A stretch of 64,000 nucleotides of DNA from the NCBI GenBank assembly GCA_019637445.1, contig JAHBVS010000001.1, positions 2,143,586 to 2,207,585 of the forward strand. Reading direction: 5' to 3'. The notes beneath the pieces were generated by a model. The model did not search any database. It was not told the origin of the DNA and saw only the letters and a program-made list of their open reading frames with translations. Numbering within the stretch: position 1 is the first letter of the stretch; each line of letters opens with the position of its first letter. Position numbers and translations under genes: made by a program. Positions 1 to 64,000 of the stretch are shown here, in pieces. Source of the DNA: Gemmatimonadaceae bacterium. Its GTDB lineage: Bacteria > Gemmatimonadota > Gemmatimonadetes > Gemmatimonadales > Gemmatimonadaceae.

Positions 1-1
1 T

Positions 2-2704
<2,703 letters not shown>

Positions 2705-2753
2705 GTCGTCGCCCAACGTCTCTTTGTCGTCTGGATCGGTGCGCTGAGTCTTT

Positions 2754-2992
2754 GCCACAGAGGCACAGAGACACGGAGGGTTCGGTGAGCGGGTGAGTGT
2801 GTCGCGGTGCTCGTTCTGCGGTGGTCGAGAGCGCCTGGGTTTCTTGGGAACTGCAACCGCAACGGCAACTGCAACTGGAAAGGGGCCCGGCGGACAGGTC
2901 TGTCCGCCGGGCCCCTTTCAGTTCCTCTAGCAAGAAGACACCGAGGCTAGGGAAGCGTCACGACCACCTCTGTGTCTCTGTGCCTCTGTGGC
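2754..2992. repeat. Palindromic dispersed element, copy 1
   Basis: Outer arms of 25 nt at 2754-2778 (gccacagaggcacagagaca...) and 2968-2992 form an inverted repeat with one mismatch. Between them lies a GC-rich hairpin, 2878-2897 pairing with 2900-2919. The same architecture occurs at 28372-28556, and a decayed form at 49952-50005. It fills the gap between the convergent gcvP and gcvH 3' ends, so it may also act as a bidirectional transcription terminator, although there is no strong T-tract. The rest of this roughly 300-nt gap holds no gene that I can support. Confidence 0.85.
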
Positions 2993-3011
2993 AGCAGTTC
3001 GCAGTTCGCCC

Positions 3012-3398
3012 TTACTGTCCGAGCAACTTGGCGTAATCAGCCGCAGACATCAGCCCGGCGAGGTCCGACTCGGAGACCTTGAGCTTGATCATCCAGCCAT
3101 CGCCGTAGGGGTCGTTGTTCACCAGGGCCGGTTCGCCGTCGAGCTTGGCGTTGACCTCGACCACCTCGCCGGCGACGGGCGAGTAGAGCTCGGAGACCGC
3201 CTTCACGGCCTCGATGGTGCCGAAGACCTCGTGGCTGCCGACCTTCTTGCCCTTGGCGGGGAGGTCGAGGAACACGATGTCGCCGAGTTCGCCTTGGGCG
3301 TAGTCGGTGATGCCGACGAGGACGACGCCGGCGGCGTCGGTCTTCTTCACGTACTCGTGGTCCTTCGTATAGAGCAGATCCTGGGGGATCGACGACAC
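3012..3398 (-). CDS. gcvH: Glycine cleavage system H protein
   Basis: Lipoyl carrier of the glycine cleavage complex, 128 residues, the usual family length. The lipoylation site is Lys66 in the motif TIEAVKAVSELYSPV. N-terminal LYTKDHEYV and GITDYAQGELGDIVF match the conserved H-protein core. It faces gcvP (convergent), so the two are separately transcribed here, unlike the common gcvTHP operon; gcvT is not in the window. A sigma70-like promoter lies at 3456-3484. Confidence 0.97.
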   Translation of the reverse strand: MSSIPQDLLYTKDHEYVKKTDAAGVVLVGITDYAQGELGDIVFLDLPAKGKKVGSHEVFGTIEAVKAVSELYSPVAGEVVEVNAKLDGEPALVNNDPYGDGWMIKLKVSESDLAGLMSAADYAKLLGQ

Positions 3399-3455
3399 GC
3401 GCGGCTCCGGTCGGGGGGAGTGGGGCGGGGAATCGGATGAATGCCTGCAGCGGGA

Positions 3456-3484
3456 AGGCTACCCGTCGCTGGGGGGAGAATCAA
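3456..3484 (-). promoter_or_regulatory. Sigma70-type promoter of gcvH
   Basis: On the minus strand TTGATT (3484-3479), a 17-nt spacer and TAGCCT (3461-3456). The start site would fall near 3449, giving a leader of about 50 nt before the gcvH ATG at 3398. Motif-based only. Confidence 0.45.
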
Positions 3485-3514
3485 GCATTGGTGTGATGTT
3501 GCCGCGCGTGCCGA

Positions 3515-4111
3515 TCAGGGCGAGAGCAGGCGGGGCCAGAGCTGGTCCACCGCAGCCAGCAGTTCCTCGCGCGTGCCGGCATTCTCGAGCACGTGGTCCG
3601 CGCGCTCGCGCTTCCATTCGCTGGGCATCTGCGCGCCGATCATCGCGTCGGCTTCGTCCGGACTCAGTCCCCGTTCCCGCACGAGTCGCTCGCGCCGCAC
3701 GGCGGCCGGCGCGTGCACGAGCAGGATGGTGTCAACGCTTTCCTCGAGTTCTGCCTCGAAGAGCAGCGGGATGTCGCAGACCACCACCGGGGCTCCGGCC
3801 GCGCGATGTCGTGCGACGGCTGCGTCGCGCAGTCGCGCAACCTCGGGATGCACGATCGCATCGAGGGCGCGGCGCTCTCCCGCGTCGGCGAACACGATGC
3901 GCCGCAGCGCGGCGCGGTCAAGCTGGCCATCGGCCGTGACGACGGCGTCGCCCCAGCGCCGCGTAATGGCTGCCAGCCCCGGGGAGCCGGGGGCCACCGC
4001 CTCGCGCGCGAGCACATCCGCGTCGACAATCGGCGCACCGAGCTCGGCGAGCCGCGCGGCAACGGTGGACTTGCCCGAGGCGATGTTGCCGGTGAGGCCG
4101 ATGACGTGCAT
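3515..4111 (-). CDS. coaE: Dephospho-CoA kinase
   Basis: Last step of coenzyme A synthesis: ATP-dependent 3'-phosphorylation of dephospho-CoA. The protein has 198 residues, normal for CoaE. The P-loop GNIASGKST is at residues 8-16; DADVLAREAV, VHPEVARL and VVCDIPLLFE follow in the family order, and RERLVRERG lies in the lid region. It is upstream of gcvH on the same strand but 116 nt apart, with a promoter between, so probably not co-transcribed. It is divergent from the pilin gene starting at 4148. Confidence 0.96.
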   Translation of the reverse strand: MHVIGLTGNIASGKSTVAARLAELGAPIVDADVLAREAVAPGSPGLAAITRRWGDAVVTADGQLDRAALRRIVFADAGERRALDAIVHPEVARLRDAAVARHRAAGAPVVVCDIPLLFEAELEESVDTILLVHAPAAVRRERLVRERGLSPDEADAMIGAQMPSEWKRERADHVLENAGTREELLAAVDQLWPRLLSP

Positions 4112-4147
4112 CGCACAATCGTATCAGGGCGCGATAGATTGCGCACC

Positions 4148-4705
4148 GTGTCCCGCCGCCCCGCCTTCACGCTGATCGAGATCCTGCTGGTGATGACCCT
4201 CATCGGCATCGTGGGGGCCTGGGCGATCACGCGGGTCACCAACTCCGGCTACCGGATGGACTCGAACATCCGGATGCTGCAGAACGTGCTGATCGGGGCG
4301 CAGCAGACGGCCATCCAGCGCAACATCAACGTGCAGGTGATGTTCGACGCCGCGAACGACCGCGTGCGGGTGCTGCTCGATACCGACGGCGATGGAACGG
4401 CCTCGAGTGGTGAGACCGTGACCTACCGTGGCCTGGACGGTGCGCACTTCCTCACGCCGGCGGTCTCAATCGACGGTTCGCCGGAGTTCTACCTGACGGG
4501 ACCGGGCGTGATCGAGACCGGAAACCCCTTGCAGCGCGCGATTCGTATCGCGCCCAATGGTTCGCTCTCCGGCGATGTGGTGCTCTATGTGGGCACCGTG
4601 AGCAATCGGCCGCAGGAGCTGCGCGCGTTGGCCGTCACTGGTGCGACGGCGCGCACGGCGTTCTGGAGCTACGCAACGGGCAACTGGCGGCGTCGCGACT
4701 ACTGA
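4148..4705 (+). CDS. Type IV prepilin-like protein, GspH/FimT type
   Basis: Minor pseudopilin of a type IV pilus or type II secretion machine; inserted in the inner membrane and processed by prepilin peptidase. About 185 residues. A short basic leader precedes RPA/FTLIEILLVMTLIG, a class III signal with the conserved Glu at +5; Ala replaces the usual Gly at -1. One hydrophobic helix is followed by a globular domain (LDTDGDGTASSGE resembles an acidic loop). The GTG at 4148 is chosen because it gives a typical short leader; a TTG at 4139 is possible. Its 3' end overlaps the opposite-strand AraC-type gene by 7 nt. Other minor pilins follow at 5570-9218. Confidence 0.8.
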   Translation: MSRRPAFTLIEILLVMTLIGIVGAWAITRVTNSGYRMDSNIRMLQNVLIGAQQTAIQRNINVQVMFDAANDRVRVLLDTDGDGTASSGETVTYRGLDGAHFLTPAVSIDGSPEFYLTGPGVIETGNPLQRAIRIAPNGSLSGDVVLYVGTVSNRPQELRALAVTGATARTAFWSYATGNWRRRDY

Positions 4706-5463
4706 CCGAGTTCCGCAATGAACCGGTTGGCCACCCAGTTGGCGCCGCCCTTGTCGCGGATTTCCTGCGGGGTGGCGCCCAGGTAGCGTTGCGTCGTGTT
4801 GCGGAACGCGGAGCCTGAGGGGAAATCCAGCAGCCGCGCGACGCCATCGGCCGTGCGCTGGCCATCCTCGAGCATCTGCGCCGCGACGATGAGTCGTCCC
4901 CAGGTGATGAGTTTTGCCGGCGCTGGGCAGCCGGAATCCTCGAGGGCCTTGAGCAGCGCGCGCTTTGAGACACCGAGGATCTCGCAGAGGCGCTGCGCCG
5001 TCAGGCGCAGGTGGGCCCTCGTGACGGAGACCATGACGGCGTCGCGTACGGTGCCGGTGAGGTGTGCGATGCGCGGCCGGAGCAGCTGCGCGGCGCCGCG
5101 CGCCTCGGCGCGCTCGAGCACGGCGCGGAACGCGGCCGGGGTGTCGTCCTGTCCGGCGATGAGGAGGCCGTCGAGCCCCGCGCGTCCGGCGTCGAACAGG
5201 TCGCGGGCGCGCTCCGGGCCGACCGTCACGTACGCGACCAACGTGAGGCGCTCGGCACGCAGCTTGAGGCGGCGGATGACATCGAAGTGCGCCTTGCCCT
5301 CGGTGAAGAGGTCGAGGATGGCAAGGGAGATGGTATCGTCCTGGCAGGCCGCCTCGAGGGCTTCCCAGGAGGCGCAGTGCCGGACCACGTGCTCGCCGTC
5401 AACGGCGGCATCGAGCCGTTGGAGGGCACGGGGGTCCGTGAGCATGACGGCGAGCGTGGCCAT
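4699..5463 (-). CDS. AraC-type DNA-binding regulator with N-terminal receiver-like region
   Basis: 254 residues. The C-terminal ~100 residues form a helix-turn-helix AraC domain: RLCEILGVSKRALLKALE for the first HTH and VARLLDFPSGSAFRNTTQRY with LGATPQEIR for the second. Residues 1-120 look like a response-regulator or receiver-like alpha/beta fold (LAILDLFTEGKAHFDVIRRL) but I see no complete phospho-acceptor pocket. It lies between two minor pilin loci on the opposite strand, so it may control pilus genes (inference). Its promoter seems to place the mRNA start at the ATG itself (see 5470-5498). Confidence 0.75.
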   Translation of the reverse strand: MATLAVMLTDPRALQRLDAAVDGEHVVRHCASWEALEAACQDDTISLAILDLFTEGKAHFDVIRRLKLRAERLTLVAYVTVGPERARDLFDAGRAGLDGLLIAGQDDTPAAFRAVLERAEARGAAQLLRPRIAHLTGTVRDAVMVSVTRAHLRLTAQRLCEILGVSKRALLKALEDSGCPAPAKLITWGRLIVAAQMLEDGQRTADGVARLLDFPSGSAFRNTTQRYLGATPQEIRDKGGANWVANRFIAELGQ

Positions 5464-5469
5464 GGCAGG

Positions 5470-5498
5470 GATATCGCGTGTTGACGGTCAAAGGTCAA
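5470..5498 (-). promoter_or_regulatory. Promoter of the AraC-type gene, with embedded palindrome
   Basis: Minus strand: TTGACC (5498-5493), 17-nt spacer, GATATC (5475-5470), then only 6 nt to the ATG at 5463, predicting a leaderless mRNA. The spacer contains the perfect palindrome ttgacggtcaa (5481-5491), and the half-site tgacggtc recurs at 5509-5516. This suggests an operator, perhaps for autoregulation. Confidence 0.45.
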
Positions 5499-5569
5499 TA
5501 TCACGATGTGACGGTCGGATGGGGTCCGCTCGTCCTAGGTCGGGCCACATTCTCTATAGTTTGGAATCC

Positions 5570-5977
5570 ATGCGCTCTGCTCCCAACCGCCGCCGCGGCA
5601 TGACACTCATCGAGGTGCTGTTCGCGATCGTCATCCTCTCGGGGGTGATGTTGGCGTTGTCTCGGTTTGGGCAGGGGTTCACGCGGGCGAATCGCAATGC
5701 GGCGAACCTGGCAATGGCGAGCGATTTGGCGACGGCGCGGATCGAGGTGGTGCGGAGCCACGGCAACTACCGGACGCTGGTCGCCACGTTCAATGGGGTG
5801 TCGGAAACCGGCGCGGCGGCGAACCCATCGATGGAGAACTATCCCGGTTTTACGCGCACGACGCAGGCCGTGCGGCTGGCCAACGACACGATCGATATCG
5901 TCACGGTGACGGTTGAGGTCACGGCGGACGTGCTGACCTCGCCGATGCGCAAGACGGCGGTGATCGGGGCGCAATGA
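5570..5977 (+). CDS. Type IV prepilin, PilV/PulI-like minor pilin
   Basis: 135 residues. Class III signal RRRG/MTLIEVLFAIVILSG with Gly at -1 and Glu at +5, then a hydrophobic helix and a small C-terminal domain. It begins a translationally coupled minor pilin operon: its stop overlaps the next start (ATGA at 5974). The -10-like TATAGT at 5555-5560 is just 9 nt before the ATG, so the transcript may be nearly leaderless. Minor pilins of this kind prime pilus assembly and can bind DNA during uptake (family knowledge). Confidence 0.85.
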   Translation: MRSAPNRRRGMTLIEVLFAIVILSGVMLALSRFGQGFTRANRNAANLAMASDLATARIEVVRSHGNYRTLVATFNGVSETGAAANPSMENYPGFTRTTQAVRLANDTIDIVTVTVEVTADVLTSPMRKTAVIGAQ

Positions 5978-7089
5978 ACGTCGTCCAGCGCCCTCGCCGC
6001 GGCTTCAGCCTTGTCGAGATCCTCGTCGCGATGACACTGACGTTGGCGGTGTTTGCGATCACGCTGCCGTTTGTGCGGTCGCAGTCGCGGGCGCTGGGGA
6101 CGAATGCCGGGCGCCTCGATGCCGAGCAGGTTGCGCGGTATGCGCAGCGGGCGATCGACAAGGAACTACGGTTGGTGCAGGCTGACCCCGGGCAGTCACG
6201 CTTGGTGATGGCGGGGCCGATGGCCATCGCGTTCAATGCGAACGTGCTCGCGCCCGACTCGACGGATACGGAGGCGCTGGAGGTGGAAGCCGGTGCGCCG
6301 GCGGCGCTGACCGAGTCCTGGACCACCGCGAATGCCGCAGCCCTGCCGCTGGTGGCGCGGTCGTATCCGACGGCGAACTACGCGCGAGCGGACGGGTCGG
6401 CCAGCCGGAACGAGACGGTGATGTATTTCCTGCGGCCGGACACGGTGACGGGACGCAGCGATGTGTACGTGCTGTATCGCCGGGTGAACTCCCGGGATTC
6501 CACACAGGTGGTGCGCGGTATCCACGTTCCGGCTGATTCGGCGTTCTTCTCCTACTATGTGCCCAGTGCGGACTCGCTGGCGCGCGTGGCGACCGCGACC
6601 TTGCCCCTGTACTGGGATTCGACGAGCATCGCGAACGTGCGTGCGGTCGGCTTGCGCGTGGGTGGGTTCTTTCGGAACCGGGTGGATGGCGCCGACGTGA
6701 TTCGCACGGTGCAGTGGCGGACGGTGCTCCCGGCCATTGTGACGGGCTCGGCCGACTGTGGGGCGGCGCCGAGCAATCCGGCCGGTGTTGCCGTCAGCCT
6801 GCAGACGGGGTCGACCAGTTTCCATGTCCGCGTGTCGTGGAATCGCTCAAGTGACGACGGCGCGGGGGCATCGGATGTGCGGACCTATCTCGTGACCCTG
6901 CGGGTGGACACCGTGGGTGCGCCTCGCCGGGTGGTGGCGACAATTCCCGCCCGTGGTGTCGCGAACTATCGCTACGAGCATCACTTTCCCAACGTGGCAG
7001 GCACGGTCAAGTACGGGATTCAGGCGGTGGACTGTGGGCACGGTCTCTCGGGCATCGTCGAGCATAACTCGAACTTGACGCTGCCGTGA
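5974..7089 (+). CDS. Type IV prepilin, PilW-like minor pilin
   Basis: 371 residues. Class III signal RRG/FSLVEILVAMTLTLAVF with Gly -1 and Glu +5, followed by a large extracytoplasmic domain. The C-terminal part (about 260-371) looks like a fibronectin-type or beta-sandwich module (SFHVRVSWNRSSDDG...). It overlaps the upstream pilin by 4 nt and the downstream PilX-like gene by 1 nt, so the three are one translational unit. Confidence 0.82.
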   Translation: MNVVQRPRRGFSLVEILVAMTLTLAVFAITLPFVRSQSRALGTNAGRLDAEQVARYAQRAIDKELRLVQADPGQSRLVMAGPMAIAFNANVLAPDSTDTEALEVEAGAPAALTESWTTANAAALPLVARSYPTANYARADGSASRNETVMYFLRPDTVTGRSDVYVLYRRVNSRDSTQVVRGIHVPADSAFFSYYVPSADSLARVATATLPLYWDSTSIANVRAVGLRVGGFFRNRVDGADVIRTVQWRTVLPAIVTGSADCGAAPSNPAGVAVSLQTGSTSFHVRVSWNRSSDDGAGASDVRTYLVTLRVDTVGAPRRVVATIPARGVANYRYEHHFPNVAGTVKYGIQAVDCGHGLSGIVEHNSNLTLP

Positions 7090-9218
7090 TGAGGCCGGCC
7101 GCTCGAGCGCGGCGCGGGTCGGCGCTTGTACTGGTTCTACTGATGACGCTTGCCGTCGCTGCGCTGGCCGTGGCGGCAATCTTCATGTCGTCCAGCGCGG
7201 GGCTGATGTCGCGCTTCTACGATCGGGAACGTGAGTATCGGCTGGCGTCGGAGTCCGCACTGGAGATGGTCCGTGCGCGGCTCACCTTCGACACGACGCT
7301 GGCCATCCCGGACACGGGCATGACACAAGTCGCGGCAGGACTCGTCATCGCGCGCGCGGACGGGAGCCTGCCTCAAGACGTCGCTGTGAACGTCTACGCG
7401 GCTGCAACCGGGGATACCACCGGGCGGATCTTGCCGCACGTCACGCTGATCGCCACTGCGTACGACAATGGCGGGACGCGGCACGTCCGACGTATGGATC
7501 TCCAGCGCGAGAGTTTTTCGCGCTATGCCCTCTTCGTGGACTCGTTCCCGTCGGGAAGCACCTTTGGGCCGGCCACCGTCCTCGGCCGCGTGCACGCGAA
7601 CGATGTCTGGCGCTCGGGGACCACCGCGGCGACGGCGGCCGTCTACAGGGACACGCTGACCGCGACCGGCGGATATAGCGGCAGTGCGACCTACGCCGAT
7701 ACGAGCTCCGCCGGACCGTGGATCCGGTATCCGCGGGACTCGACCTACGCTTGGATGACGACACTTGCCTCGGCTGCGAATCTCTCGTTTGCGCCCATCT
7801 CCGGAAGCGGGTTCGGCTGGGTGCGAGGCTCGAGACTGGAGTTCTTGAACTTCGACGCCAACGGCAACGGGACGGTGGATGCCGGCGAAGGCTTTGCGCG
7901 CGTGTTCGACTTGGCCACGGGAGCGGACACGTCGCGCCTGCGCGTCAGTCTCGATCCAAGCACCTGGTATCTCTTCTACTACGCTCGGCCCTGGAACGAC
8001 CCGATGGTCCAGAACCAGTGCGGTGCGTTCTACTGGCGCGACAGTCGATGGCACTTCTTCCCGGTGGCAACGCACCGGGCCGCCTGGGCGCGAAACGTTA
8101 TTCAGCGGACGGGCTCTCCGAATTTTCCATCGGTCGGCAGTGGCCTCATGAATTCGATGGACAACTATGATCACAACGCGGTCAGCGATATCCTGGAGCA
8201 GCCAACGGCACGCTGCTTTCCGGTGGGAAGTCCGTTCTTGCTCACGAGTGAGCGAATGACGAACGCTATCGGCGTGGTGACGGGGACGGCCGCGGACACC
8301 GTGCCTTGGGGGGTCGTAACGCCGGCGGGGGGCTGGCCCGCCAGCGCCCCGTTCGGATACGGCGGCACCGACACCACGTTTACGCCCCGCTCGCGAACGT
8401 GCTCCTTCTCTACGGGCGGCACCAGCGGCAGGTGCGATAGCGGCACGCATTCGACGCTTGGTGGATGGAGGACGTTCGGGGGCACCGCCGTGTCGGGAAT
8501 CGCTTCGACGATTCGGCAGGCAGCCGAGCTTCCCTACCTCTGGCCCTTGGGTTCTACCTACAATGCGGCCTCTCGCGGCGTAATGCGGGTGACTGCCGGT
8601 CCGCTGTTCGTATCGGGCTCATTCCGCGGCGAACTTACCCTGGTGGCTGATGGCAGCGTCGTGCTCCTTGAGTCGCTCGTGCACGAGCGCTCGCCGAGCG
8701 ACGCCACCCTGCCGCCTTGCTCGAATCGACTGGGCATTGTCGCGGTCGGCGACATCCTAGTCGCCGACAATGCGCTCATGCGTCCACGGCGCATCTACCG
8801 CACGCTGTTCTCAAGCTTGGTTCGCCCGTTCGGGGGAGAGCGCGATGTTCGCATCCACGCGAACCTGATGAGCCTCACAGGTACGGTCGGTGTCGAGAAC
8901 CCGTCGTCAGCCGCCGCCGTGTCATCCGCCGCGTTGTCTTGCCCACACGACGCCTCCGGGAACACGGCTGGTGGATGTTTCCGCCTGGTCGGGGGCGCAG
9001 CGATGCAGCGCTACACGCCGCTCTGGAACGGCAACGACACCGGGATGCGCTACGCAGGCGCCGCGGATCCCTGCCAAACCACGGCGAATCGCCCGCCGTT
9101 CTTCCCGCTGACGAATCGCTATCGCGTGACCCGAGTCATCGAGCTCTCGCCGTCGCAGGCGCGAAACCCCGCGCTCATCCGAAGCCTGCTGCTGCGACTC
9201 AAGGGCGCGACCCTCTAG
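7089..9218 (+). CDS. PilX-like pilus assembly protein, large
   Basis: About 709 residues. The N-terminus has the PilX pattern: basic residues, GSALVLVLLMTLAVAALAVAAIFMS membrane helix, then YDREREYRLASESALEMVRARL (an amphipathic helix rich in Glu/Arg). The remainder is a long, mostly beta, Gly/Thr/Ser-rich exported region with paired cysteines (for example TCSFSTGGTSGRC). It starts at ATG 7089 (tgATG overlap with the preceding stop); a GTG at 7086 is in frame. It is much larger than classical PilX and may combine tip-adhesin functions (inference). Confidence 0.7.
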   Translation: MRPAARARRGSALVLVLLMTLAVAALAVAAIFMSSSAGLMSRFYDREREYRLASESALEMVRARLTFDTTLAIPDTGMTQVAAGLVIARADGSLPQDVAVNVYAAATGDTTGRILPHVTLIATAYDNGGTRHVRRMDLQRESFSRYALFVDSFPSGSTFGPATVLGRVHANDVWRSGTTAATAAVYRDTLTATGGYSGSATYADTSSAGPWIRYPRDSTYAWMTTLASAANLSFAPISGSGFGWVRGSRLEFLNFDANGNGTVDAGEGFARVFDLATGADTSRLRVSLDPSTWYLFYYARPWNDPMVQNQCGAFYWRDSRWHFFPVATHRAAWARNVIQRTGSPNFPSVGSGLMNSMDNYDHNAVSDILEQPTARCFPVGSPFLLTSERMTNAIGVVTGTAADTVPWGVVTPAGGWPASAPFGYGGTDTTFTPRSRTCSFSTGGTSGRCDSGTHSTLGGWRTFGGTAVSGIASTIRQAAELPYLWPLGSTYNAASRGVMRVTAGPLFVSGSFRGELTLVADGSVVLLESLVHERSPSDATLPPCSNRLGIVAVGDILVADNALMRPRRIYRTLFSSLVRPFGGERDVRIHANLMSLTGTVGVENPSSAAAVSSAALSCPHDASGNTAGGCFRLVGGAAMQRYTPLWNGNDTGMRYAGAADPCQTTANRPPFFPLTNRYRVTRVIELSPSQARNPALIRSLLLRLKGATL

Positions 9219-9341
9219 GGACGCGGTTGGTGGCGCTGGGTGACAGCACTCGAGGCCTCCTGCAGGGGTAACCGTAAGTCGTTGAAGGAGCGCGAGTTGC
9301 GAGCTGGCCACGGGTGACTGACGGTGGCCGGGCGGCGCACG

Positions 9342-9369
9342 CAACCCTTTCCGACCTCGCATTGTCTCT
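9342..9369 (+). promoter_or_regulatory. ECF-type promoter candidate before the sigma gene
   Basis: CAACCC at 9342-9347, 16-nt spacer, GTCTCT at 9364-9369, close to the general ECF pattern (an AAC-containing -35 and a GTC-containing -10). It lies 38 nt upstream of the sigma gene start, consistent with autoregulation. The remaining gap 9219-9341 shows no gene. Confidence 0.3.
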
Positions 9370-9406
9370 AGGTCGTTCACGAAGTCCTGCACGCGCATCC
9401 CACCCC

Positions 9407-9949
9407 GTGACAGACGCCCAACTCATCGCCGACGTCCTCCGGGGCGACACCCGAGCCGAACGTGCGTTGTACGACGCGCACGTGGATCGTGTGTACCGAC
9501 TGGCCTGGCGCATGGCCGGGGACGAGACGCTCGCGCGGGACTTCACGCAGGACACCTTCATCCGGGCCTTCGACCGGCTCGGCGACTTCCGCGGGGACTC
9601 CGCGTTCGCGACCTGGCTCCATAGCATCGCGACCTCGGTGATCCTCAACGGGCTCAAGAAGGTGAAGCGCATCCACAGCCGCGAACAGACGGGGGATGAG
9701 CTGCCGGAAGTCACGATCCCGGTGCGGGAAGCGGAGCCGGACCTGAAACACCGGCTGCGCGCGGCAATCGACAGCCTGCCGGACGGCTACCGCACGGTGT
9801 TCGTGATGCACGATGTCGAGGGCTACACGCACGAAGAGATCGGAACCGCGCTGGGCATCCAGCCGGGCACATCGAAGGCGCAGCTGTTCCGGGCGAGGGC
9901 CCGGCTGCGCACGGAACTGGCGGATTTCGCCGGGGAGTGGGCGTCATGA
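9407..9949 (+). CDS. ECF-family RNA polymerase sigma factor
   Basis: About 180 residues. Region 2 (LARDFTQDTFIRAFDRLGDFRG, then FATWLHSIATSVILNGLK) recognises the -10 element, and region 4 (SLPDGYRTVFVMHDVEGYTHEEIGTALGIQPGTSKAQLFRAR) recognises the -35. The GTG at 9407 gives the standard start just before TDAQLIADVLRGD; upstream in-frame codons encode no conserved sequence. The stop overlaps the next gene (ATGA), whose product is a membrane-anchored partner, the usual sigma/anti-sigma arrangement. Confidence 0.93.
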   Translation: MTDAQLIADVLRGDTRAERALYDAHVDRVYRLAWRMAGDETLARDFTQDTFIRAFDRLGDFRGDSAFATWLHSIATSVILNGLKKVKRIHSREQTGDELPEVTIPVREAEPDLKHRLRAAIDSLPDGYRTVFVMHDVEGYTHEEIGTALGIQPGTSKAQLFRARARLRTELADFAGEWAS

Positions 9950-10794
9950 GCGACGAGAAGTTCGAGGAGTTCCTGCAGCGCGAGGCGCGGTCGTACAACG
10001 CGCCGCCGTCGGCGACGCCGCGCGACGAGATGTGGGAAGTGGTCGCTGCCGCACGCGCCAAGCGTCCGGCCGCAGGCGGTGTCCAGGTAACGTCCCTCGC
10101 CGCGCGGCGTCCGGGACTGCGCTACGCACCCTGGCTTGGCATGGCCGCCACGCTGCTCATTGGCGTCGCGATTGGTCGTGTGGCATTTCAGCGCGGAGAC
10201 GTCGCCACGGTGGCCAGCGCACCTTCGTCCTCGACCCTGCCGGCGACGGATCCGATGCCGGTCTCGCCGTCCCCTTCTGTTGAGGGCAGCAACGCAGGCG
10301 CATCGCTCGGCACGGATGCTCCCGCGGCGCAGCCGGTCAGCGATCCGTCCGCTTCGGCGACGCGTGCAGGCACGCGGGCCCAGCGGCCGGCCGCAGCGCG
10401 ACTCGTCGCCAATGGCAACGCGCAGTCACCGGCCGCCAATGGCGGCGCCGAGTCCAACGGCGAGGGCGCCGAAGCCTTCCAGATCGTCTCGCGCGAGCAC
10501 CTGGTGCGCGCCGAGGCCCTGGTGTCGGTGATCGCCGCCACTCCCCGCGATGCCGTGATGGATTCCCTCACCGGCAAGTGGGCGCGCGACATGCTCAGCA
10601 ACACCCGTCTCTTGCTTGACTCCCCTGCCGGCGACGACCCCGTGCGCCGTCGCCTGTTGGAAGACCTGGAAACCGTGCTCGTGCAACTCGTGCAGCGCTC
10701 CGGCGGTGCGGTGAACGAGCGTGAACTGATCGATCGCACGCTCGATCGGACACAACTCCTGACCCGCCTCCGCGCCAGCGCGGCCGGCATCTGA
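9946..10794 (+). CDS. Single-pass membrane protein, putative anti-sigma factor
   Basis: 282 residues. A cytoplasmic N-terminus of about 60 residues (EKFEEFLQREARSYNAPP...), one membrane helix near residues 61-77 (APWLGMAATLLIGVAIG), then a low-complexity Ala/Ser/Pro stretch and a periplasmic helical domain (about 180-282). I do not see the HxxxCxxC zinc motif of classic ZAS anti-sigma factors, so the assignment rests on topology and 4-nt overlap with the ECF sigma gene. It would hold the sigma at the membrane until a periplasmic signal arrives (inference). Confidence 0.65.
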   Translation: MSDEKFEEFLQREARSYNAPPSATPRDEMWEVVAAARAKRPAAGGVQVTSLAARRPGLRYAPWLGMAATLLIGVAIGRVAFQRGDVATVASAPSSSTLPATDPMPVSPSPSVEGSNAGASLGTDAPAAQPVSDPSASATRAGTRAQRPAAARLVANGNAQSPAANGGAESNGEGAEAFQIVSREHLVRAEALVSVIAATPRDAVMDSLTGKWARDMLSNTRLLLDSPAGDDPVRRRLLEDLETVLVQLVQRSGGAVNERELIDRTLDRTQLLTRLRASAAGI

Positions 10795-10804
10795 GGACCA
10801 TCGT

Positions 10805-12385
10805 ATGAAACTGCTACTTCTCTCCCTTGTCACGGCCGCGTCGGTTGGCGCGCACGCCCTGCCGGCCGCTCCCGCCGGCGAGCCCGGCATCCCGGCCCCG
10901 AGCTATGCCCCACTCGATACCGCCGACTCGCTCTGGCGGCGCGGGCGCATCGCCATCGCCGATGAGTCCTGGCGCGAGGCGGCGCGGATCTTCGAGCGCC
11001 TGTCGAAGGAACACCCGCGCTCGGCCTACGCCGGCGACGCACTCTACTGGTACGCCTTCGCACAGCAGCGCAACGGCGGCAACAACGACCTGCGTGCCGC
11101 AGTGCGCGCGCTCGAGCAGCAGCGCGACAACTATTCACAGAGCGCCACCTACACCTCCGGCGAGTCCAACCACCTGCTGACGCGTCTCAATGGACGCCTC
11201 GCGCGCAGCGGCGACTCCGAGGCGGCGATGACCATCGCCGAACTGGCGGCGTCGGCCGCCCAGCTGGGCGTGACCGTCGCGGCCGACGTGCTGCCGATGG
11301 TGGCCGCGGAGCTCGATCGCGTGTCGCCGGAGATGCGTGCGGAGGTGGCGCGCGAGGTGGCCCGCATGGAGCCGGAGATGCGCCGCGAGCTGCGCGCCGA
11401 ACTGGCTGAGGTGCAGCGCGACATGCGCGATGCGCAGCGCGACCTCGCGCGGACCTCGCGTGGCCGTCGCGGCGATGACATCCCGCAGGAGTGCGAGGAC
11501 GTCATCACGGACGAGCGCATCGAGGCGCTGAACGCGCTGCTCCAAATGAATGCCGAGACGGCGCTGCCGATCCTCAAGCGTGTGCTTGAGCGCCGCGACC
11601 GTTGCTCGGAGTACCTGCGGCGCAAGGCGGTCTTCCTCGTCGCCCAGAAGCGTTCCGACGAGGCGGTGGACATCCTCGTCAGCGCCGCCAAGACCGATCC
11701 CGATCCGACCACGCGCAGCGAGGCCGTGTTCTGGCTCTCGCAGACCCGCAATGAGCGCGCGGTCGAGGTGCTGGAGCAGATCCTTGTGAAGGACGCGCCG
11801 GACGAGGAAGTGCAGAAGAAGGCGATCTTCGCCCTCTCGCAGACGCGGTCCCCGCGGGCCAGCGCCATCCTCCGAGACTTCGCGATGCGCCGCGACGTGT
11901 CCACCGAACTGCGCGGCGAGGCCATCTTCTGGCTCGGCCAGCAGCGCAATGAGGAGAATGCCGCCTTCCTCAAGCAGGTCTTCTCGACCATCGAGACGGA
12001 CCAGCTGCGTGAGAAGGTGATCTTCTCGATCGCCCAGCAGCGCAATCAGGAGAACTCGCGCTGGCTGCTCGACCGCGCCAAGGACCGTCAGCTCTCCGCC
12101 GAGACGCGGAAGCAGGCGCTGTTCTGGGCCGGCCAGTCGGGTGCCTCCGCCGAAGATCTCTCGGCCATCTATGACTCGAGCCCGAACGACCGCGAGCTGC
12201 GCGAGCAGGTGATTTTCGCACTGTCGCAGCGGCGTGGCGACTCGAAGACGGTGGACAAGCTGCTCGACATCGCCCGCAAGGAGCAGGATCGCGAGCTGCG
12301 TCGCCAGGCGCTGTTCTGGCTGGGGCAGTCGAAGGACCCGCGTGCGGCGGCGATCCTGGAAGAGATCATCAACAAACCGATGTGA
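10805..12385 (+). CDS. Secreted HEAT-repeat protein with TPR-like N-terminus
   Basis: 526 residues with a signal peptide (MKLLLLSLVTAASVGAHA). Residues about 35-130 resemble a TPR/outer-membrane assembly type module (DSLWRRGRIAIADESWREAARIFERL...HPRSAYAGDALYW). A charged helical segment (about 175-225, many Met/Arg/Glu) follows, then about eight 31-37-residue HEAT-like repeats with the signature KAxFxLxQxR (e.g. RRKAVFLVAQKR, RSEAVFWLSQTR, RGEAIFWLGQQR). Probably a periplasmic protein-interaction scaffold. It is in an operon with the ECF sigma and a second HEAT protein. Confidence 0.75.
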   Translation: MKLLLLSLVTAASVGAHALPAAPAGEPGIPAPSYAPLDTADSLWRRGRIAIADESWREAARIFERLSKEHPRSAYAGDALYWYAFAQQRNGGNNDLRAAVRALEQQRDNYSQSATYTSGESNHLLTRLNGRLARSGDSEAAMTIAELAASAAQLGVTVAADVLPMVAAELDRVSPEMRAEVAREVARMEPEMRRELRAELAEVQRDMRDAQRDLARTSRGRRGDDIPQECEDVITDERIEALNALLQMNAETALPILKRVLERRDRCSEYLRRKAVFLVAQKRSDEAVDILVSAAKTDPDPTTRSEAVFWLSQTRNERAVEVLEQILVKDAPDEEVQKKAIFALSQTRSPRASAILRDFAMRRDVSTELRGEAIFWLGQQRNEENAAFLKQVFSTIETDQLREKVIFSIAQQRNQENSRWLLDRAKDRQLSAETRKQALFWAGQSGASAEDLSAIYDSSPNDRELREQVIFALSQRRGDSKTVDKLLDIARKEQDRELRRQALFWLGQSKDPRAAAILEEIINKPM

Positions 12386-12395
12386 GGGCCGGACG

Positions 12396-13187
12396 ATGAC
12401 GCGGGGAACGTCTTACCGGATACTGGCGCTGGCGACGGCGCTGATGGTCGCGGCGCCGCTCGCGGCCCAGTCCTTGGCGGATCGGATTGCGGCCGTCGGT
12501 AGCGGCACGGTGCGGCTCTCGTTCGAAGCGAAGGACGGCGTCTGCGGCAACGGGCGCGGCAGCATCAGCATCGACAACGGACGTGAGCGTACCTACACGA
12601 CGCGCAACGGAAGCAGGGCCGAGTGGTCAAATGACTGCGAGTCAGGCCCGGTGCGCGTGGCGATGGATGTCTCGCGTCGCCAGGTCACGGACATCCGTAG
12701 CTATGTCGGCGGTTCGTGGCGCGGCTCCGCCGACCTGGATCTCGGCATGGTGGACGCCGCCGAGGCCAGCCGCTACTTCGTTGGCTTGGCGCAGCGCGCC
12801 GAGGCGAAGGTGGCGGAGGACGCCGTCTTTGCGTCGGTGATCGGCAACGCGCCCGACCCCTGGCGCGCGCTGTTGGACATCGCAAAGGACGACAACCGCC
12901 CGCAGCGCGTGCGGCGCAGTGCCACCTTCTGGGTGGCGCAGGCGGCGGGCGAGGCGGCCACGCAGGGGCTGACCGAGATCGTCGAGTCCGATGAGGACCG
13001 AGAGGTTCGCAAGAGCGCCGTGTTCGCGATCTCGCAGCGGCCAGCGGATGAGGCCGTGCCGGTGCTGATCCGTGTGGCGCGCTCCAATCGCGACCCGGAG
13101 ATTCGCAAGAGCGCGATCTTCTGGCTCGGGCAGTCGCGGGACCAGCGGGCGATTGCGTACTTCGAGGAAGTGTTGTTGAAGCGCTAA
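12396..13187 (+). CDS. Secreted HEAT-repeat protein, short
   Basis: 263 residues with a signal peptide ending at AAPLAAQS. The N-terminal half is a beta-rich domain with two Cys (VCGNGRGSISI and NDCESGPVRVAMDV), which may form a disulfide in the periplasm. The C-terminal half has three HEAT-like repeats of the same signature as its neighbour (RRSATFWVAQAA, RKSAVFAISQRP, RKSAIFWLGQSR). The repeat similarity and 10-nt spacing suggest duplication and a shared role downstream of the ECF sigma. Confidence 0.72.
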   Translation: MTRGTSYRILALATALMVAAPLAAQSLADRIAAVGSGTVRLSFEAKDGVCGNGRGSISIDNGRERTYTTRNGSRAEWSNDCESGPVRVAMDVSRRQVTDIRSYVGGSWRGSADLDLGMVDAAEASRYFVGLAQRAEAKVAEDAVFASVIGNAPDPWRALLDIAKDDNRPQRVRRSATFWVAQAAGEAATQGLTEIVESDEDREVRKSAVFAISQRPADEAVPVLIRVARSNRDPEIRKSAIFWLGQSRDQRAIAYFEEVLLKR

Positions 13188-13211
13188 GCTGACGAAGGAC
13201 GAAGGTTGGAG

Positions 13212-13237
13212 GAGGCGAGGCCGTACGGCCTCGCCTC
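13212..13237. terminator. Bidirectional terminator hairpin
   Basis: Perfect 12-bp stem gaggcgaggccg (13212-13223) with cggcctcgcctc (13226-13237) and a 2-nt centre, followed by tttcgtctt. It separates the HEAT operon from convergent tdk. Confidence 0.8.
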
Positions 13238-13269
13238 TTTCGTCTTCCGTCCTCCGTCTGCCGTTGAGT

Positions 13270-13884
13270 TCAGCTCAGCTTCAGCTGCTGCTCGTCCGGT
13301 GCGCCCACCGCGTGGCAGGCCCGGCACCGCGCCTCATACGCCTCCGCCGCGCCGACCATTACCACCGGTGAGTCATACGGCGCCGGCTTGCCACCGATGA
13401 GCCGCTGGTTGCGGCAGGCCGGCGCGCCGCAGAGCACGCAGATGGCGTGCAGCTTGTCCACCACCTCGGCCACGCAGAGCAACTGCGGCATCGGGCCGAA
13501 CGGCTCGCCGCGGAAGTCCGTGTCGGTGCCGGCGAGGATGACGCGGCGGCCGCGCAGCGCGAGATCGTTCGCCAACGCAATCACACCGGCATCGAGGAAC
13601 TGCACTTCATCGATGGCGACGACCTGCGCCAGGGGGTCCAAGCGCAACGAGATCTGCTGCGAGGAGTCCACGGGGATTGCTTCGATCGTGCGCCCGTCGT
13701 GCGAGCCCACGGCGTACACACCACCGGCGTAGCGATCATCGAGATGCGACTTGAACACCTGGACGCGCTTCTTGGCGATCATCGCGCGACGCACACGGCG
13801 AATGAGCTCCTCGCTCTTGCCGCTGAACATCACGCCGGCGATGACCTCGACCCAGCCGCCGGAGAGCTGGAACGACGCGCTCAC
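13270..13884 (-). CDS. tdk: Thymidine kinase (type II)
   Basis: Phosphorylates thymidine to dTMP in pyrimidine salvage. 204 residues. The P-loop [11 protein letters not shown] is at residues 17-24 onward, Walker B-like [11 protein letters not shown] follows, and a zinc site is formed by [14 protein letters not shown] and CRACH near the C-terminus. It is typical of the TK1-like family. The start codon overlaps the stop of the RGG-tailed gene (ATGA). It complements the pyrimidine-nucleoside phosphorylase at 48 kb. Confidence 0.95.
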
Positions 13885-15344
13885 CGGTCGCCCCGATCAC
13901 GGGGCGGACGCGGGCTGCGGGGGCGGTCGCTGCCACCGCGCGGCTTGCTGTCGCGGTCGCGGAATCCGCCGCTGCGCGGCGGACGATCGTCGCTGCCTCG
14001 GAAGCCGCCGCGCGGGCCGCGGTCGTCACCACCACGCGCACCGCCCCGCTTGTCATCGGCGCCACGGGGGGCGCCCCGGAAGCCGCCGCGCGGACGATCG
14101 TCGCCGCCGCGGAAGCCGCCACGCTTGTCATCGCCCCCACGGAAACCGCCGCGCGGACGCTCGTCGCCGCGCGCTGCCTCGGCTTCCTTCTGCGCCTCGC
14201 GCATCTGCGAGCGGACACGCTGCTCGGCCGCCGTCACCAACTCGGCCTGTGCCGCACGCGTGCGCTCCAGCAGCCGTAGCGCCGCCGCGGCGATCTCCAA
14301 GCCATCGTACTCACGCAGCAACGGCTCCAGCGCGAGCACCTCGCGCGAGGGGATGCCCTCGGCGAGCTCGGCCCGCAGCTCGGCGCGGCGCCGCATCTCG
14401 GCCGCGCGGGCGCGGGAGATGCTCGCACGGTCGGCCAGCGGGCGGGGCACAGCGCTGCCGGCAAGCAAGCGCAGCGCTTCGAGGTCACGTGGCGCGACGA
14501 TGGCGACGATCTGCGCCGGCTGGGCATCCACGGCCTTCTGCCAGGCTGTGGCACCCGGCACGCCGAGCGTGACGACGAGCGCGGTGTTCGCGGCGACGTC
14601 GCTGTCGGTTACGTGCGCGAGCGCACTCTCGGGGTAGCCAATGGCGGCCAGGGCGGCGCGCGCGCCCGCGATGTGATCGGCGTCGGTCACGAGCACGGCC
14701 GCCGAGGGCGCATCGAGTTCGTCGAGCACGGCCGGCAGCACGTCCAGCGGGTCGCCGCTCACGGTCAGATAGCGCACGGTCGGCGCCACGGCGGCACCCT
14801 CGGCGGGTGCGACATCCTCCACCACGCGGCGCGCCCGGTGCAGATAGCGCTCAATCACCGACTCCACGCCAGGCGTGGCGACCAGCGCCGTGAGCAGGCG
14901 CGCGGCCTCGCGCGGCACCTCGGAGAGCACGGCGGCGAGGGCTTCGCTGTCCGCGTCCATCTCGTCGGCGGCGGCGAAGACCACCTGCGTGACGGCGTCG
15001 AGCTTGAGGGCGCTCGCGCCAAGCGCGGCGGCCAGCGTCTCGGCGGTGCCGACCACCGCATCGGCGGCGGCGACGCCCAGCAATCGCTGCAAGCGTGCGG
15101 GCGAGGTCGCGGCAATCAGGCGGCGGTTCGAAGCGGCCGGAAGCGCGGCGAGCGCTCGCGTGAGCGCGACCGCGGCGCCGGCATCGGGCACGAGGACGAG
15201 CAGACGGACCGCAGTGGCGTCGCCGGTCGCGCGTTCGAGCGCGGGCGCGGCGTGACGGGCGATGCGACCCCAATCAGGGGGCAGGAAATAGGCCACATGG
15301 GCAGAGCGGACGGCCCCAGCCGTCGCGCGATTCGGTGCGGTCAC
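13881..15344 (-). CDS. Degenerate DEAD-box helicase-like protein with RGG tail
   Basis: 487 residues. Residues about 45-145 align by eye with the DEAD-box RecA1 fold: [18 protein letters not shown] (motif Ia position), [14 protein letters not shown] (VGTPGRL-like), [15 protein letters not shown] (motif II position). The second half resembles RecA2 and the helicase C-terminal helices ([27 protein letters not shown]). No Walker A (GxGKT) is present and the DEAD tetrad is not intact, so ATPase activity is unlikely. The last ~85 residues are repeats of RGGFRGGDD type, an RNA-binding RGG/low-complexity tail. Probably an RNA-binding pseudo-helicase. Coupled to tdk by a 4-nt overlap. Confidence 0.65.
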
Positions 15345-15401
15345 TGCAGTCCTCGGTTTTCAATAATGGCGTCCGCCTGAGCGGCGGGATAACCTTCGCT
15401 C

Positions 15402-16607
15402 GTGAAATATAGTCCGCTCGCCTTCAAGCCGTCGGCCAACATCGCCGAGCTGCGGGAGTCCGCCACGATTGCCGTGTCGCAGCGGGCCAAGGCGCTGCGC
15501 GCAGAGGGGCGCGAGGTGATCGATCTCGGCGCGGGTGAGCCCGATTTCGGGACGCCAACGCCGATCATCGAGGCGGCGAAGCAGGCGCTCGATGCCGGCG
15601 CCACGCGCTACACGGCGGTGGATGGCATCCTGCAGCTCCGGCAGGCCATCGCGCAGCAGGCGCAGGCCGTCTACCGCGGCGACGGTGCCATCGGCGCCAC
15701 CGACGTCGTGGTGTCCGGCGGCAGCAAGCAGACGCTCTACAATGCCTGCGTAACGCTGTTCGGTCCCGGGGACGAGGTGCTGATCCCGACGCCCGCCTGG
15801 ACCAGCTACTACGAGATGGTCTCGCTGGCTCGGGCGACGTCGGTCGAGGTGCACGGCGACCCGGCACGCGGCTTCAAGGTGGATCCCGAGCGGCTCGAGC
15901 GACACGCGACACCGCGCACGAAAGGCCTGATGCTCAACTCGCCGTCGAATCCCACGGGTTCCGTGTATTCGGCGGAGGAGTTGAGGGCCATTCTCGACCT
16001 CGCCGCAGCACGTGGCTGGTGGGTGATCAGCGACGAGATCTATCAGCGCATCTCGTATGACGGCGCTGCGCCTGGTGCCCTCGACGTGGCCACGCGGCGC
16101 GACAACCTCGTTGTCGTGAATGGTGTCGCCAAGGCCTGGGCGATGACCGGATGGCGCATTGGCTGGTCCGTGGCGCCGACCGCGGTCTCCAAGGCGATGA
16201 CGGCGCTGCAGTCGCATACCACGTCCAACGCGGCCACGGTCTCGCAGCACGCGGCGTTGGCGGCCCTCACGCTGGGCGCGCCGGTGGACGACGCCGTCGC
16301 CGCGATGGTCCGCGAGTTCAAGGCCCGGCGGGACGCGGCGTTGCCTATCCTGCAGGCCTCGCGGGCGCTCACCGTGTTGCCGCCGCAGGGTGCGTTCTAT
16401 TTCTATCTCAAGGCTCCCGGCGCCGGATCGGTGCCGGACGCTGGCGCCGCGTTCTGCGCGCGGCTGCTCGACGAGGCGGGCGTCGCCATCGTGCCCGGCT
16501 CTGCCTTCCGCACACCGGACTGGGTACGCGTGTCGTACGCGGCCGATCGCGAGCAGGTCATCGAGGCCTGCCGCCGCATCGCGGCGACGGCGGACGCGAT
16601 GGGATGA
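15402..16607 (+). CDS. Aspartate/aromatic aminotransferase family (class I, PLP)
   Basis: 401 residues of the class I aminotransferase family, subgroup resembling aspartate or aspartate/prephenate aminotransferase: LGAGEPDFGTP, NSPSNPTGSVYS, VISDEIYQRISYDG and the PLP lysine K244 in VAKAWAMTGWRIGW. Arg in WVRVSYA binds the substrate carboxylate (family knowledge). The GTG start lies 6 nt after a -10-like TAACCT (15390-15395), so the mRNA may be leaderless. Substrate is not settled by sequence. Confidence 0.88.
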   Translation: MKYSPLAFKPSANIAELRESATIAVSQRAKALRAEGREVIDLGAGEPDFGTPTPIIEAAKQALDAGATRYTAVDGILQLRQAIAQQAQAVYRGDGAIGATDVVVSGGSKQTLYNACVTLFGPGDEVLIPTPAWTSYYEMVSLARATSVEVHGDPARGFKVDPERLERHATPRTKGLMLNSPSNPTGSVYSAEELRAILDLAAARGWWVISDEIYQRISYDGAAPGALDVATRRDNLVVVNGVAKAWAMTGWRIGWSVAPTAVSKAMTALQSHTTSNAATVSQHAALAALTLGAPVDDAVAAMVREFKARRDAALPILQASRALTVLPPQGAFYFYLKAPGAGSVPDAGAAFCARLLDEAGVAIVPGSAFRTPDWVRVSYAADREQVIEACRRIAATADAMG

Positions 16608-16664
16608 TGGGCCTCGCCGCCGCCCTTCGCCATAGGCTCGGCGCACCTTGGTCAGGAGCGCAGC

Positions 16665-17171
16665 GTGGCACTTGAGGTGCGGGTGGAAGAGGTCGCTGAG
16701 GCCGCGCTACCAGGCGTGGATTACCGCTGGGACGCCGACACGGACATCCTTGTCGCGACACTGCGCGCGACCGCTGTGAGCGAGGGATTGAACGGCTCCA
16801 TCGACATTGAGGGCGGCGACGGGGCCTGGCTCACGCTGGAACTGAGCGGCGGGCGATTGTCGGCGGTCGAGGTAGCAGTGTGGCCCGACGTGAAGACGGT
16901 GCCGACGCTGCCGCTGCCCGAGGGGATCGCTGCCGGCCGCATGCACGTGCCCCAGCGTCGATCCGATGCCGGTCTGGCCGCCGTCGAGGTCGAGGCAAGA
17001 ATCCGGGCGGTGGCCGATGCCCCCGAACAGACGATACACTTCCGTGTCGGCCCCACGCGCGCGACGCGCACGGTGCGGGTCGCACGCGACCTGCTGCTCG
17101 AGCTCGATGGCAAGTCGCATATCGCCGGTCTCTGGTTCCTCAACGTCCCGCCGTTCCCCACGCCGCCATGA
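16665..17171 (+). CDS. Hypothetical protein
   Basis: 168 residues, GTG start. Not recognised with confidence. Two beta-rich halves, each with a short pattern reminiscent of DUF2283-like proteins (YRWDADTDILVATL; VRVARDLLLELDGKSHIAGLWFLNVP). No signal peptide or membrane helix. It overlaps the next gene by 4 nt, so the two are co-translated. Confidence 0.55.
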   Translation: MALEVRVEEVAEAALPGVDYRWDADTDILVATLRATAVSEGLNGSIDIEGGDGAWLTLELSGGRLSAVEVAVWPDVKTVPTLPLPEGIAAGRMHVPQRRSDAGLAAVEVEARIRAVADAPEQTIHFRVGPTRATRTVRVARDLLLELDGKSHIAGLWFLNVPPFPTPP

Positions 17172-17446
17172 TCACGACCATCGTCCTCATCCAAGCCGAG
17201 CCGCGGCTCATCCCCAAGACCGCGGCTGCCCTGGCGGGCATCGACGGCGTCACCGAGGTGTTCTCGGTATCCGGCGAGTGGGACCTGATCGCGATGGTGA
17301 AGGTCGCCGAGTACGAGCAGATCGCCGAGATCGTGACCGAGCGGTTCCCGAAGGTGCCGGGGCTCGTGAAGACGACGACGTTGACGGCGTTCCGGGCCTA
17401 TTCGAAGGCCGACCTGGAGCAGGCCTGGGACATGGGCGTGGACTGA
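17168..17446 (+). CDS. Stand-alone Lrp/AsnC ligand-binding (RAM) domain protein
   Basis: 92 residues covering only the alpha/beta RAM domain of Lrp/AsnC regulators: ITTIVLIQAEP, VTEVFSVSGEWDLIAMVKV, LVKTTTLTAFRAYSK. No helix-turn-helix, so it cannot bind DNA alone; such proteins bind amino acids or associate with full-length Lrp proteins (family knowledge). The aminotransferase two genes upstream makes an amino-acid-sensing role plausible. Confidence 0.82.
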   Translation: MITTIVLIQAEPRLIPKTAAALAGIDGVTEVFSVSGEWDLIAMVKVAEYEQIAEIVTERFPKVPGLVKTTTLTAFRAYSKADLEQAWDMGVD

Positions 17447-17450
17447 GGCC

Positions 17451-18389
17451 CTAGCGGCCGTCCACGCACCAGTCGAGGCCGACGCGGAAGCGTTCCACCC
17501 AGCGCGCGCCGTCTCGCTTGAGGATGACCAGCGAGGGGATCGCGGCGTAGCGCCAGGACTCCACGAACAGTTCGGCGATGCTGTCGCCGTCGACGTCCGC
17601 GAAGTTCTGTAGGCGCTGGAACTCCACCGTGCGCGCCTCGCCCACCACTGCGTGGCTGTAGCTGGCCACCAGCGTGCCCGCCGAATCCTCGGCGAGCACC
17701 AGGACCATCGCGGTGCTACCGGCGCCGGGACCCAAGTCACCCGCGTTCGGGTCGATGTAGCTGGCGAGCAGCGTGCGGCCCGCGGCGCCGACACCGGTGC
17801 GGATCCAGCGCGCGTGGTAGTCGAGTCCGTTCAGGTCTTCGGGGCCGATATTCGCGGCGGAGGCCACGGCGCTGGCCAAGCTGCGGCCCTGCGCATCCGC
17901 GCCGGCCGGGACGGCGCGATTGTCGACGCGCTGCGCCAGCGGACGCGAGGAAGCCAGTAGCTCAACCGTTTCCTCGAGCGAGACGGTCGGGCGAAGCAGG
18001 CCCAGCGCGTGTGGGACGATGCGCCTGCATCCGGGCACCGAATACAGCGGTGCGCTGTCCGCCGGCCACATCCCGCGGACGATCTCCAGTGTGCCGGCCG
18101 CCAGGCCATTGCGGTACATCGCGTACTGGCGGCCCATCGCAAAGAGGCTGGAATCGACGATGCGCCAGCCGGTCTCGCTGAGGCTCAGCGGCTCGAAGCT
18201 GCCCCCACGGACGACGGCGATGGGCGCGAGCTTCGGCGCCTCGCGGGGTCCGAAGACCTGGAAGAGGACGGTCGAGGAGTCCGTGAGGTCGGTGAACGCC
18301 TCGCGTTCCGCGTCGTCGGGGGCGCGGGTCTGCTTGTCGCAGGCGATGATGAGGGCTAGGATGCTCGCGATGAGCGCGGTGCGCCGCAT
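17451..18389 (-). CDS. Putative lipoprotein, unknown function
   Basis: 312 residues. N-terminal signal with lipobox LIIAC (Cys17), so probably lipid-anchored in the outer or inner membrane. The body is unrecognised; the C-terminus (FADVDGDSIAELFVESWRY) resembles an FG-GAP/VCBS-like calcium loop. Its 5' end overlaps the start region of nurA on the other strand, and its stop is 4 nt from the convergent RAM-domain gene. Confidence 0.7.
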   Translation of the reverse strand: MRRTALIASILALIIACDKQTRAPDDAEREAFTDLTDSSTVLFQVFGPREAPKLAPIAVVRGGSFEPLSLSETGWRIVDSSLFAMGRQYAMYRNGLAAGTLEIVRGMWPADSAPLYSVPGCRRIVPHALGLLRPTVSLEETVELLASSRPLAQRVDNRAVPAGADAQGRSLASAVASAANIGPEDLNGLDYHARWIRTGVGAAGRTLLASYIDPNAGDLGPGAGSTAMVLVLAEDSAGTLVASYSHAVVGEARTVEFQRLQNFADVDGDSIAELFVESWRYAAIPSLVILKRDGARWVERFRVGLDWCVDGR

Positions 18390-19374
18390 CCAGCCAAGCT
18401 ATGACCCGTCGCAGGGGGCGGCAAGCGCGCGCGGTATCCTCGCCGCCCTGCGCGCCAGCGGCGTCGCGGCGGCCGCCCAAGGAAGCCCGCTGGAGGTCCG
18501 GGAGCCCGAGGCGTCCCCCCGGATTGAGACTGCCGACCCGGTGGAAGGGCAGGCCGTGGAAGTCCGGGCGGTCACGGGGCCGCCGGTGGTCGGCATCTCC
18601 GCGTTTCTGGACGGCATCCAGCGCTCGACCGTGCGCGCGCACGTCGGGACGGTCCCCGTCGTCCACGGTGCCGTGGCGGCGGCGGTGCGAGTCCGCGACG
18701 GGCGCCGACTTCGCACCTGGGAGGAGCCGCAGCGCAGCCACGCCTGCTTCCTTCCGGCGGCCCTTCTGGATCCCGCGTGGGTCGCGGGACTGGCGTCGCG
18801 CTGCGAGGTCGTGGATACCTTGGCCGACCTCGAAGCAGGTGCGGAGCCGCCGCGGCATCCGAGCGACCTCGCCGCCCGTGCGCTCACGGCGGTGCAGCGT
18901 CGACGGGAGCGCGCCGAGCTGGCCTTGGCGACCGTGTGGACGGAGCGCGGCTCCGGCACTCTGCTGATTGACGGCGGCATCTCCGGAAGCGAGGCCGTGG
19001 CACGGAGCGAGGCCGTGGTCGGCGTGGTCAAGTCGCATCGCACGCTCTACGCCCCGGGTGAGTCGCTGCCCTTGGTGCTCGGACTCCGCGAAGGCGAGCG
19101 CACGACCGCCGTGGTGTTGTCGTCGCCGCGGCGATTCCCGGTGGCGACCTGGTACCTGCGCTTGCGCACGTCCGCATCGCGCGGGCCGATGTTCGGTCTC
19201 GTGCGCGTCGAGGTGTCGGCGCAGGACCCCATATCTCTCAGCGCGCGCGCCGACCTGGTGTCCCGCTGGCTGCTCGCCGAGCGCAGTCCCGTGTCGCTGC
19301 CAGATGCGCGCTGGGACGTGATGGTCTACGGCATCCGCGAGTGCGAGGAATACCTTTCGGCCATCCTGCCATGA
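18370..19374 (+). CDS. nurA: NurA-family nuclease
   Basis: Ring-shaped 5'-3' nuclease that works with HerA in DNA end resection. About 334 residues. NurA hallmarks: the catalytic-region Asp in GISAFLDGIQRS (D81), second acidic motif GTLLIDGGISG (D201), GVVKSHRTLYAPGE, and the C-terminal WDVMVYGIRECEEYLSAIL. The ATG at 18370 is chosen (18361 also possible); both lie close to the divergent lipoprotein start. Its stop overlaps herA (ATGA). Identification rests on motifs plus the herA-mre11-rad50 context. Confidence 0.8.
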   Translation: MSAVRRIQPSYDPSQGAASARGILAALRASGVAAAAQGSPLEVREPEASPRIETADPVEGQAVEVRAVTGPPVVGISAFLDGIQRSTVRAHVGTVPVVHGAVAAAVRVRDGRRLRTWEEPQRSHACFLPAALLDPAWVAGLASRCEVVDTLADLEAGAEPPRHPSDLAARALTAVQRRRERAELALATVWTERGSGTLLIDGGISGSEAVARSEAVVGVVKSHRTLYAPGESLPLVLGLREGERTTAVVLSSPRRFPVATWYLRLRTSASRGPMFGLVRVEVSAQDPISLSARADLVSRWLLAERSPVSLPDARWDVMVYGIRECEEYLSAILP

Positions 19375-21347
19375 CGACGCCAACATCGCCCCAAGTGCTT
19401 GGCCGTGTGGTGGCCACCGAGCGCCGGCCCAACACGCCGCACGAGTTCCACTTCTGGACCGCGCTGGACGCCCCGGTGGGTATCGGGACCATCGTGCGCG
19501 TGGACTCGGAGCGCCCGATCAATGGCGTGCTGCCGGCCATCTATGGAGTGGTGACCGAGGGCTTCGGCTACACGGACCTGCAGACGCCGCTACACGATGT
19601 GTTGGGTGCGGATGGGCAACCGGGCGCCTCGCAGCTCGCGCCGACGGAGCGCACGGAGATCCGGCTCTATACGGCAGCCGTGCTGCGCCACGTGCCAGAG
19701 GAGCCGCTGCAGCCGGTGCCTATGGGCAGCGTGCACCTGGCCAGCGAGGCCGACGTGCAGGCCGCGCTGCGGATGGACAGCTACGCACAGGGCGAACAGC
19801 GGCGGGCGATTCCGGTGGGGATGTATCGCGCGGGCGGCACCCAGGCCGGCGTGCACCTCGATGCCGACTTCCTGCTCGGGCCCGAGGCGGCGCACCTCAG
19901 CATCTCGGGCGTGTCCGGACTGGCGACGAAGACCAGTGCCGTCGAGTGGTTGCTGGCGAGCATCTTCGCGCACTTCCCGCAGGAGAAGGGCGGGGTGGCG
20001 GCGGTCTGCTTCAATGTGAAGGGCCCCGATCTCTGCTTCCTTGACCAGCCTGCCTCACAGCTGGATGAGACCGATCGCGGGATCTACGAGGCACTGGGGA
20101 TCCCGGCGGAGCCCTTCCGGAACGTGCGCTACTTCGCGCCGTGGACGGCCAAGGGCTACCAGCTGGCGACGCTGCGTTCGAACGAGGCGCTGCAGGGCAA
20201 CGTGCAGCCGCTGACCTGGGGCCTGCGCGAGACACTCGAGTATGCCGAGGTCCTGCTCAACAAGGATGACGTGGACGCCAAGGCCGATGCGCTGATCGAC
20301 TTCATCAAGGAGCGTGTGCTGGACCAGGTCTTCACTGACGACGAGCTCGGCCTGCGCGCCGAAGTGCGCACCTTCGGCGACCTCGAGCGCTGGTTCTCCG
20401 ACCTGTTGCGGGGGATCGAGAACCGGGAGCGGCAGAGCGATGTCTGGCGCACACACCATGTGGCCACCATTCGCAAGGTCCGCAACCGCCTCAGCAACAT
20501 CTCCACGCGCTGCAAGGGGCTGGTCACCGACGACGGCACGGTTTCCGACCTGCCGTTCGGAGAATTCGAGGATCGCGCGGTCTACGTGGTGGATGTCGCC
20601 AACCTCGAGGAGGACGCGCAGGACCTGGTGTTCGCGCGCGTGGTCTCGCAGCTGCGTGAGTCGCTGGAGAAGCGGCAGCTTGGCGTCTCGCAGGTCGTGG
20701 TCTTCGTCGACGAGCTCAACAAGTACGCGCCGAACGACGGCCCCGACACCTACGTGCGCAAGATGCTGCTCGACATCGCGGAGCGAGGACGCTACCTGGG
20801 GATGGTGCTGTTCGGGGCGCAACAGTTCCGCTCGCAGGTGCATCGACGCGTGGTCGGCAACAGCGGGACCGCGCTGTACGGCCGGATGGACCCTGACGAG
20901 TTGGCCACGCCGGGCTACCAGACCCTGGCGCCGGCCACGAAGGCGAGGCTCGCCACGCTGGAGAAGGGCCAGTTGATGGTGCGCCACCCGCACTTCGGCC
21001 AGCCCATCTTTGTGCGCTTCCCGCGACCGGCGGTGCTGGCGGGGCGTGAGGGCGTGGAGCGATTCCCGCCCGCCGAGGACCTGCCGCTGGACGCGGCGTT
21101 GACGCGGGCGTTGCGGCGACTGGACCCAAACATCACCCTGGCAGCCGTGCAAAAGGAGCTCGCGCTGGCCGGCGACAGCGAGGACGAGATCATCCAGGCG
21201 CGGAACCGTACGATCCAAACGCGCCCGGAAAACGTACTGGCCTTCTTCCGTTCGCAGCTGCGCAAGCGTGTGGACCGACAGGCCGTGTCGCGCGCGCCGA
21301 CGCCCGCGTTACGGGCGACCCCGGAAGACGACCCGTATGGCGGCTAG
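19371..21347 (+). CDS. herA: HerA-family hexameric DNA translocase
   Basis: FtsK/HerA-class ATPase that pumps DNA and partners NurA. 658 residues: an N-terminal beta-barrel HAS-type domain (about 1-150), a P-loop region HLSISGVSGLATKTSAVEW (Lys187) with a non-canonical GVSGLATKT form, Walker B VVVFVDELNKYAP (D447/E448), and FGAQQFRSQVHRRVVGNSGT in the sensor region. The C-terminus ends with FFRSQLRKRVD. It overlaps nurA by 4 nt; mre11 begins 90 nt downstream. Confidence 0.85.
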   Translation: MTTPTSPQVLGRVVATERRPNTPHEFHFWTALDAPVGIGTIVRVDSERPINGVLPAIYGVVTEGFGYTDLQTPLHDVLGADGQPGASQLAPTERTEIRLYTAAVLRHVPEEPLQPVPMGSVHLASEADVQAALRMDSYAQGEQRRAIPVGMYRAGGTQAGVHLDADFLLGPEAAHLSISGVSGLATKTSAVEWLLASIFAHFPQEKGGVAAVCFNVKGPDLCFLDQPASQLDETDRGIYEALGIPAEPFRNVRYFAPWTAKGYQLATLRSNEALQGNVQPLTWGLRETLEYAEVLLNKDDVDAKADALIDFIKERVLDQVFTDDELGLRAEVRTFGDLERWFSDLLRGIENRERQSDVWRTHHVATIRKVRNRLSNISTRCKGLVTDDGTVSDLPFGEFEDRAVYVVDVANLEEDAQDLVFARVVSQLRESLEKRQLGVSQVVVFVDELNKYAPNDGPDTYVRKMLLDIAERGRYLGMVLFGAQQFRSQVHRRVVGNSGTALYGRMDPDELATPGYQTLAPATKARLATLEKGQLMVRHPHFGQPIFVRFPRPAVLAGREGVERFPPAEDLPLDAALTRALRRLDPNITLAAVQKELALAGDSEDEIIQARNRTIQTRPENVLAFFRSQLRKRVDRQAVSRAPTPALRATPEDDPYGG

Positions 21348-21437
21348 GGCGAGCCAGTCGTCCGCCGCACGGCCCTCGATTCGATAGCGCGTCATTGCCT
21401 CCCGCGCCGAGGGTGAGGCCGTAGATTCCCCCGGAGA

Positions 21438-22637
21438 GTGCGCCTCATCCACCTCTCCGACCTGCACCTCGGCTTCCGCCAGTTCCAGCGGCAGACCGCG
21501 GCCGGCATCAACCAGCGCGAGGCCGATGTCGCGAAGTCGTTCGCGCGCGCCATCGACCGCATCATCGAGGTGGCGCCGGAGGTCGTGCTCGTCGGTGGTG
21601 ACGTGTTCCACACGGTGCGTCCCACGAACACGTCGATCCTGCACGCCTTCAACCAGTTTGCGCGCTTGGTGCAGGCGCTGCCGCAGACGAAGGTCGTGAT
21701 TGCGGCTGGCAACCACGACATGCCGCGGTCGAGCGAGACGGTGTGCATCCTGCGCCTCTTCGCCGCACCGCTGGGCATCCACGTGGCTGACCGCGAGGCA
21801 AAGCGCTTTGCCTTCGAGGATCTCGACCTCTCGGTGCTTGCCGTGCCGGACCTGCCGCCGGGCACGGTGGACTTCGCACCGGACCCCGAGGCCAAGTACA
21901 ACGTGCTGCTACTGCACGGCGAGGTCACGGGTGCGATTCCACAGGCGGCGAAGGGCGAGAATCCTGATCGCGCTGCGATGCAAATCCCGGTCGAGGATGT
22001 TGCGCGCACCGGCTGGGACTACGTCGCGCTCGGGCACTACCACGTGTACACGCGCATCGCTGAGCACGTGTACTACTCGGGCTCGCTGGACTACACGAGC
22101 ACGAACCCCTGGGGCGAGTTGGCCGCCGAGAAGGCGGCGAAGCTGCCGGGCAAGGGCATGATCGAGCGCGATCTCGCCACGGGAAAGCAGACCTTCCACC
22201 CACTGCCAGTCTCTCGGCCGTTCATCGACCTCCCGGCCGTGGACGGTCGCGGGATGTCCGCGGCCGACCTCGATGCGCAGATCCAGAAGGCTGCGGACCG
22301 CGTTCCGGACGGCATCGACGGCAAGGTGCTGCGCCTGGTAATCACGAACGTCCCGCGGCACATCGCCCGGGAGATCGACCACAAGGCACTGCGCGAGCTG
22401 CAGCGGCGCGCGCTGAACTTCCAGCTCGACACGCGGCGGCCGCAGGTCGTGCGCCAGCGCGGCACGGGCGCGCCCGGCCGTCGCCCGTCGCTGGCCGAGA
22501 CGCTGCGCGAGTCGCTGGCGGCCCGTGCGCTGCCGAACGGCGTCTCGCGCGACGAGTTCCTCGCGCTCGGGCTGCGCTATCTCGATGAAGCCGAGCAGTC
22601 GGAGTTGGCGCGCGCCCTGCCAGGCGGTGACCCGTGA
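21438..22637 (+). CDS. sbcD: Mre11/SbcD-type nuclease
   Basis: Metallophosphoesterase subunit of the Mre11-Rad50 (SbcCD) complex that opens blocked DNA ends. 399 residues. All phosphoesterase motifs are seen: HLSDLHLG, VGGDVFHT, AGNHDMPR, LLHGEV and GHYHVY, then a capping and Rad50-binding region. The GTG start at 21438 is fixed by conservation of RLIHLSDLHLG; the nearest -10-like TAGATT (21422-21427) would give a very short leader. Its stop overlaps the rad50 GTG (GTGA). Confidence 0.92.
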   Translation: MRLIHLSDLHLGFRQFQRQTAAGINQREADVAKSFARAIDRIIEVAPEVVLVGGDVFHTVRPTNTSILHAFNQFARLVQALPQTKVVIAAGNHDMPRSSETVCILRLFAAPLGIHVADREAKRFAFEDLDLSVLAVPDLPPGTVDFAPDPEAKYNVLLLHGEVTGAIPQAAKGENPDRAAMQIPVEDVARTGWDYVALGHYHVYTRIAEHVYYSGSLDYTSTNPWGELAAEKAAKLPGKGMIERDLATGKQTFHPLPVSRPFIDLPAVDGRGMSAADLDAQIQKAADRVPDGIDGKVLRLVITNVPRHIAREIDHKALRELQRRALNFQLDTRRPQVVRQRGTGAPGRRPSLAETLRESLAARALPNGVSRDEFLALGLRYLDEAEQSELARALPGGDP

Positions 22638-25078
22638 GACTCACGCGGCTGCGGCTGACGAACTTTCGGCAGCACACGGACACGGACCTCGAGTTCTACT
22701 CGGGACTCACAGGGATCATCGGCCCCAATGGGGCGGGCAAGTCGACGATCCTCGAGGCCATCGCCTGGGCGCTGTACGGCGGCGGCACGGTGCGCGGCGG
22801 CAACGACTCAATCCGTTTCCAGCGCGCGGCGCCGCGTTCGCCCGTGCGCGTGGAGCTGGAGTTCGAGCTGGCCGGACATCGCTACCGCGTGGTCCGCGGG
22901 CTGACCAGCGCGGAGCTCTATCTCGATGGCGGCGAGGAACCGGTCGCGGTGTCGGTGACTGCCGTTGCCGAGATGCTGCAGCGCCGCATTGGGATGACGA
23001 AGACGGAGTTCTTCAACACCTACTTCACGGGCCAGAAGGAACTGGCCGTGATGCAGGCGCTGACGTCGGGTGAGCGCGCGCAGTTTCTCTCGCGTGTGCT
23101 GGGCTACGAGAAGCTGCGCGTGGCGCAGGACCTCTGCGCGGCGCGGCGCAAGGAGCTCACCAGCGAGATCGCCGGCCTGCGCAGCGGGATGCCCGAGCGT
23201 GACGCCGTGCTCGGCGCGCTCGCCAGCGCACAGGCCACGCTGCGCGAGGCGACGACGCGCGTCGTGGATGCCGAGCGGCTGGAAACCGAGACGGGAGAGG
23301 CGTTGGCGGCAATCGCGCCGCGCTGGCTCGCGGCGCAGACCGGCCGCGAGGAGCGGGAGCGTGTCGAGCGCGAACTCGCGGGCATCGATGGCGAGGACGG
23401 TGCGCTCGCCCGTACCGAGCACGGCGTCGGCGATGAACTGAAGGCCATTGCGACCGCGCGCGAGCAATTGGCACCGATGCAGCCGGAGGTCGAGCGCCTT
23501 GCGGCGGTGACCGAGGCACTCGAGCGGCAGCGCACGCTGCAGGCGGGCGAGGGGCGGCGTCGCGCGCTGCTGACCTCGCGCACAAACGTCTCCACCGATG
23601 CCGCGGCCCTCGAGACCGAAGCGGAGCGCCTGCGCCTCACGGTGGCCGAGGAGCCGAATGTCGTCATGCAACTCACCCAGCGGCGCGAAGCGCTGGAAGC
23701 GGCGCAGTCCAAGCTGGAGTTGCGGCGCACGGAGTGGGTGCGCGAGCGCGAGAGCGTCGAGGGTCGGCTGCGCACGCTGCGCGCGACGTACCAGGACCTG
23801 CGCGACCAGCGCGAGACGCTGCTCAACGCCGGTGAGGCGGGGAACTGTCCGACTTGCACGCGCCCGCTGGGGGAACAGTTCCGCGCGGTGCTCGATGTGC
23901 TGGAGCGCCAGATGGAGACTACCGAGGCTGACGGGTCGTATTTCAAGACGCGGCGGGAGCAGCTGGAGGCGATGCCGGCGGACATCGCGCATCTCGATGA
24001 GCTGCGGCGGACGCTGCAGGGCGAGCTGAGCACACTCGAGCGGCGCGCGACCGAACTCAAGGGCGACATCAAGCGTTTGGCGACCGTCGAGCAGGAGCTC
24101 GCCAACAAGCGCGCGCGGCTGGCAACGATCGCCGGCGAGATCGCCGCAATACCGGAAGGCTACGACGAAGCGGAGCACAAGGCCCTCGAAGCCGAGCGCG
24201 CGCGCCTGGGTGAGGCCGCGCAGGTGGCGAGTCGTCTGCAGCATCAGATTGAGCGCGAATCCGCACTGAAAGCGGAGCAGTCGCAGATCCGCGAACAGCG
24301 CTCGGCGCTGGCCGAGCGGCGCGCCGGCGCGGCCGCGCGGCTCAAGGGCCTGAGCGTACCCGATGGCGACTACACCGAGCTGCGCCGATTGCACGAGGGT
24401 GTATCGGCGGCACATGCCGAGGCCGGTCAGAAGGCGGCGTCTGCGCGCGCCGGCCGCGACCTGGCGCAGGCCGCGGTGCAGCGTGCCGAGCAGGAGCGCG
24501 CGGAGTTCGACTCGCTGTCGGCCAAGGTCGCCGCGCTCGACGAGCAGCGACGGCTGCACGAGGAGCTGCACCGTGCCTACTCCGAGCTGCGCAACGACCT
24601 GAACTTCCAGCTGCGCCCCGACATCTCGGAGATCGCCAGCGAGTTGCTGCGTACGCTGACGGATGCGCGGTACAGCGAGTTGGAGCTGGACGACAAGTAT
24701 CGCCTCGTGGTGCTCGAGGATGGCGTGCCGAAGCCGGTCATTTCGGGCGGCGAGGAGGACGTCGCGAACCTGGTGCTGCGACTGGCCATCTCGCAGATGA
24801 TCGCCGAGCGCGCTGGGCAGTCGTTCTCGCTGCTGGTGCTCGACGAGGTGTTCGGTTCGCTCGATGACGTGCGGCGGGCGAACGTGGTGTCGCTGCTGCG
24901 TGGCCTGCAGGACCGCTTCGACCAGGTCATCGTCATCACGCACATCGAAGGCGTCCGCGACGGGCTTGACCGCGTGATCGAGATCGGTGTGGACCCGGCG
25001 ACCGGGGCGGCGGTGGTCACCAGTCCTGATCCCGTGGAGGCCGAAATGCATCTCCTTGGGTCGGAGGCTGTCGCGTGA
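22634..25078 (+). CDS. sbcC: Rad50/SbcC-type SMC-like ATPase
   Basis: ATPase subunit of Mre11-Rad50, 814 residues. Walker A GPNGAGKSTILEAIAW near residue 35, long coiled coils on both sides of a zinc hook NCPTCTRPLG (Cys405, Cys408), ABC signature ISGGEEDVANLVLRLA, and Walker B FSLLVLDEVFGSLDD near the C-terminus. The length is nearer archaeal Rad50 than the over-1000-residue E. coli SbcC. GTG start overlaps mre11, and its own stop overlaps the GNAT gene (GTGA). Confidence 0.93.
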   Translation: MRLTRLRLTNFRQHTDTDLEFYSGLTGIIGPNGAGKSTILEAIAWALYGGGTVRGGNDSIRFQRAAPRSPVRVELEFELAGHRYRVVRGLTSAELYLDGGEEPVAVSVTAVAEMLQRRIGMTKTEFFNTYFTGQKELAVMQALTSGERAQFLSRVLGYEKLRVAQDLCAARRKELTSEIAGLRSGMPERDAVLGALASAQATLREATTRVVDAERLETETGEALAAIAPRWLAAQTGREERERVERELAGIDGEDGALARTEHGVGDELKAIATAREQLAPMQPEVERLAAVTEALERQRTLQAGEGRRRALLTSRTNVSTDAAALETEAERLRLTVAEEPNVVMQLTQRREALEAAQSKLELRRTEWVRERESVEGRLRTLRATYQDLRDQRETLLNAGEAGNCPTCTRPLGEQFRAVLDVLERQMETTEADGSYFKTRREQLEAMPADIAHLDELRRTLQGELSTLERRATELKGDIKRLATVEQELANKRARLATIAGEIAAIPEGYDEAEHKALEAERARLGEAAQVASRLQHQIERESALKAEQSQIREQRSALAERRAGAAARLKGLSVPDGDYTELRRLHEGVSAAHAEAGQKAASARAGRDLAQAAVQRAEQERAEFDSLSAKVAALDEQRRLHEELHRAYSELRNDLNFQLRPDISEIASELLRTLTDARYSELELDDKYRLVVLEDGVPKPVISGGEEDVANLVLRLAISQMIAERAGQSFSLLVLDEVFGSLDDVRRANVVSLLRGLQDRFDQVIVITHIEGVRDGLDRVIEIGVDPATGAAVVTSPDPVEAEMHLLGSEAVA

Positions 25079-26037
25079 CGGAGCCGGCGACAAGAATCGG
25101 CGGTCCGTTCCCGATCAAGGTCGAGGACATCGCGCCGTTGAACGAGTTGTTTAGCGAGGCGTTCAGTGAACGCTATCGTCGGGACGGGATGTCGGGGGTT
25201 CGGGTTCCGCCGCTAAATCCGGCCATCTGGCGCTTCGCCTTGGAGAGCGCCGGCGAGGGTGCGATGCTCTGGCGCGATGGCGCCGGCGCCTTGGCGGCGT
25301 TCAACCTCGCCCACGCCTCGGGCCGCGAGGGCTGGATGGGCCCGCTGGCGGTGCGCGACGACCTGCAGGGCCGCGGACTGGGGGCGACCATCGTGCGCGC
25401 GGGCATCGAGCATCTGCGGCGCGTGGGCTGCACGACGATAGGGCTCGAGACGATGCCCCGGACGATGGACAACATCGGATTCTACGCCGGACTGGGATTC
25501 CTGCCGGCGCCGCTGACCATCACCGTGACGATGGACGGGACAGGTGGCGCAGCGCCCCCGGAACTGCTGGGTCGATTGGGCGCCGGCGACCGCGAGCGTT
25601 CCATGAACGAGATGCGCGCGCTCACCGAGCGCGCACGTCCCGGCGCGGACTACACGCGCGAGGTTGCGGTCAGCCTGCACCACGCCATCGGCGACGTGGT
25701 CCTGCATCGCGACGCCGACAGGCGACTGCGCGGCTTCGCGCTGTACCACGACGTGCCGTTGGTGGAAGGTCGAAGCCGTGAGGAGCTGCGTGTGCTCAAG
25801 CTCGTCGCCGCATCGCCGGACGACCTGATGGCCTTGGTGGATCTCGTGCGGGTGCAGGCGCGCCGCAGCGGGGCGCTGCGTGCGGCGTTTCGCGTGCAGG
25901 GGGAGTTCTCGTCCGCATTTCGCGTGCTCGTCGCGCACGGGGCGCGGGTGCGCTGGACGGACCTTCGGATGACGCTTACCGGGGCGGGCGAGGCCAGCGG
26001 TGGCGAGGGTATCGCGCTGTCGAACTGGGAGATCTGA
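25075..26037 (+). CDS. GNAT-family N-acetyltransferase
   Basis: 320 residues, GTG start overlapping rad50 by 4 nt. The N-terminal half is a GNAT fold with the acetyl-CoA loop VRDDLQGRGLGATIV and GFYAGLGF; the C-terminal half (about 180-320) looks like a second, degenerate GNAT-like domain. Substrate unknown. The tight coupling to the nurA-herA-mre11-rad50 operon is notable but no DNA-repair role can be read from the sequence. Confidence 0.78.
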   Translation: MTEPATRIGGPFPIKVEDIAPLNELFSEAFSERYRRDGMSGVRVPPLNPAIWRFALESAGEGAMLWRDGAGALAAFNLAHASGREGWMGPLAVRDDLQGRGLGATIVRAGIEHLRRVGCTTIGLETMPRTMDNIGFYAGLGFLPAPLTITVTMDGTGGAAPPELLGRLGAGDRERSMNEMRALTERARPGADYTREVAVSLHHAIGDVVLHRDADRRLRGFALYHDVPLVEGRSREELRVLKLVAASPDDLMALVDLVRVQARRSGALRAAFRVQGEFSSAFRVLVAHGARVRWTDLRMTLTGAGEASGGEGIALSNWEI

Positions 26038-26046
26038 GACGGCGCG

Positions 26047-26211
26047 CTACTTGGCCTTGCGGGCGCGCTCTCCGCGCTTCACCGCGCCAAACACGATGAA
26101 GAACACCCCAAGCGTGAGAAACAGGTGAATGAAGCCCGGCGCCTCCCACAGGAAGGTGCCGCCGGCCCAGAGCGCCAGCATACCGATGCCGATGACGGTC
26201 AAGAGATCCAT
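26047..26211 (-). CDS. Small two-helix membrane protein, lmo0937/DUF5670-like
   Basis: 54 residues starting at the ATG at 26211. Two hydrophobic helices (VIGIGMLALWAGGTFLW and FIHLFLTLGVFFIVFGA) and a basic tail (RGERARKAK). It matches the short lmo0937-type membrane proteins in length and pattern. Function unknown. Confidence 0.65.
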   Translation of the reverse strand: MDLLTVIGIGMLALWAGGTFLWEAPGFIHLFLTLGVFFIVFGAVKRGERARKAK

Positions 26212-26241
26212 GGGCGTGTCGAAACTGTGATGCAAGGGTGA

Positions 26242-26271
26242 TTGACGCGGCGCCGACGGCGCTCCTACATT
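26242..26271 (+). promoter_or_regulatory. Strong sigma70-type promoter
   Basis: TTGACG (26242-26247), 18-nt spacer, TACATT (26266-26271). The start site is expected near 26278. It is oriented toward the PTPS-folE-SDR operon but almost 300 nt upstream of it. Confidence 0.6.
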
Positions 26272-26277
26272 CCTCCC

Positions 26278-26480
26278 ACGATCTACGGGACGGAGAGATC
26301 TACTTTTTGAGCCGATAAGTCCTACGAAACGGATCCGACATCTCTGCAACCGTCATGCCCGGACGCCGGGAAGACGCCAACAGGGTGAGGGCCTCATCCA
26401 TTCGACAGGGCTTCAAAAACCCTCTTCGCTCCCCTTCCTAGCCGACGCCTCGAGGCCCCGCGCCCCGAGGCGTCGGTGCG
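26278..26480 (+). ncRNA. Candidate structured leader or small RNA before the pterin operon
   Basis: About 200 nt bounded by the promoter at 26242-26271 and the hairpin at 26442-26476. Local pairings: acggagagat (26289 region) with atctct...ccgt (about 26339-26354), cccgg/ccggg, ggtgagg/cctcatc and aggg/ccct. It also contains a 28-codon ORF, 26355-26441, Arg/Ser rich, whose stop directly abuts the terminator stem, as in attenuator leaders; no clear ribosome site precedes it. It matches no RNA family I know. The 26481-26570 remainder shows nothing else. Confidence 0.3.
26442..26476 (+). terminator. Hairpin terminator or attenuator before the PTPS gene
   Basis: 11-bp perfect stem ccgacgcctcg (26442-26452) with cgaggcgtcgg (26466-26476), 13-nt loop, followed by tgcgttt. 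It lies 95 nt before the PTPS ATG, so it either ends a small RNA or attenuates the operon. Confidence 0.5.
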
Positions 26481-26570
26481 TTTGCCACTCGCGGAACCGC
26501 GGTCACGGCGACACGCTTAATGTAGTCCTGCTGGCGCTGCCTCGCCGTGGTCCACCGTCGTCCCATCGCA

Positions 26571-26984
26571 ATGCCCATTGTCACCGTCACCCGCCTCGTC
26601 CGTTTCAATGCCGCGCACCGCGTCTACAATCCCTCGTGGAGCGATGAGCGGAACCAGGCCACCTTCGGGAAGTGCAACAATCCGAACTGGCACGGGCACA
26701 ACTACACGCTGGAGATCACGGTCGAAGGCCGGGTGGATCCCGAGACGGGCTACGTGCTGGACCTCGGCGAGGTGAAGCGCATCGCCCAGGACGAACTGGT
26801 GCGGCATGTGGACCACAAGAACCTCAACCTCGACGTGCCGTTCATGCAGGGAACCATCCCGACGACGGAGAACTTGGTCTTGGCATGCTGGCGCGTCCTC
26901 GCGCCGAAGCTGGCCCCGGCGCGCCTCGTGCGCCTCAAGCTCTGGGAGACGGAGAACCACTATGTCGAATACGACGGCCGCTGA
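26571..26984 (+). CDS. 6-pyruvoyltetrahydropterin synthase (PTPS type)
   Basis: Converts dihydroneopterin triphosphate to 6-pyruvoyltetrahydropterin. 137 residues. Zinc ligands H16, H41 and H43; catalytic C35 in [14 protein letters not shown]. The C-x5-HGH spacing and the KCNNPN.HGHNY block match animal PTPS, whereas QueD enzymes of queuosine synthesis have C-x3-HGH (family knowledge). [12 protein letters not shown] and the C-terminal ETENHYVEY also match PTPS. The ATG at 26571 is chosen; a GTG at 26547 is in frame. Overlaps folE by 23 nt. Confidence 0.85.
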
Positions 26985-27621
26985 GCGCGCTCGCGCCGCG
27001 GCACGGGCCGCGTCCGCCCCCGACGCGTTCGAGGCCGCGGTCGGCAGCAATGCCGACCGCATGCTGGAGTTCGAGAACCTCGTCCGTCGCGAACTCGAGC
27101 TGATCGGCGAGGACCCCGCGCGCGAGGGATTGCTCAAGACCCCTGAGCGCGTGGCCAAGTCGATGTCCTGGCTCACGCGTGGCTACGAGATGAACGTCGA
27201 GGATGTCATCGGCGACGCCGTGTTCGAGGAGGAGCACGAGTCGATGGTGATGGTTCGCGACATCGAGCTCTACTCGATGTGCGAGCACCATATGCTGCCG
27301 TTCTTCGGGAAGGCGCACATCGCCTACATCCCGCAGGGGCGGATCGTCGGGCTGTCGAAGCTGCCGCGCATCGTCGAGGTCTTCGCGCGGCGCCTGCAGG
27401 TGCAGGAGCGGCTCACGGAACAGATCGCGCAGGCCATCCAGGACGTGCTGCGACCCGAAGGTGTCGGCGTCGTCATCGAGGCCGAACACCTGTGCATGAT
27501 GATGCGCGGCGTAGAGAAGCAGAACTCCAGGACCATCACCTCGGCCCTCAAGGGATCGTTCCGCAACGATCCGATGACGCGCGACGAGTTCCTGCGCCTG
27601 GCGCACGGTCCGCGGCGGTGA
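26962..27621 (+). CDS. folE: GTP cyclohydrolase I
   Basis: Converts GTP to dihydroneopterin triphosphate, the substrate of the preceding PTPS. 219 residues: [16 protein letters not shown], the zinc site [40 protein letters not shown], and [11 protein letters not shown] with the third zinc ligand. The ATG lies inside the PTPS gene (23-nt overlap), and its stop overlaps the SDR GTG (GTGA), giving a three-gene translational unit. Confidence 0.95.
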
Positions 27622-28340
27622 GTGGCGCGCTGGCCGGCCGTACGGCGCTGGTCACGGGCGCGTCGCGCGGCATCGGCGCGGCGGTGGCGCGCGCCCTGGC
27701 GGGAGCCGGGGCGCGCGTGGTCTTGGTGGCGCGCTCCGTGTCCGACCTTGAGGCCCTGGCGGCGACACTGCCGCACGAGGCCGCCGTCGTGTCGGCGGAC
27801 CTCTCACAGGATGCCGCCGTACCCACGGTCGCCGTGGCCGCACGCGAGGTGTTGGGCGGGGCGGATCCGAGCATCCTCGTACACGCAGCGGGCACCTTTC
27901 CGTTGGCGACGGTGGACGCGAGCACGGACGCCGACATCGCGACGGCGATGGCGCTCAACGCCGCCGTGCCGCTGCGACTGACGCGCGAGTTCCTGCCGGG
28001 CATGCGCGCGCAGCCAGGCGGCCACGTCGTGATGATCGGCAGCATTTCCGACCGGCACGTGTTTCCCTCGAATGCCGTCTACGCGGCCAGCAAGCACGCG
28101 CTGCGGGCGGCAACGGAGGCGCTGCGCGCCGAGACGCGCGGGACGGGCCTGCGCACAACGCTGGTGTCGCCGGCCGCGACGGATACGCCGATCTGGGATC
28201 CCTACGATCCCGACGCGTCGGACGGACTGCCCAGCCGGGCGGCGATGCTGCGGCCCGAGGATGTGGCCGACGCGGTGCTCTGGGCCGTTACGCGGCCCGC
28301 GCACGTGGACGTCGACGAGCTGCGGCTGTCGCGGAGCTGA
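27618..28340 (+). CDS. Short-chain dehydrogenase, candidate sepiapterin reductase
   Basis: 240 residues. SDR hallmarks: [12 protein letters not shown] (NADP-binding glycine motif), MIGSISDR with catalytic Ser, and VYAASKHA with the Y-x3-K pair. It starts with GTG overlapping the folE stop. Following PTPS and FolE, the expected enzyme for tetrahydrobiopterin is sepiapterin reductase, which is an SDR; that specific role is inferred from context. Other SDR substrates remain possible. Confidence 0.72.
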
Positions 28341-28371
28341 GATTCCTCTGGAGAGGAACCGCGAACTGCTG

Positions 28372-28556
28372 GCCACAGAGGCACAGAGACACAGAGAGCC
28401 TTGGTGCACGAAACGGCCTTCGGGTCTTCTCCACGCGAACGTCAAATGGGGCTCGGCGGAGAGATCTTTCCGCCGAGCCCCACAGTCTTTGCTCCTTGGA
28501 AAACCCCAGAGGGCTGGTCGCGCCCTGGCACCTCTGTGTCTCTGTGCCTCTGTGGC
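28372..28556. repeat. Palindromic dispersed element, copy 2
   Basis: Perfect 25-nt outer inverted repeat, 28372-28396 with 28532-28556, matching copy 1. The inner hairpin 28447-28460 with 28469-28482 shares the GGGGCyCGGCGGA core of copy 1 but with compensatory changes (T28453-A28476 in place of C2887-G2910; T28447-A28482 in place of A2881-T2916). It lies between the convergent SDR and GCS2-like genes. Confidence 0.88.
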
Positions 28557-28606
28557 AATTAGGTGAAAGCCACGGGAATCGCAAATTCTGTGAAGCGCGC
28601 GAGACC

Positions 28607-29740
28607 TCAGCCCGCTCCCATGCCGGCGTTGAGGTCGTTCTCGAATTCGTCCGCCAGCGACAGCGTCACCTGCTCGAAACTCCGCGTGCGCTCATAGAGC
28701 GCCCGCTGCCGCTCGGCACTCGTGGGGCCACCGTCGGCGAGGGCCTGCAGCATGCTCGCGTACACGCTGTCACGCTCCATGTACCCGTCCGTGGTCAGCT
28801 CCTCGAGCGTCTGCTTGAGATACGCGCGCACCGGCATCGTATCCCCGTCGTTGCTGGTGATGTATTCCGCCTCCAGGCCGTGGCGCGAGGCGCGCCACTT
28901 GTTCTCGCGGACGCGCCAGGCGGGCGGGAGCCCGCGCTCCTGCCCTGAGGCCACGCGCGCGCCGGCGCGCTTGGCAAGGCTCTGCGCAAGGGCCACGATC
29001 ATTGCCGTCTCGCGCAGCGACGCGAGACCGTCGCAGACGCGAATCTCCACGGTGCCGTACCGCGGGCTGGGACGGATGTCCCACCAGAGGTCCTTCAGTG
29101 ATGTGATGGCGTGTGCCCGCTGCAGCGTCGTCACCAACTCGCAGAACTCGGTCCAGTCGTGCACCAGCTGCGGCATGCCGCCAGTCGGGAGCGCCTCAAA
29201 CACCGTGATGCGCGACGACGCCAGTCCGGTGACCTCGCCCTGATTGAAGGGCGAACTGACGGAGCAGGCGAGGAGAAGGCCGAGATCGTGCAGGAGGTCG
29301 TTCTGCACGGCGATCGCCGTCTCGGGGTCGGGCATGCCCACGTGCACGTGCAAGCCGAAGATGAGCAGCCGACGGGCGATCCACTGATTGCGCGCCACGA
29401 GGCCGTGGTAACGCTCGTGCGGGAACAGCTTGCGCTCCTGGTAGCGTGCGGTGGGATGCGTACCGGTCGAGAGAAAGCGCACGCCCAGCTCGCGGGCCAC
29501 GGGCATCATCTTCCGGGCCGTATCGCGCAGGTCCTGCTCCGCGTGGGCGGCGTCGCGACAGATGCCAGTGTTCATCTCAATCATGGATTGGAAGAACTCC
29601 GGGCTCAGTCGCGGTGGGCCGCTCCAGGCATTCAGGAGCTGCGCGGCCTTCGGGGCCAACTCCAGCGTCTGGCGGTCGACGATGGCCAGTTCGACCTCGA
29701 CGCCGAGCGTGTAGGGTTCGGACTTTGCGAAGTCGAGCAT
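28607..29740 (-). CDS. Carboxylate-amine ligase, GCS2 (glutamate-cysteine ligase type 2) family
   Basis: 377 residues of the YbdK/GCS2 family: EPYTLGVEVELAIVD, EMNTGICRDAA, FGLHVHVGMPD, RYGTVEIRVCDG. Members have weak or specific gamma-glutamyl-cysteine or related ligase activity (family knowledge), so the true substrate is uncertain. Encoded alone; convergent with the pterin operon, with the repeat element between. Confidence 0.85.
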   Translation of the reverse strand: MLDFAKSEPYTLGVEVELAIVDRQTLELAPKAAQLLNAWSGPPRLSPEFFQSMIEMNTGICRDAAHAEQDLRDTARKMMPVARELGVRFLSTGTHPTARYQERKLFPHERYHGLVARNQWIARRLLIFGLHVHVGMPDPETAIAVQNDLLHDLGLLLACSVSSPFNQGEVTGLASSRITVFEALPTGGMPQLVHDWTEFCELVTTLQRAHAITSLKDLWWDIRPSPRYGTVEIRVCDGLASLRETAMIVALAQSLAKRAGARVASGQERGLPPAWRVRENKWRASRHGLEAEYITSNDGDTMPVRAYLKQTLEELTTDGYMERDSVYASMLQALADGGPTSAERQRALYERTRSFEQVTLSLADEFENDLNAGMGAG

Positions 29741-29831
29741 TGGGGCGGGACCGGGGGACAGCGCGCGGGTGCCTGCAGCCGCGCGGAACTCCCTAAGTTA
29801 CCACCGATGCGGTCCCGACCGAACCCCGCCG

Positions 29832-30452
29832 ATGCGGCTTGAACTGGCCGAACGGCTCCGCTGTCCAGGCACACACGCGGCCACGCCACTCGTGGTTGTG
29901 GCGCAGCGAACCGTCGAGCGCGAGTTGCTCGATGGGGTCGCGGGCTGCCCCGTGTGTCGGCTAGAAGCACGATTCGCCGATGGAGACCTGCTCCTTCCCG
30001 GCGCGTCGGACAGCGTTGCATCAACCGACGCTCTGCCAGGCGAGGAGGAGTTGCTCAGGCTGGTGGCCCTACTCGGGCTCGCCGAGCCCGGTGGTGCGGT
30101 GCTCTTGGTCGGCAACTATGCGCGTTTCGCCGCAGCGCTTGTGGCCGAAATCGACGTCCGTGCGGTGGTGCTGGGTGCGGCGCCGCGCACGTCCGGCGTC
30201 TCAGCGGTACGCGGAGCGCAGCAAGTGCTGCCCTTCAGCGATGCGACCTTCCGTGCTGCGGCGATCGGTGCCAGCACCCCGATGCCACTGCTGCTCGACG
30301 TCGTGCGTGGCGTGGCGCCAGGCGGACGCGTGGTCGGCGCGCTGCCGCTGGAACGGCCCGCATCCGTGCGCGAGTTGGCCCGCGACGAGCGTGAATGGGT
30401 CGGTGAAGTCGAACGCGGCGCAAGCGGCATCGTGCCGCTGCGCCGCGCCTAG
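29832..30452 (+). CDS. Trm112-like zinc-ribbon plus methyltransferase-like domain, unknown
   Basis: 206 residues. An N-terminal Cys pattern (LRCPGTH... and GCPVCRLEARFADGDLLLP) resembles the Trm112/YcaR zinc-ribbon often fused to SAM methyltransferases. The rest has an alpha/beta Rossmann look (GGAVLLVGNYARFAAAL; VAPGGRVVGALPLERP) but no complete SAM-binding motif. An 11-codon out-of-frame ORF, 29807-29842, overlaps the start and could couple translation. Function unknown. Confidence 0.5.
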   Translation: MRLELAERLRCPGTHAATPLVVVAQRTVERELLDGVAGCPVCRLEARFADGDLLLPGASDSVASTDALPGEEELLRLVALLGLAEPGGAVLLVGNYARFAAALVAEIDVRAVVLGAAPRTSGVSAVRGAQQVLPFSDATFRAAAIGASTPMPLLLDVVRGVAPGGRVVGALPLERPASVRELARDEREWVGEVERGASGIVPLRRA

Positions 30453-30482
30453 TCCGACCAGGCCCGCGACTCGCCGGCGCCG

Positions 30483-32300
30483 CTAGTCCGCGCCCGTGTA
30501 CAGCGAGTCAATCAGCGTCTTGTACTGCTGATCCACGACTTTTCGTTTCACGCTCAGTTTCGGCGTCAACTCGCCGCGCTCGATCGAGAAGTCGTGCTCG
30601 AGCAGGCCGATCTTCTTCGGCTTCTCGAAGCTCGCCAGGCCCTCGACGGTCCCGAGCACTTCCTTCTCCATCTTCGCCTTGATGGTCGGCATCTCGAGCA
30701 GCTGCTTGCGGTCCGTCCAGATGATGTTCTTGAGCGCTGCCCACTTCTCGAGGTTGTCCCAGTTCGGCACGATGAGCACGGCCGGGAACTTGCGCTTGTC
30801 GCCGATCATCACGGCCTGCGAGACGTACTTGTTGGTCTTGATGCGGTTCTCGATGGGCTGCGGCGCGATGTTCTTCCCGCCCGCCGTCACGATGATGTCC
30901 TTCTTGCGGTCCGTGATCCGCAGGAAGCCATCTTCGAGCACGCCGATGTCGCCGGTGTGGAACCAGCCCTCACCGTCGATCACCTCGGCCGTCGCGTCCG
31001 GCCGGTTGTAGTAGCCCTTCATCACGTGGGGGCCGCGCGTGATGATCTCGCCGTCCTCGGCGATCTTGACCTCGACGCCGGCGACCGGCTTGCCCACGCT
31101 GCCGATGCGGAAGGCATCGTCGCTGTTCACGGCAATCACGGGTGACGTCTCGGTGAGGCCGTAGCCCTCGAGGATCTTGAGCCCCGCCGCGTAGAAGAAC
31201 TTGTTGATGCTCGGCGTCAGCGGTGCACCGCCCGAGACGAAGTAGCGGAGCCGACCACCGGTGCGTTCAATCAACTTGGAGAACACCAGCTTCTGCGCGA
31301 TGCCGTACTTCCAGGCCAGCAGGCCCCCCGGCTCCTGGCCCGCGAGCTTCTGGTTGGCCCACTTGTCGGCCACGGCCACGGCCCAATGGAAGATCTTGGC
31401 CTTCACCGCGCCGCCGCTCACCGCGTTCTCGAGCACGCGCGCATACATCTTCTCGAACAGTCGCGGCACCGACATGCAGAAGTGCGGTTTCACCTCGGAG
31501 AGGTTGAGCGGCACGGTGTCGATGCTCTCCGCATAGGCGATGCTCACGCCCATCGCGAAAAAGAGGTAATCGCCCATCCGCTCGAAGATGTGCGAGAGCG
31601 GGAGGAAGCTGAGCGCCACCTCGCCCGGGCGCACCGGCACCTTCTGCTTCGAGCCCTCGACGTTCGACGCGATGTTGTCGTGCGTCAACATCACGCCCTT
31701 GGGCAGGCCCGTGGTGCCCGAGGTGTAGATCAGCGTCGCGAGGTCGTCGGGCTTCACCGTGAGTGCATTCTGCTTGAACTCAGCGGCCTTGGCGTCCGAG
31801 TCGAGTGCCGCGCCCTTCGCCGCGAGTTCGGCAAAGGTCATGTCGGCGCCGGCCGGCTTGGGCTCCACGAAGCTGATGATCGTGCGCACCGTCTTGAGTT
31901 GGTCGCGCACGGAAGCGGCCTTGGCTGCCTGGTCCGCCGTGGAGACGAACAGCGCCACTGCCCCGGAGTCATTCAGTGGGTGGACGACTTGGTCCGCCGG
32001 TAGCGTCGGATACACCGGCACATCTGTCATCCCCGAGCAGAGACAGGCCCAGTCCGCCATCGCCCACTCAGGACGGTTCTCGGACATGATGCCAACGCGC
32101 TCGCCGCGTTGCACGCCAAGGCTGCCCAGCCCGAGTGCGACCTGCCGGACCCGACGCAGCACCTCGTCGTGGGAAATCGGCTGATATTTGCCGTCCTTCT
32201 TCACCTGGTAGGCGTTCGGCAGCCGATGCCGCTCGACCGCGTCGAAGAAGAGCTGCGTGAGTGTCCCTGGCGTGGGACGGGGACCGCCGCTGGCAATCAT
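30483..32300 (-). CDS. fadD: Long-chain acyl-CoA synthetase (AMP-forming)
   Basis: 605 residues of the ANL superfamily. P-loop-like AMP motif LIYTSGTTGLPKGVMLTH, LPLSHIFER, FVSGGAPLTP, the GYGLTETSPV A5 motif, GWFHTGDIG and RITDRKKDIIVTAGGKNI hinge, as in FadD15/long-chain synthetases. Activates fatty acids for beta-oxidation or lipid synthesis. It is the last gene of a minus-strand run: TPR protein, ParA, lipoprotein, this gene (33-nt gap). Confidence 0.93.
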   Translation of the reverse strand: MIASGGPRPTPGTLTQLFFDAVERHRLPNAYQVKKDGKYQPISHDEVLRRVRQVALGLGSLGVQRGERVGIMSENRPEWAMADWACLCSGMTDVPVYPTLPADQVVHPLNDSGAVALFVSTADQAAKAASVRDQLKTVRTIISFVEPKPAGADMTFAELAAKGAALDSDAKAAEFKQNALTVKPDDLATLIYTSGTTGLPKGVMLTHDNIASNVEGSKQKVPVRPGEVALSFLPLSHIFERMGDYLFFAMGVSIAYAESIDTVPLNLSEVKPHFCMSVPRLFEKMYARVLENAVSGGAVKAKIFHWAVAVADKWANQKLAGQEPGGLLAWKYGIAQKLVFSKLIERTGGRLRYFVSGGAPLTPSINKFFYAAGLKILEGYGLTETSPVIAVNSDDAFRIGSVGKPVAGVEVKIAEDGEIITRGPHVMKGYYNRPDATAEVIDGEGWFHTGDIGVLEDGFLRITDRKKDIIVTAGGKNIAPQPIENRIKTNKYVSQAVMIGDKRKFPAVLIVPNWDNLEKWAALKNIIWTDRKQLLEMPTIKAKMEKEVLGTVEGLASFEKPKKIGLLEHDFSIERGELTPKLSVKRKVVDQQYKTLIDSLYTGAD

Positions 32301-32333
32301 CGGCTTGTGCTCCGCTGGGGAATCCTGCTGGCG

Positions 32334-33122
32334 CTACAGCGTGGGGGGCGTGATGGTGACAACGTACCGCACCGGGCTACCCGCAACGTGGGCGCCGAGG
32401 TACTTGATCTCTGCGACCACGATGAAGCTGTCGGGCTGCAGCGGCAACAAGTTGGTGTAGACCCGCAGCCGGCGCGAGGCACCGCCGTCCGTCTTGGTCG
32501 TGTCGAACAGCGTGTGCCGCTGGCCGGAAGCGGCCCAAAGCGCCGCGGTGGAGGTGTCCGTCGGGGCCAAGGTGTCGCCGTTATAGATGATGCGCCATCG
32601 CACGAGCCAACCCGGCACATTGGCGTTCTCGCTGCCGACGATGTCCGTGGTGTGCAGCGCGAGCGTGAGTGCGGGGCTGACGTTCGCGCTGCCGTCTGGA
32701 ATGCGGTACTCGAACCCGACGGCGGTCGGGCCGGGCACGACATCGCTAGGCGCGCGCGTCACCGTGATGCTGCGCTGCTGCGACTGCAGTCCGCTGTACG
32801 ACGCCACCACGCGTACCGCGCCAGAGCGTCGCGCCGCCACCATCACGCCTGCGGTGTCAATTGTCACGCCGGTATCCAGCGAGACGTAGCGAACATCGGC
32901 GTCCGCGATGGCCACTCCGCTTCCGTCGTAAACCGTGGCGCGCAGGGGAGCGGCAGCGCCGCTCGTGTCGCGCATCGTGTCACCAGTGACGAGTGACGGG
33001 AAGGGAATGCCGGTGAAGTCGATGGCGGAGACGCCGCTGGTCGTGCCTGTGAGCTCAAGGCAACCACCCGTGGCCGCCGCCACGAGGGCCAGCGGTAGCA
33101 GCCAGCCACGGCGCGCCGTCAT
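32334..33122 (-). CDS. Lipoprotein with Ig-like (Big-type) domain
   Basis: 262 residues. Signal peptide with lipobox ATGGC. Residues about 55-120 look like a bacterial Ig-like domain (ATVYDGSGVAIADADVRY, RRSGAVRVVASYSGL); the rest is beta-rich and unrecognised. It overlaps parA by 4 nt, so it is co-translated with it. Confidence 0.65.
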   Translation of the reverse strand: MTARRGWLLPLALVAAATGGCLELTGTTSGVSAIDFTGIPFPSLVTGDTMRDTSGAAAPLRATVYDGSGVAIADADVRYVSLDTGVTIDTAGVMVAARRSGAVRVVASYSGLQSQQRSITVTRAPSDVVPGPTAVGFEYRIPDGSANVSPALTLALHTTDIVGSENANVPGWLVRWRIIYNGDTLAPTDTSTAALWAASGQRHTLFDTTKTDGGASRRLRVYTNLLPLQPDSFIVVAEIKYLGAHVAGSPVRYVVTITPPTL

Positions 33123-33895
33123 TCCGGGATGCCGATCCGTTCCGCGAGCCGCGTGGCGAGGTTCACGTAGGCCTGCGAGGCCTCGTCCGCCGGCGAGCGC
33201 ACCACCGCCGGCTGCCCGGCCGCAAACGCCTCGGCGATGGCCGGGCTGCGCGGGATCACCACGTCGAGCATCAAGTGGGCTGGCACCTTCTCGCGGATGT
33301 ACTCGACCGTGCTCTCGCAGGCAGGGTTGCCCGCCTCGTACATCGTCAGCAGGATGCCGTCAAAGACGAGCTGCTCGTGCGTGGCCACGATGTCCTGTAC
33401 CCCACGCAGGATCTGTGGGGTGGTCTGCAGCGCCAGCGGTTCGGCCTGCAGCGGGATGAGCACGCGGTTGGCCGAGCCCAGGGTGCGGCGCGTGACGGGT
33501 CCCAGGCCGGGCGGTGTGTCGACGACGACGATGTCGCAGCGCTCGCTGGCCGCGGCGAGCATCCGCGGCAGCAGGTCCGAGGCGGCGATCTGCTCCTGGT
33601 AGTTCGTGTGGTCGGCGAGGTCAGTGACGCTGCCGGCCAGCATCACGCGCAACCAGGGCAGCGTGGTCGGCAGCAGCACGTCGCGCAGCGAGCGTTCGCC
33701 GGCGAGGTGGTCCGCGAAGCCATAGCTTGGGTGGCCCTTCCGGAGGCCGGCGCCGAAGCGCACGGAGCCCTGTGGGTCCACGTCCACGAGCAGCGTCTTC
33801 ATGCCACGGCGGGCGAAGGCGGCGGCGAGGTTCACGGCGGTGGTCGTCTTGCCGACGCCGCCCTTCTGGCTCACGACTGCGAGAATGCTCCCCAA
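33119..33895 (-). CDS. ParA/MinD-family P-loop ATPase
   Basis: 258 residues. Deviant Walker A VVSQKGGVGKTTTAVNLA at the N-terminus, VDVDPQGS and VVVDTPPGLG, and a surface helix typical of ParA/Soj. No adjacent parB or parS-like site is visible, so it is an orphan ParA that may position another cargo. It follows a TPR gene by 2 nt and overlaps a lipoprotein gene. Confidence 0.88.
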   Translation of the reverse strand: MGSILAVVSQKGGVGKTTTAVNLAAAFARRGMKTLLVDVDPQGSVRFGAGLRKGHPSYGFADHLAGERSLRDVLLPTTLPWLRVMLAGSVTDLADHTNYQEQIAASDLLPRMLAAASERCDIVVVDTPPGLGPVTRRTLGSANRVLIPLQAEPLALQTTPQILRGVQDIVATHEQLVFDGILLTMYEAGNPACESTVEYIREKVPAHLMLDVVIPRSPAIAEAFAAGQPAVVRSPADEASQAYVNLATRLAERIGIPE

Positions 33896-33897
33896 CG

Positions 33898-34350
33898 TCA
33901 GGTCCCGGGCGAGGGTGGCGTACTGTCGGCGGCCTGCAACTGGTCAAGCGTCTGCTGGGCGTGTGCCACCCAACGTTCGGCGTCAGGCCCCGACGGAGGG
34001 TGCGCAAGGAATGCACGCAGGTGCTTCACGGCGAACTGCGGGTCCCCGCGCTTGATCAACAGATAGGCGAGTCCGTAGTGCGCGCCGGCCTGCGAAGGGT
34101 CGATCTCGAGGGCTTTGCGATAGGCGCGAATCGCTTCCTCGACTCGCCCCAGTCGGCTCAGCGCAATCGCCAGGTTCTGCAAGACCTTGAGGTCGTCCGG
34201 ACGCTCGCGGAGGGCCAGCCGGTACGACGTGACCGCGGCGTCCAAGTCGCCCTGACGCTCCAACACCAACGCCTCGTTCAGGTAGTCGAGGCGTTTCCGA
34301 TCCTGCGAGGTGTCGGTGCGGCCGCCGAAGAGGCGGTCCCAGAAGGACAT
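33898..34350 (-). CDS. TPR-repeat protein
   Basis: 150 residues, no signal peptide. Three TPR units: YLNEALVLERQGDLDAAVTSY, LQNLAIALSRLGRVEEAIRAY and AHYGLAYLLIKRGDPQFAVKHL. Likely a cytoplasmic adaptor; the adjacent ParA gene (2 nt away) suggests they act together (inference). Confidence 0.78.
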   Translation of the reverse strand: MSFWDRLFGGRTDTSQDRKRLDYLNEALVLERQGDLDAAVTSYRLALRERPDDLKVLQNLAIALSRLGRVEEAIRAYRKALEIDPSQAGAHYGLAYLLIKRGDPQFAVKHLRAFLAHPPSGPDAERWVAHAQQTLDQLQAADSTPPSPGT

Positions 34351-34483
34351 AGGCGAGTTTCGGGGGCGAAAGCGGGCGTCGGCGGGAAGCTATAGATGGG
34401 CAGGGGGGTGGGCAACCGCGCCGGTTCCGGCCCTCTGCACCGGCCGGTATGTTGCGCAAAGCACCCATCACCGAGAGCCGACG

Positions 34484-35005
34484 ATGCCTGCGCGCCGCCC
34501 TTCCGCCCCTGCCGCTCCCCGCGAGACGATGCTTGTGGAGTGGCCGCTGTTCGGTGAGCTCTCGCGCGCGCTGGCGCTCAAGGTGTCGAAGAGCTTTGAC
34601 CCGGAACTCGTGGTCGGCGTGGCCACGGCCGGCGTCGTGCCTGGTGCCGTGGTTGCGGCGATGATGGATCGGCCGTTCCACTCCATCATTGTCAGCCGCC
34701 GGTATCGGGCCGAGGCGGTGCGTGAGACGCCTGCGGTGCTCTCCGGCGCGCCGGCCGATGTCGTGGGTCGCCGCGTGTTGATTGTCGATGAGACCTGCAA
34801 CAACGGCGAGACACTACGGCTGGCGATTGCCGCCATCGTCAATGCCGGGGCGCGGGAGGTAAGGACCGCGGTGAGCTTCAAGACCGGGCCGTACGAGCCG
34901 GACTTCTACGCACTAGAGACTGAGGCACAGATCGTGTTGCCTTGGGATCGCGAGACGATCGTCGGCGGGCAGCTCGTGCCAAATCCGAAGTACGAGGGGC
35001 TCTAG
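34484..35005 (+). CDS. Phosphoribosyltransferase-like protein
   Basis: 173 residues. Type I PRTase fold: PRPP-binding motif VLIVDETCNNGETLRLA, and GVATAGVVPGAVVAAMM as the early loop. Related to xanthine/orotate-type or regulatory PRTases; substrate not determined. Start ATG 34484. The stop TAG overlaps the stop of the opposite-strand YtxJ-like gene at ctctag. Confidence 0.78.
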   Translation: MPARRPSAPAAPRETMLVEWPLFGELSRALALKVSKSFDPELVVGVATAGVVPGAVVAAMMDRPFHSIIVSRRYRAEAVRETPAVLSGAPADVVGRRVLIVDETCNNGETLRLAIAAIVNAGAREVRTAVSFKTGPYEPDFYALETEAQIVLPWDRETIVGGQLVPNPKYEGL

Positions 35006-35352
35006 AATCTCGCCCCCACGCCCTCGCGCTGTCCTGCCAGCGCCGCCCGGATCCGCGCCGCCGTCACCGCCCGGTGCGACACGTGCCAGACCACCTGCCC
35101 GCCTTCCAAAATCAGGATCTGCGGCGACTCGTGCCGGACGTGGAAGTGTGACTCGATGGCGTCCGCCATCGCACGCTGGGCAAACACGTCCACCTGGTGG
35201 ACCGTGACATCATCCTCGCGGACGAGTCGCGCGACCTCCTGCGCGGCGACCCAGGAGAGCGAGCAGGTCGGCGAGTGCTTGTAAACGACGGTCGTGCCTG
35301 GCATCGCGGCGAGCTCGTCGACGGAGGCGGCAACAAGGGGTTGGATCGGCAT
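35002..35352 (-). CDS. YtxJ-like monothiol protein (DUF2847, bacillithiol-linked family)
   Basis: 116 residues from the ATG at 35352. Family signature: VVYKHSPTCSLSWVAAQEV with a single Cys, VDVFAQRAMADAIESHF, HESPQILIL and GGQVVWHVSHRAV. Thioredoxin-like fold with one Cys; in Firmicutes associated with bacillithiol redox. No bacillithiol synthesis gene is in the window. An in-frame upstream extension to 35406 lacks family similarity. Confidence 0.82.
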   Translation of the reverse strand: MPIQPLVAASVDELAAMPGTTVVYKHSPTCSLSWVAAQEVARLVREDDVTVHQVDVFAQRAMADAIESHFHVRHESPQILILEGGQVVWHVSHRAVTAARIRAALAGQREGVGARF

Positions 35353-35470
35353 ACGAGGCAACAAGCCCCGCGGGGCTGAGCAGGTTCCCTGTGCGCTGCG
35401 TACCATTGGTTAGGCGCGCGCAGTCTCGTGCGCGCTTCCCCTACCTGACGTGCATACAGGAGGCATCGCC

Positions 35471-36349
35471 ATGACCATCACCACCTCCCCGCGCGCGACG
35501 GTGCTCGCCGCCGCGCTGGCTCTCGCGCTCGTGCCGGCTGCCGCTGCGGCCCAACAAGGGCAGCGCGCCTCGAACCCGCGCGCCGACTCGCTGCGGACCG
35601 CCCAACGCCTCGACGCCGAGGGCAATCACACGGCGGCCCGCGCCATCTTCCAGAAGCTGATCGACAACGCGCCCGACGAGGCCGCGCGCGCCGCCGCCAA
35701 CCGCCGCATGGCGATGTCCTACGGCTACGATGGCAACTGCGCCAAGGTCATCGAGCACGAGGAACGCGTGATTGCCTACTGGCGGACGCAGCGAGCGGTC
35801 GAACCGCAGAACGCGCACTATCAGGAAGGCGAGATGGCCAATGAAGCCGCGCGCGTCTGTCACGACGCGGGCTTCTTCGACGAGGCCGAGCGTTACTACC
35901 GTCGCGGCTCGGAGCTCGGCAACATGGAGCCCGCGCCACGCACGCACCCGAAGTCGCTCTGGGACTACCGCCTGGCCCACGCGATGGCGCGCATCGAGGC
36001 GCGCCGCGGCAACAAGCCCGCGGCCGAGCGCTACATCGTCGACGCGCGACGCGCGTTGGATTCGGACCCGGAGATGGCCGAGGCGCAGGAGCGCTACTTC
36101 CCCTACCTAGTGGGCTACGTGGCGCTCTACACGGGGGACCTCGCCACCGCAGAACGCGAACTCACGAAGGCGGTGGAAGCCCTCCGCAACGATCCCTTCC
36201 AAGTCGTGCTGCTCGGCATGACGTACGAGAAGATGGGCAACGCCGCGAAGGCCAAGGAGCTCTACGAGCGGGCCTTCGAGATGTCGAATGGCAGTAATCC
36301 ACCGAACGTCTACTCGCGGCGTTTTACGCGAGAGAAGCTCGGTCGCTAG
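35471..36349 (+). CDS. Exported TPR-repeat protein
   Basis: 292 residues. Signal peptide ending AAAAAQQ. TPR-type helices throughout: RLDAEGNHTAARAIFQKLI, YLVGYVALYTGDLATAERELTKA, LGMTYEKMGNAAKAKELYERA. The perfect Shine-Dalgarno aggagg at 35458-35463, 7 nt before ATG 35471, fixes the start. Probably a periplasmic scaffold. Its 3' end overlaps the convergent monooxygenase by 26 nt. Confidence 0.8.
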   Translation: MTITTSPRATVLAAALALALVPAAAAAQQGQRASNPRADSLRTAQRLDAEGNHTAARAIFQKLIDNAPDEAARAAANRRMAMSYGYDGNCAKVIEHEERVIAYWRTQRAVEPQNAHYQEGEMANEAARVCHDAGFFDEAERYYRRGSELGNMEPAPRTHPKSLWDYRLAHAMARIEARRGNKPAAERYIVDARRALDSDPEMAEAQERYFPYLVGYVALYTGDLATAERELTKAVEALRNDPFQVVLLGMTYEKMGNAAKAKELYERAFEMSNGSNPPNVYSRRFTREKLGR

Positions 36350-37529
36350 TTGCCAGAGTCGCCGGGCGGCGCACGGCGGCCCGGCGACCGATGGCCCGCA
36401 GCGTCTCCGGCGACTCTTGCAGCACCTGCGCCGTGGGATCACCTCCGAGGCGACCGGCCAACGGCAGCAGGACGCGGTCGCGCAGCCAACGCGGCACGGA
36501 CCGCGTCTCCTCCGCGAGCGCGCCTAGGCGCGCCGAGAGCGCTGCCACCTTCGCGACGGCCGGCCCGCGTCGCCGCTCGTAGGACAACAGGCCAGCCCGC
36601 AAGTCCGGCGACTTGAACAGTTCGTCCACCAGCACCGCGGCATCGACGAGCGCGCTGTTGCCGCCCTGTCCGAGATTCGGCGCCATCGCGTGCGCCGCGT
36701 CGCCGAGCAGCACCGCGCGATCCTGCGACCATCGAGCGCAGTGAACCGTGGTGACACGATTCAGAATGAGTTCGTTCCACGACGTCAGCTGCTGGAGCAA
36801 TGGAGCTGCCGCGGGATACGCGCGCGACCACGCGCTGCAAAAAGCCGCCAGGTCGTGCCGCTCCACGGCCGCCGCGGTGCTCGGGGTTCCCGCCGAGGCG
36901 TAGAGGTAGGCGCCGTTATCCACATCGAAACTGCCGAACACGCCAGCCGAGCACCACGCCTCCTCGTTCAGCGCCCGTGCGGGCACGAGTGCCCGGACAT
37001 AGGCGATGCCGTCAGGTTGCAGGCGCGCACCGACATCCAGGCCCGCGCGCAACCGCGAATGCACACCGTCGGCGCCAATGAGGAGGTCGGCAGTGATCGC
37101 GCGCTCCGTGCCATCGACCTGTGCGACGAACGCCGTGCCGTCCGCCGCTGCCTGAATGAGTTCGGCGCCGAAGCAGGTCTGGATTCCAGGTTCCGCTGCA
37201 ACCGCGTCGAGCAGCACGCGTTGCAGCGTGGCGCGGCGGAGCATCCGCACACCGGCATCGCCGGGCGGACGCAACAGGGTCCGACCGCTGCCATCGACGA
37301 TGCGCGGCTCCGCCACCGGCCTGGCATCCGTCAGCGCGGGCCCGAGTCCCAGGGACTCCAGCACGGCAAAGCCATTCGCCGCGATGGCGATCCCCGCTCC
37401 AACCGCCTGCGCCCGCTCGACGCGCTCCAGCAGCGTCACGGTTGCTCCGGCGCGTGCCATCATCAGCGCGGCGGCGCATCCGCCTACGCCGGCACCAACG
37501 ACCGTGACCCGCATGTCCTCGATTCGCAT
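36324..37529 (-). CDS. FAD-dependent monooxygenase (class A)
   Basis: 401 residues. The Rossmann motif VVGAGVGGCAAALMMARAG, the DG motif LLIGADGVHSRLR, and VLLGDAAHAMAPNLGQGGNSALVDA identify the UbiH/salicylate hydroxylase-type flavoprotein family. Substrate unknown. The adjacent divergent AraC-type gene could regulate it. An alternative start is the ATG at 37514. Confidence 0.85.
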   Translation of the reverse strand: MRIEDMRVTVVGAGVGGCAAALMMARAGATVTLLERVERAQAVGAGIAIAANGFAVLESLGLGPALTDARPVAEPRIVDGSGRTLLRPPGDAGVRMLRRATLQRVLLDAVAAEPGIQTCFGAELIQAAADGTAFVAQVDGTERAITADLLIGADGVHSRLRAGLDVGARLQPDGIAYVRALVPARALNEEAWCSAGVFGSFDVDNGAYLYASAGTPSTAAAVERHDLAAFCSAWSRAYPAAAPLLQQLTSWNELILNRVTTVHCARWSQDRAVLLGDAAHAMAPNLGQGGNSALVDAAVLVDELFKSPDLRAGLLSYERRRGPAVAKVAALSARLGALAEETRSVPRWLRDRVLLPLAGRLGGDPTAQVLQESPETLRAIGRRAAVRRPATLATSDRASLA

Positions 37530-37648
37530 TCTCCCCTCTCCGTTGCTTGGCGTGGCTCGCTGCAGGAGCCTACGGCGCTGGCGCGGCCGCAGCGTTGTCC
37601 GAATCCGCCATCCTTGTGTCTTTGGCGGCCAGCGGCGAGACTGCGGCG

Positions 37649-38650
37649 ATGCCAGAGAGCGTGCTCAGCGCGATGGATGCGGCGGTGGTCGAGGCGGCCG
37701 TGGCCGTCGGATTCGACCGCGCGGCGCTGCTGCTCGCCTGGGGCGGTGACCCGGCCGTGCTCGCGGATCCGGATGCCCGTGTGCCGCTCAGCCAGCACCT
37801 CGCACTCTGGGCACATCTCTCGAGGGAGCCACGCGGCCTCGAGATCGGCGCACGGCTCGGCGTCTCAGGCATGGGCGTCGTGGGCTACGCGATGCAGCAC
37901 GAGGCTACCGTCCGCGAGGCACTGGCCTGGCTCGAGCGATTCCGTGCGGTGGTGCACCCGGGCGTGGTGCCGACGCTGTCGTTGCGCGACGCGCCGCAGG
38001 GCGCGCTGATGGTCCTGTCGCGGCCGGTGCCACCACCATTCGCGGCGCTGCGAGAGCCGGTCTACGCGCAGGCGGCCTCGGTGCTCTCCGTGCTGCGTAC
38101 GCTCGCGGGCGACGCAATTCGGGTTCGCTTCGTCGCGTATCCCCTGCCGCGCCCGACGAATCCCGAACGCCACGAGCGTTGGTTCGCGGCACCGGTGTCC
38201 TGGGGTGGGCCGATGCTGGAGATCGCCTTCGATGCGACGCTGTTGGATCGCCCGCTGCGGCGCGCGGATCCCCGCCTGCACGGGTACCTCGCGGCACGCG
38301 CCGCCGAACTGCTCGCCAAGCTGCCAGCGGAGGATGACACCTGCGGCCGCGTACGACACGAGATCGCGACGCTGCTTGCCCGTGGAGAGCCTCGGATCGG
38401 CGCGGTGGCGAGTCGCCTCGCCCTGTCGGCTCGCACGCTGAACCGCCGACTGGCGGACGCGGACACCAGCTTCTCGGCATTGCTGGCCGAGGTACGGCGC
38501 GCACGCGCGGAGATGCTGCTGCAGGACCGCTCGTTGAGTTGCTCTGAGATTGCCTTCCTCTTGGGGTACGCGGAACCGGCGGCGTTCACCCGGGCGTATC
38601 GGCGTTGGACGGGCCGCACGCCGCAGGCGGCACGCGCACTCCCGGGTTGA
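37649..38650 (+). CDS. AraC-family transcriptional regulator
   Basis: 333 residues. N-terminal arabinose-binding-like domain (OruR/ArgR type: VGFDRAALLLAWGGDPAVLADPDARVPL) and C-terminal AraC HTH: RIGAVASRLALSARTLNRRLAD and CSEIAFLLGYAEPAAFTRAYRRWTGRTPQAAR. The ATG at 37649 matches the family start. Divergent from the monooxygenase gene, its likely target. Confidence 0.86.
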   Translation: MPESVLSAMDAAVVEAAVAVGFDRAALLLAWGGDPAVLADPDARVPLSQHLALWAHLSREPRGLEIGARLGVSGMGVVGYAMQHEATVREALAWLERFRAVVHPGVVPTLSLRDAPQGALMVLSRPVPPPFAALREPVYAQAASVLSVLRTLAGDAIRVRFVAYPLPRPTNPERHERWFAAPVSWGGPMLEIAFDATLLDRPLRRADPRLHGYLAARAAELLAKLPAEDDTCGRVRHEIATLLARGEPRIGAVASRLALSARTLNRRLADADTSFSALLAEVRRARAEMLLQDRSLSCSEIAFLLGYAEPAAFTRAYRRWTGRTPQAARALPG

Positions 38651-38733
38651 GCCTTCGCTGACCCGGATTCGCGCTGTCGGGTCAAGTCGGCCCGGCCTAC
38701 ATTCTTCGCCGACCCTCCAACCCGCCCCCACGA

Positions 38734-40149
38734 ATGCCCAAGCTCGCCTCCATCGGGATCGTCTCCCTCGCGGCCGCTGCCGCGCTGTCCGCCTGCTCGC
38801 CGCGCGCGGCCGACCTTGCGATCCGCAACGTGACGGTGATCGATGCCGTGCACGGCGTGCGCGCCGGGCAGACGGTGGTCGTGGACAGCGGCCGCATCGT
38901 CGCCGTACAGGACGCCGGTGAGTCCGTGCGTGCCACGAATACGGTCGATGGCGCGGGACGTTACCTGATCCCGGGGCTCTGGGACTTCCACGTCCATCTC
39001 ACGTATGATCCGCGGCTCACAGCGGCGATGCCCGGCTTGTTCCTCAATCACGGCATCACAAGTGTCCGTGACACCGGCGGTGAGTTGCAGGCAGTGCTGG
39101 CGGCGGTGGCTCCCATGCGTGCTGACTCCGCGACGGCTCCCCGTGTGTTCTACGCAGGCCCGCTGCTGGATGGTGAGTACGTCGTCTACACGGGCGAGGG
39201 CCGTCCCGCGCTCGGCATCGCCAACCCCGACGTGGCGACCGCGCGCGCGAACATCGCGCGGCTGGCCGAGGCGGGCGTGGACTTCGTGAAGATCTATGAG
39301 ATGGTGAGCCCCGAGGTCTTCGAGGTGCTCGTCGCCGAAGCCCGCGCGCGCAACCTGCCGATCGACGGGCACGTGCCGCTGTCCATGCGCGCACGCGAAG
39401 TCGGGCCGCGCGTGCAGTCGCTGGAGCATCTGCGGAACATCGAGATGGACTGTGCGTCGAGGCCTGACGCGCTGTTGGCCGAGCGTCGGCGGCGGCTACG
39501 CAACACGGAGCGGGTGAACGGCTTTACGCTGCGCACCAGCTTGCACAACCTGCAGCGCCTGCCGGCGGTGGCGGCGTACAACGAGGCGGAGTGCGCACAG
39601 GTGCTGACCGCGATGGGCACTACGATCCAGGTGCCGACGCTGCGTCTCAATGCGCTCGGCATTCAGCCGCCGTTCACGCGCACGGATTGGCAGGCGACGC
39701 TCGACAAGCTTCCCCAAGACGTCGCGACAGAGTGGGCGACGGCCGGTCAACGCGCTACGCAGGCTGCTGGTCCCATGCGAGACAACACGTACGGCGAGTT
39801 CAGTCTGCACCTGGTGAAGCAGATGCACGACGCTGGCGTGCCGATTGGCGCGGGCACCGATACGCCGATCGGTTTTGCGGCGCCAGGATACAGTCTGCAC
39901 AACGAACTCGAGATGCTGGTGCGCGCGGGCTTGCCGCCGATCGAGGCGCTGCGCGCGGCCACGTTGCGGCCCGCCGAGTTCTTCGGCAAGGCCGGCGAGA
40001 TGGGAACTATCGCACCCGGGATGCTCGCCGACCTCGTGCTGCTGTCGGCGGATCCACTGGCCGACATCACGAACACCAAGCGCATCGAGGCCGTGGTGAC
40101 GAAGGGGCGGCTATTGGACCGCGCGGCCTTGACGGCGCTGGTTCGCTAG
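38734..40149 (+). CDS. Exported amidohydrolase family protein
   Basis: 471 residues. Lipobox-like LSAC near residue 21 suggests a lipoprotein. Metal-dependent amidohydrolase: DFHVHL (HxH metal pair), VDFVKIYEM with probable carboxylated Lys, PIDGHVPL, GAGTDTPIGF with catalytic Asp, and the imidazolonepropionase-type ending LADLVLLSADPLADITNT. Likely hydrolyses a peptide-like or cyclic amide substrate outside the cytoplasm. A -10-like TACATT is at 38698-38703. Confidence 0.85.
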   Translation: MPKLASIGIVSLAAAAALSACSPRAADLAIRNVTVIDAVHGVRAGQTVVVDSGRIVAVQDAGESVRATNTVDGAGRYLIPGLWDFHVHLTYDPRLTAAMPGLFLNHGITSVRDTGGELQAVLAAVAPMRADSATAPRVFYAGPLLDGEYVVYTGEGRPALGIANPDVATARANIARLAEAGVDFVKIYEMVSPEVFEVLVAEARARNLPIDGHVPLSMRAREVGPRVQSLEHLRNIEMDCASRPDALLAERRRRLRNTERVNGFTLRTSLHNLQRLPAVAAYNEAECAQVLTAMGTTIQVPTLRLNALGIQPPFTRTDWQATLDKLPQDVATEWATAGQRATQAAGPMRDNTYGEFSLHLVKQMHDAGVPIGAGTDTPIGFAAPGYSLHNELEMLVRAGLPPIEALRAATLRPAEFFGKAGEMGTIAPGMLADLVLLSADPLADITNTKRIEAVVTKGRLLDRAALTALVR

Positions 40150-40158
40150 TCGAAACGC

Positions 40159-40200
40159 AACGAGGGGCCCGCGCCGATGCCTCGGCGCGGGTCCCTCGTT
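40159..40200. terminator. Terminator hairpin
   Basis: 19-bp stem aacgaggggcccgcgccga (40159-40177) with tcggcgcgggtccctcgtt (40182-40200), one G-T wobble, followed by tca. Between the amidohydrolase and the convergent binding-protein gene; likely bidirectional. Confidence 0.85.
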
Positions 40201-40213
40201 TCACATCAGTCGA

Positions 40214-40648
40214 CTACTCGACCGTCAGTCGCTTCACGGACGCAGGCAGCGTCGCGCCGGCCGACACGTAGCCGATCGCGCCAGGGTTCGCAGCCACGAA
40301 GGAAATCACCGCGGCATCGTCGCGCTGCGTTGCCGGCGGCTCGTCCTTGCCGGCGAACACCTGCTGCAGCCAGTACTCCTCGATGTTCGCCACCGAGCGA
40401 CCGTGCACGCCGGTGCTGAACGCAGCGCGCGGGGCGGCCTCACGGCCGAGGTCCACGGGCGTGACACTGCCGCCCGCCGGCCAGCTCTTCTGCTGCTTGA
40501 GAAACATCTTCGACACAACGGCCTTGGGCGCGGACGACGCGGAGTTCCCCGCGTTCACGATGACCTGATAGCCCTGGCCTTCTGCAACCTGCGGCACGGC
40601 GAGCAAGAGCACGCCAAGCACCGCCAGGATCCTGCTGATCTTCAACAT
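40214..40648 (-). CDS. Small periplasmic PBP-like (PstS-like) protein
   Basis: 144 residues. Signal peptide, then a short one-lobe-like phosphate/substrate-binding protein segment: YQVIVNAGNSASS, VSKMFLKQQKSWPAGG, AAVISFVAANPGAIGYVS. About half the size of a full PstS. It follows the porin by 66 nt on the same strand, so probably co-transcribed with the chemoreceptor-porin genes. Confidence 0.72.
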   Translation of the reverse strand: MLKISRILAVLGVLLLAVPQVAEGQGYQVIVNAGNSASSAPKAVVSKMFLKQQKSWPAGGSVTPVDLGREAAPRAAFSTGVHGRSVANIEEYWLQQVFAGKDEPPATQRDDAAVISFVAANPGAIGYVSAGATLPASVKRLTVE

Positions 40649-40714
40649 CGGTCCCAGTCTCCGGGAAATGGTGGGGCGGGGCCGCGAGGCCCCGCCAACG
40701 GTGGTGGCGGCCGC

Positions 40715-41812
40715 TTAGAACGCGGTCGACAGGCTCAGGATGAAGTAGTTCGTCTTGGCGCCGGGCAGCGCCTGGCCCATGCCGTTGATCGGCGGTGTGG
40801 CGACGTCGAGCTGGTAGCCCTTGAACCAGTGGTGCTCGGCCTTGAGCAGCAGCTTCGGCGACACGCGGTACACGACACCGGCGGCCACATCATTGATGTT
40901 CTCGTACTCGACCGGTGCGGGCGTGGGGAGGTAGTGCAGGGTCATCGTGTTCGACTCCAGCTGCGCGTTGAGCCACAGCTTGGAGGTCACGCCGAAGCCG
41001 GCCTGCGCGTACCACGCGCCGTACTCGGTGCTCTTGTCGCCGGCGCCGTTGCGCGCCACGGCCAGCTCCCACTCGTAGCGCGCAAAGTAGCGGCTGCGCG
41101 AGAGGTCGACTGAGGCGGTCGCGATCTGCAGCGGCGTGCCCGAGCCCGCCGTGCGGCTGCGCACGATGTCGGTGTTGAAGCGCAGGCCGGAGATCGGCGT
41201 GCGCAGGCGCAGCTGGGCGCCGTGCGCATCGCGATGGCGATCGGTGAGCAGGTACGGGCCGCTGGCGTCGACCAGCTCGACCTTCATGTCATAGCCACCG
41301 CCGTAGACGGTGCCGGCGAGGTCGAAGCCGCCCAGCGCGAAATCGCGGTTCAGCGAGACGCCGTCGATGGTCTCGAGGCCCTCGGAGTAGAACGCCTTGG
41401 AGGCGCGGAAGAAGGGGAACAGTACGCCTACCTGACGCACCTCATTGTAGAGGCCGCGCGGCATCGGGATGCGGCCGACCTTCACCGTGTTGCCCGCCCA
41501 TTGCGTCTGGTAGAACGCCCAGTCGAGCGAGACATCGGGCTCCACCGTCTGCACTGCGGAATTTGCGAGGCGACGATGGCCGAGCTGCACGACCAGCGTA
41601 TTGTTGTCGCTCGGCGAGTACCGGAACTGCAGCGCCATCGCGCGATAGTCCGTCGTGCCAGCGTCATTGAGGCCGTAGATCGGCAGGCTCTTCGACTCGG
41701 CGAAGCCCTGCGTGAGGTAGCCGTAGATGGACAGACGGTCGGAGCTCTGGGCGTCCAGCGATCCGCCGGTGAGCACGGCGAGGAACGCCAGGCTCGCTGC
41801 GAACTTCTTCAT
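40715..41812 (-). CDS. Outer-membrane porin, internal start within the MCP frame
   Basis: 365 residues beginning at ATG 41812, preceded by the ribosome site aggaga about 8 nt upstream. It has its own signal peptide ([21 protein letters not shown]), so it can be exported independently. The mature part is beta-strand rich with alternating aromatic residues ([41 protein letters not shown]) and ends in Phe (LSLSTAF), the usual barrel-assembly signal. Probably a trimeric-porin-like channel; substrate unknown. Confidence 0.75.
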
Positions 41813-43369
41813 CGTGTGGGTCTCCTGCTTGGTGTGGTTGGCCGCGCGACCGGACGTGGCCTGCGCACGGGGAGTGATGTCGCCGGACCGCGGCGACTCG
41901 GTGATGGACTCGCTGCCGAACGAGAATCGGCGCACGAGGGTCTGGAGTCCGGCGGCCACCTGCTCCAACCGGGTTGCGGCATCCTGCGTGGACTGCGCGC
42001 TCGCCGTCGTGTCCTGGGCGATGCGCGCTACATCGTCGATGTGGGTGGCGATGTCCGAGCTCTGGCGCGAGACCTCGGCCACCACACGGTTGATCTCCGA
42101 CGTCGAGGCCGTCTGTTCCTCGACGGCACCGGCGATGCTGGTCTGCACGCCGCTGATCTCCTCGATCGCGGACGTGATGCGGGCGATGGCGTCGACCGCC
42201 ACACCCGTCTCGCGCTGGATGCCCTCGACAGTCTCCCGGATGCTCTGGGTGGCCGACGCGGTGCCCTTCGCGAGTTCCTTCACTTCGTTCGCCACGACGG
42301 CGAAGCCCTTGCCGGCCTCACCAGCGCGGGCGGCTTCGATGGTCGCGTTCAGCGCCAGCAGGTTCGTCTGCTCGGCGATCGACGTGATCACCTTGATGAC
42401 CTGCCCGATCTGCACGCCGCTCTCGGCGAGCTGATCCATGATGGTCTTGGTCTCGTTGGCGAGCTGCACTGCCGAACGCGCGGCATCGGCCGCGGTGGTC
42501 GAGTTGCCGGAGACCTCGCGGATCCCGGAACCCAACTCCTCGGCGCTGCGCAGCACGTGATTGACGCGCTCGCTCACCTGCCGCGCTGCCTGCGAGACGT
42601 GCGTCGACTGGCTGGCGGTGGATGCCGCGTTCTGCTCCAGGGTCGCGCTGACGCCCGACAGCGAGTGTGACGATTCCGTGACCGATGTCGCCGAGCCGGC
42701 AATCTCGCGGACGATGCCGGCGATGGACGAGGCGGCCTCGTTGAAGGCGCTGGCGAGGTCGCCAAGCTCGTCCTCGCTGGTTACCTCCAGCCGCTGACCG
42801 AGGTCACCGTTGGCGAACTTCTGGAAGGAGCGCGACGCGGCCACGATCGGTGCGGCGATGCGACGCGCCAGCATCGAGGCGGCGAACCAGCCGAGCACCA
42901 GCGCGAACAGCGCAACGCCGACCGAGATCAGGTCCATCCGGCGCTGCGAAGCTCGGAGGCCGGCCTTGCTCGCGCCGACGATGACCTGCGCGGTGAGCGC
43001 GTCGGATTCAACATCCGCTGTGGCAACGACCAACGAATCCGCGGCCAGAAACTCGGGCGTCAACTCCACGCCTGAGGGTTGGCTCGCCATCGGCGATCCA
43101 TCGCGCATCAAGGCGACGAAACGGACGTCGTCGCGCGCGGTGGCGAACGCGAGCGCCTTCTGGACGCCGGCGAAGTTGCCCGAGCCAAGGCTGAGTGACA
43201 CGCCGAGAGAGACGGTCTCCGCGACCGACCCAACCTCGTGCTCAAATGCCGTGTTCAGCGCGCTGGACTGCTGGGCTCTATAGAACAGCAGGGTGGAGAT
43301 GGTGAACGCGGCCATGATGGCCGCGACCGTCCACGTGATCTTGGATGTAATGCTGCGACTGGCGTGCAT
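40715..43369 (-). CDS. Chemoreceptor (MCP) reading frame running without a stop into a porin
   Basis: The start is ATG 43369. Residues 12-29 form a first membrane helix ([18 protein letters not shown]), a small periplasmic sensor follows to about 155, then a second helix ([19 protein letters not shown]), HAMP, and the methyl-accepting domain with the invariant tip [19 protein letters not shown] and GFAVVANEV. No stop occurs at the end of the MCP domain (about codon 490). A ~30-residue linker leads in frame to [13 protein letters not shown], the signal peptide of an outer-membrane porin. Either the stop was lost, or the porin is made only from its own start. Confidence 0.82.
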
Positions 43370-43397
43370 TGGGCGAGATTCAGGTGGTAGGTGCAAC

Positions 43398-43420
43398 TGA
43401 CGTGTGGCTACATCACGTCA
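43398..43420. promoter_or_regulatory. Operator-like inverted repeat upstream of the chemoreceptor
   Basis: tgacgtg (43398-43404) and cacgtca (43414-43420), a perfect 7-bp dyad with a 9-nt spacer, about 30 nt before the MCP start. Also nested near cacacc/gtgtgg sequence at 43420-43452. No convincing -35/-10 pair was found in 43370-43610. Confidence 0.3.
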
Positions 43421-43610
43421 CACCACAGAGTCTCGGCCAAGTCGTTGTGTGGCTTTAGCCTAGGCGATGGGAATCTCCTGCCGATATGCGCGTTCGCGAG
43501 GGTTCAAGATTGCCGAAGAGGGAATATCCTGTCGTTCTTCGGCAGCATCTTCCGATTCGCGGTGCGGTAACGATGGATCGTTGCGCGAAAGCCCGCCGTG
43601 GGAGCGGGCA

Positions 43611-43922
43611 TCACTCCCACGGCGAGTCCTTCTCGCGCTCCTCGTCGAGCGCCTTGTAGAACGCGCGCACCATCGCACGCGTCTTGGGCGACGAGGTCCG
43701 TACGACGCGGATGTCCTTCGACCGCACGGTGTAGACGGTGCCCGCGATGTCGCGGAACGTGATCCACCGCGGCGTCCACAGACGCTGCAGCTGCGTGATG
43801 ACGCGCGCCGCCATCCAGCCGTAGACGGGCACGTACTCGTTGCAGGTCTCGATGACCGCGTAGGTGTCCACGGGCGCGCGCGGAGGCCCGCGCTCGTAGG
43901 TGTTGGTGATACGGTTGACCAT
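43611..43922 (-). CDS. Hypothetical protein
   Basis: 103 residues, no signal or membrane segment. Basic and aromatic-rich (WMAARVITQLQRLWTPRWITF), with a beta-hairpin-like segment FRDIAGTVYTVRSKDIRVVR and an acidic C-terminal helix. I do not recognise the family. A promoter at 44156-44184 lies 230 nt upstream. Confidence 0.5.
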   Translation of the reverse strand: MVNRITNTYERGPPRAPVDTYAVIETCNEYVPVYGWMAARVITQLQRLWTPRWITFRDIAGTVYTVRSKDIRVVRTSSPKTRAMVRAFYKALDEEREKDSPWE

Positions 43923-44155
43923 GGGAATCCCGGCCTGAAGAGGGTGGGTCGGCCGGCCGGATGCAGAACGCCCCGCCGGCGACGAGTGCGCAGGCGGGGC
44001 GTGTGCACGCTCCGAAGAGCGGGAGCGACAACGCGTCAGTGCGTGGCCAAGCTCCCGGTCCCTGCGCCGGATGGCTGTCGATCGAATCGACCGATTGGGT
44101 TGTGGAGGCGTGCGGTCATAGGAAGATCTTGGTGCGCCGTCAGTGGCGGACGCGA

Positions 44156-44184
44156 AGGGTAAGGGGACCTGGCGACGAGGTCAA
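44156..44184 (-). promoter_or_regulatory. Sigma70-type promoter
   Basis: Minus strand TTGACC (44184-44179), 17-nt spacer, TACCCT (44161-44156). Start near 44149. The transcript would run through a 27-codon ORF (44119-44036) and a 10-bp hairpin (43968-43977 with 43993-44002) before the 43611-43922 gene. The 43923-44148 gap has no other supported gene. Confidence 0.45.
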
Positions 44185-44205
44185 GCGCTCGGCGTGAACA
44201 AGTCG

Positions 44206-44367
44206 CTACGCACCGTAGTCCCGCGCGATGCGCGCACCGACCCACATCCCGACCCCGAACCCGACCATGCTCAACATGAAGCTGGTCATGATTCCCACGC
44301 CGCTGCCCATCCACCATCCGAGGGCAGAGCCGAGCGTCGTGCCGATCAATACGAGTAGCTTCTTCAC
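44206..44367 (-). CDS. Very small Gly-rich membrane protein
   Basis: 53 residues from GTG 44367: a hydrophobic, Gly-rich chain (KKLLVLIGTTLGSALGWWMG, then MVGFGVGMWVGARIARDYGA) forming two short helices. The GTG overlaps the stop of the upstream 86-residue gene by 4 nt (GTGA), strong evidence for a real coupled gene. Function unknown. Confidence 0.7.
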   Translation of the reverse strand: MKKLLVLIGTTLGSALGWWMGSGVGIMTSFMLSMVGFGVGMWVGARIARDYGA

Positions 44368-44624
44368 GGGGCCTCGGTCCTGTGGGTGTCACCACGAATA
44401 TGTCGCGGTCCGAGCCAACGCGGGACCTTGGCTACGTGCGCTGCCCACGCCTTGCCGTGCCGCCGCGCAAGCATCAGGAAATCCCACACGCACCAGAGGA
44501 GGATCGCGAGCCCGAGTGCCAACGCCCGCCAGCAGGCGAGCGCCAATGGAAGCTGTTGTGGTAGCTGGCCGCTCACCCGCGCAACGTCTCCGGTGACAAT
44601 CTCGCGCACCCGACGGGTAGTCAA
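44364..44624 (-). CDS. Small single-helix membrane protein
   Basis: 86 residues. An N-terminal amphipathic part, one membrane helix around residues 28-50 (CWRALALGLAILLWCVWDFL) and a basic C-terminus (RRHGKAWAAHVAKVPRWLG). Coupled to the 53-residue gene. Family not recognised. Confidence 0.62.
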   Translation of the reverse strand: MTTRRVREIVTGDVARVSGQLPQQLPLALACWRALALGLAILLWCVWDFLMLARRHGKAWAAHVAKVPRWLGPRHIRGDTHRTEAP

Positions 44625-44670
44625 GTCACGACGGACTATTCCCTGCTACCGGATGAGCGGGAGATTGTCG

Positions 44671-45081
44671 ATGAGCGATCCAATCGGTGTCCCATCTCGA
44701 GCGCCCCACGCGCGAATCGAGCGTGTGATCGCGTCGTCACGGCGCCTCACGTGCACGCTGGCTGTGGCCCTCGCCGCCTGCGGCGACGGAAACATCGGCG
44801 GCGGCTCGGGGTCGCCAACCGGCCCGCCGGCAGATCCCAACGCGGTCAGCGTGGGCAACAACTTCTTCTCACCGACGAGTCGAACGGTCGCGGTAGGGAC
44901 GACCGTGACCTGGACCTGGATGGCCGGGGCCTCAACGCACAACGTCACCTTCTCTGACGGCCCCACGTCACCGAACCAGGCCTCCGGCACCTATCAACGG
45001 CAGTTCCCGTCCACCGGAACATTCACGTACCTCTGCAGCATCCACGGTGCCTCGATGTCCGGCACGGTGGTCGTGGAGTGA
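44671..45081 (+). CDS. Cupredoxin-domain lipoprotein (plastocyanin-like)
   Basis: About 136 residues. Lipobox LAAC after a basic/hydrophobic signal, then Gly/Ser linker, then a cupredoxin fold. Type 1 copper ligands are visible: His in GASTHNVTF, and Cys, His, Met in YLCSIHGASMSG. Probably an electron carrier or copper-binding periplasmic protein. The ATG at 44671 has a gggag ribosome site 7 nt upstream; a GTG at 44725 would give a more compact signal peptide. Confidence 0.82.
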   Translation: MSDPIGVPSRAPHARIERVIASSRRLTCTLAVALAACGDGNIGGGSGSPTGPPADPNAVSVGNNFFSPTSRTVAVGTTVTWTWMAGASTHNVTFSDGPTSPNQASGTYQRQFPSTGTFTYLCSIHGASMSGTVVVE

Positions 45082-45112
45082 GGCCGCGCTCGGTGCGGCG
45101 ACGTGTCGCGCG

Positions 45113-45679
45113 CTAGGCGAGTTCCTTCAACGCCTCCGCATAGCCAACGCCGGCGGCCATCCGCTGATACACGTGCCCGATCACCTCAGGGCTCGCCAGC
45201 AGGAACCGGCAGCGCTCCGCGCCAACCGAGCGGCACTCGACCTCCAGGCACTGCATCGGTCCGCCCGCCACGCGCCCGAACACGTCGGCCAGCATCCCCA
45301 CCGTGTAGTAACAGCTCGGATACGGCATCTTCGCGGCCGGATCGGCCTCGGCCCAATCGGAGGAGTCGAACGCCACCGCGGCATCGCCGATGGGCTCGAG
45401 CGAGACGCCGCCCCAGCCGGTGTCCGCGAAGAATCGCGCGGCCGCAACCTGGAACTGTGAGTACGCCAGCGTCTCCGGCGCGCCGACGCCGTTGGCGGCG
45501 CACCAGTCACGCATCGCCGCGAGCACGGACTCGCCGCCGGCGTAGCCCGCCTCCTGCAGCACGGTCGCGAAGCCATCGCCCATGTCGCGGACCAGCGAGG
45601 CACGCAGCGTCGTCAGCGACGCGCGCGGAATGGCAGACAGGGCAGAGGTCCCAAGGGCGAACGGCATCAGTCGCTCCAC
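45113..45679 (-). CDS. V4R-domain protein
   Basis: 188 residues. The C-terminal 60 residues match the 4-vinyl reductase (V4R) small-molecule-binding domain: GPMQCLEVECRSVGAERCRFLLASPEVIGHVY. The N-terminal helical part is unassigned. V4R domains bind hydrophobic ligands or metal (family knowledge). Encoded just downstream of ligA. Confidence 0.72.
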   Translation of the reverse strand: MERLMPFALGTSALSAIPRASLTTLRASLVRDMGDGFATVLQEAGYAGGESVLAAMRDWCAANGVGAPETLAYSQFQVAAARFFADTGWGGVSLEPIGDAAVAFDSSDWAEADPAAKMPYPSCYYTVGMLADVFGRVAGGPMQCLEVECRSVGAERCRFLLASPEVIGHVYQRMAAGVGYAEALKELA

Positions 45680-45697
45680 GAATTCACGGTACGCATC

Positions 45698-48267
<2,570 letters not shown>

Positions 48268-48295
48268 CTGGATGGACTCCTGGCGCGTCGCGCCG

Positions 48296-48324
48296 TTGAT
48301 TTAGGGAGTACAGAGGAATCTAAC
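48296..48324 (+). promoter_or_regulatory. Sigma70-type promoter of the phosphorylase gene
   Basis: TTGATT (48296-48301), 17-nt spacer, TCTAAC (48319-48324); the start would be near 48331, about 20 nt before ATG 48351. The ribosome site ggggag (48339-48344 region) is present. Confidence 0.45.
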
Positions 48325-48350
48325 GCCGCGCTGGGGCAGGGGAGCCGGGC

Positions 48351-49697
48351 ATGACGGTCGTCGAGCTGATCGAACGCAAGCGGGACGGAGGGCGCATCAC
48401 GGCCACGGAGTGGCACCGGCTGATGCGCGACTACGCCGCGGGCGTCGTGCCGGACTATCAGATGTCTGCGCTGGCGATGGCGATCTTCTTTCGCGGGTTG
48501 GACGCCGAGGAGCTGGAGGCGCTGACCACCGCGATGTTGGACAGCGGCAAGCGCCTGGACCTCGACCATCTCAAGGTGCCGCGGGTGGACAAGCATTCCA
48601 CCGGCGGCGTGGGCGACAAGGTCTCGCTCATCCTCGCGCCGATCGTGGCGGCCTGTGGCGTCGCGGTGCCGATGATGTCCGGCCGCGGGCTCGGGCACAC
48701 GGGTGGCACCCTCGACAAGCTCGAGTCCATCCCCGGCTTCCGAACCGGACTGTCGCTCGCCGAGACGGCAAAGCAGGTGGAGAAGCTTGGGGTGGCGATG
48801 ATCGGCCAGACGGCGGAGATCGCGCCGGCTGACCGGAAGTTCTACGCTTTGCGCGACACAACGGCGACGGTGGAGGCGATTCCGCTGATTGCCGCGAGCA
48901 TCATGAGCAAGAAGTTGGCGGAGGGGCTCACGGGTCTGGTGCTTGATGTGAAGACTGGCGCCGGTGCGTTCATGCCGAAGCTCGACGACGCGCTGACGCT
49001 GGCCAAAACCATGATCGGGCTAGGCGAGCGGCGAGGCTGCCCGACGGTGGCCTTGCTGACTGATATGGATGCGCCCTTGGGCGAGGCCTGCGGCAACGCG
49101 CTGGAAGTCGAGGAGTCCATCCGCGTCCTGCGCGGTGATGGCCCACGTGACGTGCACGATGTCACGGTCGCGCTGGCGGTGGAAATGCTACTCGTGGCCG
49201 GAGTGGCGGCATCGTCAGCGGATGCGAAGGCCAAGGTCGAGCACGCACTCGCCAGCGGCGACGCCATCGAGAAGTTCCGCGCGTTGGTGCAGGCGCAGGG
49301 TGGGCATCCGGGCGTGGTGGACAATCCCGTGGCCATCCTGCCGCACGCGCCGATCCGCGAGCGCGTCGAGGCGGCGCGCGAGGGCATCGTGCAGCGCGTG
49401 GAACCACGCACCATTGGCCGGGCGATTATCGCACTGGGCGGTGGCCGGCTGCGCGTGGAGGACGATGTAGACCCCGCGGTGGGCATCGTGCTGCACGTAC
49501 GACCCGGCATGCGGCTGACGCGGGGCCAGCCTGTGGCGACGATCCACGCGCGTGACCTGCCGGGGCGCCAGGCTGCCGAGGAGGCGCTCCGGCAGGCCGT
49601 GGTGATGGGCGAGGAGCCGGTGGCGGCTCGGCCGCTGGTCTCTCACCGCGTGACCAAGGCAGGGGTGGAGGAACTGGCCGGGCCGGGTGCACATTAA
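48351..49697 (+). CDS. deoA: Pyrimidine-nucleoside / thymidine phosphorylase
   Basis: 448 residues. Phosphorolysis of thymidine or uridine. Family signatures: VDKHSTGGVGDKVSLILAP, MSGRGLGHTGGTLDKLESI, KKLAEGLTGLVLDVKTGAGAFM. Complete length for Pdp/DeoA; the choice between the two cannot be made from sequence. Tdk at 13 kb and this gene support thymidine recycling. Confidence 0.93.
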   Translation: MTVVELIERKRDGGRITATEWHRLMRDYAAGVVPDYQMSALAMAIFFRGLDAEELEALTTAMLDSGKRLDLDHLKVPRVDKHSTGGVGDKVSLILAPIVAACGVAVPMMSGRGLGHTGGTLDKLESIPGFRTGLSLAETAKQVEKLGVAMIGQTAEIAPADRKFYALRDTTATVEAIPLIAASIMSKKLAEGLTGLVLDVKTGAGAFMPKLDDALTLAKTMIGLGERRGCPTVALLTDMDAPLGEACGNALEVEESIRVLRGDGPRDVHDVTVALAVEMLLVAGVAASSADAKAKVEHALASGDAIEKFRALVQAQGGHPGVVDNPVAILPHAPIRERVEAAREGIVQRVEPRTIGRAIIALGGGRLRVEDDVDPAVGIVLHVRPGMRLTRGQPVATIHARDLPGRQAAEEALRQAVVMGEEPVAARPLVSHRVTKAGVEELAGPGAH

Positions 49698-49937
49698 GTG
49701 ACCATGCAGAACTTCGAGAAGTTGGCCGCCCTTGGGGCGCTGGGAGCCGCCGGTGGATTGATCGCCGCCTGGCTCGGATTCAACTGGTTCATCCGTCCCG
49801 TTCCAACCGGCGGGCTCGACGCCACGCTGCACTTCGCGACGATTGCGGCGACGGGTGTGGTGTTTGGTTGGTTGGCGTTGGCGCACTTCTGGTTTGGTGC
49901 GCAGCTCAAGCGCGGGGCGGTTTCGATTACGGGCTGA
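49698..49937 (+). CDS. Small membrane protein
   Basis: 79 residues, GTG start immediately after the phosphorylase stop (or ATG 49704). Two helices: LAALGALGAAGGLIAAWLGF and FATIAATGVVFGWLALAHFW. Unknown function; likely co-transcribed with the phosphorylase. Confidence 0.65.
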   Translation: MTMQNFEKLAALGALGAAGGLIAAWLGFNWFIRPVPTGGLDATLHFATIAATGVVFGWLALAHFWFGAQLKRGAVSITG

Positions 49938-49951
49938 GTTGGAACTGCTTT

Positions 49952-50005
49952 GCCACGGAGGCACGGAGACACGGAGGGCTCGGCGTGATGTCGGGCCCTC
50001 TGTGT
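49952..50005. repeat. Palindromic dispersed element, decayed copy 3
   Basis: A left arm at 49952-49976 matching the 25-nt arm of copies 1 and 2 with three A-to-G changes, then a 10-bp hairpin 49975-49984 with 49990-49999 (agggctcggc/gtcgggccct) and the first part of the right arm (ctctgtgt) with a T-rich tail. Again at a gene 3' end. The rest of 50006-50129 has no supported gene. Confidence 0.7.
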
Positions 50006-50129
50006 TCTTTTCGGGGGCTCTGGGGCGTCGCGGGGTTGTGGAAGCCTAGGGCAGACGGGCGCGCTGCATCTGGACGGGTGCAGTACTCGGTGCAGTATTT
50101 GGCTCCTGTCACTCCCGGGAGTCTTGTCG

Positions 50130-51293
50130 ATGCGTCGAGTGTTTGCGGTTCTCCTGCTCGCGGTCAGCACCGCGCCGCTGGGCGCGCAGCGGATTCCAGC
50201 GATCACGCTCAGGCCCGCGGATGCGGTGCACCCGCATGAGTTCACGTCGGTGGGCTCCGTGCGGGAGTTGAGTGACGGGCGCGTGATTGTCTCTGACGGG
50301 CGGGACGATCGTCTCTTGCTGCTGGACTTTCGGGATGGGTCGGCGCGCGATATCGGACGCAAGGGAAAAGGGCCGGGCGAGTTCACAATGGTCGCCCTCG
50401 TCCACGCGATGGGGGCGGACTCGAGCCTCATGGTCGACTATTTCAGCAGGCGCTGGCTGCTGTTCCACCGCGACCGCATCGTGGCCACGGTGCCGCCGGA
50501 CGACCCCGCAGTGGAGGCCACCCGCAGCGCCATCTACGGCGCGGATGCGATGGGACGCGTCTTGGGGCGGGTCGAGCCGTCGCGGCGCGACGGGATCACG
50601 ATGCAGACGGAGCGGGACAGCGGGGCGGTCGTGCTCGTCTCCCGCAAGACGGGCGCGGTCGACACCGTGACCAAGTTCCGCCTCTCCGCCCGGCAGTTGT
50701 CGCAGCAGACAAACGCGGAGGGGCGGATCATTGCCTCCTCGAGCTACACGACGCAGCTGATGCCCTCGGAGGAGGCCTTCGTACTTTTCCCCGACGGCGC
50801 GCTCGCCATTGCTCGCCTGAACCCCTTTCGCGTGGACTGGCGCCTGCCCGACGGCAAATGGCTGCGCGGGGATTCGCTTCCCGTGCCGCGAATTCCCGTG
50901 ACGGCCCGTGAGCGGCGGGCGTTCGAGCGGCGCAACGGCGGGCGGTCCGCGGGTGCACTGCCGCCGGGAGTGCCGAGGCCGGCGGGAGTTCCTGAGCCGC
51001 CGTCGCCGGCTTTCCCCGAGTTCGTGCCGCCCTTTCCCTTGGCTTACGGCGCGGTGCTCGCGGGCCCGAACGGGCAGCTCTTGATCCGCCGCAGCAAGAG
51101 CGCGGACTTCCCCAACATGACCTACCTGCTTGTCGATCGCGCGGCCCGGCTCGTCGGCACCTTCACCTTGCGGGGCAACGAGCAGGTGGTCGGTGTCGGC
51201 AATGGCTGGCTGTACATCACCGAGCGCGATGAGGACGATATCATTCGGTTGCGGCGCCACCCGTTTCCCACGGAGACGAAGACGACTGGGTAA
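50130..51293 (+). CDS. Exported 6-bladed beta-propeller-like protein
   Basis: 387 residues. Signal peptide (MRRVFAVLLLAVSTAPLGA), then repeating beta-sheet blades; the motif GRKGKGPGEFTMV is typical of the 6-bladed propeller proteins abundant in Gemmatimonadota and Bacteroidetes. A Pro-rich loop (ALPPGVPRPAGVPEPP) lies in the C-terminal third. A gggag site 8 nt before ATG 50130 fixes the start. Function unknown. Confidence 0.72.
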   Translation: MRRVFAVLLLAVSTAPLGAQRIPAITLRPADAVHPHEFTSVGSVRELSDGRVIVSDGRDDRLLLLDFRDGSARDIGRKGKGPGEFTMVALVHAMGADSSLMVDYFSRRWLLFHRDRIVATVPPDDPAVEATRSAIYGADAMGRVLGRVEPSRRDGITMQTERDSGAVVLVSRKTGAVDTVTKFRLSARQLSQQTNAEGRIIASSSYTTQLMPSEEAFVLFPDGALAIARLNPFRVDWRLPDGKWLRGDSLPVPRIPVTARERRAFERRNGGRSAGALPPGVPRPAGVPEPPSPAFPEFVPPFPLAYGAVLAGPNGQLLIRRSKSADFPNMTYLLVDRAARLVGTFTLRGNEQVVGVGNGWLYITERDEDDIIRLRRHPFPTETKTTG

Positions 51294-51350
51294 GCAGGGA
51301 CTCGGCGGCGAGTCCATCAACCGCGGCGACGAGGCCGGGCAAGCTGGCGC

Positions 51351-51911
51351 TTATCGCGGGACTCCAGGCCGAGCGTCAACACCTCCACTTCCGTTCCGGA
51401 GGGCGAACCGCCCATCCTCGATTGTCAGCAGCAGCACGGCTCCCGTGCGAAACGTGAGCGTGGAGTCGAACTGCAGGAGTGGCGGCACGGCCGTGGAGCG
51501 CGCGACGGCGGAGTCCACGGGCTCGATCCGTTCGAAGCGCACCTGGACGCGGTGGGCACCGGGTGCCACGGGATAGTCACGGAGTGTCGCCAGCGCACGG
51601 TCACCGCGTAGGCCGCTGCCGCGCAGGCGCGCGGAATCGCGCGAGACCTCGTCAATCCCCACGGTCAACGCATACGACGCGCTGCTGCCCTCGCAGACCA
51701 CCGACTGGCGCATGTGCGCGGGTCGCTGCGCCTGCTCCTGCTCACTCAGGGTCCGGCAGCGCTCAACTCGCTCGGGCCTCACGCTCCACGAGAGCCGCAG
51801 TGCGGCCGCGTCCTCTGCGTGCCACGCCACCGCGACGCCGGAACTGACAGCGAGTCCCCAGAGGGCCAGGGCGAGCGCGAGACCCGCGGCCAAGCGGCGA
51901 AGTGGGTTCAC
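51351..51911 (-). CDS. Hypothetical exported/membrane-anchored protein
   Basis: 186 residues. N-terminal hydrophobic helix (LAAGLALALALWGLAVSSGVA), then a beta-rich domain with two Cys (VERCRTL and SVVCEGSS). Overlaps the cytochrome b fusion gene by 4 nt, so it is translated with it and may be an accessory subunit (inference). Confidence 0.6.
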   Translation of the reverse strand: MNPLRRLAAGLALALALWGLAVSSGVAVAWHAEDAAALRLSWSVRPERVERCRTLSEQEQAQRPAHMRQSVVCEGSSASYALTVGIDEVSRDSARLRGSGLRGDRALATLRDYPVAPGAHRVQVRFERIEPVDSAVARSTAVPPLLQFDSTLTFRTGAVLLLTIEDGRFALRNGSGGVDARPGVPR

Positions 51912-53473
51912 GGCTCTTCCTCCAGCGCGGCTGGCACGCAGGCCTCTTGCAGGACAACGCTGGCCTCTTCGACCGGTGCCTGCAGCGTCAGCACCTGTCG
52001 ACGGAACTGCTCGAAGGATTCGAGCGCCTCGTCGTCGCAGCCCAACGCGGCGGTCGCGACCGCGACACGGGAGCGGTCCACGCGGTCCTGAAGTTCAGCC
52101 TCCCGGTCGTGGTAGAAACGCTGCTCCAGCCACTTGGGGCCCTCGCGCCCCACGCAGTCTCGCGGCGGACAGCCAAGCACGAGAACGCCCGCGGCGCCCT
52201 GCCGTACCAGCAGCTCGACCACGGATGAGTGCAGGTTGCCGACACACGCGATGTCGTGCAGCAACGCGCCGGCGGCGCGGAGGCGCCGCGCCAATCCCGC
52301 CGAACCTTCCGTGCAGCGGACGACGACCACCCGCTGGTCGCGAGTCCGGTCCGCCAGCGCGGGCAGGGTCGTGTCGCGCGTCGTGGCGAGCTGGTCGCGA
52401 CCCGTGCGTCCTGGCGGCCCGACGCCCATGGGGGCGCAGGAACCCGCGCAGATGCCGCAGCTGACGCAGCGTTCGGGGTCGACGAGCGCCACGAGGCGCT
52501 CGTCGCCGTCCTCGCGCGGCACCATCTGGATGGCGCCCCAGGGGCAGTCCTGCGTGCACTGGTCGCAGCCCGTGCAAAGGCGCGGATTCACCCAACTCGG
52601 CGCCCACGATCCCTCGCGTGGTCGGCGGGCGAGCCACGGGACGGCGAGGGTGAGGACCGTCAGTGACGCCAGGGCGACCCAGGTCAGCCACGGTTCGCTG
52701 GCCTCCGCGAGCGGCAGCCACCACGCGGAGGTCAGGGCGAGCGGTGTCGTGGCCGGCAGCGCGAGTCCATCGGCGGCGGGGCCAAGCGGCGCCGGCATCA
52801 CCACGGCCACGAGCGTGAGCAGTGCCGTCGCACTCCACTTCAGGACCGGCGGAGGAGCGAGCGTCGGCCGGGCGACGCGCGACGTGTGCAGCCACAACCC
52901 GGCGCCCATCGCCAACGGCAGCGCGATGTGCACGAACAGGTTGAGGAAGAAGAACGCCTGGGGGGGCTGGCTGTCGCCGGCGAACATGCGGCCCACGGGT
53001 TCGGAGAGGATCGGGAGCACGTCGAACAGGTCGGCACCGGCCACCGCGAGGCGCAGCCCGAAGCTGTCCCACGCCATCACGAACCCCGTCCACGCGCAGG
53101 CCAGCCCCACGCCGACGAGAAACACACCGCTGACCCACGCCAGCGCGCGGGGGCCCCACTCTCGAGACTGGCCGATGAACCGTAGCGCGTGCAATCCCGC
53201 CGCGAGCAAGAAGGCGTCGGTGGCGTAGCGATGCAGCGTGCGCACCCATGCGCCGAAGATGGGATCCGCGGCGATGCGCTGCACGGACGCCGCCGGTGCG
53301 CCGACCCGGTAGAACAGCAGGAGGTACGTGCCGGTGACGAACAACACCAGCAGCAGCCACGACGCCAAGGCGCCGCTCTGGTGCAGGGGATTCCAGCGCC
53401 AATGCAGCAGCCGATGCATGAGGGCATCCGAACCGCGAACAATCCTCCGCACGAACCGCTCGAGCCAGCGCAT
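51908..53473 (-). CDS. Cytochrome b / ferredoxin / MvhD fusion protein
   Basis: 521 residues in three parts. 1) N-terminal cytochrome b (about 1-240) with two bis-His pairs spaced by 13 residues: LHRYATDAFLLAAGLHALR and VHIALPLAMGAGLWLH. 2) Two [4Fe-4S] ferredoxin motifs CTGCDQCTQDC and CVSCGICAGSC. 3) C-terminal MvhD-like Fe-S domain (VRCTEGSAGL, ACVGNLHSS, VLVLGCPPRDC). Thus it can bring electrons between the quinone pool and iron-sulfur carriers. It is divergent from the heme-copper genes at 53604. Confidence 0.83.
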   Translation of the reverse strand: MRWLERFVRRIVRGSDALMHRLLHWRWNPLHQSGALASWLLLVLFVTGTYLLLFYRVGAPAASVQRIAADPIFGAWVRTLHRYATDAFLLAAGLHALRFIGQSREWGPRALAWVSGVFLVGVGLACAWTGFVMAWDSFGLRLAVAGADLFDVLPILSEPVGRMFAGDSQPPQAFFFLNLFVHIALPLAMGAGLWLHTSRVARPTLAPPPVLKWSATALLTLVAVVMPAPLGPAADGLALPATTPLALTSAWWLPLAEASEPWLTWVALASLTVLTLAVPWLARRPREGSWAPSWVNPRLCTGCDQCTQDCPWGAIQMVPREDGDERLVALVDPERCVSCGICAGSCAPMGVGPPGRTGRDQLATTRDTTLPALADRTRDQRVVVVRCTEGSAGLARRLRAAGALLHDIACVGNLHSSVVELLVRQGAAGVLVLGCPPRDCVGREGPKWLEQRFYHDREAELQDRVDRSRVAVATAALGCDDEALESFEQFRRQVLTLQAPVEEASVVLQEACVPAALEEEP

Positions 53474-53521
53474 CCTGAGAAAACCTCTCGGGAACGGGAG
53501 GGGGATTTCCTGCTTGCGCCC

Positions 53522-53550
53522 TATCTACAGAAGGCGCACACTACCCGCAA
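53522..53550 (-). promoter_or_regulatory. Sigma70-type promoter of the cytochrome b fusion operon
   Basis: Minus strand TTGCGG (53550-53545), 17-nt spacer, TAGATA (53527-53522). The start would be near 53515, leaving about 40 nt before ATG 53473. No clear FNR-type TTGAT-N4-ATCAA site was seen in this divergent region. Confidence 0.5.
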
Positions 53551-53603
53551 CCAAAGGCCGTCCAGTCCCTGTGGGTCTCGCCCTGGAACGAGGTGCATTG
53601 CCG

Positions 53604-53768
53604 ATGGATCCGAATCCTCCAAGCGCCGACGAGCGCATCCCGCTGATGCAGCGGTTGTTCGACAACGTCTGGCTCCTGCTCATCGCAGGAATCGTCGTGA
53701 TGTTCGTCGTCTACACCGGGTGGGGCATGTGGGAGATTCTCACGATGCCCGACGGTACACTCCCCTGA
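53604..53768 (+). CDS. Small single-helix subunit of the heme-copper enzyme
   Basis: 54 residues with one membrane helix (NVWLLLIAGIVVMFVVYTGWGMW). Encoded 7 nt before subunit II; resembles the small subunit IIa found with ba3-type B-family oxidases in size and position. Confidence 0.65.
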   Translation: MDPNPPSADERIPLMQRLFDNVWLLLIAGIVVMFVVYTGWGMWEILTMPDGTLP

Positions 53769-53775
53769 GGCGCCA

Positions 53776-54381
53776 ATGCTCACCAAGGTCCATACGGGAC
53801 TCGACCCCGTCCCCGGCGTCTGGTGGCGTCCGGCCCACAAGACGGAGAAAGTCTGGGTAGGCATCGCCTTCGCGTGGTGCCTCGTGCTCTTCGCCATGAT
53901 GCCGCTCTGGCATTGGAAGGGCGGCCAGAATCCCTCGGGCATCCGCACCAAGGTCGACCCCAACGCATTCTACGCGCGCACCGTCGCGTTCGCGACGCAG
54001 TACCAGGTCGGCGTGGACAAGGGGATCCCGATCGTCGCGCCGCCGCCCGGCAGCGATATCTACCTCACGGCGCTGGCGTTCCAGTGGTATCCGATCCTCC
54101 AGCTCGAGAAGGACAAGGAGTACATCCTCCACCTCTCGGCGCTCGACGTGAACCACGGGTTCAGCCTGTACCCGTTGAACGTGAACTTCCAGGTCGTGCC
54201 CGGCTACGACTACGGGTTGCGGGTGACGCCAACCGCAAGCGGCGACTTTCGGATCATCTGCAATGAATTCTGCGGGATCGGCCACCACACGATGGTCGGG
54301 CGGATGATCGTCGTCGACGCCGACGGCCAGACCGTCGCCGACAACGGGGGCGCGAAGGTCCTCAACGGAGGTGACCGATGA
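53776..54381 (+). CDS. Heme-copper oxidase/NO reductase subunit II with CuA
   Basis: 201 residues. One N-terminal membrane helix (VWVGIAFAWCLVLFAMMPLW), then a CuA cupredoxin. CuA ligands visible: His127 in DVNHGF, Cys162, Cys166, His170 and Met173 in ICNEFCGIGHHTM. This is the electron entry site from a cytochrome c or cupredoxin. Overlaps subunit I by 4 nt. Confidence 0.88.
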   Translation: MLTKVHTGLDPVPGVWWRPAHKTEKVWVGIAFAWCLVLFAMMPLWHWKGGQNPSGIRTKVDPNAFYARTVAFATQYQVGVDKGIPIVAPPPGSDIYLTALAFQWYPILQLEKDKEYILHLSALDVNHGFSLYPLNVNFQVVPGYDYGLRVTPTASGDFRIICNEFCGIGHHTMVGRMIVVDADGQTVADNGGAKVLNGGDR

Positions 54382-56126
54382 CCGCGCCAGCCGCGAGGGA
54401 GGACTTCCGCACCTGCCAATCCACCGGTCGCAGGGTGCACCGCGCGGTCGAGGGCCTGATCAAGGCCAACGCGGTCGTTTCCGTCGTCACGCTGCTCATC
54501 GGCGCCACCGCGGCGCTCCTGCTGGTGCTCACGCGCTGGCAGGCGGTGCATCTGCTCCCGGCCACCTGGTACTACCGGCTGCTGGGCGTGCACGGGATGA
54601 ACATGCTGATCTTCTTCATCATCTACTTCGAGATGGCGGTGCTGTGGTTTGCGGGGACCGTGCTGCTGAACGCACGGCCCGCCGCGCCACGCTTCGGCTG
54701 GTTCAACTTCGGCCTGATGCTGCTCGGCACGCTGATGGTGCAGTGGGCCCAGTGGACCGGCCGCGCCGACGTGCTCTTCACGTCGTATCCTCCCCTGAAG
54801 GCGCACCCGGTCTTCTACCTTGGCATCATCCTGTTCGCCGTCGGGGCCCTGCTGGTGACGGCGCAGTTCTTCGCGACCATCACGATTGCCAAGCGGGAGC
54901 GCCGCTACGAGGGCTCGATGCCCTTGGTCGTCTATGGCGCCGTGACCGCGGCTATCATCGCCGTCATTACCCTGCTGCACGGCGCCATCATCTACATCCC
55001 GACCTTCCTCTGGTCCCTCGGCATCGTCGACAGCATCGATCCGCAGGTCTACCGGATGATCTGGTGGGGGCTCGGCCACTCGTCGCAGCAGATCAACATG
55101 GCGGCGATGGTCGCCATATGGTACATGCTCGGCGCGCTCACCGTGGGCGCCGTCGTACTCAACGAGAAGGTGAGCCGCAGCGCGTTCGTGCTGTACGTGC
55201 TCTTCATCTCCATGGCGTCCGCCCACCACCTGTTGGTGGATCCCGGCTTCGGTCCGGCGTGGAAGATCACCAACACCTCGTATTTCATGTACATGGCGGT
55301 GCTGGCCTCCATGATCCACGGATTCACCGTGCCCGCGGGGATGGAGCTGGGCCAGCGTCTCCGTGGCTTCACGCAGGGGATGTTCGGCTGGCTCATCCGT
55401 GCGCCGTGGGGTGACCCGGGCTTCAGCTCCCTCGTGCTCTCGGTCGTCGTCTTTGGGTTCGTCGGTGGCATCACGGGCGTGACCATCGGGACCGAGCAGA
55501 TCAACATCATCGTGCACAACACGCTGCGGGTGCCGGGCCACTTCCATGCCACCGTCGTGAGCGGAACCGCGCTCGCCTTCATGGGGGCGACCTACTACCT
55601 CCTTCCGCTGATATTCCAGCGCAAGGTCGCGTTCTGGGGATTCGCCAAGTGGCAGCCGTATCTCTTCTCGTTCGGCGTCTTCCTCCTCTCGATGGGGATG
55701 ACCTTCGCCGGAAGCTTCGGGGTGCCTCGGCGGCATTGGGACAACTCGTTCCAGGATGCCATGTTCAACGTGGAGATGAGCCCTGCCGTGGACCTGATGC
55801 TGGCCATCATGGGGATCGGCGGCATCCTGGCGGTCACGGGCGCCTTCGGATTCATCGCCATTGCGGTGAAGTCGGTGTTCTTCGGCGAGCCCATCGGGAC
55901 GATCACGAAGGGCTCGGCCATGGTCGGCGTTCCGCAGGGGCTCACGCATCCGCCCGTGCACGCCGTTGACGCCGACGCCCGGAACGAGGAGCTGCACGCA
56001 CCGGCGCGTGGCTGGATGGGCCCGACGCCTGGCACGGTCGTGCTGGTCGGCATCTTCTTCGTGGCCTTCATGACGTACTACTTCACGAACTGGAAACTGC
56101 TGGCGTTCCTGTGGAAGGTCGGGTGA
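54378..56126 (+). CDS. B-family heme-copper enzyme subunit I lacking the active-site Tyr
   Basis: 582 residues, about 13 membrane helices. Ligands line up with Thermus ba3: low-spin heme His72 and His390, high-spin heme His388, CuB-type ligands His234, His283 and His284 (GLGHSSQQIN, SAHHLLVDPGF, VPGHFHATV). The HPxVY motif that carries the cross-linked Tyr237 in ba3 is replaced by HSSQQ, with Gln238 at the Tyr position. Loss of this Tyr is characteristic of nitric oxide reductases (cNOR/qNOR also lack it), so NO reduction is more likely than O2 reduction. Confidence 0.85.
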   Translation: MTAPAAREDFRTCQSTGRRVHRAVEGLIKANAVVSVVTLLIGATAALLLVLTRWQAVHLLPATWYYRLLGVHGMNMLIFFIIYFEMAVLWFAGTVLLNARPAAPRFGWFNFGLMLLGTLMVQWAQWTGRADVLFTSYPPLKAHPVFYLGIILFAVGALLVTAQFFATITIAKRERRYEGSMPLVVYGAVTAAIIAVITLLHGAIIYIPTFLWSLGIVDSIDPQVYRMIWWGLGHSSQQINMAAMVAIWYMLGALTVGAVVLNEKVSRSAFVLYVLFISMASAHHLLVDPGFGPAWKITNTSYFMYMAVLASMIHGFTVPAGMELGQRLRGFTQGMFGWLIRAPWGDPGFSSLVLSVVVFGFVGGITGVTIGTEQINIIVHNTLRVPGHFHATVVSGTALAFMGATYYLLPLIFQRKVAFWGFAKWQPYLFSFGVFLLSMGMTFAGSFGVPRRHWDNSFQDAMFNVEMSPAVDLMLAIMGIGGILAVTGAFGFIAIAVKSVFFGEPIGTITKGSAMVGVPQGLTHPPVHAVDADARNEELHAPARGWMGPTPGTVVLVGIFFVAFMTYYFTNWKLLAFLWKVG

Positions 56127-57025
56127 TGCATGCGGCGGGGCCACGGCCGCCATTCGCGGTCGTGGCTCTCGTCGTGATCCTTGCCGTCTCCGCCGCGTGG
56201 TGGGCGCTGGCGCTCTGGCCGCTGCCCGCGGAGGCTCCGCGTTGGTTACTCGCGACGCGCGAGGTCTGCTTCGGCGCGACCTCGGACGGCCTGCCGCACG
56301 CGGGTGGATGGGTGTTGCTCATCGGTGAGCCACTGGGCCTGCTGGCCATCCTCGGGATCGTCTGGGGCCGTGAACTTCGGGACGGCCTGACCCGCCTGCA
56401 CCAGCGGCTCCCGGGGCGTCTGGCGAGCGGCGCCGTCGTCCTGGCACTCGCGCTGGGTCTGGGGGCTGCCGCGCACCGCGTGTCGAGCGCACGCGTCGCC
56501 GTCGGTGAGCCCTTCGACGTCAACGCGCCGTTGCCCGCGCGAGGCAGCGCGGACGCGCCCGTGCTCGAACTCGTCGACCAGCACGGGAACCCCACGGCGC
56601 TGCGCGACTATCGTGGGCAATGGGTGATGTTGACGTTCACCTTTGGCCACTGCGATGACATCTGCCCTGTGATCGTCGACCACGCCAAGCGCGCACGCGT
56701 GGATGCTGGCGCCGCGGGGCTTCCGCTCCTCGTCGTCACGCTGGACCCCTGGCGAGATACGCCGGAGCGTCTGGCGACCCTCGCGCAGCAATGGGGCCTC
56801 GGCCCCGAGGATCGCTTTCTCTCCGGAGAGATTGCGGAGGTGAATCGGCAGCTGGATCTCTGGCGCGTCCCGCGCGTCCGTGACGAACGTACGGGTGCGA
56901 TCGGGCATGGAAGCACCATCATCGTGGTTGATCCGGCGGGGCGCGTCGCCTGGCGCATCGAGGGGGCGCCACACCGGGTCCGCGAGGCGCTACGCCTCGT
57001 CGCAACGGAGTCGCCGGCACCGTAG
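56126..57025 (+). CDS. Sco-family copper chaperone with membrane N-terminus
   Basis: 299 residues. N-terminal part of about three membrane helices (VVALVVILAVSAAWWALALW, GGWVLLIGEPLGLLAILGIVW, ASGAVVLALALGLGAA), then a SCO1/SenC domain with the copper Cys pair GHCDDICPVIVDH and distal His in IGHGSTIIVVDPAG. Delivers copper to CuA. Start ATG 56126 shares its A with the subunit I stop (TGATG). Confidence 0.85.
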   Translation: MHAAGPRPPFAVVALVVILAVSAAWWALALWPLPAEAPRWLLATREVCFGATSDGLPHAGGWVLLIGEPLGLLAILGIVWGRELRDGLTRLHQRLPGRLASGAVVLALALGLGAAAHRVSSARVAVGEPFDVNAPLPARGSADAPVLELVDQHGNPTALRDYRGQWVMLTFTFGHCDDICPVIVDHAKRARVDAGAAGLPLLVVTLDPWRDTPERLATLAQQWGLGPEDRFLSGEIAEVNRQLDLWRVPRVRDERTGAIGHGSTIIVVDPAGRVAWRIEGAPHRVREALRLVATESPAP

Positions 57026-57047
57026 GGCGCGACGCGCCCTACGGTGC
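57017..57047. terminator. Terminator hairpin between sco and gyrB
   Basis: 15-nt perfect arms gcaccgtagggcgcg (57017-57031) and cgcgccctacggtgc (57033-57047), including the sco stop. Convergent gene ends. Confidence 0.8.
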
Positions 57048-57058
57048 CTCTCCGCGCA

Positions 57059-59137
<2,079 letters not shown>

Positions 59138-59473
59138 TTAGCGCATCATCTCCCAGCGAATCTTTCGCACCGGGGTCTGCGGTTCCGAGGCGTTGATTTT
59201 GGCCATCAGCGAACGCTCCATCAGCGAGAGCTCCTGCATCCAGGCGCTGGTGCGCACGGCGACCACCAACGTGCCGTCGTCCGTCATCATCCGCGGCTGC
59301 GTCACGCCAGCGATCTGCGGCCCCACAAGCCTTGGCCACAGCGACAACACCTCCGCGCGGGCGACGTCCGCATCCAGGCCACGATCCGCCAAGAGCTTCG
59401 CCAGGACCTCGGCGATGGGCTTCGGCGCCTTGCCGCCGCGGCCGTCGTCGTCGCTGAAGAAGGCGGCGCTCAT
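59138..59473 (-). CDS. dciA: DciA-like (DUF721) helicase-loading protein
   Basis: 111 residues from ATG 59473. DUF721 signature: PIAEVLAKLLADRGL, VLSLWPRLVGPQIAGVTQPR, DGTLVVAVRTSAWMQELSLM. DciA loads the replicative helicase in most bacteria lacking DnaC (family knowledge). recF and gyrB flank it in the usual order. Confidence 0.85.
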   Translation of the reverse strand: MSAAFFSDDDGRGGKAPKPIAEVLAKLLADRGLDADVARAEVLSLWPRLVGPQIAGVTQPRMMTDDGTLVVAVRTSAWMQELSLMERSLMAKINASEPQTPVRKIRWEMMR

Positions 59474-59510
59474 CGATCGCGACGTGTGAGGCAGGCCATC
59501 GGCGCGCGGT

Positions 59511-60659
59511 TCACGTCGCAGCTCCCGCCGAGGCGCCCGTCGTCGCGCGCGCGAAGCTGCCGGCGCGCACACTCCAGCGCTCCAGTTTCGTGAACCGTGC
59601 GGGAATCTCGTCCTCGCGCGGCACGCAAATGACACACTGTCCCACGCCCTGTTCCTCAAGCAGCGCGAGGATGCGCGCCGTGCGCCGGCGATCGAGCTCG
59701 GCAAAGGGGTCGTCGAGCAGCAGCAGCGGAATCACGCCGGTGGCCTCGCGATGCGTCGCCGACTCGAGCATGCGCAGCACGATGGCCGCCGTGCGCTGCT
59801 GCCCCGCGGAGCCGACCTGCCGGAGGTCGTGGGCGTCAAGCAGCAGCGAGAGGTCGTCACGATGCGGACCGGCCTGCGTCAGCCCACGACGGATGTCGTG
59901 CTCGCGCTGACGTTCGAGCAGCGCCGCGAGCTCGGCGCGCGGATCCCACGACTCCGCGGCGGTACCGGCGTAGTGCAGCGTCGCGGGCGCGGTCTCGCCG
60001 ATCGCCTCGCAGAGCGTGGCGAAGTGTTCTGCGTGGCCTGCGGCCCAGGCACGGCGCTGCTGCACCAGCGTCGCGCCCGCTTCCGCCAGCGCGGGCTCCC
60101 ACGCAGCTACGGCCGCAACGGCTTCACGCGCCGCGCCGCGCTTGGTCGCCTCGCGGAGTGCCGCATTGCGGCGTAGCAACGCCGCGCGATACCGCCGCAG
60201 CGCGGTGAGGTAGCTCGCGGAGGTCAGCGCCAGCGTGATGTCGAGGTATCGCCGCCGCTCGGCCGGCGCGCCGGCAATCAAGTCCACGTCGCGGGGCTCA
60301 AACGACACAGAGGGCAGCGCATCAAGTGCATCCGTCAGCTTCTCCGGCTCGGCGCCGTCGAGCGTGACCTTCTTGCGCCCGGCGCGGTCCACGCCGACGC
60401 TGGCCCGCAGCGCCGGAACGTTGGTGAATTCGGCGGCCAGGTGGAACGCCGGCGCGCCGAAACGAATCAGGTCGCGATCGCGCGCGCCGCGCATCGAGCG
60501 CAGGAGGCGAAAGTACGCGATGGCCTCGACCGCATTTGTCTTGCCCTGTCCGTTCTCGCCGACAAGCGCGATGCCATCGGCCGGCAGCTGCAGCTCGGCG
60601 CCGGCAATGTTGCGGAAGTCCGAGATCGCCAGCGACGCGAGGCGCGCGGCGACCGGCAC
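59511..60659 (-). CDS. recF: DNA replication/repair protein RecF
   Basis: 382 residues, GTG start. SMC-like ATPase that loads RecA at gaps: Walker A VGENGQGKTNAVEAI, signature SAGQQRTAAIVLRM, Walker B LLLLDDPFAELD. The usual dnaA-dnaN partners are absent upstream; enoyl-CoA hydratase is there instead, ending at the base before the recF start. Confidence 0.93.
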   Translation of the reverse strand: MPVAARLASLAISDFRNIAGAELQLPADGIALVGENGQGKTNAVEAIAYFRLLRSMRGARDRDLIRFGAPAFHLAAEFTNVPALRASVGVDRAGRKKVTLDGAEPEKLTDALDALPSVSFEPRDVDLIAGAPAERRRYLDITLALTSASYLTALRRYRAALLRRNAALREATKRGAAREAVAAVAAWEPALAEAGATLVQQRRAWAAGHAEHFATLCEAIGETAPATLHYAGTAAESWDPRAELAALLERQREHDIRRGLTQAGPHRDDLSLLLDAHDLRQVGSAGQQRTAAIVLRMLESATHREATGVIPLLLLDDPFAELDRRRTARILALLEEQGVGQCVICVPREDEIPARFTKLERWSVRAGSFARATTGASAGAAT

Positions 60660-61451
60660 TCAGGCCCCGCTGAAGTTCGGCGCGCGCTTCTCGAGGAAGG
60701 CACGCGTGCCTTCGCGCATGTCGGCCGTGCGCCCGAGTTCCCCGAAGTGCCGCGACTCCAGCGCCAGCGCCTCGTCCATCGGCAGCGCCGTCCCGCCGGT
60801 CATCACCTGGATCGCGTGGGCCAGTGCCAGTGGGCCCTGCTGCGCCATCTCCTTCGCCATGCTGCGCGCCACGTCGCTGAGGGCCTCGAGCGGGTACACG
60901 GCGTTCACGAGGCCGATGGCCTCCGCGCGGTCGGCGTCGATCATCCCGCCACTGAGGATCAACTGGAAGGCGCGTCCCATCCCGACCAGCCGTGGCAGCC
61001 TCTGTGTGCCGCCGTAGCCGGGAATCAGGCCGAGCTTCACTTCGGGGAACCCGAACTTCGCGGTGGTGCTGGCAAGGCGCAGGTGGCAGGCCAGCGCCAA
61101 CTCGAGGCCGCCGCCGAGCGCGAAGCCATTGATGACGGCGATGACCGGTTTGTTCATCCGCTCGATGCGCGTGAACACCTTCGAGCCGACGGCGGAAAGC
61201 GACTCGAGGCCCGCCGGACCGTCCGCAGCCTCCGCGATCTCGGCGATGTCCGCGCCCGCCACAAAGGCCCGGCCCGCGCCGGTGAGGATGATGGCGCGCA
61301 CGCTGTCCGCCGTCGCCAGGTGCTGAAACGCCTTGTCCAACTCCGCGATGACCGTGGCGTTGAGCGCGTTGAGCTTGTCGGGGCGATTGATCGTGACGGT
61401 CGCAATGCGGTCCGCAACGTCGAGCGTGAGGAAAGTGAACGGGATGGTCAT
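60660..61451 (-). CDS. Enoyl-CoA hydratase/isomerase
   Basis: 263 residues from ATG 61451. Crotonase fold: TINRPDKLNALN, GAGRAFVAGADIAEIA with oxyanion hole, INGFALGGGLELALACHLR, GLIPGYGGTQRLPRLVG with both catalytic Glu. Beta-oxidation enzyme; its stop directly abuts the recF GTG. Confidence 0.93.
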   Translation of the reverse strand: MTIPFTFLTLDVADRIATVTINRPDKLNALNATVIAELDKAFQHLATADSVRAIILTGAGRAFVAGADIAEIAEAADGPAGLESLSAVGSKVFTRIERMNKPVIAVINGFALGGGLELALACHLRLASTTAKFGFPEVKLGLIPGYGGTQRLPRLVGMGRAFQLILSGGMIDADRAEAIGLVNAVYPLEALSDVARSMAKEMAQQGPLALAHAIQVMTGGTALPMDEALALESRHFGELGRTADMREGTRAFLEKRAPNFSGA

Positions 61452-61512
61452 CGTCGCTCGCGTGAAGGGCGGTCGGCTGTCGGGAACGCAGGTGCAATCT
61501 ATACATTCGGGT

Positions 61513-62601
<1,089 letters not shown>

Positions 62602-62604
62602 GCG

Positions 62605-64000
62605 ATGCGATACGTCCTCGCGCTCGACCAAGGCACCACTGGCTCCACCGCGCTGATCATTGCCGAGGATGGCAGCGTGGTCGGCCGTGGCTACCGTGAG
62701 ATCACGCAGCACTTCCCGCAGCCCGGCTGGGTGGAGCACGACGCCGAGGAGATCTTCGCGCGCACGATGGAAGCGGCCCGCGAGGCGCTGGCGGCGGCGA
62801 AGGTGGTGCCGGAGGCGATCGGCATCACGAACCAGCGCGAGACGATCGTGCTCTGGGACAGAAAGACGGGTCGGCCGCTGGACAAGGCCATCGTCTGGCA
62901 GGACCGCCGCACCACGAAGCGCGCGCAGGAGCTGCGTGAGGCGGGACAGTCGGAGGCGATCTATCAGGCAACCGGTCTCGTGGTGGACCCCTACTTCAGC
63001 GGCACCAAGCTCGAATGGCTGTTGCGCGAGAAGGCGCGCGGTGTGGCGCCCGAGACCCTCGCCGCCGGCACCATCGACAGTTGGTTGATCTGGAAGCTCA
63101 CCAACGGGGCGGTGCACGCGACCGAGCACACGAATGCCTCGCGCACGATGCTCTACGACATAAACGCGCACACCTGGAGCGACCGGCTTTGTGCGCTGTT
63201 CAACGTGCCGCGCGGTATCCTGCCGGAGGTCCGCGCCTCGTCCGGTGACTTCGGGACGGCTGACGCCGCGCACCTTGGCCACGCCATCCCGATCCGCGGC
63301 GTGGCCGGCGACCAACAGGCTGCGCTGTTCGGCCAAGGCTGCTGGACGTCGGGGCTGAGCAAGCAAACCTACGGTACGGGTGCCTTCCTGTTGCTGCACA
63401 CGGGTGAACGACGGCCCGCCGGGGGTCAGGGCATCCTCACGACGGTGGCCTGCGGTCCACGCGGGGAGCCGCAGTACGCGCTGGAGGCCAGCATCTTCAT
63501 CGCGGGTGCGGCGGTGCAGTGGCTGCGCGATGGTCTGGGCATCGTCGGCAAGGCCGGCGAGACGGAGGCAATGGCGCGATCGCTCGAGGGCAACGACGGC
63601 GTGTACTTCGTCCCGGCGCTCACCGGCCTCGGTGCGCCGCATTGGGAGGCGGACGCGCGCGGTACGATCGTCGGGCTGACACGCGGGACTTCGCGCGAAC
63701 ATCTCGTGCGCGCGGCGCTGGAGGCGATGGCCTACGGGACCGCGGACGTGCTCGAGGCGATGCGCGGCGCGAGTGGCGCGTCGTTGGACGTCCTGCGGGT
63801 CGATGGCGGTGCCGCCGAGAACGACTGGCTGATGCAGTTCCAGAGTGACGTGCTCGGCGTTCCCGTCGAGCGGCCCGACCTGGTCGAAACCACGGCGCTG
63901 GGCTCGGCGGGGCTGGCGGGAATTGCCGCCGGCGTGTGGAAGGATGCGGCGGCATTCCATGCCTCACGACGCTTCAGTCGTTTCGAACCGGCGCGCGGAG
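62605..64000 (+). CDS. glpK: Glycerol kinase, 3' truncated
   Basis: FGGY-family kinase: glycerol to glycerol-3-phosphate. 465 codons are visible and the frame is open at the window end. Signatures: LALDQGTTGSTALI, AIGITNQRETIVLWDRKTG, TIDSWLIWKLT, and VDGGAAENDWLMQFQSDVLG near the C-terminal end. About 30-40 residues are missing. No glpF or glpD is visible. Confidence 0.95.
   Translation, partial: MRYVLALDQGTTGSTALIIAEDGSVVGRGYREITQHFPQPGWVEHDAEEIFARTMEAAREALAAAKVVPEAIGITNQRETIVLWDRKTGRPLDKAIVWQDRRTTKRAQELREAGQSEAIYQATGLVVDPYFSGTKLEWLLREKARGVAPETLAAGTIDSWLIWKLTNGAVHATEHTNASRTMLYDINAHTWSDRLCALFNVPRGILPEVRASSGDFGTADAAHLGHAIPIRGVAGDQQAALFGQGCWTSGLSKQTYGTGAFLLLHTGERRPAGGQGILTTVACGPRGEPQYALEASIFIAGAAVQWLRDGLGIVGKAGETEAMARSLEGNDGVYFVPALTGLGAPHWEADARGTIVGLTRGTSREHLVRAALEAMAYGTADVLEAMRGASGASLDVLRVDGGAAENDWLMQFQSDVLGVPVERPDLVETTALGSAGLAGIAAGVWKDAAAFHASRRFSRFEPARG

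Follow-up and report, generated by a model that had tools for sequence, protein, structure and literature searches.

The four-gene run at positions 18370–25078 raises the question of whether a bacterium resects its DNA double-strand ends with NurA, HerA, Mre11 and Rad50, a gene set that is shared with thermophilic archaea, or whether these genes serve another function. An earlier note had described the run as a complete archaeal-type operon and had read it as serving either archaeal-style end resection or a related defence function. The window, which is the whole stretch of DNA that was analysed (64,000 nucleotides), corresponds to positions 2143586–2207585 of a source genome of 3.35 Mb.

Gene arrangement and protein identities

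As the earlier note had described, there are four consecutive genes for a nuclease, a translocase, Mre11 and a short Rad50 with a zinc hook. They lie on the plus strand, and their catalytic motifs are intact. nurA (18370–19374) encodes a 334-residue RNase H-fold nuclease of the bacterial NurA family, herA (19371–21347) encodes a 658-residue HAS-barrel/RecA-like translocase of the Deinococcus type, mre11 (sbcD-like; 21438–22637) encodes a 399-residue metallophosphoesterase nuclease and rad50 (22634–25078) encodes a compact 814-residue SMC-like ATPase with a CPTC zinc hook; the latter two genes start with GTG. nurA and herA overlap by 4 nt (ATGA), as do mre11 and rad50 (GTGA), and the spacing from herA to mre11 is 90 nt, so that the description of all three junctions as 4 nt or short gaps was nearly right. 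rad50 also shares 4 nt (25075–25078) with the next gene in the same run, which encodes a GNAT-family acetyltransferase (25075–26037, plus strand; GNAT Pfam E 1e-10) and lies 3' of rad50 across families f1 and f2 and in almost every long locus from Gemmatimonadales; f1, f2 and similar family designations are tool labels, and we infer f1 to be Gemmatimonadaceae. The four genes form a conserved operon-like arrangement. On the other side, a putative lipoprotein gene (17451–18389, minus strand) is divergent from nurA and the 5' ends of the two genes overlap by 20 nt (18370–18389), which leaves almost no space for separate promoters outside the genes; the same overlap is repeated in two further loci (L039 and L040).

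The HerA protein of the window has no Pfam match. A profile built from 23 HerA proteins matched a single protein among the solved structures, HerA from D. radiodurans (7f6d_B, E 2.3e-58); archaeal HerA structures gave no match at E ≤ 1, and the HerA_Thermprot model gave 18 bits on the window HerA against a cut-off of 800. The HAS-barrel model PF09378 is matched by five of the 23 family members (best E 1e-5) and is below threshold in the window HerA, the N-terminal half of which aligns with that of drHerA and places it among the HAS-barrel proteins. The Walker A sequence is GVSGLATKTS and the Walker B region is VFVDELNKYAP. Lys187 and Thr188 (Walker A), Asp220 (ASCE) and Asp447 and Glu448 (Walker B) are invariant in the 23 sequences and align with Lys175/Thr176, Asp220 and Asp487/Glu488 of drHerA, which have the same respective roles (PMC9960219). 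With a mean column identity of 72%, HerA is under strong constraint. The closest sequences are from Gemmatimonas sp. PR.013 (84% identity) and from a MAG named Gemmatimonas phototrophica (81%), and the window is assigned to Gemmatimonas in the wide sense.

Taken alone, the window NurA has no Pfam or NCBIfam match, and the Pfam NurA model PF09376 finds nothing in the window genome, although it gives matches in seven controls. Among the solved structures, the NurA profile matched NurA from Thermotoga (1zup, E 3e-4) and Deinococcus (7f6d_H, E 3e-4), and no archaeal NurA chain at E 10. The AlphaFold model (pLDDT 91) has the RNase H-like NurA fold and was ranked by VIA-align closest to 1zup (Z 19.7) and drNurA (7f6d_G, Z 19.2), followed by Sulfolobus NurA (Z 14.4), TdpB (Z 13.1) and other archaeal NurAs (about 12), with values of about 9 or less outside the NurA/TdpB group. 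The window NurA carries Asp81, Glu183, Asp201 and Lys221; in the family alignment Asp201 is kept in 95 of 95 sequences, Lys221 in 94 and Asp81 in 87. The loss of catalytic Asp residues about which the earlier note had cautioned is therefore not seen here, as both Asp81 and Asp201 are kept. Lys221 corresponds to the catalytic Lys201 of drNurA, and Asp81 aligns with the first Asp of 1zup, an alignment through which it would correspond to Asp53 of drNurA.

Mre11 matches Metallophos (E 1e-9), the SbcD model TIGR00619 (E 2e-21) and archaeal Mre11 (E 5e-19), and its metal-binding motifs HLSDLHLG, GGDVFH, GNHD and LGHYH are intact. Rad50 scores 207 bits with the archaeal Rad50 model PRK03918 versus 98 bits with the SbcC model TIGR00618; its motifs GPNGAGKS, FTGQ (Q-loop), ISGGE and VLDEVFGSLD are likewise intact, and the CPTC hook occupies residues 405–408. 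The two proteins belong to the same Mre11/SbcD and Rad50/SbcC families as bacterial SbcCD, but this Rad50 is compact, prefers the archaeal model and is linked to nurA–herA. The closest solved structures of both Rad50 and Mre11 are archaeal, and by sequence comparison these two proteins are nearest to their archaeal counterparts, unlike HerA and NurA. Since the profile matches and the NurA fold ranking favour bacterial members, the NurA–HerA pair is of the bacterial (Deinococcus/Thermotoga) type. The archaeal label of the earlier note thus holds for Rad50 and Mre11 and fails for HerA and NurA. Compared with the archaeal cluster of Sulfolobus and Pyrococcus (PMC2288612), the four families are similarly adjacent on one strand, but HerA and NurA are not of the archaeal sequence type.

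The resemblance to the D. radiodurans NurA–HerA complex (7F6D and 7WRW; PMC9960219) extends to the HerA motifs SG.ATKTS (an unusual Walker A), FNVKG.DL..LD, DELNKYAP and ERGR.LG, as well as to a genome without RecBCD or AddAB. The differences are that the pair here lies in one gene run with mre11–rad50, and that Arg495 and Arg552 of drHerA, basic residues that are required for translocation (PMC9960219), are replaced by the nonbasic Asn455 and Thr513.

Conservation and descent of the cluster

The regions retrieved from f1 and f2 contain the four genes as a cluster in almost every genome examined, and the upstream aminotransferase gene and the downstream GNAT gene are kept in most of them. Among 80 HerA loci in named genomes, nurA lies just upstream in 70, and all four genes are present in 54, many of the remaining loci ending at a contig boundary; with 54 of 80 loci complete, the grouping is not due to chance. 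The four-gene cluster is also present in Armatimonadota, at loci L145 and L150. f1 and f2 each form one supported group in the HerA, Mre11 and Rad50 trees, which agree with vertical descent, and the flanking genes are metabolic and conserved across the order. This pattern is that of an old, vertically inherited chromosomal operon. Because it is kept across two families and in Armatimonadota, and because the trees fit descent, the cluster looks like a housekeeping operon and not a defence island. No report of such a cluster in Gemmatimonadota or Armatimonadota was found in the open-licence literature; the operon arrangement is new and is composed of known bacterial parts, being archaeal only in its gene set and in Rad50 and Mre11.

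Several variants of the locus were also observed. The genes are retained but dispersed in f9, with nurA, herA and rad50 far apart in one genome (G183). At the herA–mre11 junction of three loci from different lineages (L046, L058 and L064), unrelated and differing genes, one of them encoding an AMP-binding enzyme, are inserted and widen the gap to 0.8–1.7 kb. In the AddAB-carrying families f7 and f5 there is another, more distant NurA–HerA(–Mre11–Rad50) cluster (L071:3335–10506 and L074) that is closer to Pfam NurA and includes a larger Rad50 of 968 residues. G027 (1.8 Mb; C6:25623–27555) and G170 (2.1 Mb; C6:52712–54790), both small genomes from the genus of the window, are without nurA and herA and give rad50 matches in pieces only, with two TGA within one G027 piece; this fragmentation possibly represents decay.

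Other end-processing genes and the loss of NurA

The window genome, which is listed as 100% complete, was examined by targeted searches for the RecBCD and AddAB enzymes, a check that the earlier note had proposed. The PDDEXK_1 nuclease domain of RecB/AddAB was not detected in it, while control matches were obtained in 12 of 14 genomes. Its two UvrD-family helicases (763 and 719 residues) are both PcrA-like, and no UvrD helicase of RecB/AddA size was found. By this test the genome has no RecBCD, AddAB or AdnAB; Ku was not found in it either. RecJ, RecQ and RecR are present. RecJ–RecQ–RecFOR is the other known bacterial resection route, and the statement that bacteria normally use RecBCD or AddAB therefore needs tempering. 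The match of RecJ to drRecJ stops at residue 525 of 705 in the latter, near the end of the RecJ of the window genome, which therefore is without the C-terminal domain. Deinococcus-style cross-talk between HerA and RecJ through this domain, to which HerA binds in Deinococcus (PMC4663267), was accordingly rejected for this genome.

Among 200 genomes of the phylum, 106 have this type of HerA, of which 99 have both HerA and NurA and seven, all from f2, have HerA without detectable NurA; no genome has NurA only. With a strong PDDEXK_1 match taken as a proxy for AddAB, such matches were found in 15 of the 106 operon carriers versus 76 of the 94 non-carriers. The association is absent within f1 (p = 1) and gives p = 0.09 when the five families are pooled, and AddAB-like pairs also occur in two carriers from Armatimonadota, so that exclusion of AddAB as a general law was rejected and the difference lies at the level of clades: sister families of the phylum carry AddAB instead, and the swap is between clades and not inside families. 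Several f1 genomes that have lost nurA–herA show weak PDDEXK_1 matches at most. As both genes were lost without a clear gain of AddAB, the pair is dispensable in several relatives; Rad50 of this type usually stays after the loss.

In other genomes NurA or its catalytic residue has been lost and HerA has been kept. Asp81 is replaced by Asn, Ala or Gly in seven f2-type Gemmatimonadales NurAs (L062, L063, L069, L121, L124, L132 and L158), in which Asp201, Lys221 and HerA remain intact, and on the HerA tree this loss has at least two separate origins. In a further four loci (L139, L143, L146 and L147) herA–mre11–rad50 is kept and nurA is gone; in the first two (7500–8001 in each) the space of nurA holds what appears by eye to be a homologue of a neighbouring gene of the window (16665–17171). 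A profile search of 22 genomes for a diverged NurA was empty, in a set that held no positive control. As nurA or Asp81 has been lost where herA is kept, HerA may have a role apart from NurA.

Probable role and alternatives

The operon is probably a chromosomal housekeeping operon for the resection of DNA double-strand ends, and its most likely role is end resection for homologous recombination, an activity predicted from the observed sequence, fold and context. The resection reading of the earlier note is thus a probable one, supported by the protein identities and the operon-like arrangement, without the archaeal style. Mre11–Rad50 would act first, recognizing the end and opening or clearing the break; a HerA hexamer would then thread the duplex and pump the DNA into a NurA dimer, which would cut the 5' strand, and the resulting 3' tail would receive RecA through RecFOR, with RecJ–RecQ probably working in parallel. 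The intact motifs, the conserved cluster, the lack of detected RecBCD/AddAB or Ku, the presence of RecJ, RecQ and RecR and the finding that NurA never occurs without HerA support this role; the nonbasic equivalents of Arg495 and Arg552, the repeated loss of the pair and the losses of nurA or Asp81 count against it.

The in vivo role of bacterial-type NurA–HerA is itself disputed, since deletion of nurA–herA in D. radiodurans leads to higher resistance to UV and mitomycin (PMC9960219). It is conceivable, though rather unlikely, that NurA–HerA acts as a modulator, either minor or antagonistic, as has been reported for Deinococcus, that RecJ–RecQ–RecFOR carries out resection and that Mre11–Rad50 acts separately in an SbcCD-like manner on hairpins or blocked ends. 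The more resistant Deinococcus deletion fits such a modulator, as does the report that Deinococcus HerA stimulates RecJ while NurA competes (PMC4663267); so do the presence of RecJ, RecQ and RecR here, the loss of nurA–herA where rad50 stays and the loss of nurA or Asp81 where herA stays. However, RecJ is here without the domain that binds HerA, HerA is strongly constrained and the linkage of nurA–herA to mre11–rad50 suggests joint work.

A role in defence against phages or plasmids, as a system related to TdpAB or to the HerA–nuclease systems, is improbable. TdpAB, a phosphorothioate-dependent defence system, likewise combines a HerA-like ATPase with a NurA-like nuclease, TdpB, which the NurA model matches, and HerA–nuclease pairs occur in known defence systems (PMC11291478). 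The TdpB match (Z 13) is nevertheless weaker than those to true bacterial NurAs (Z 19–20), PADLOC gave a 17-bit HerA match only and none for NurA, and the context is mre11–rad50 with metabolic housekeeping neighbours kept across the order, unlike a mobile island. Neither the defence-model scores nor the neighbouring genes place the cluster in TdpAB or other HerA defence systems; with conserved chromosomal neighbours, trees that fit descent and no specific defence-system match, the defence function suggested by the earlier note is not upheld. Acquisition of the whole archaeal operon by horizontal transfer is the least probable explanation, as the shared gene set (PMC2288612) and the archaeal nearest structures of Rad50 and Mre11 are outweighed by the exclusively bacterial profile matches of HerA and NurA among solved structures, by the NurA fold ranking and by HerA relatives at about 49–57% identity in Armatimonadota and Cyanobacteria/Melainabacteria.

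End resection by the operon thus remains the preferred reading. As a tentative extension, which is possible but short of probable, NurA–HerA–Mre11–Rad50 might form one resection machine that replaces RecBCD/AddAB in chromosomal break repair in most Gemmatimonadales, with HerA in some lineages freed from NurA, through deletion or the loss of Asp81, and driving a different nuclease.

In conclusion, bacterial NurA–HerA has been studied mainly in Deinococcus–Thermus, where its deletion is nonsensitizing and its role is disputed, and this study describes linkage of the pair to mre11–rad50 in a large bacterial order that has cultured representatives and most members of which are without AddAB. Whether a Mre11–Rad50–HerA–NurA pathway can carry break repair in bacteria is thereby open to a direct genetic test, and the natural losses of nurA, or of the catalytic Asp of its product, in lineages that retain herA provide a built-in test of the need of HerA for NurA.

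Follow-up and report, generated by a model that had tools for sequence, protein, structure and literature searches.

Within the 64,000-nucleotide stretch of DNA from Gemmatimonadaceae bacterium analyzed here (the window) lies a locus whose product is very likely a nitric oxide reductase of the eNOR family. Subunit I of this family is identified by a Gln at the position of the oxidase Tyr (PMC8756737, section 2.7.1 and Table A4), and a cupredoxin subunit II is encoded immediately upstream of it (PMC8756737). By this published definition, the Gln residue and the upstream cupredoxin subunit II of the window place its enzyme in a known kind. The active-site residue is Tyr in oxidases, Glu in cNOR and qNOR, Asn in sNOR and CuANOR, Asp in gNOR, and Gln in eNOR, for which one proton channel is predicted (PMC8756737, Table A4). 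A separate source counts eNOR among four biochemically characterized NO reductase families, with citation of Murali et al. 2024 (PMC11388526). Our assignment rests on the diagnostic residue, the subunit make-up, and the relatives, all read from sequence, and NO reductase activity of the window enzyme is probable by analogy with published work on the family. Hemp and Gennis 2008 and Murali et al. 2024 are said to be sources on eNOR. A preliminary description had called the enzyme a probable NO reductase, which was right, but it missed that the family was already published; its reading of a B-family-derived NO reductase with CuA agrees with published eNOR, while its other option, altered O2 chemistry, is not needed.

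Subunit I is encoded on the forward strand at 54378–56126, an open reading frame (ORF) of 582 residues without an internal stop, and displays the B-family heme-copper fold with six His ligands and Gln238 at the position of the cross-linked Tyr. The protein scored above the cut-off of the Pfam COX1 model (E = 2.6e-62) and far under the NCBIfam cut-offs for subunit I of cytochrome c oxidase and quinol oxidase. Its closest solved structures were Thermus ba3 (E ~1e-47) and the B-family entry 7deg (E = 1.1e-47). Alignment paired HPIVY of ba3 (His233–Tyr237) with HSSQQ of the window subunit I (His234–Gln238), and the metal-ligand His residues fell at positions 72, 234, 283, 284, 388, and 390; when checked against the ORF and the alignment, the coordinates, residue numbers, and His ligands given in the preliminary description were all correct. 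With Gln238 in place of Tyr237 of ba3, the enzyme lacks the residue that defines the oxidases. An AlphaFold model of subunit I (pLDDT 84, pTM 0.87) matched ba3 subunits I with Z ~35 and rmsd of 2.3–2.8, and aa3 subunits I also reached Z ~35; the match of the model to ba3 is evidence of fold, not of function.

Relatives were collected by a scan with an alignment of four relatives, taking one genome per species, which yielded 237 relatives and 80 retained loci. The window, these 80 loci, and three plasmid-borne relatives gave 84 Gln-type sequences spanning more than 10 phyla, which were aligned with three B-family oxidases. Gln237 and Gln238 were present in all 84, window included, whereas the three oxidases have Val-Tyr, so neither chance nor sequencing error could plausibly account for the Tyr-to-Gln substitution. 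The earlier claim that HPxVY is replaced by HSSQQ, and Tyr237 by Gln238, is thereby confirmed both by the ba3 alignment and across the Gln-type set. Residues invariant in the Gln-type sequences and different in the oxidases were Glu85, Gln237, Gln238, Asn240, Tyr273, Asn299, Tyr302, and His314 (84/84). Among all 87 aligned sequences, His72, His234, His283, His284, and His388 were invariant, and position 390 (window numbering) was His in 83 and Lys in four. The latter (L008, L066, L074, and L087, from Thermus, Aquificota, and two Bacteroidota) carry HFK for HFH, with Lys where ba3 has the low-spin heme ligand His386. In a quick maximum-likelihood tree built from 93 rows, one branch (SH-aLRT 99) had all 84 Gln rows to one side, and another had eight Tyr-bearing B-family rows together to one side; some long branches meet in this tree, so we did not rely on its finer branching. 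The Gln group includes the Gln proteins of Thermus and Thermomicrobium, set apart from the Tyr rows with SH-aLRT 99.

Subunit I belongs to a tight co-directional set with a 54-residue protein, the CuA subunit II, and an SCO-type chaperone. Subunit II (53776–54381, forward strand, 201 residues) matched Pfam COX2 and, in part, CoxB, and joins an N-terminal membrane helix to a cupredoxin domain; its gene shares 4 bases with the start of the subunit I gene. The full CuA site previously attributed to it is there, with all ligands present (H127, C162, E164, C166, H170, and M173) and invariant in 19 eNOR-type subunits II. Directly upstream lies the gene of a conserved, small, single-helix subunit (53604–53768, forward strand, 54 residues), 38–42% identical to annotated small ORFs of Defluviimonas, Thermomicrobium, and Thermus; similar ORFs occur in at least 22 other loci. 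The SCO1/SenC-type copper chaperone (56126–57025, forward strand; Pfam SCO1-SenC, E = 4.5e-20) has an N-terminal membrane segment and is a probable assembly factor for CuA, with homologues near eNOR in most loci. Defluviimonas has the same gene order apart from a heme o synthase gene that separates subunit I from SCO; in Thermomicrobium and Thermus, the first three genes (54-residue protein, subunit II, and subunit I) are retained.

Compared with the ba3 oxygen reductase of Thermus thermophilus, the window eNOR shares the fold (26–27% identity, Z ~35), the metal ligands, and a CuA subunit II, but has Gln238 for Tyr237, Val245 for Tyr244, and His314 for Thr312. Electrons would enter at the CuA center of subunit II, pass to the low-spin heme (His72, His390), and reach the high-spin heme (His388) and CuB (His234, His283, and His284), where two NO would be converted to N2O and water. 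Gln238, which replaces the cross-linked Tyr, probably forms with Gln237 and Asn240 the lining of a polar site that suits NO. Oxidases need the cross-linked Tyr to split O2; because NO reduction requires no four-electron O–O cleavage, it is compatible with the lack of a Tyr radical donor. The K-channel residues of ba3, namely Glu15 of subunit II (at the channel entry), Tyr248, Ser309, Thr312, Tyr244, and Tyr237, are partly retained in the alignment. Glu15, Tyr248, and Ser309 correspond to Glu24, Tyr249, and Ser311; besides the Tyr237 exchange, Thr312 is replaced by His in 84/84 and Tyr244 by Val or Ile. Protons would come from the cytoplasm, probably via a modified K channel comprising Glu24 of subunit II, Ser311, His314, and Tyr249. 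Given proton delivery from the cytoplasm through such an altered channel, NO reduction may be electrogenic, as has been proposed in the literature for eNOR (PMC8756737).

Published eNOR has the same Gln for the oxidase Tyr, six His, two-subunit core with an upstream CuA subunit II, and K-channel entry Glu, and we found no difference in any defining feature. That the window instead holds another NO reductase derived from the B family is extremely improbable: bNOR (CuANOR), sNOR, and gNOR are all B-family relatives with a cupredoxin subunit II, but their active site holds Asn (sNOR, CuANOR) or Asp (gNOR) according to Table A4 of PMC8756737, where Gln is found here in 84/84. We rejected bNOR/CuANOR and sNOR, which require the Asn, and gNOR, which requires the Asp. 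cNOR and qNOR catalyze the same reaction but are C-family relatives with an active-site Glu and without a CuA subunit; they were rejected on their requirement for Glu plus heme c or a fused quinol subunit, against Gln and a CuA subunit II in the window.

It is also very unlikely that the enzyme is an O2 reductase that works without the His–Tyr cross-link or uses a displaced Tyr, such as Tyr273 on helix VII, as radical donor. C-family (cbb3) oxidases do take their active-site Tyr from helix VII, and the cbb3-type CcoN of this genome (L002) has Tyr six residues before His-His. An alternative Tyr, which the preliminary description named as grounds for refuting its reading, was sought by sequence, with a divided outcome. 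The eNOR position equivalent to the cbb3 Tyr (277) is Ile or Leu in 40/40, which counts against a cbb3-like replacement, but all 84 eNOR-type proteins have Tyr273, one helical turn further along helix VII, where the B-family rows have Phe. Tyr273 could be a proton-channel residue. A ba3-type B-family oxygen reductase was rejected on HSSQQ in place of the HPxVY cross-link Tyr, and a cbb3-type C-family oxygen reductase on the absence of the helix-VII Tyr. Further against O2 reduction, the genome already has two intact oxidases, nirK, nirS, and heme-d1 genes neighbor eNOR in many loci, and eNOR is listed as a characterized NO reductase family (PMC11388526).

A gene divergent from those of eNOR, on the reverse strand at 51908–53473, encodes a protein in which Pfam identified cytochrome b, two 4Fe-4S motifs, and an FlpD/MvhD-type domain. 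The product is a di-heme cytochrome b with heme His residues H80, H94, H181, and H195, and its FlpD/MvhD-type domain carries C386, C409, C434, and C439. These ligands (four heme His, eight 4Fe-4S Cys, and the FlpD Cys) are invariant in 35 sequences, save C439, which is found in 32/35. The protein model reached a pLDDT of 91, and a fold search with the cytochrome b model returned only bc1/b6f cytochrome b among the best rows. All 40 fully flanked loci have the gene near eNOR; counted over every locus, it lies upstream and divergent in 27 and downstream and co-directional in 38, with homologues in L006 and L012–L091. Within Gemmatimonadota, it is present in 47/49 eNOR-bearing genomes versus 3/151 others (p ~1e-39, with shared ancestry ignored), and it lies 852–1646 bases from eNOR in all 45 genomes with both on the same contig. 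Of the five exceptions to this co-occurrence, one (G117) has no more than a fragment of eNOR, located at the edge of a contig. The gene was not found within 8 kb of eNOR in Thermomicrobium or Thermus, whose enzymes are 46–49% identical to the Gemmatimonadota member, and is thus not essential for the whole family.

The cytochrome b/Fe–S/FlpD protein is a probable dedicated redox partner of eNOR, which would transfer electrons between quinone or a cytosolic donor and the enzyme and probably supplies or balances its electrons. We advance more tentatively, as a possibility rather than the expected outcome, the broader proposal that eNOR of the large branch (Gemmatimonadota, Pseudomonadota, Verrucomicrobiota, Myxococcota, Bacteroidota, and Aquificota) uses this di-heme protein as a dedicated membrane partner, by which NO reduction would be coupled either to the quinone pool or to a low-potential donor in the cytosol. 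If true, this would be an electron-input module, none of which we found described for any heme-copper NO reductase. No description of the link between eNOR and this gene was found in the literature searched, a scope that Murali 2024 lay outside, and we claim no priority. The near-universal neighbor nonetheless offers a testable lead on the electron supply of eNOR.

NirK and NosZ were sought in the same genome by protein family, which identified a copper nitrite reductase NirK (346 bits, cut-off 296), on a different contig from eNOR, and a clade II type nitrous oxide reductase NosZ (916 bits, cut-off 625). Three full-length COX1 proteins are encoded: an A-family oxidase (GHPEVY), the cbb3-type CcoN, and eNOR. 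Since the other two are A-family and cbb3-type oxidases, this leaves eNOR as the sole candidate NO reductase among the COX1-family proteins, with no cNOR or qNOR among the full-length ones, provided that the COX1 model reaches NorB. The enzyme would link NirK as producer of NO to clade II NosZ as consumer of N2O, and Gemmatimonadaceae bacterium probably denitrifies nitrite to nitrogen gas. The NirK (L105:5708-7153) is a NirK–cytochrome c fusion, extended at its C-terminus by a segment that contains a CxxCH heme c motif. Two short proteins of 145 and 153 residues (L105:5164-5601, beside nirK, and L106:8960-9421, near nosZ) weakly resemble the first third of COX1 (E ~2e-7, under the Pfam cut-off), and an Rrf2-family regulator (L106:8399-8911) is encoded between nosZ and the short COX1-like gene.

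In other genomes, nirK occurs within 10 kb of eNOR in L012 (the closest relative), L030/L103, L031, L034, L043, L067, L068, and L104, and was confirmed over the TIGR02376 cut-off in four loci (L012, L103, L104, and L067). NirS-type cytochrome d1 domains were detected by PF02239 in L036, L050, L066, L083, and L088; short tblastn matches to NirS beside subunit II (L006, L052, and L063) were not counted as NirS. Unsupervised clustering of neighbors was blurred by antisense ORFs in the GC-rich DNA and served only for marker choice. Most Gemmatimonadota loci (among L013–L045) have an Rrf2-family regulator in the gap that separates subunit II from the cytochrome b gene, where the window has no room for it; Rrf2 is the superfamily of NsrR and IscR. 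Many proteobacterial eNOR loci have a hemerythrin-like gene after the cytochrome b gene (L050, L052, L055, L057–L059, L063, L065, L070, L078–L080, L083, and L084). Ardenticatena is reported to have eNOR in an operon with nirK (PMC4653789).

The same NO chemistry could instead serve to detoxify external NO rather than NirK-coupled respiration, an alternative that is compatible with eNOR identity and concerns physiology only. NirK is absent from 39/49 eNOR-bearing Gemmatimonadota genomes, and Rrf2-type regulators (22 loci) and hemerythrins (19 loci) lie near eNOR, all of which would favor detoxification. We consider this role somewhat unlikely here, given that the genome has both NirK and NosZ and that CuA, the entry Glu of the K channel, and the cytochrome b partner are all conserved, which suggests that the enzyme conserves energy.

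Denitrification by way of eNOR also bears on the phylum, in which the enzyme was present in 49/200 genomes. NosZ occurred in 26/49 genomes with eNOR versus 50/151 without (p = 0.017), a modest association, and NirK in 10/49 versus 16/151 (p = 0.09), which is not significant; both values ignore shared ancestry. This weak co-occurrence, like the location of nirK and eNOR on separate contigs in the genome studied here, counts against our reading. NirK, eNOR, and NosZ were found together in six of the 200, including the genome studied here. In a published survey, none of more than 400 Gemmatimonadota MAGs was reported to have a complete denitrification pathway (PMC10581226); that survey probably missed eNOR, which was presumably not among the genes sought. 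Because standard annotation names eNOR genes cytochrome c oxidase, NO reduction is overlooked. The eNOR kind itself is known; what our analysis adds is its Gemmatimonadota members and their consistent partner gene. Recognition of eNOR alters predictions of which bacteria make N2O and which consume it.
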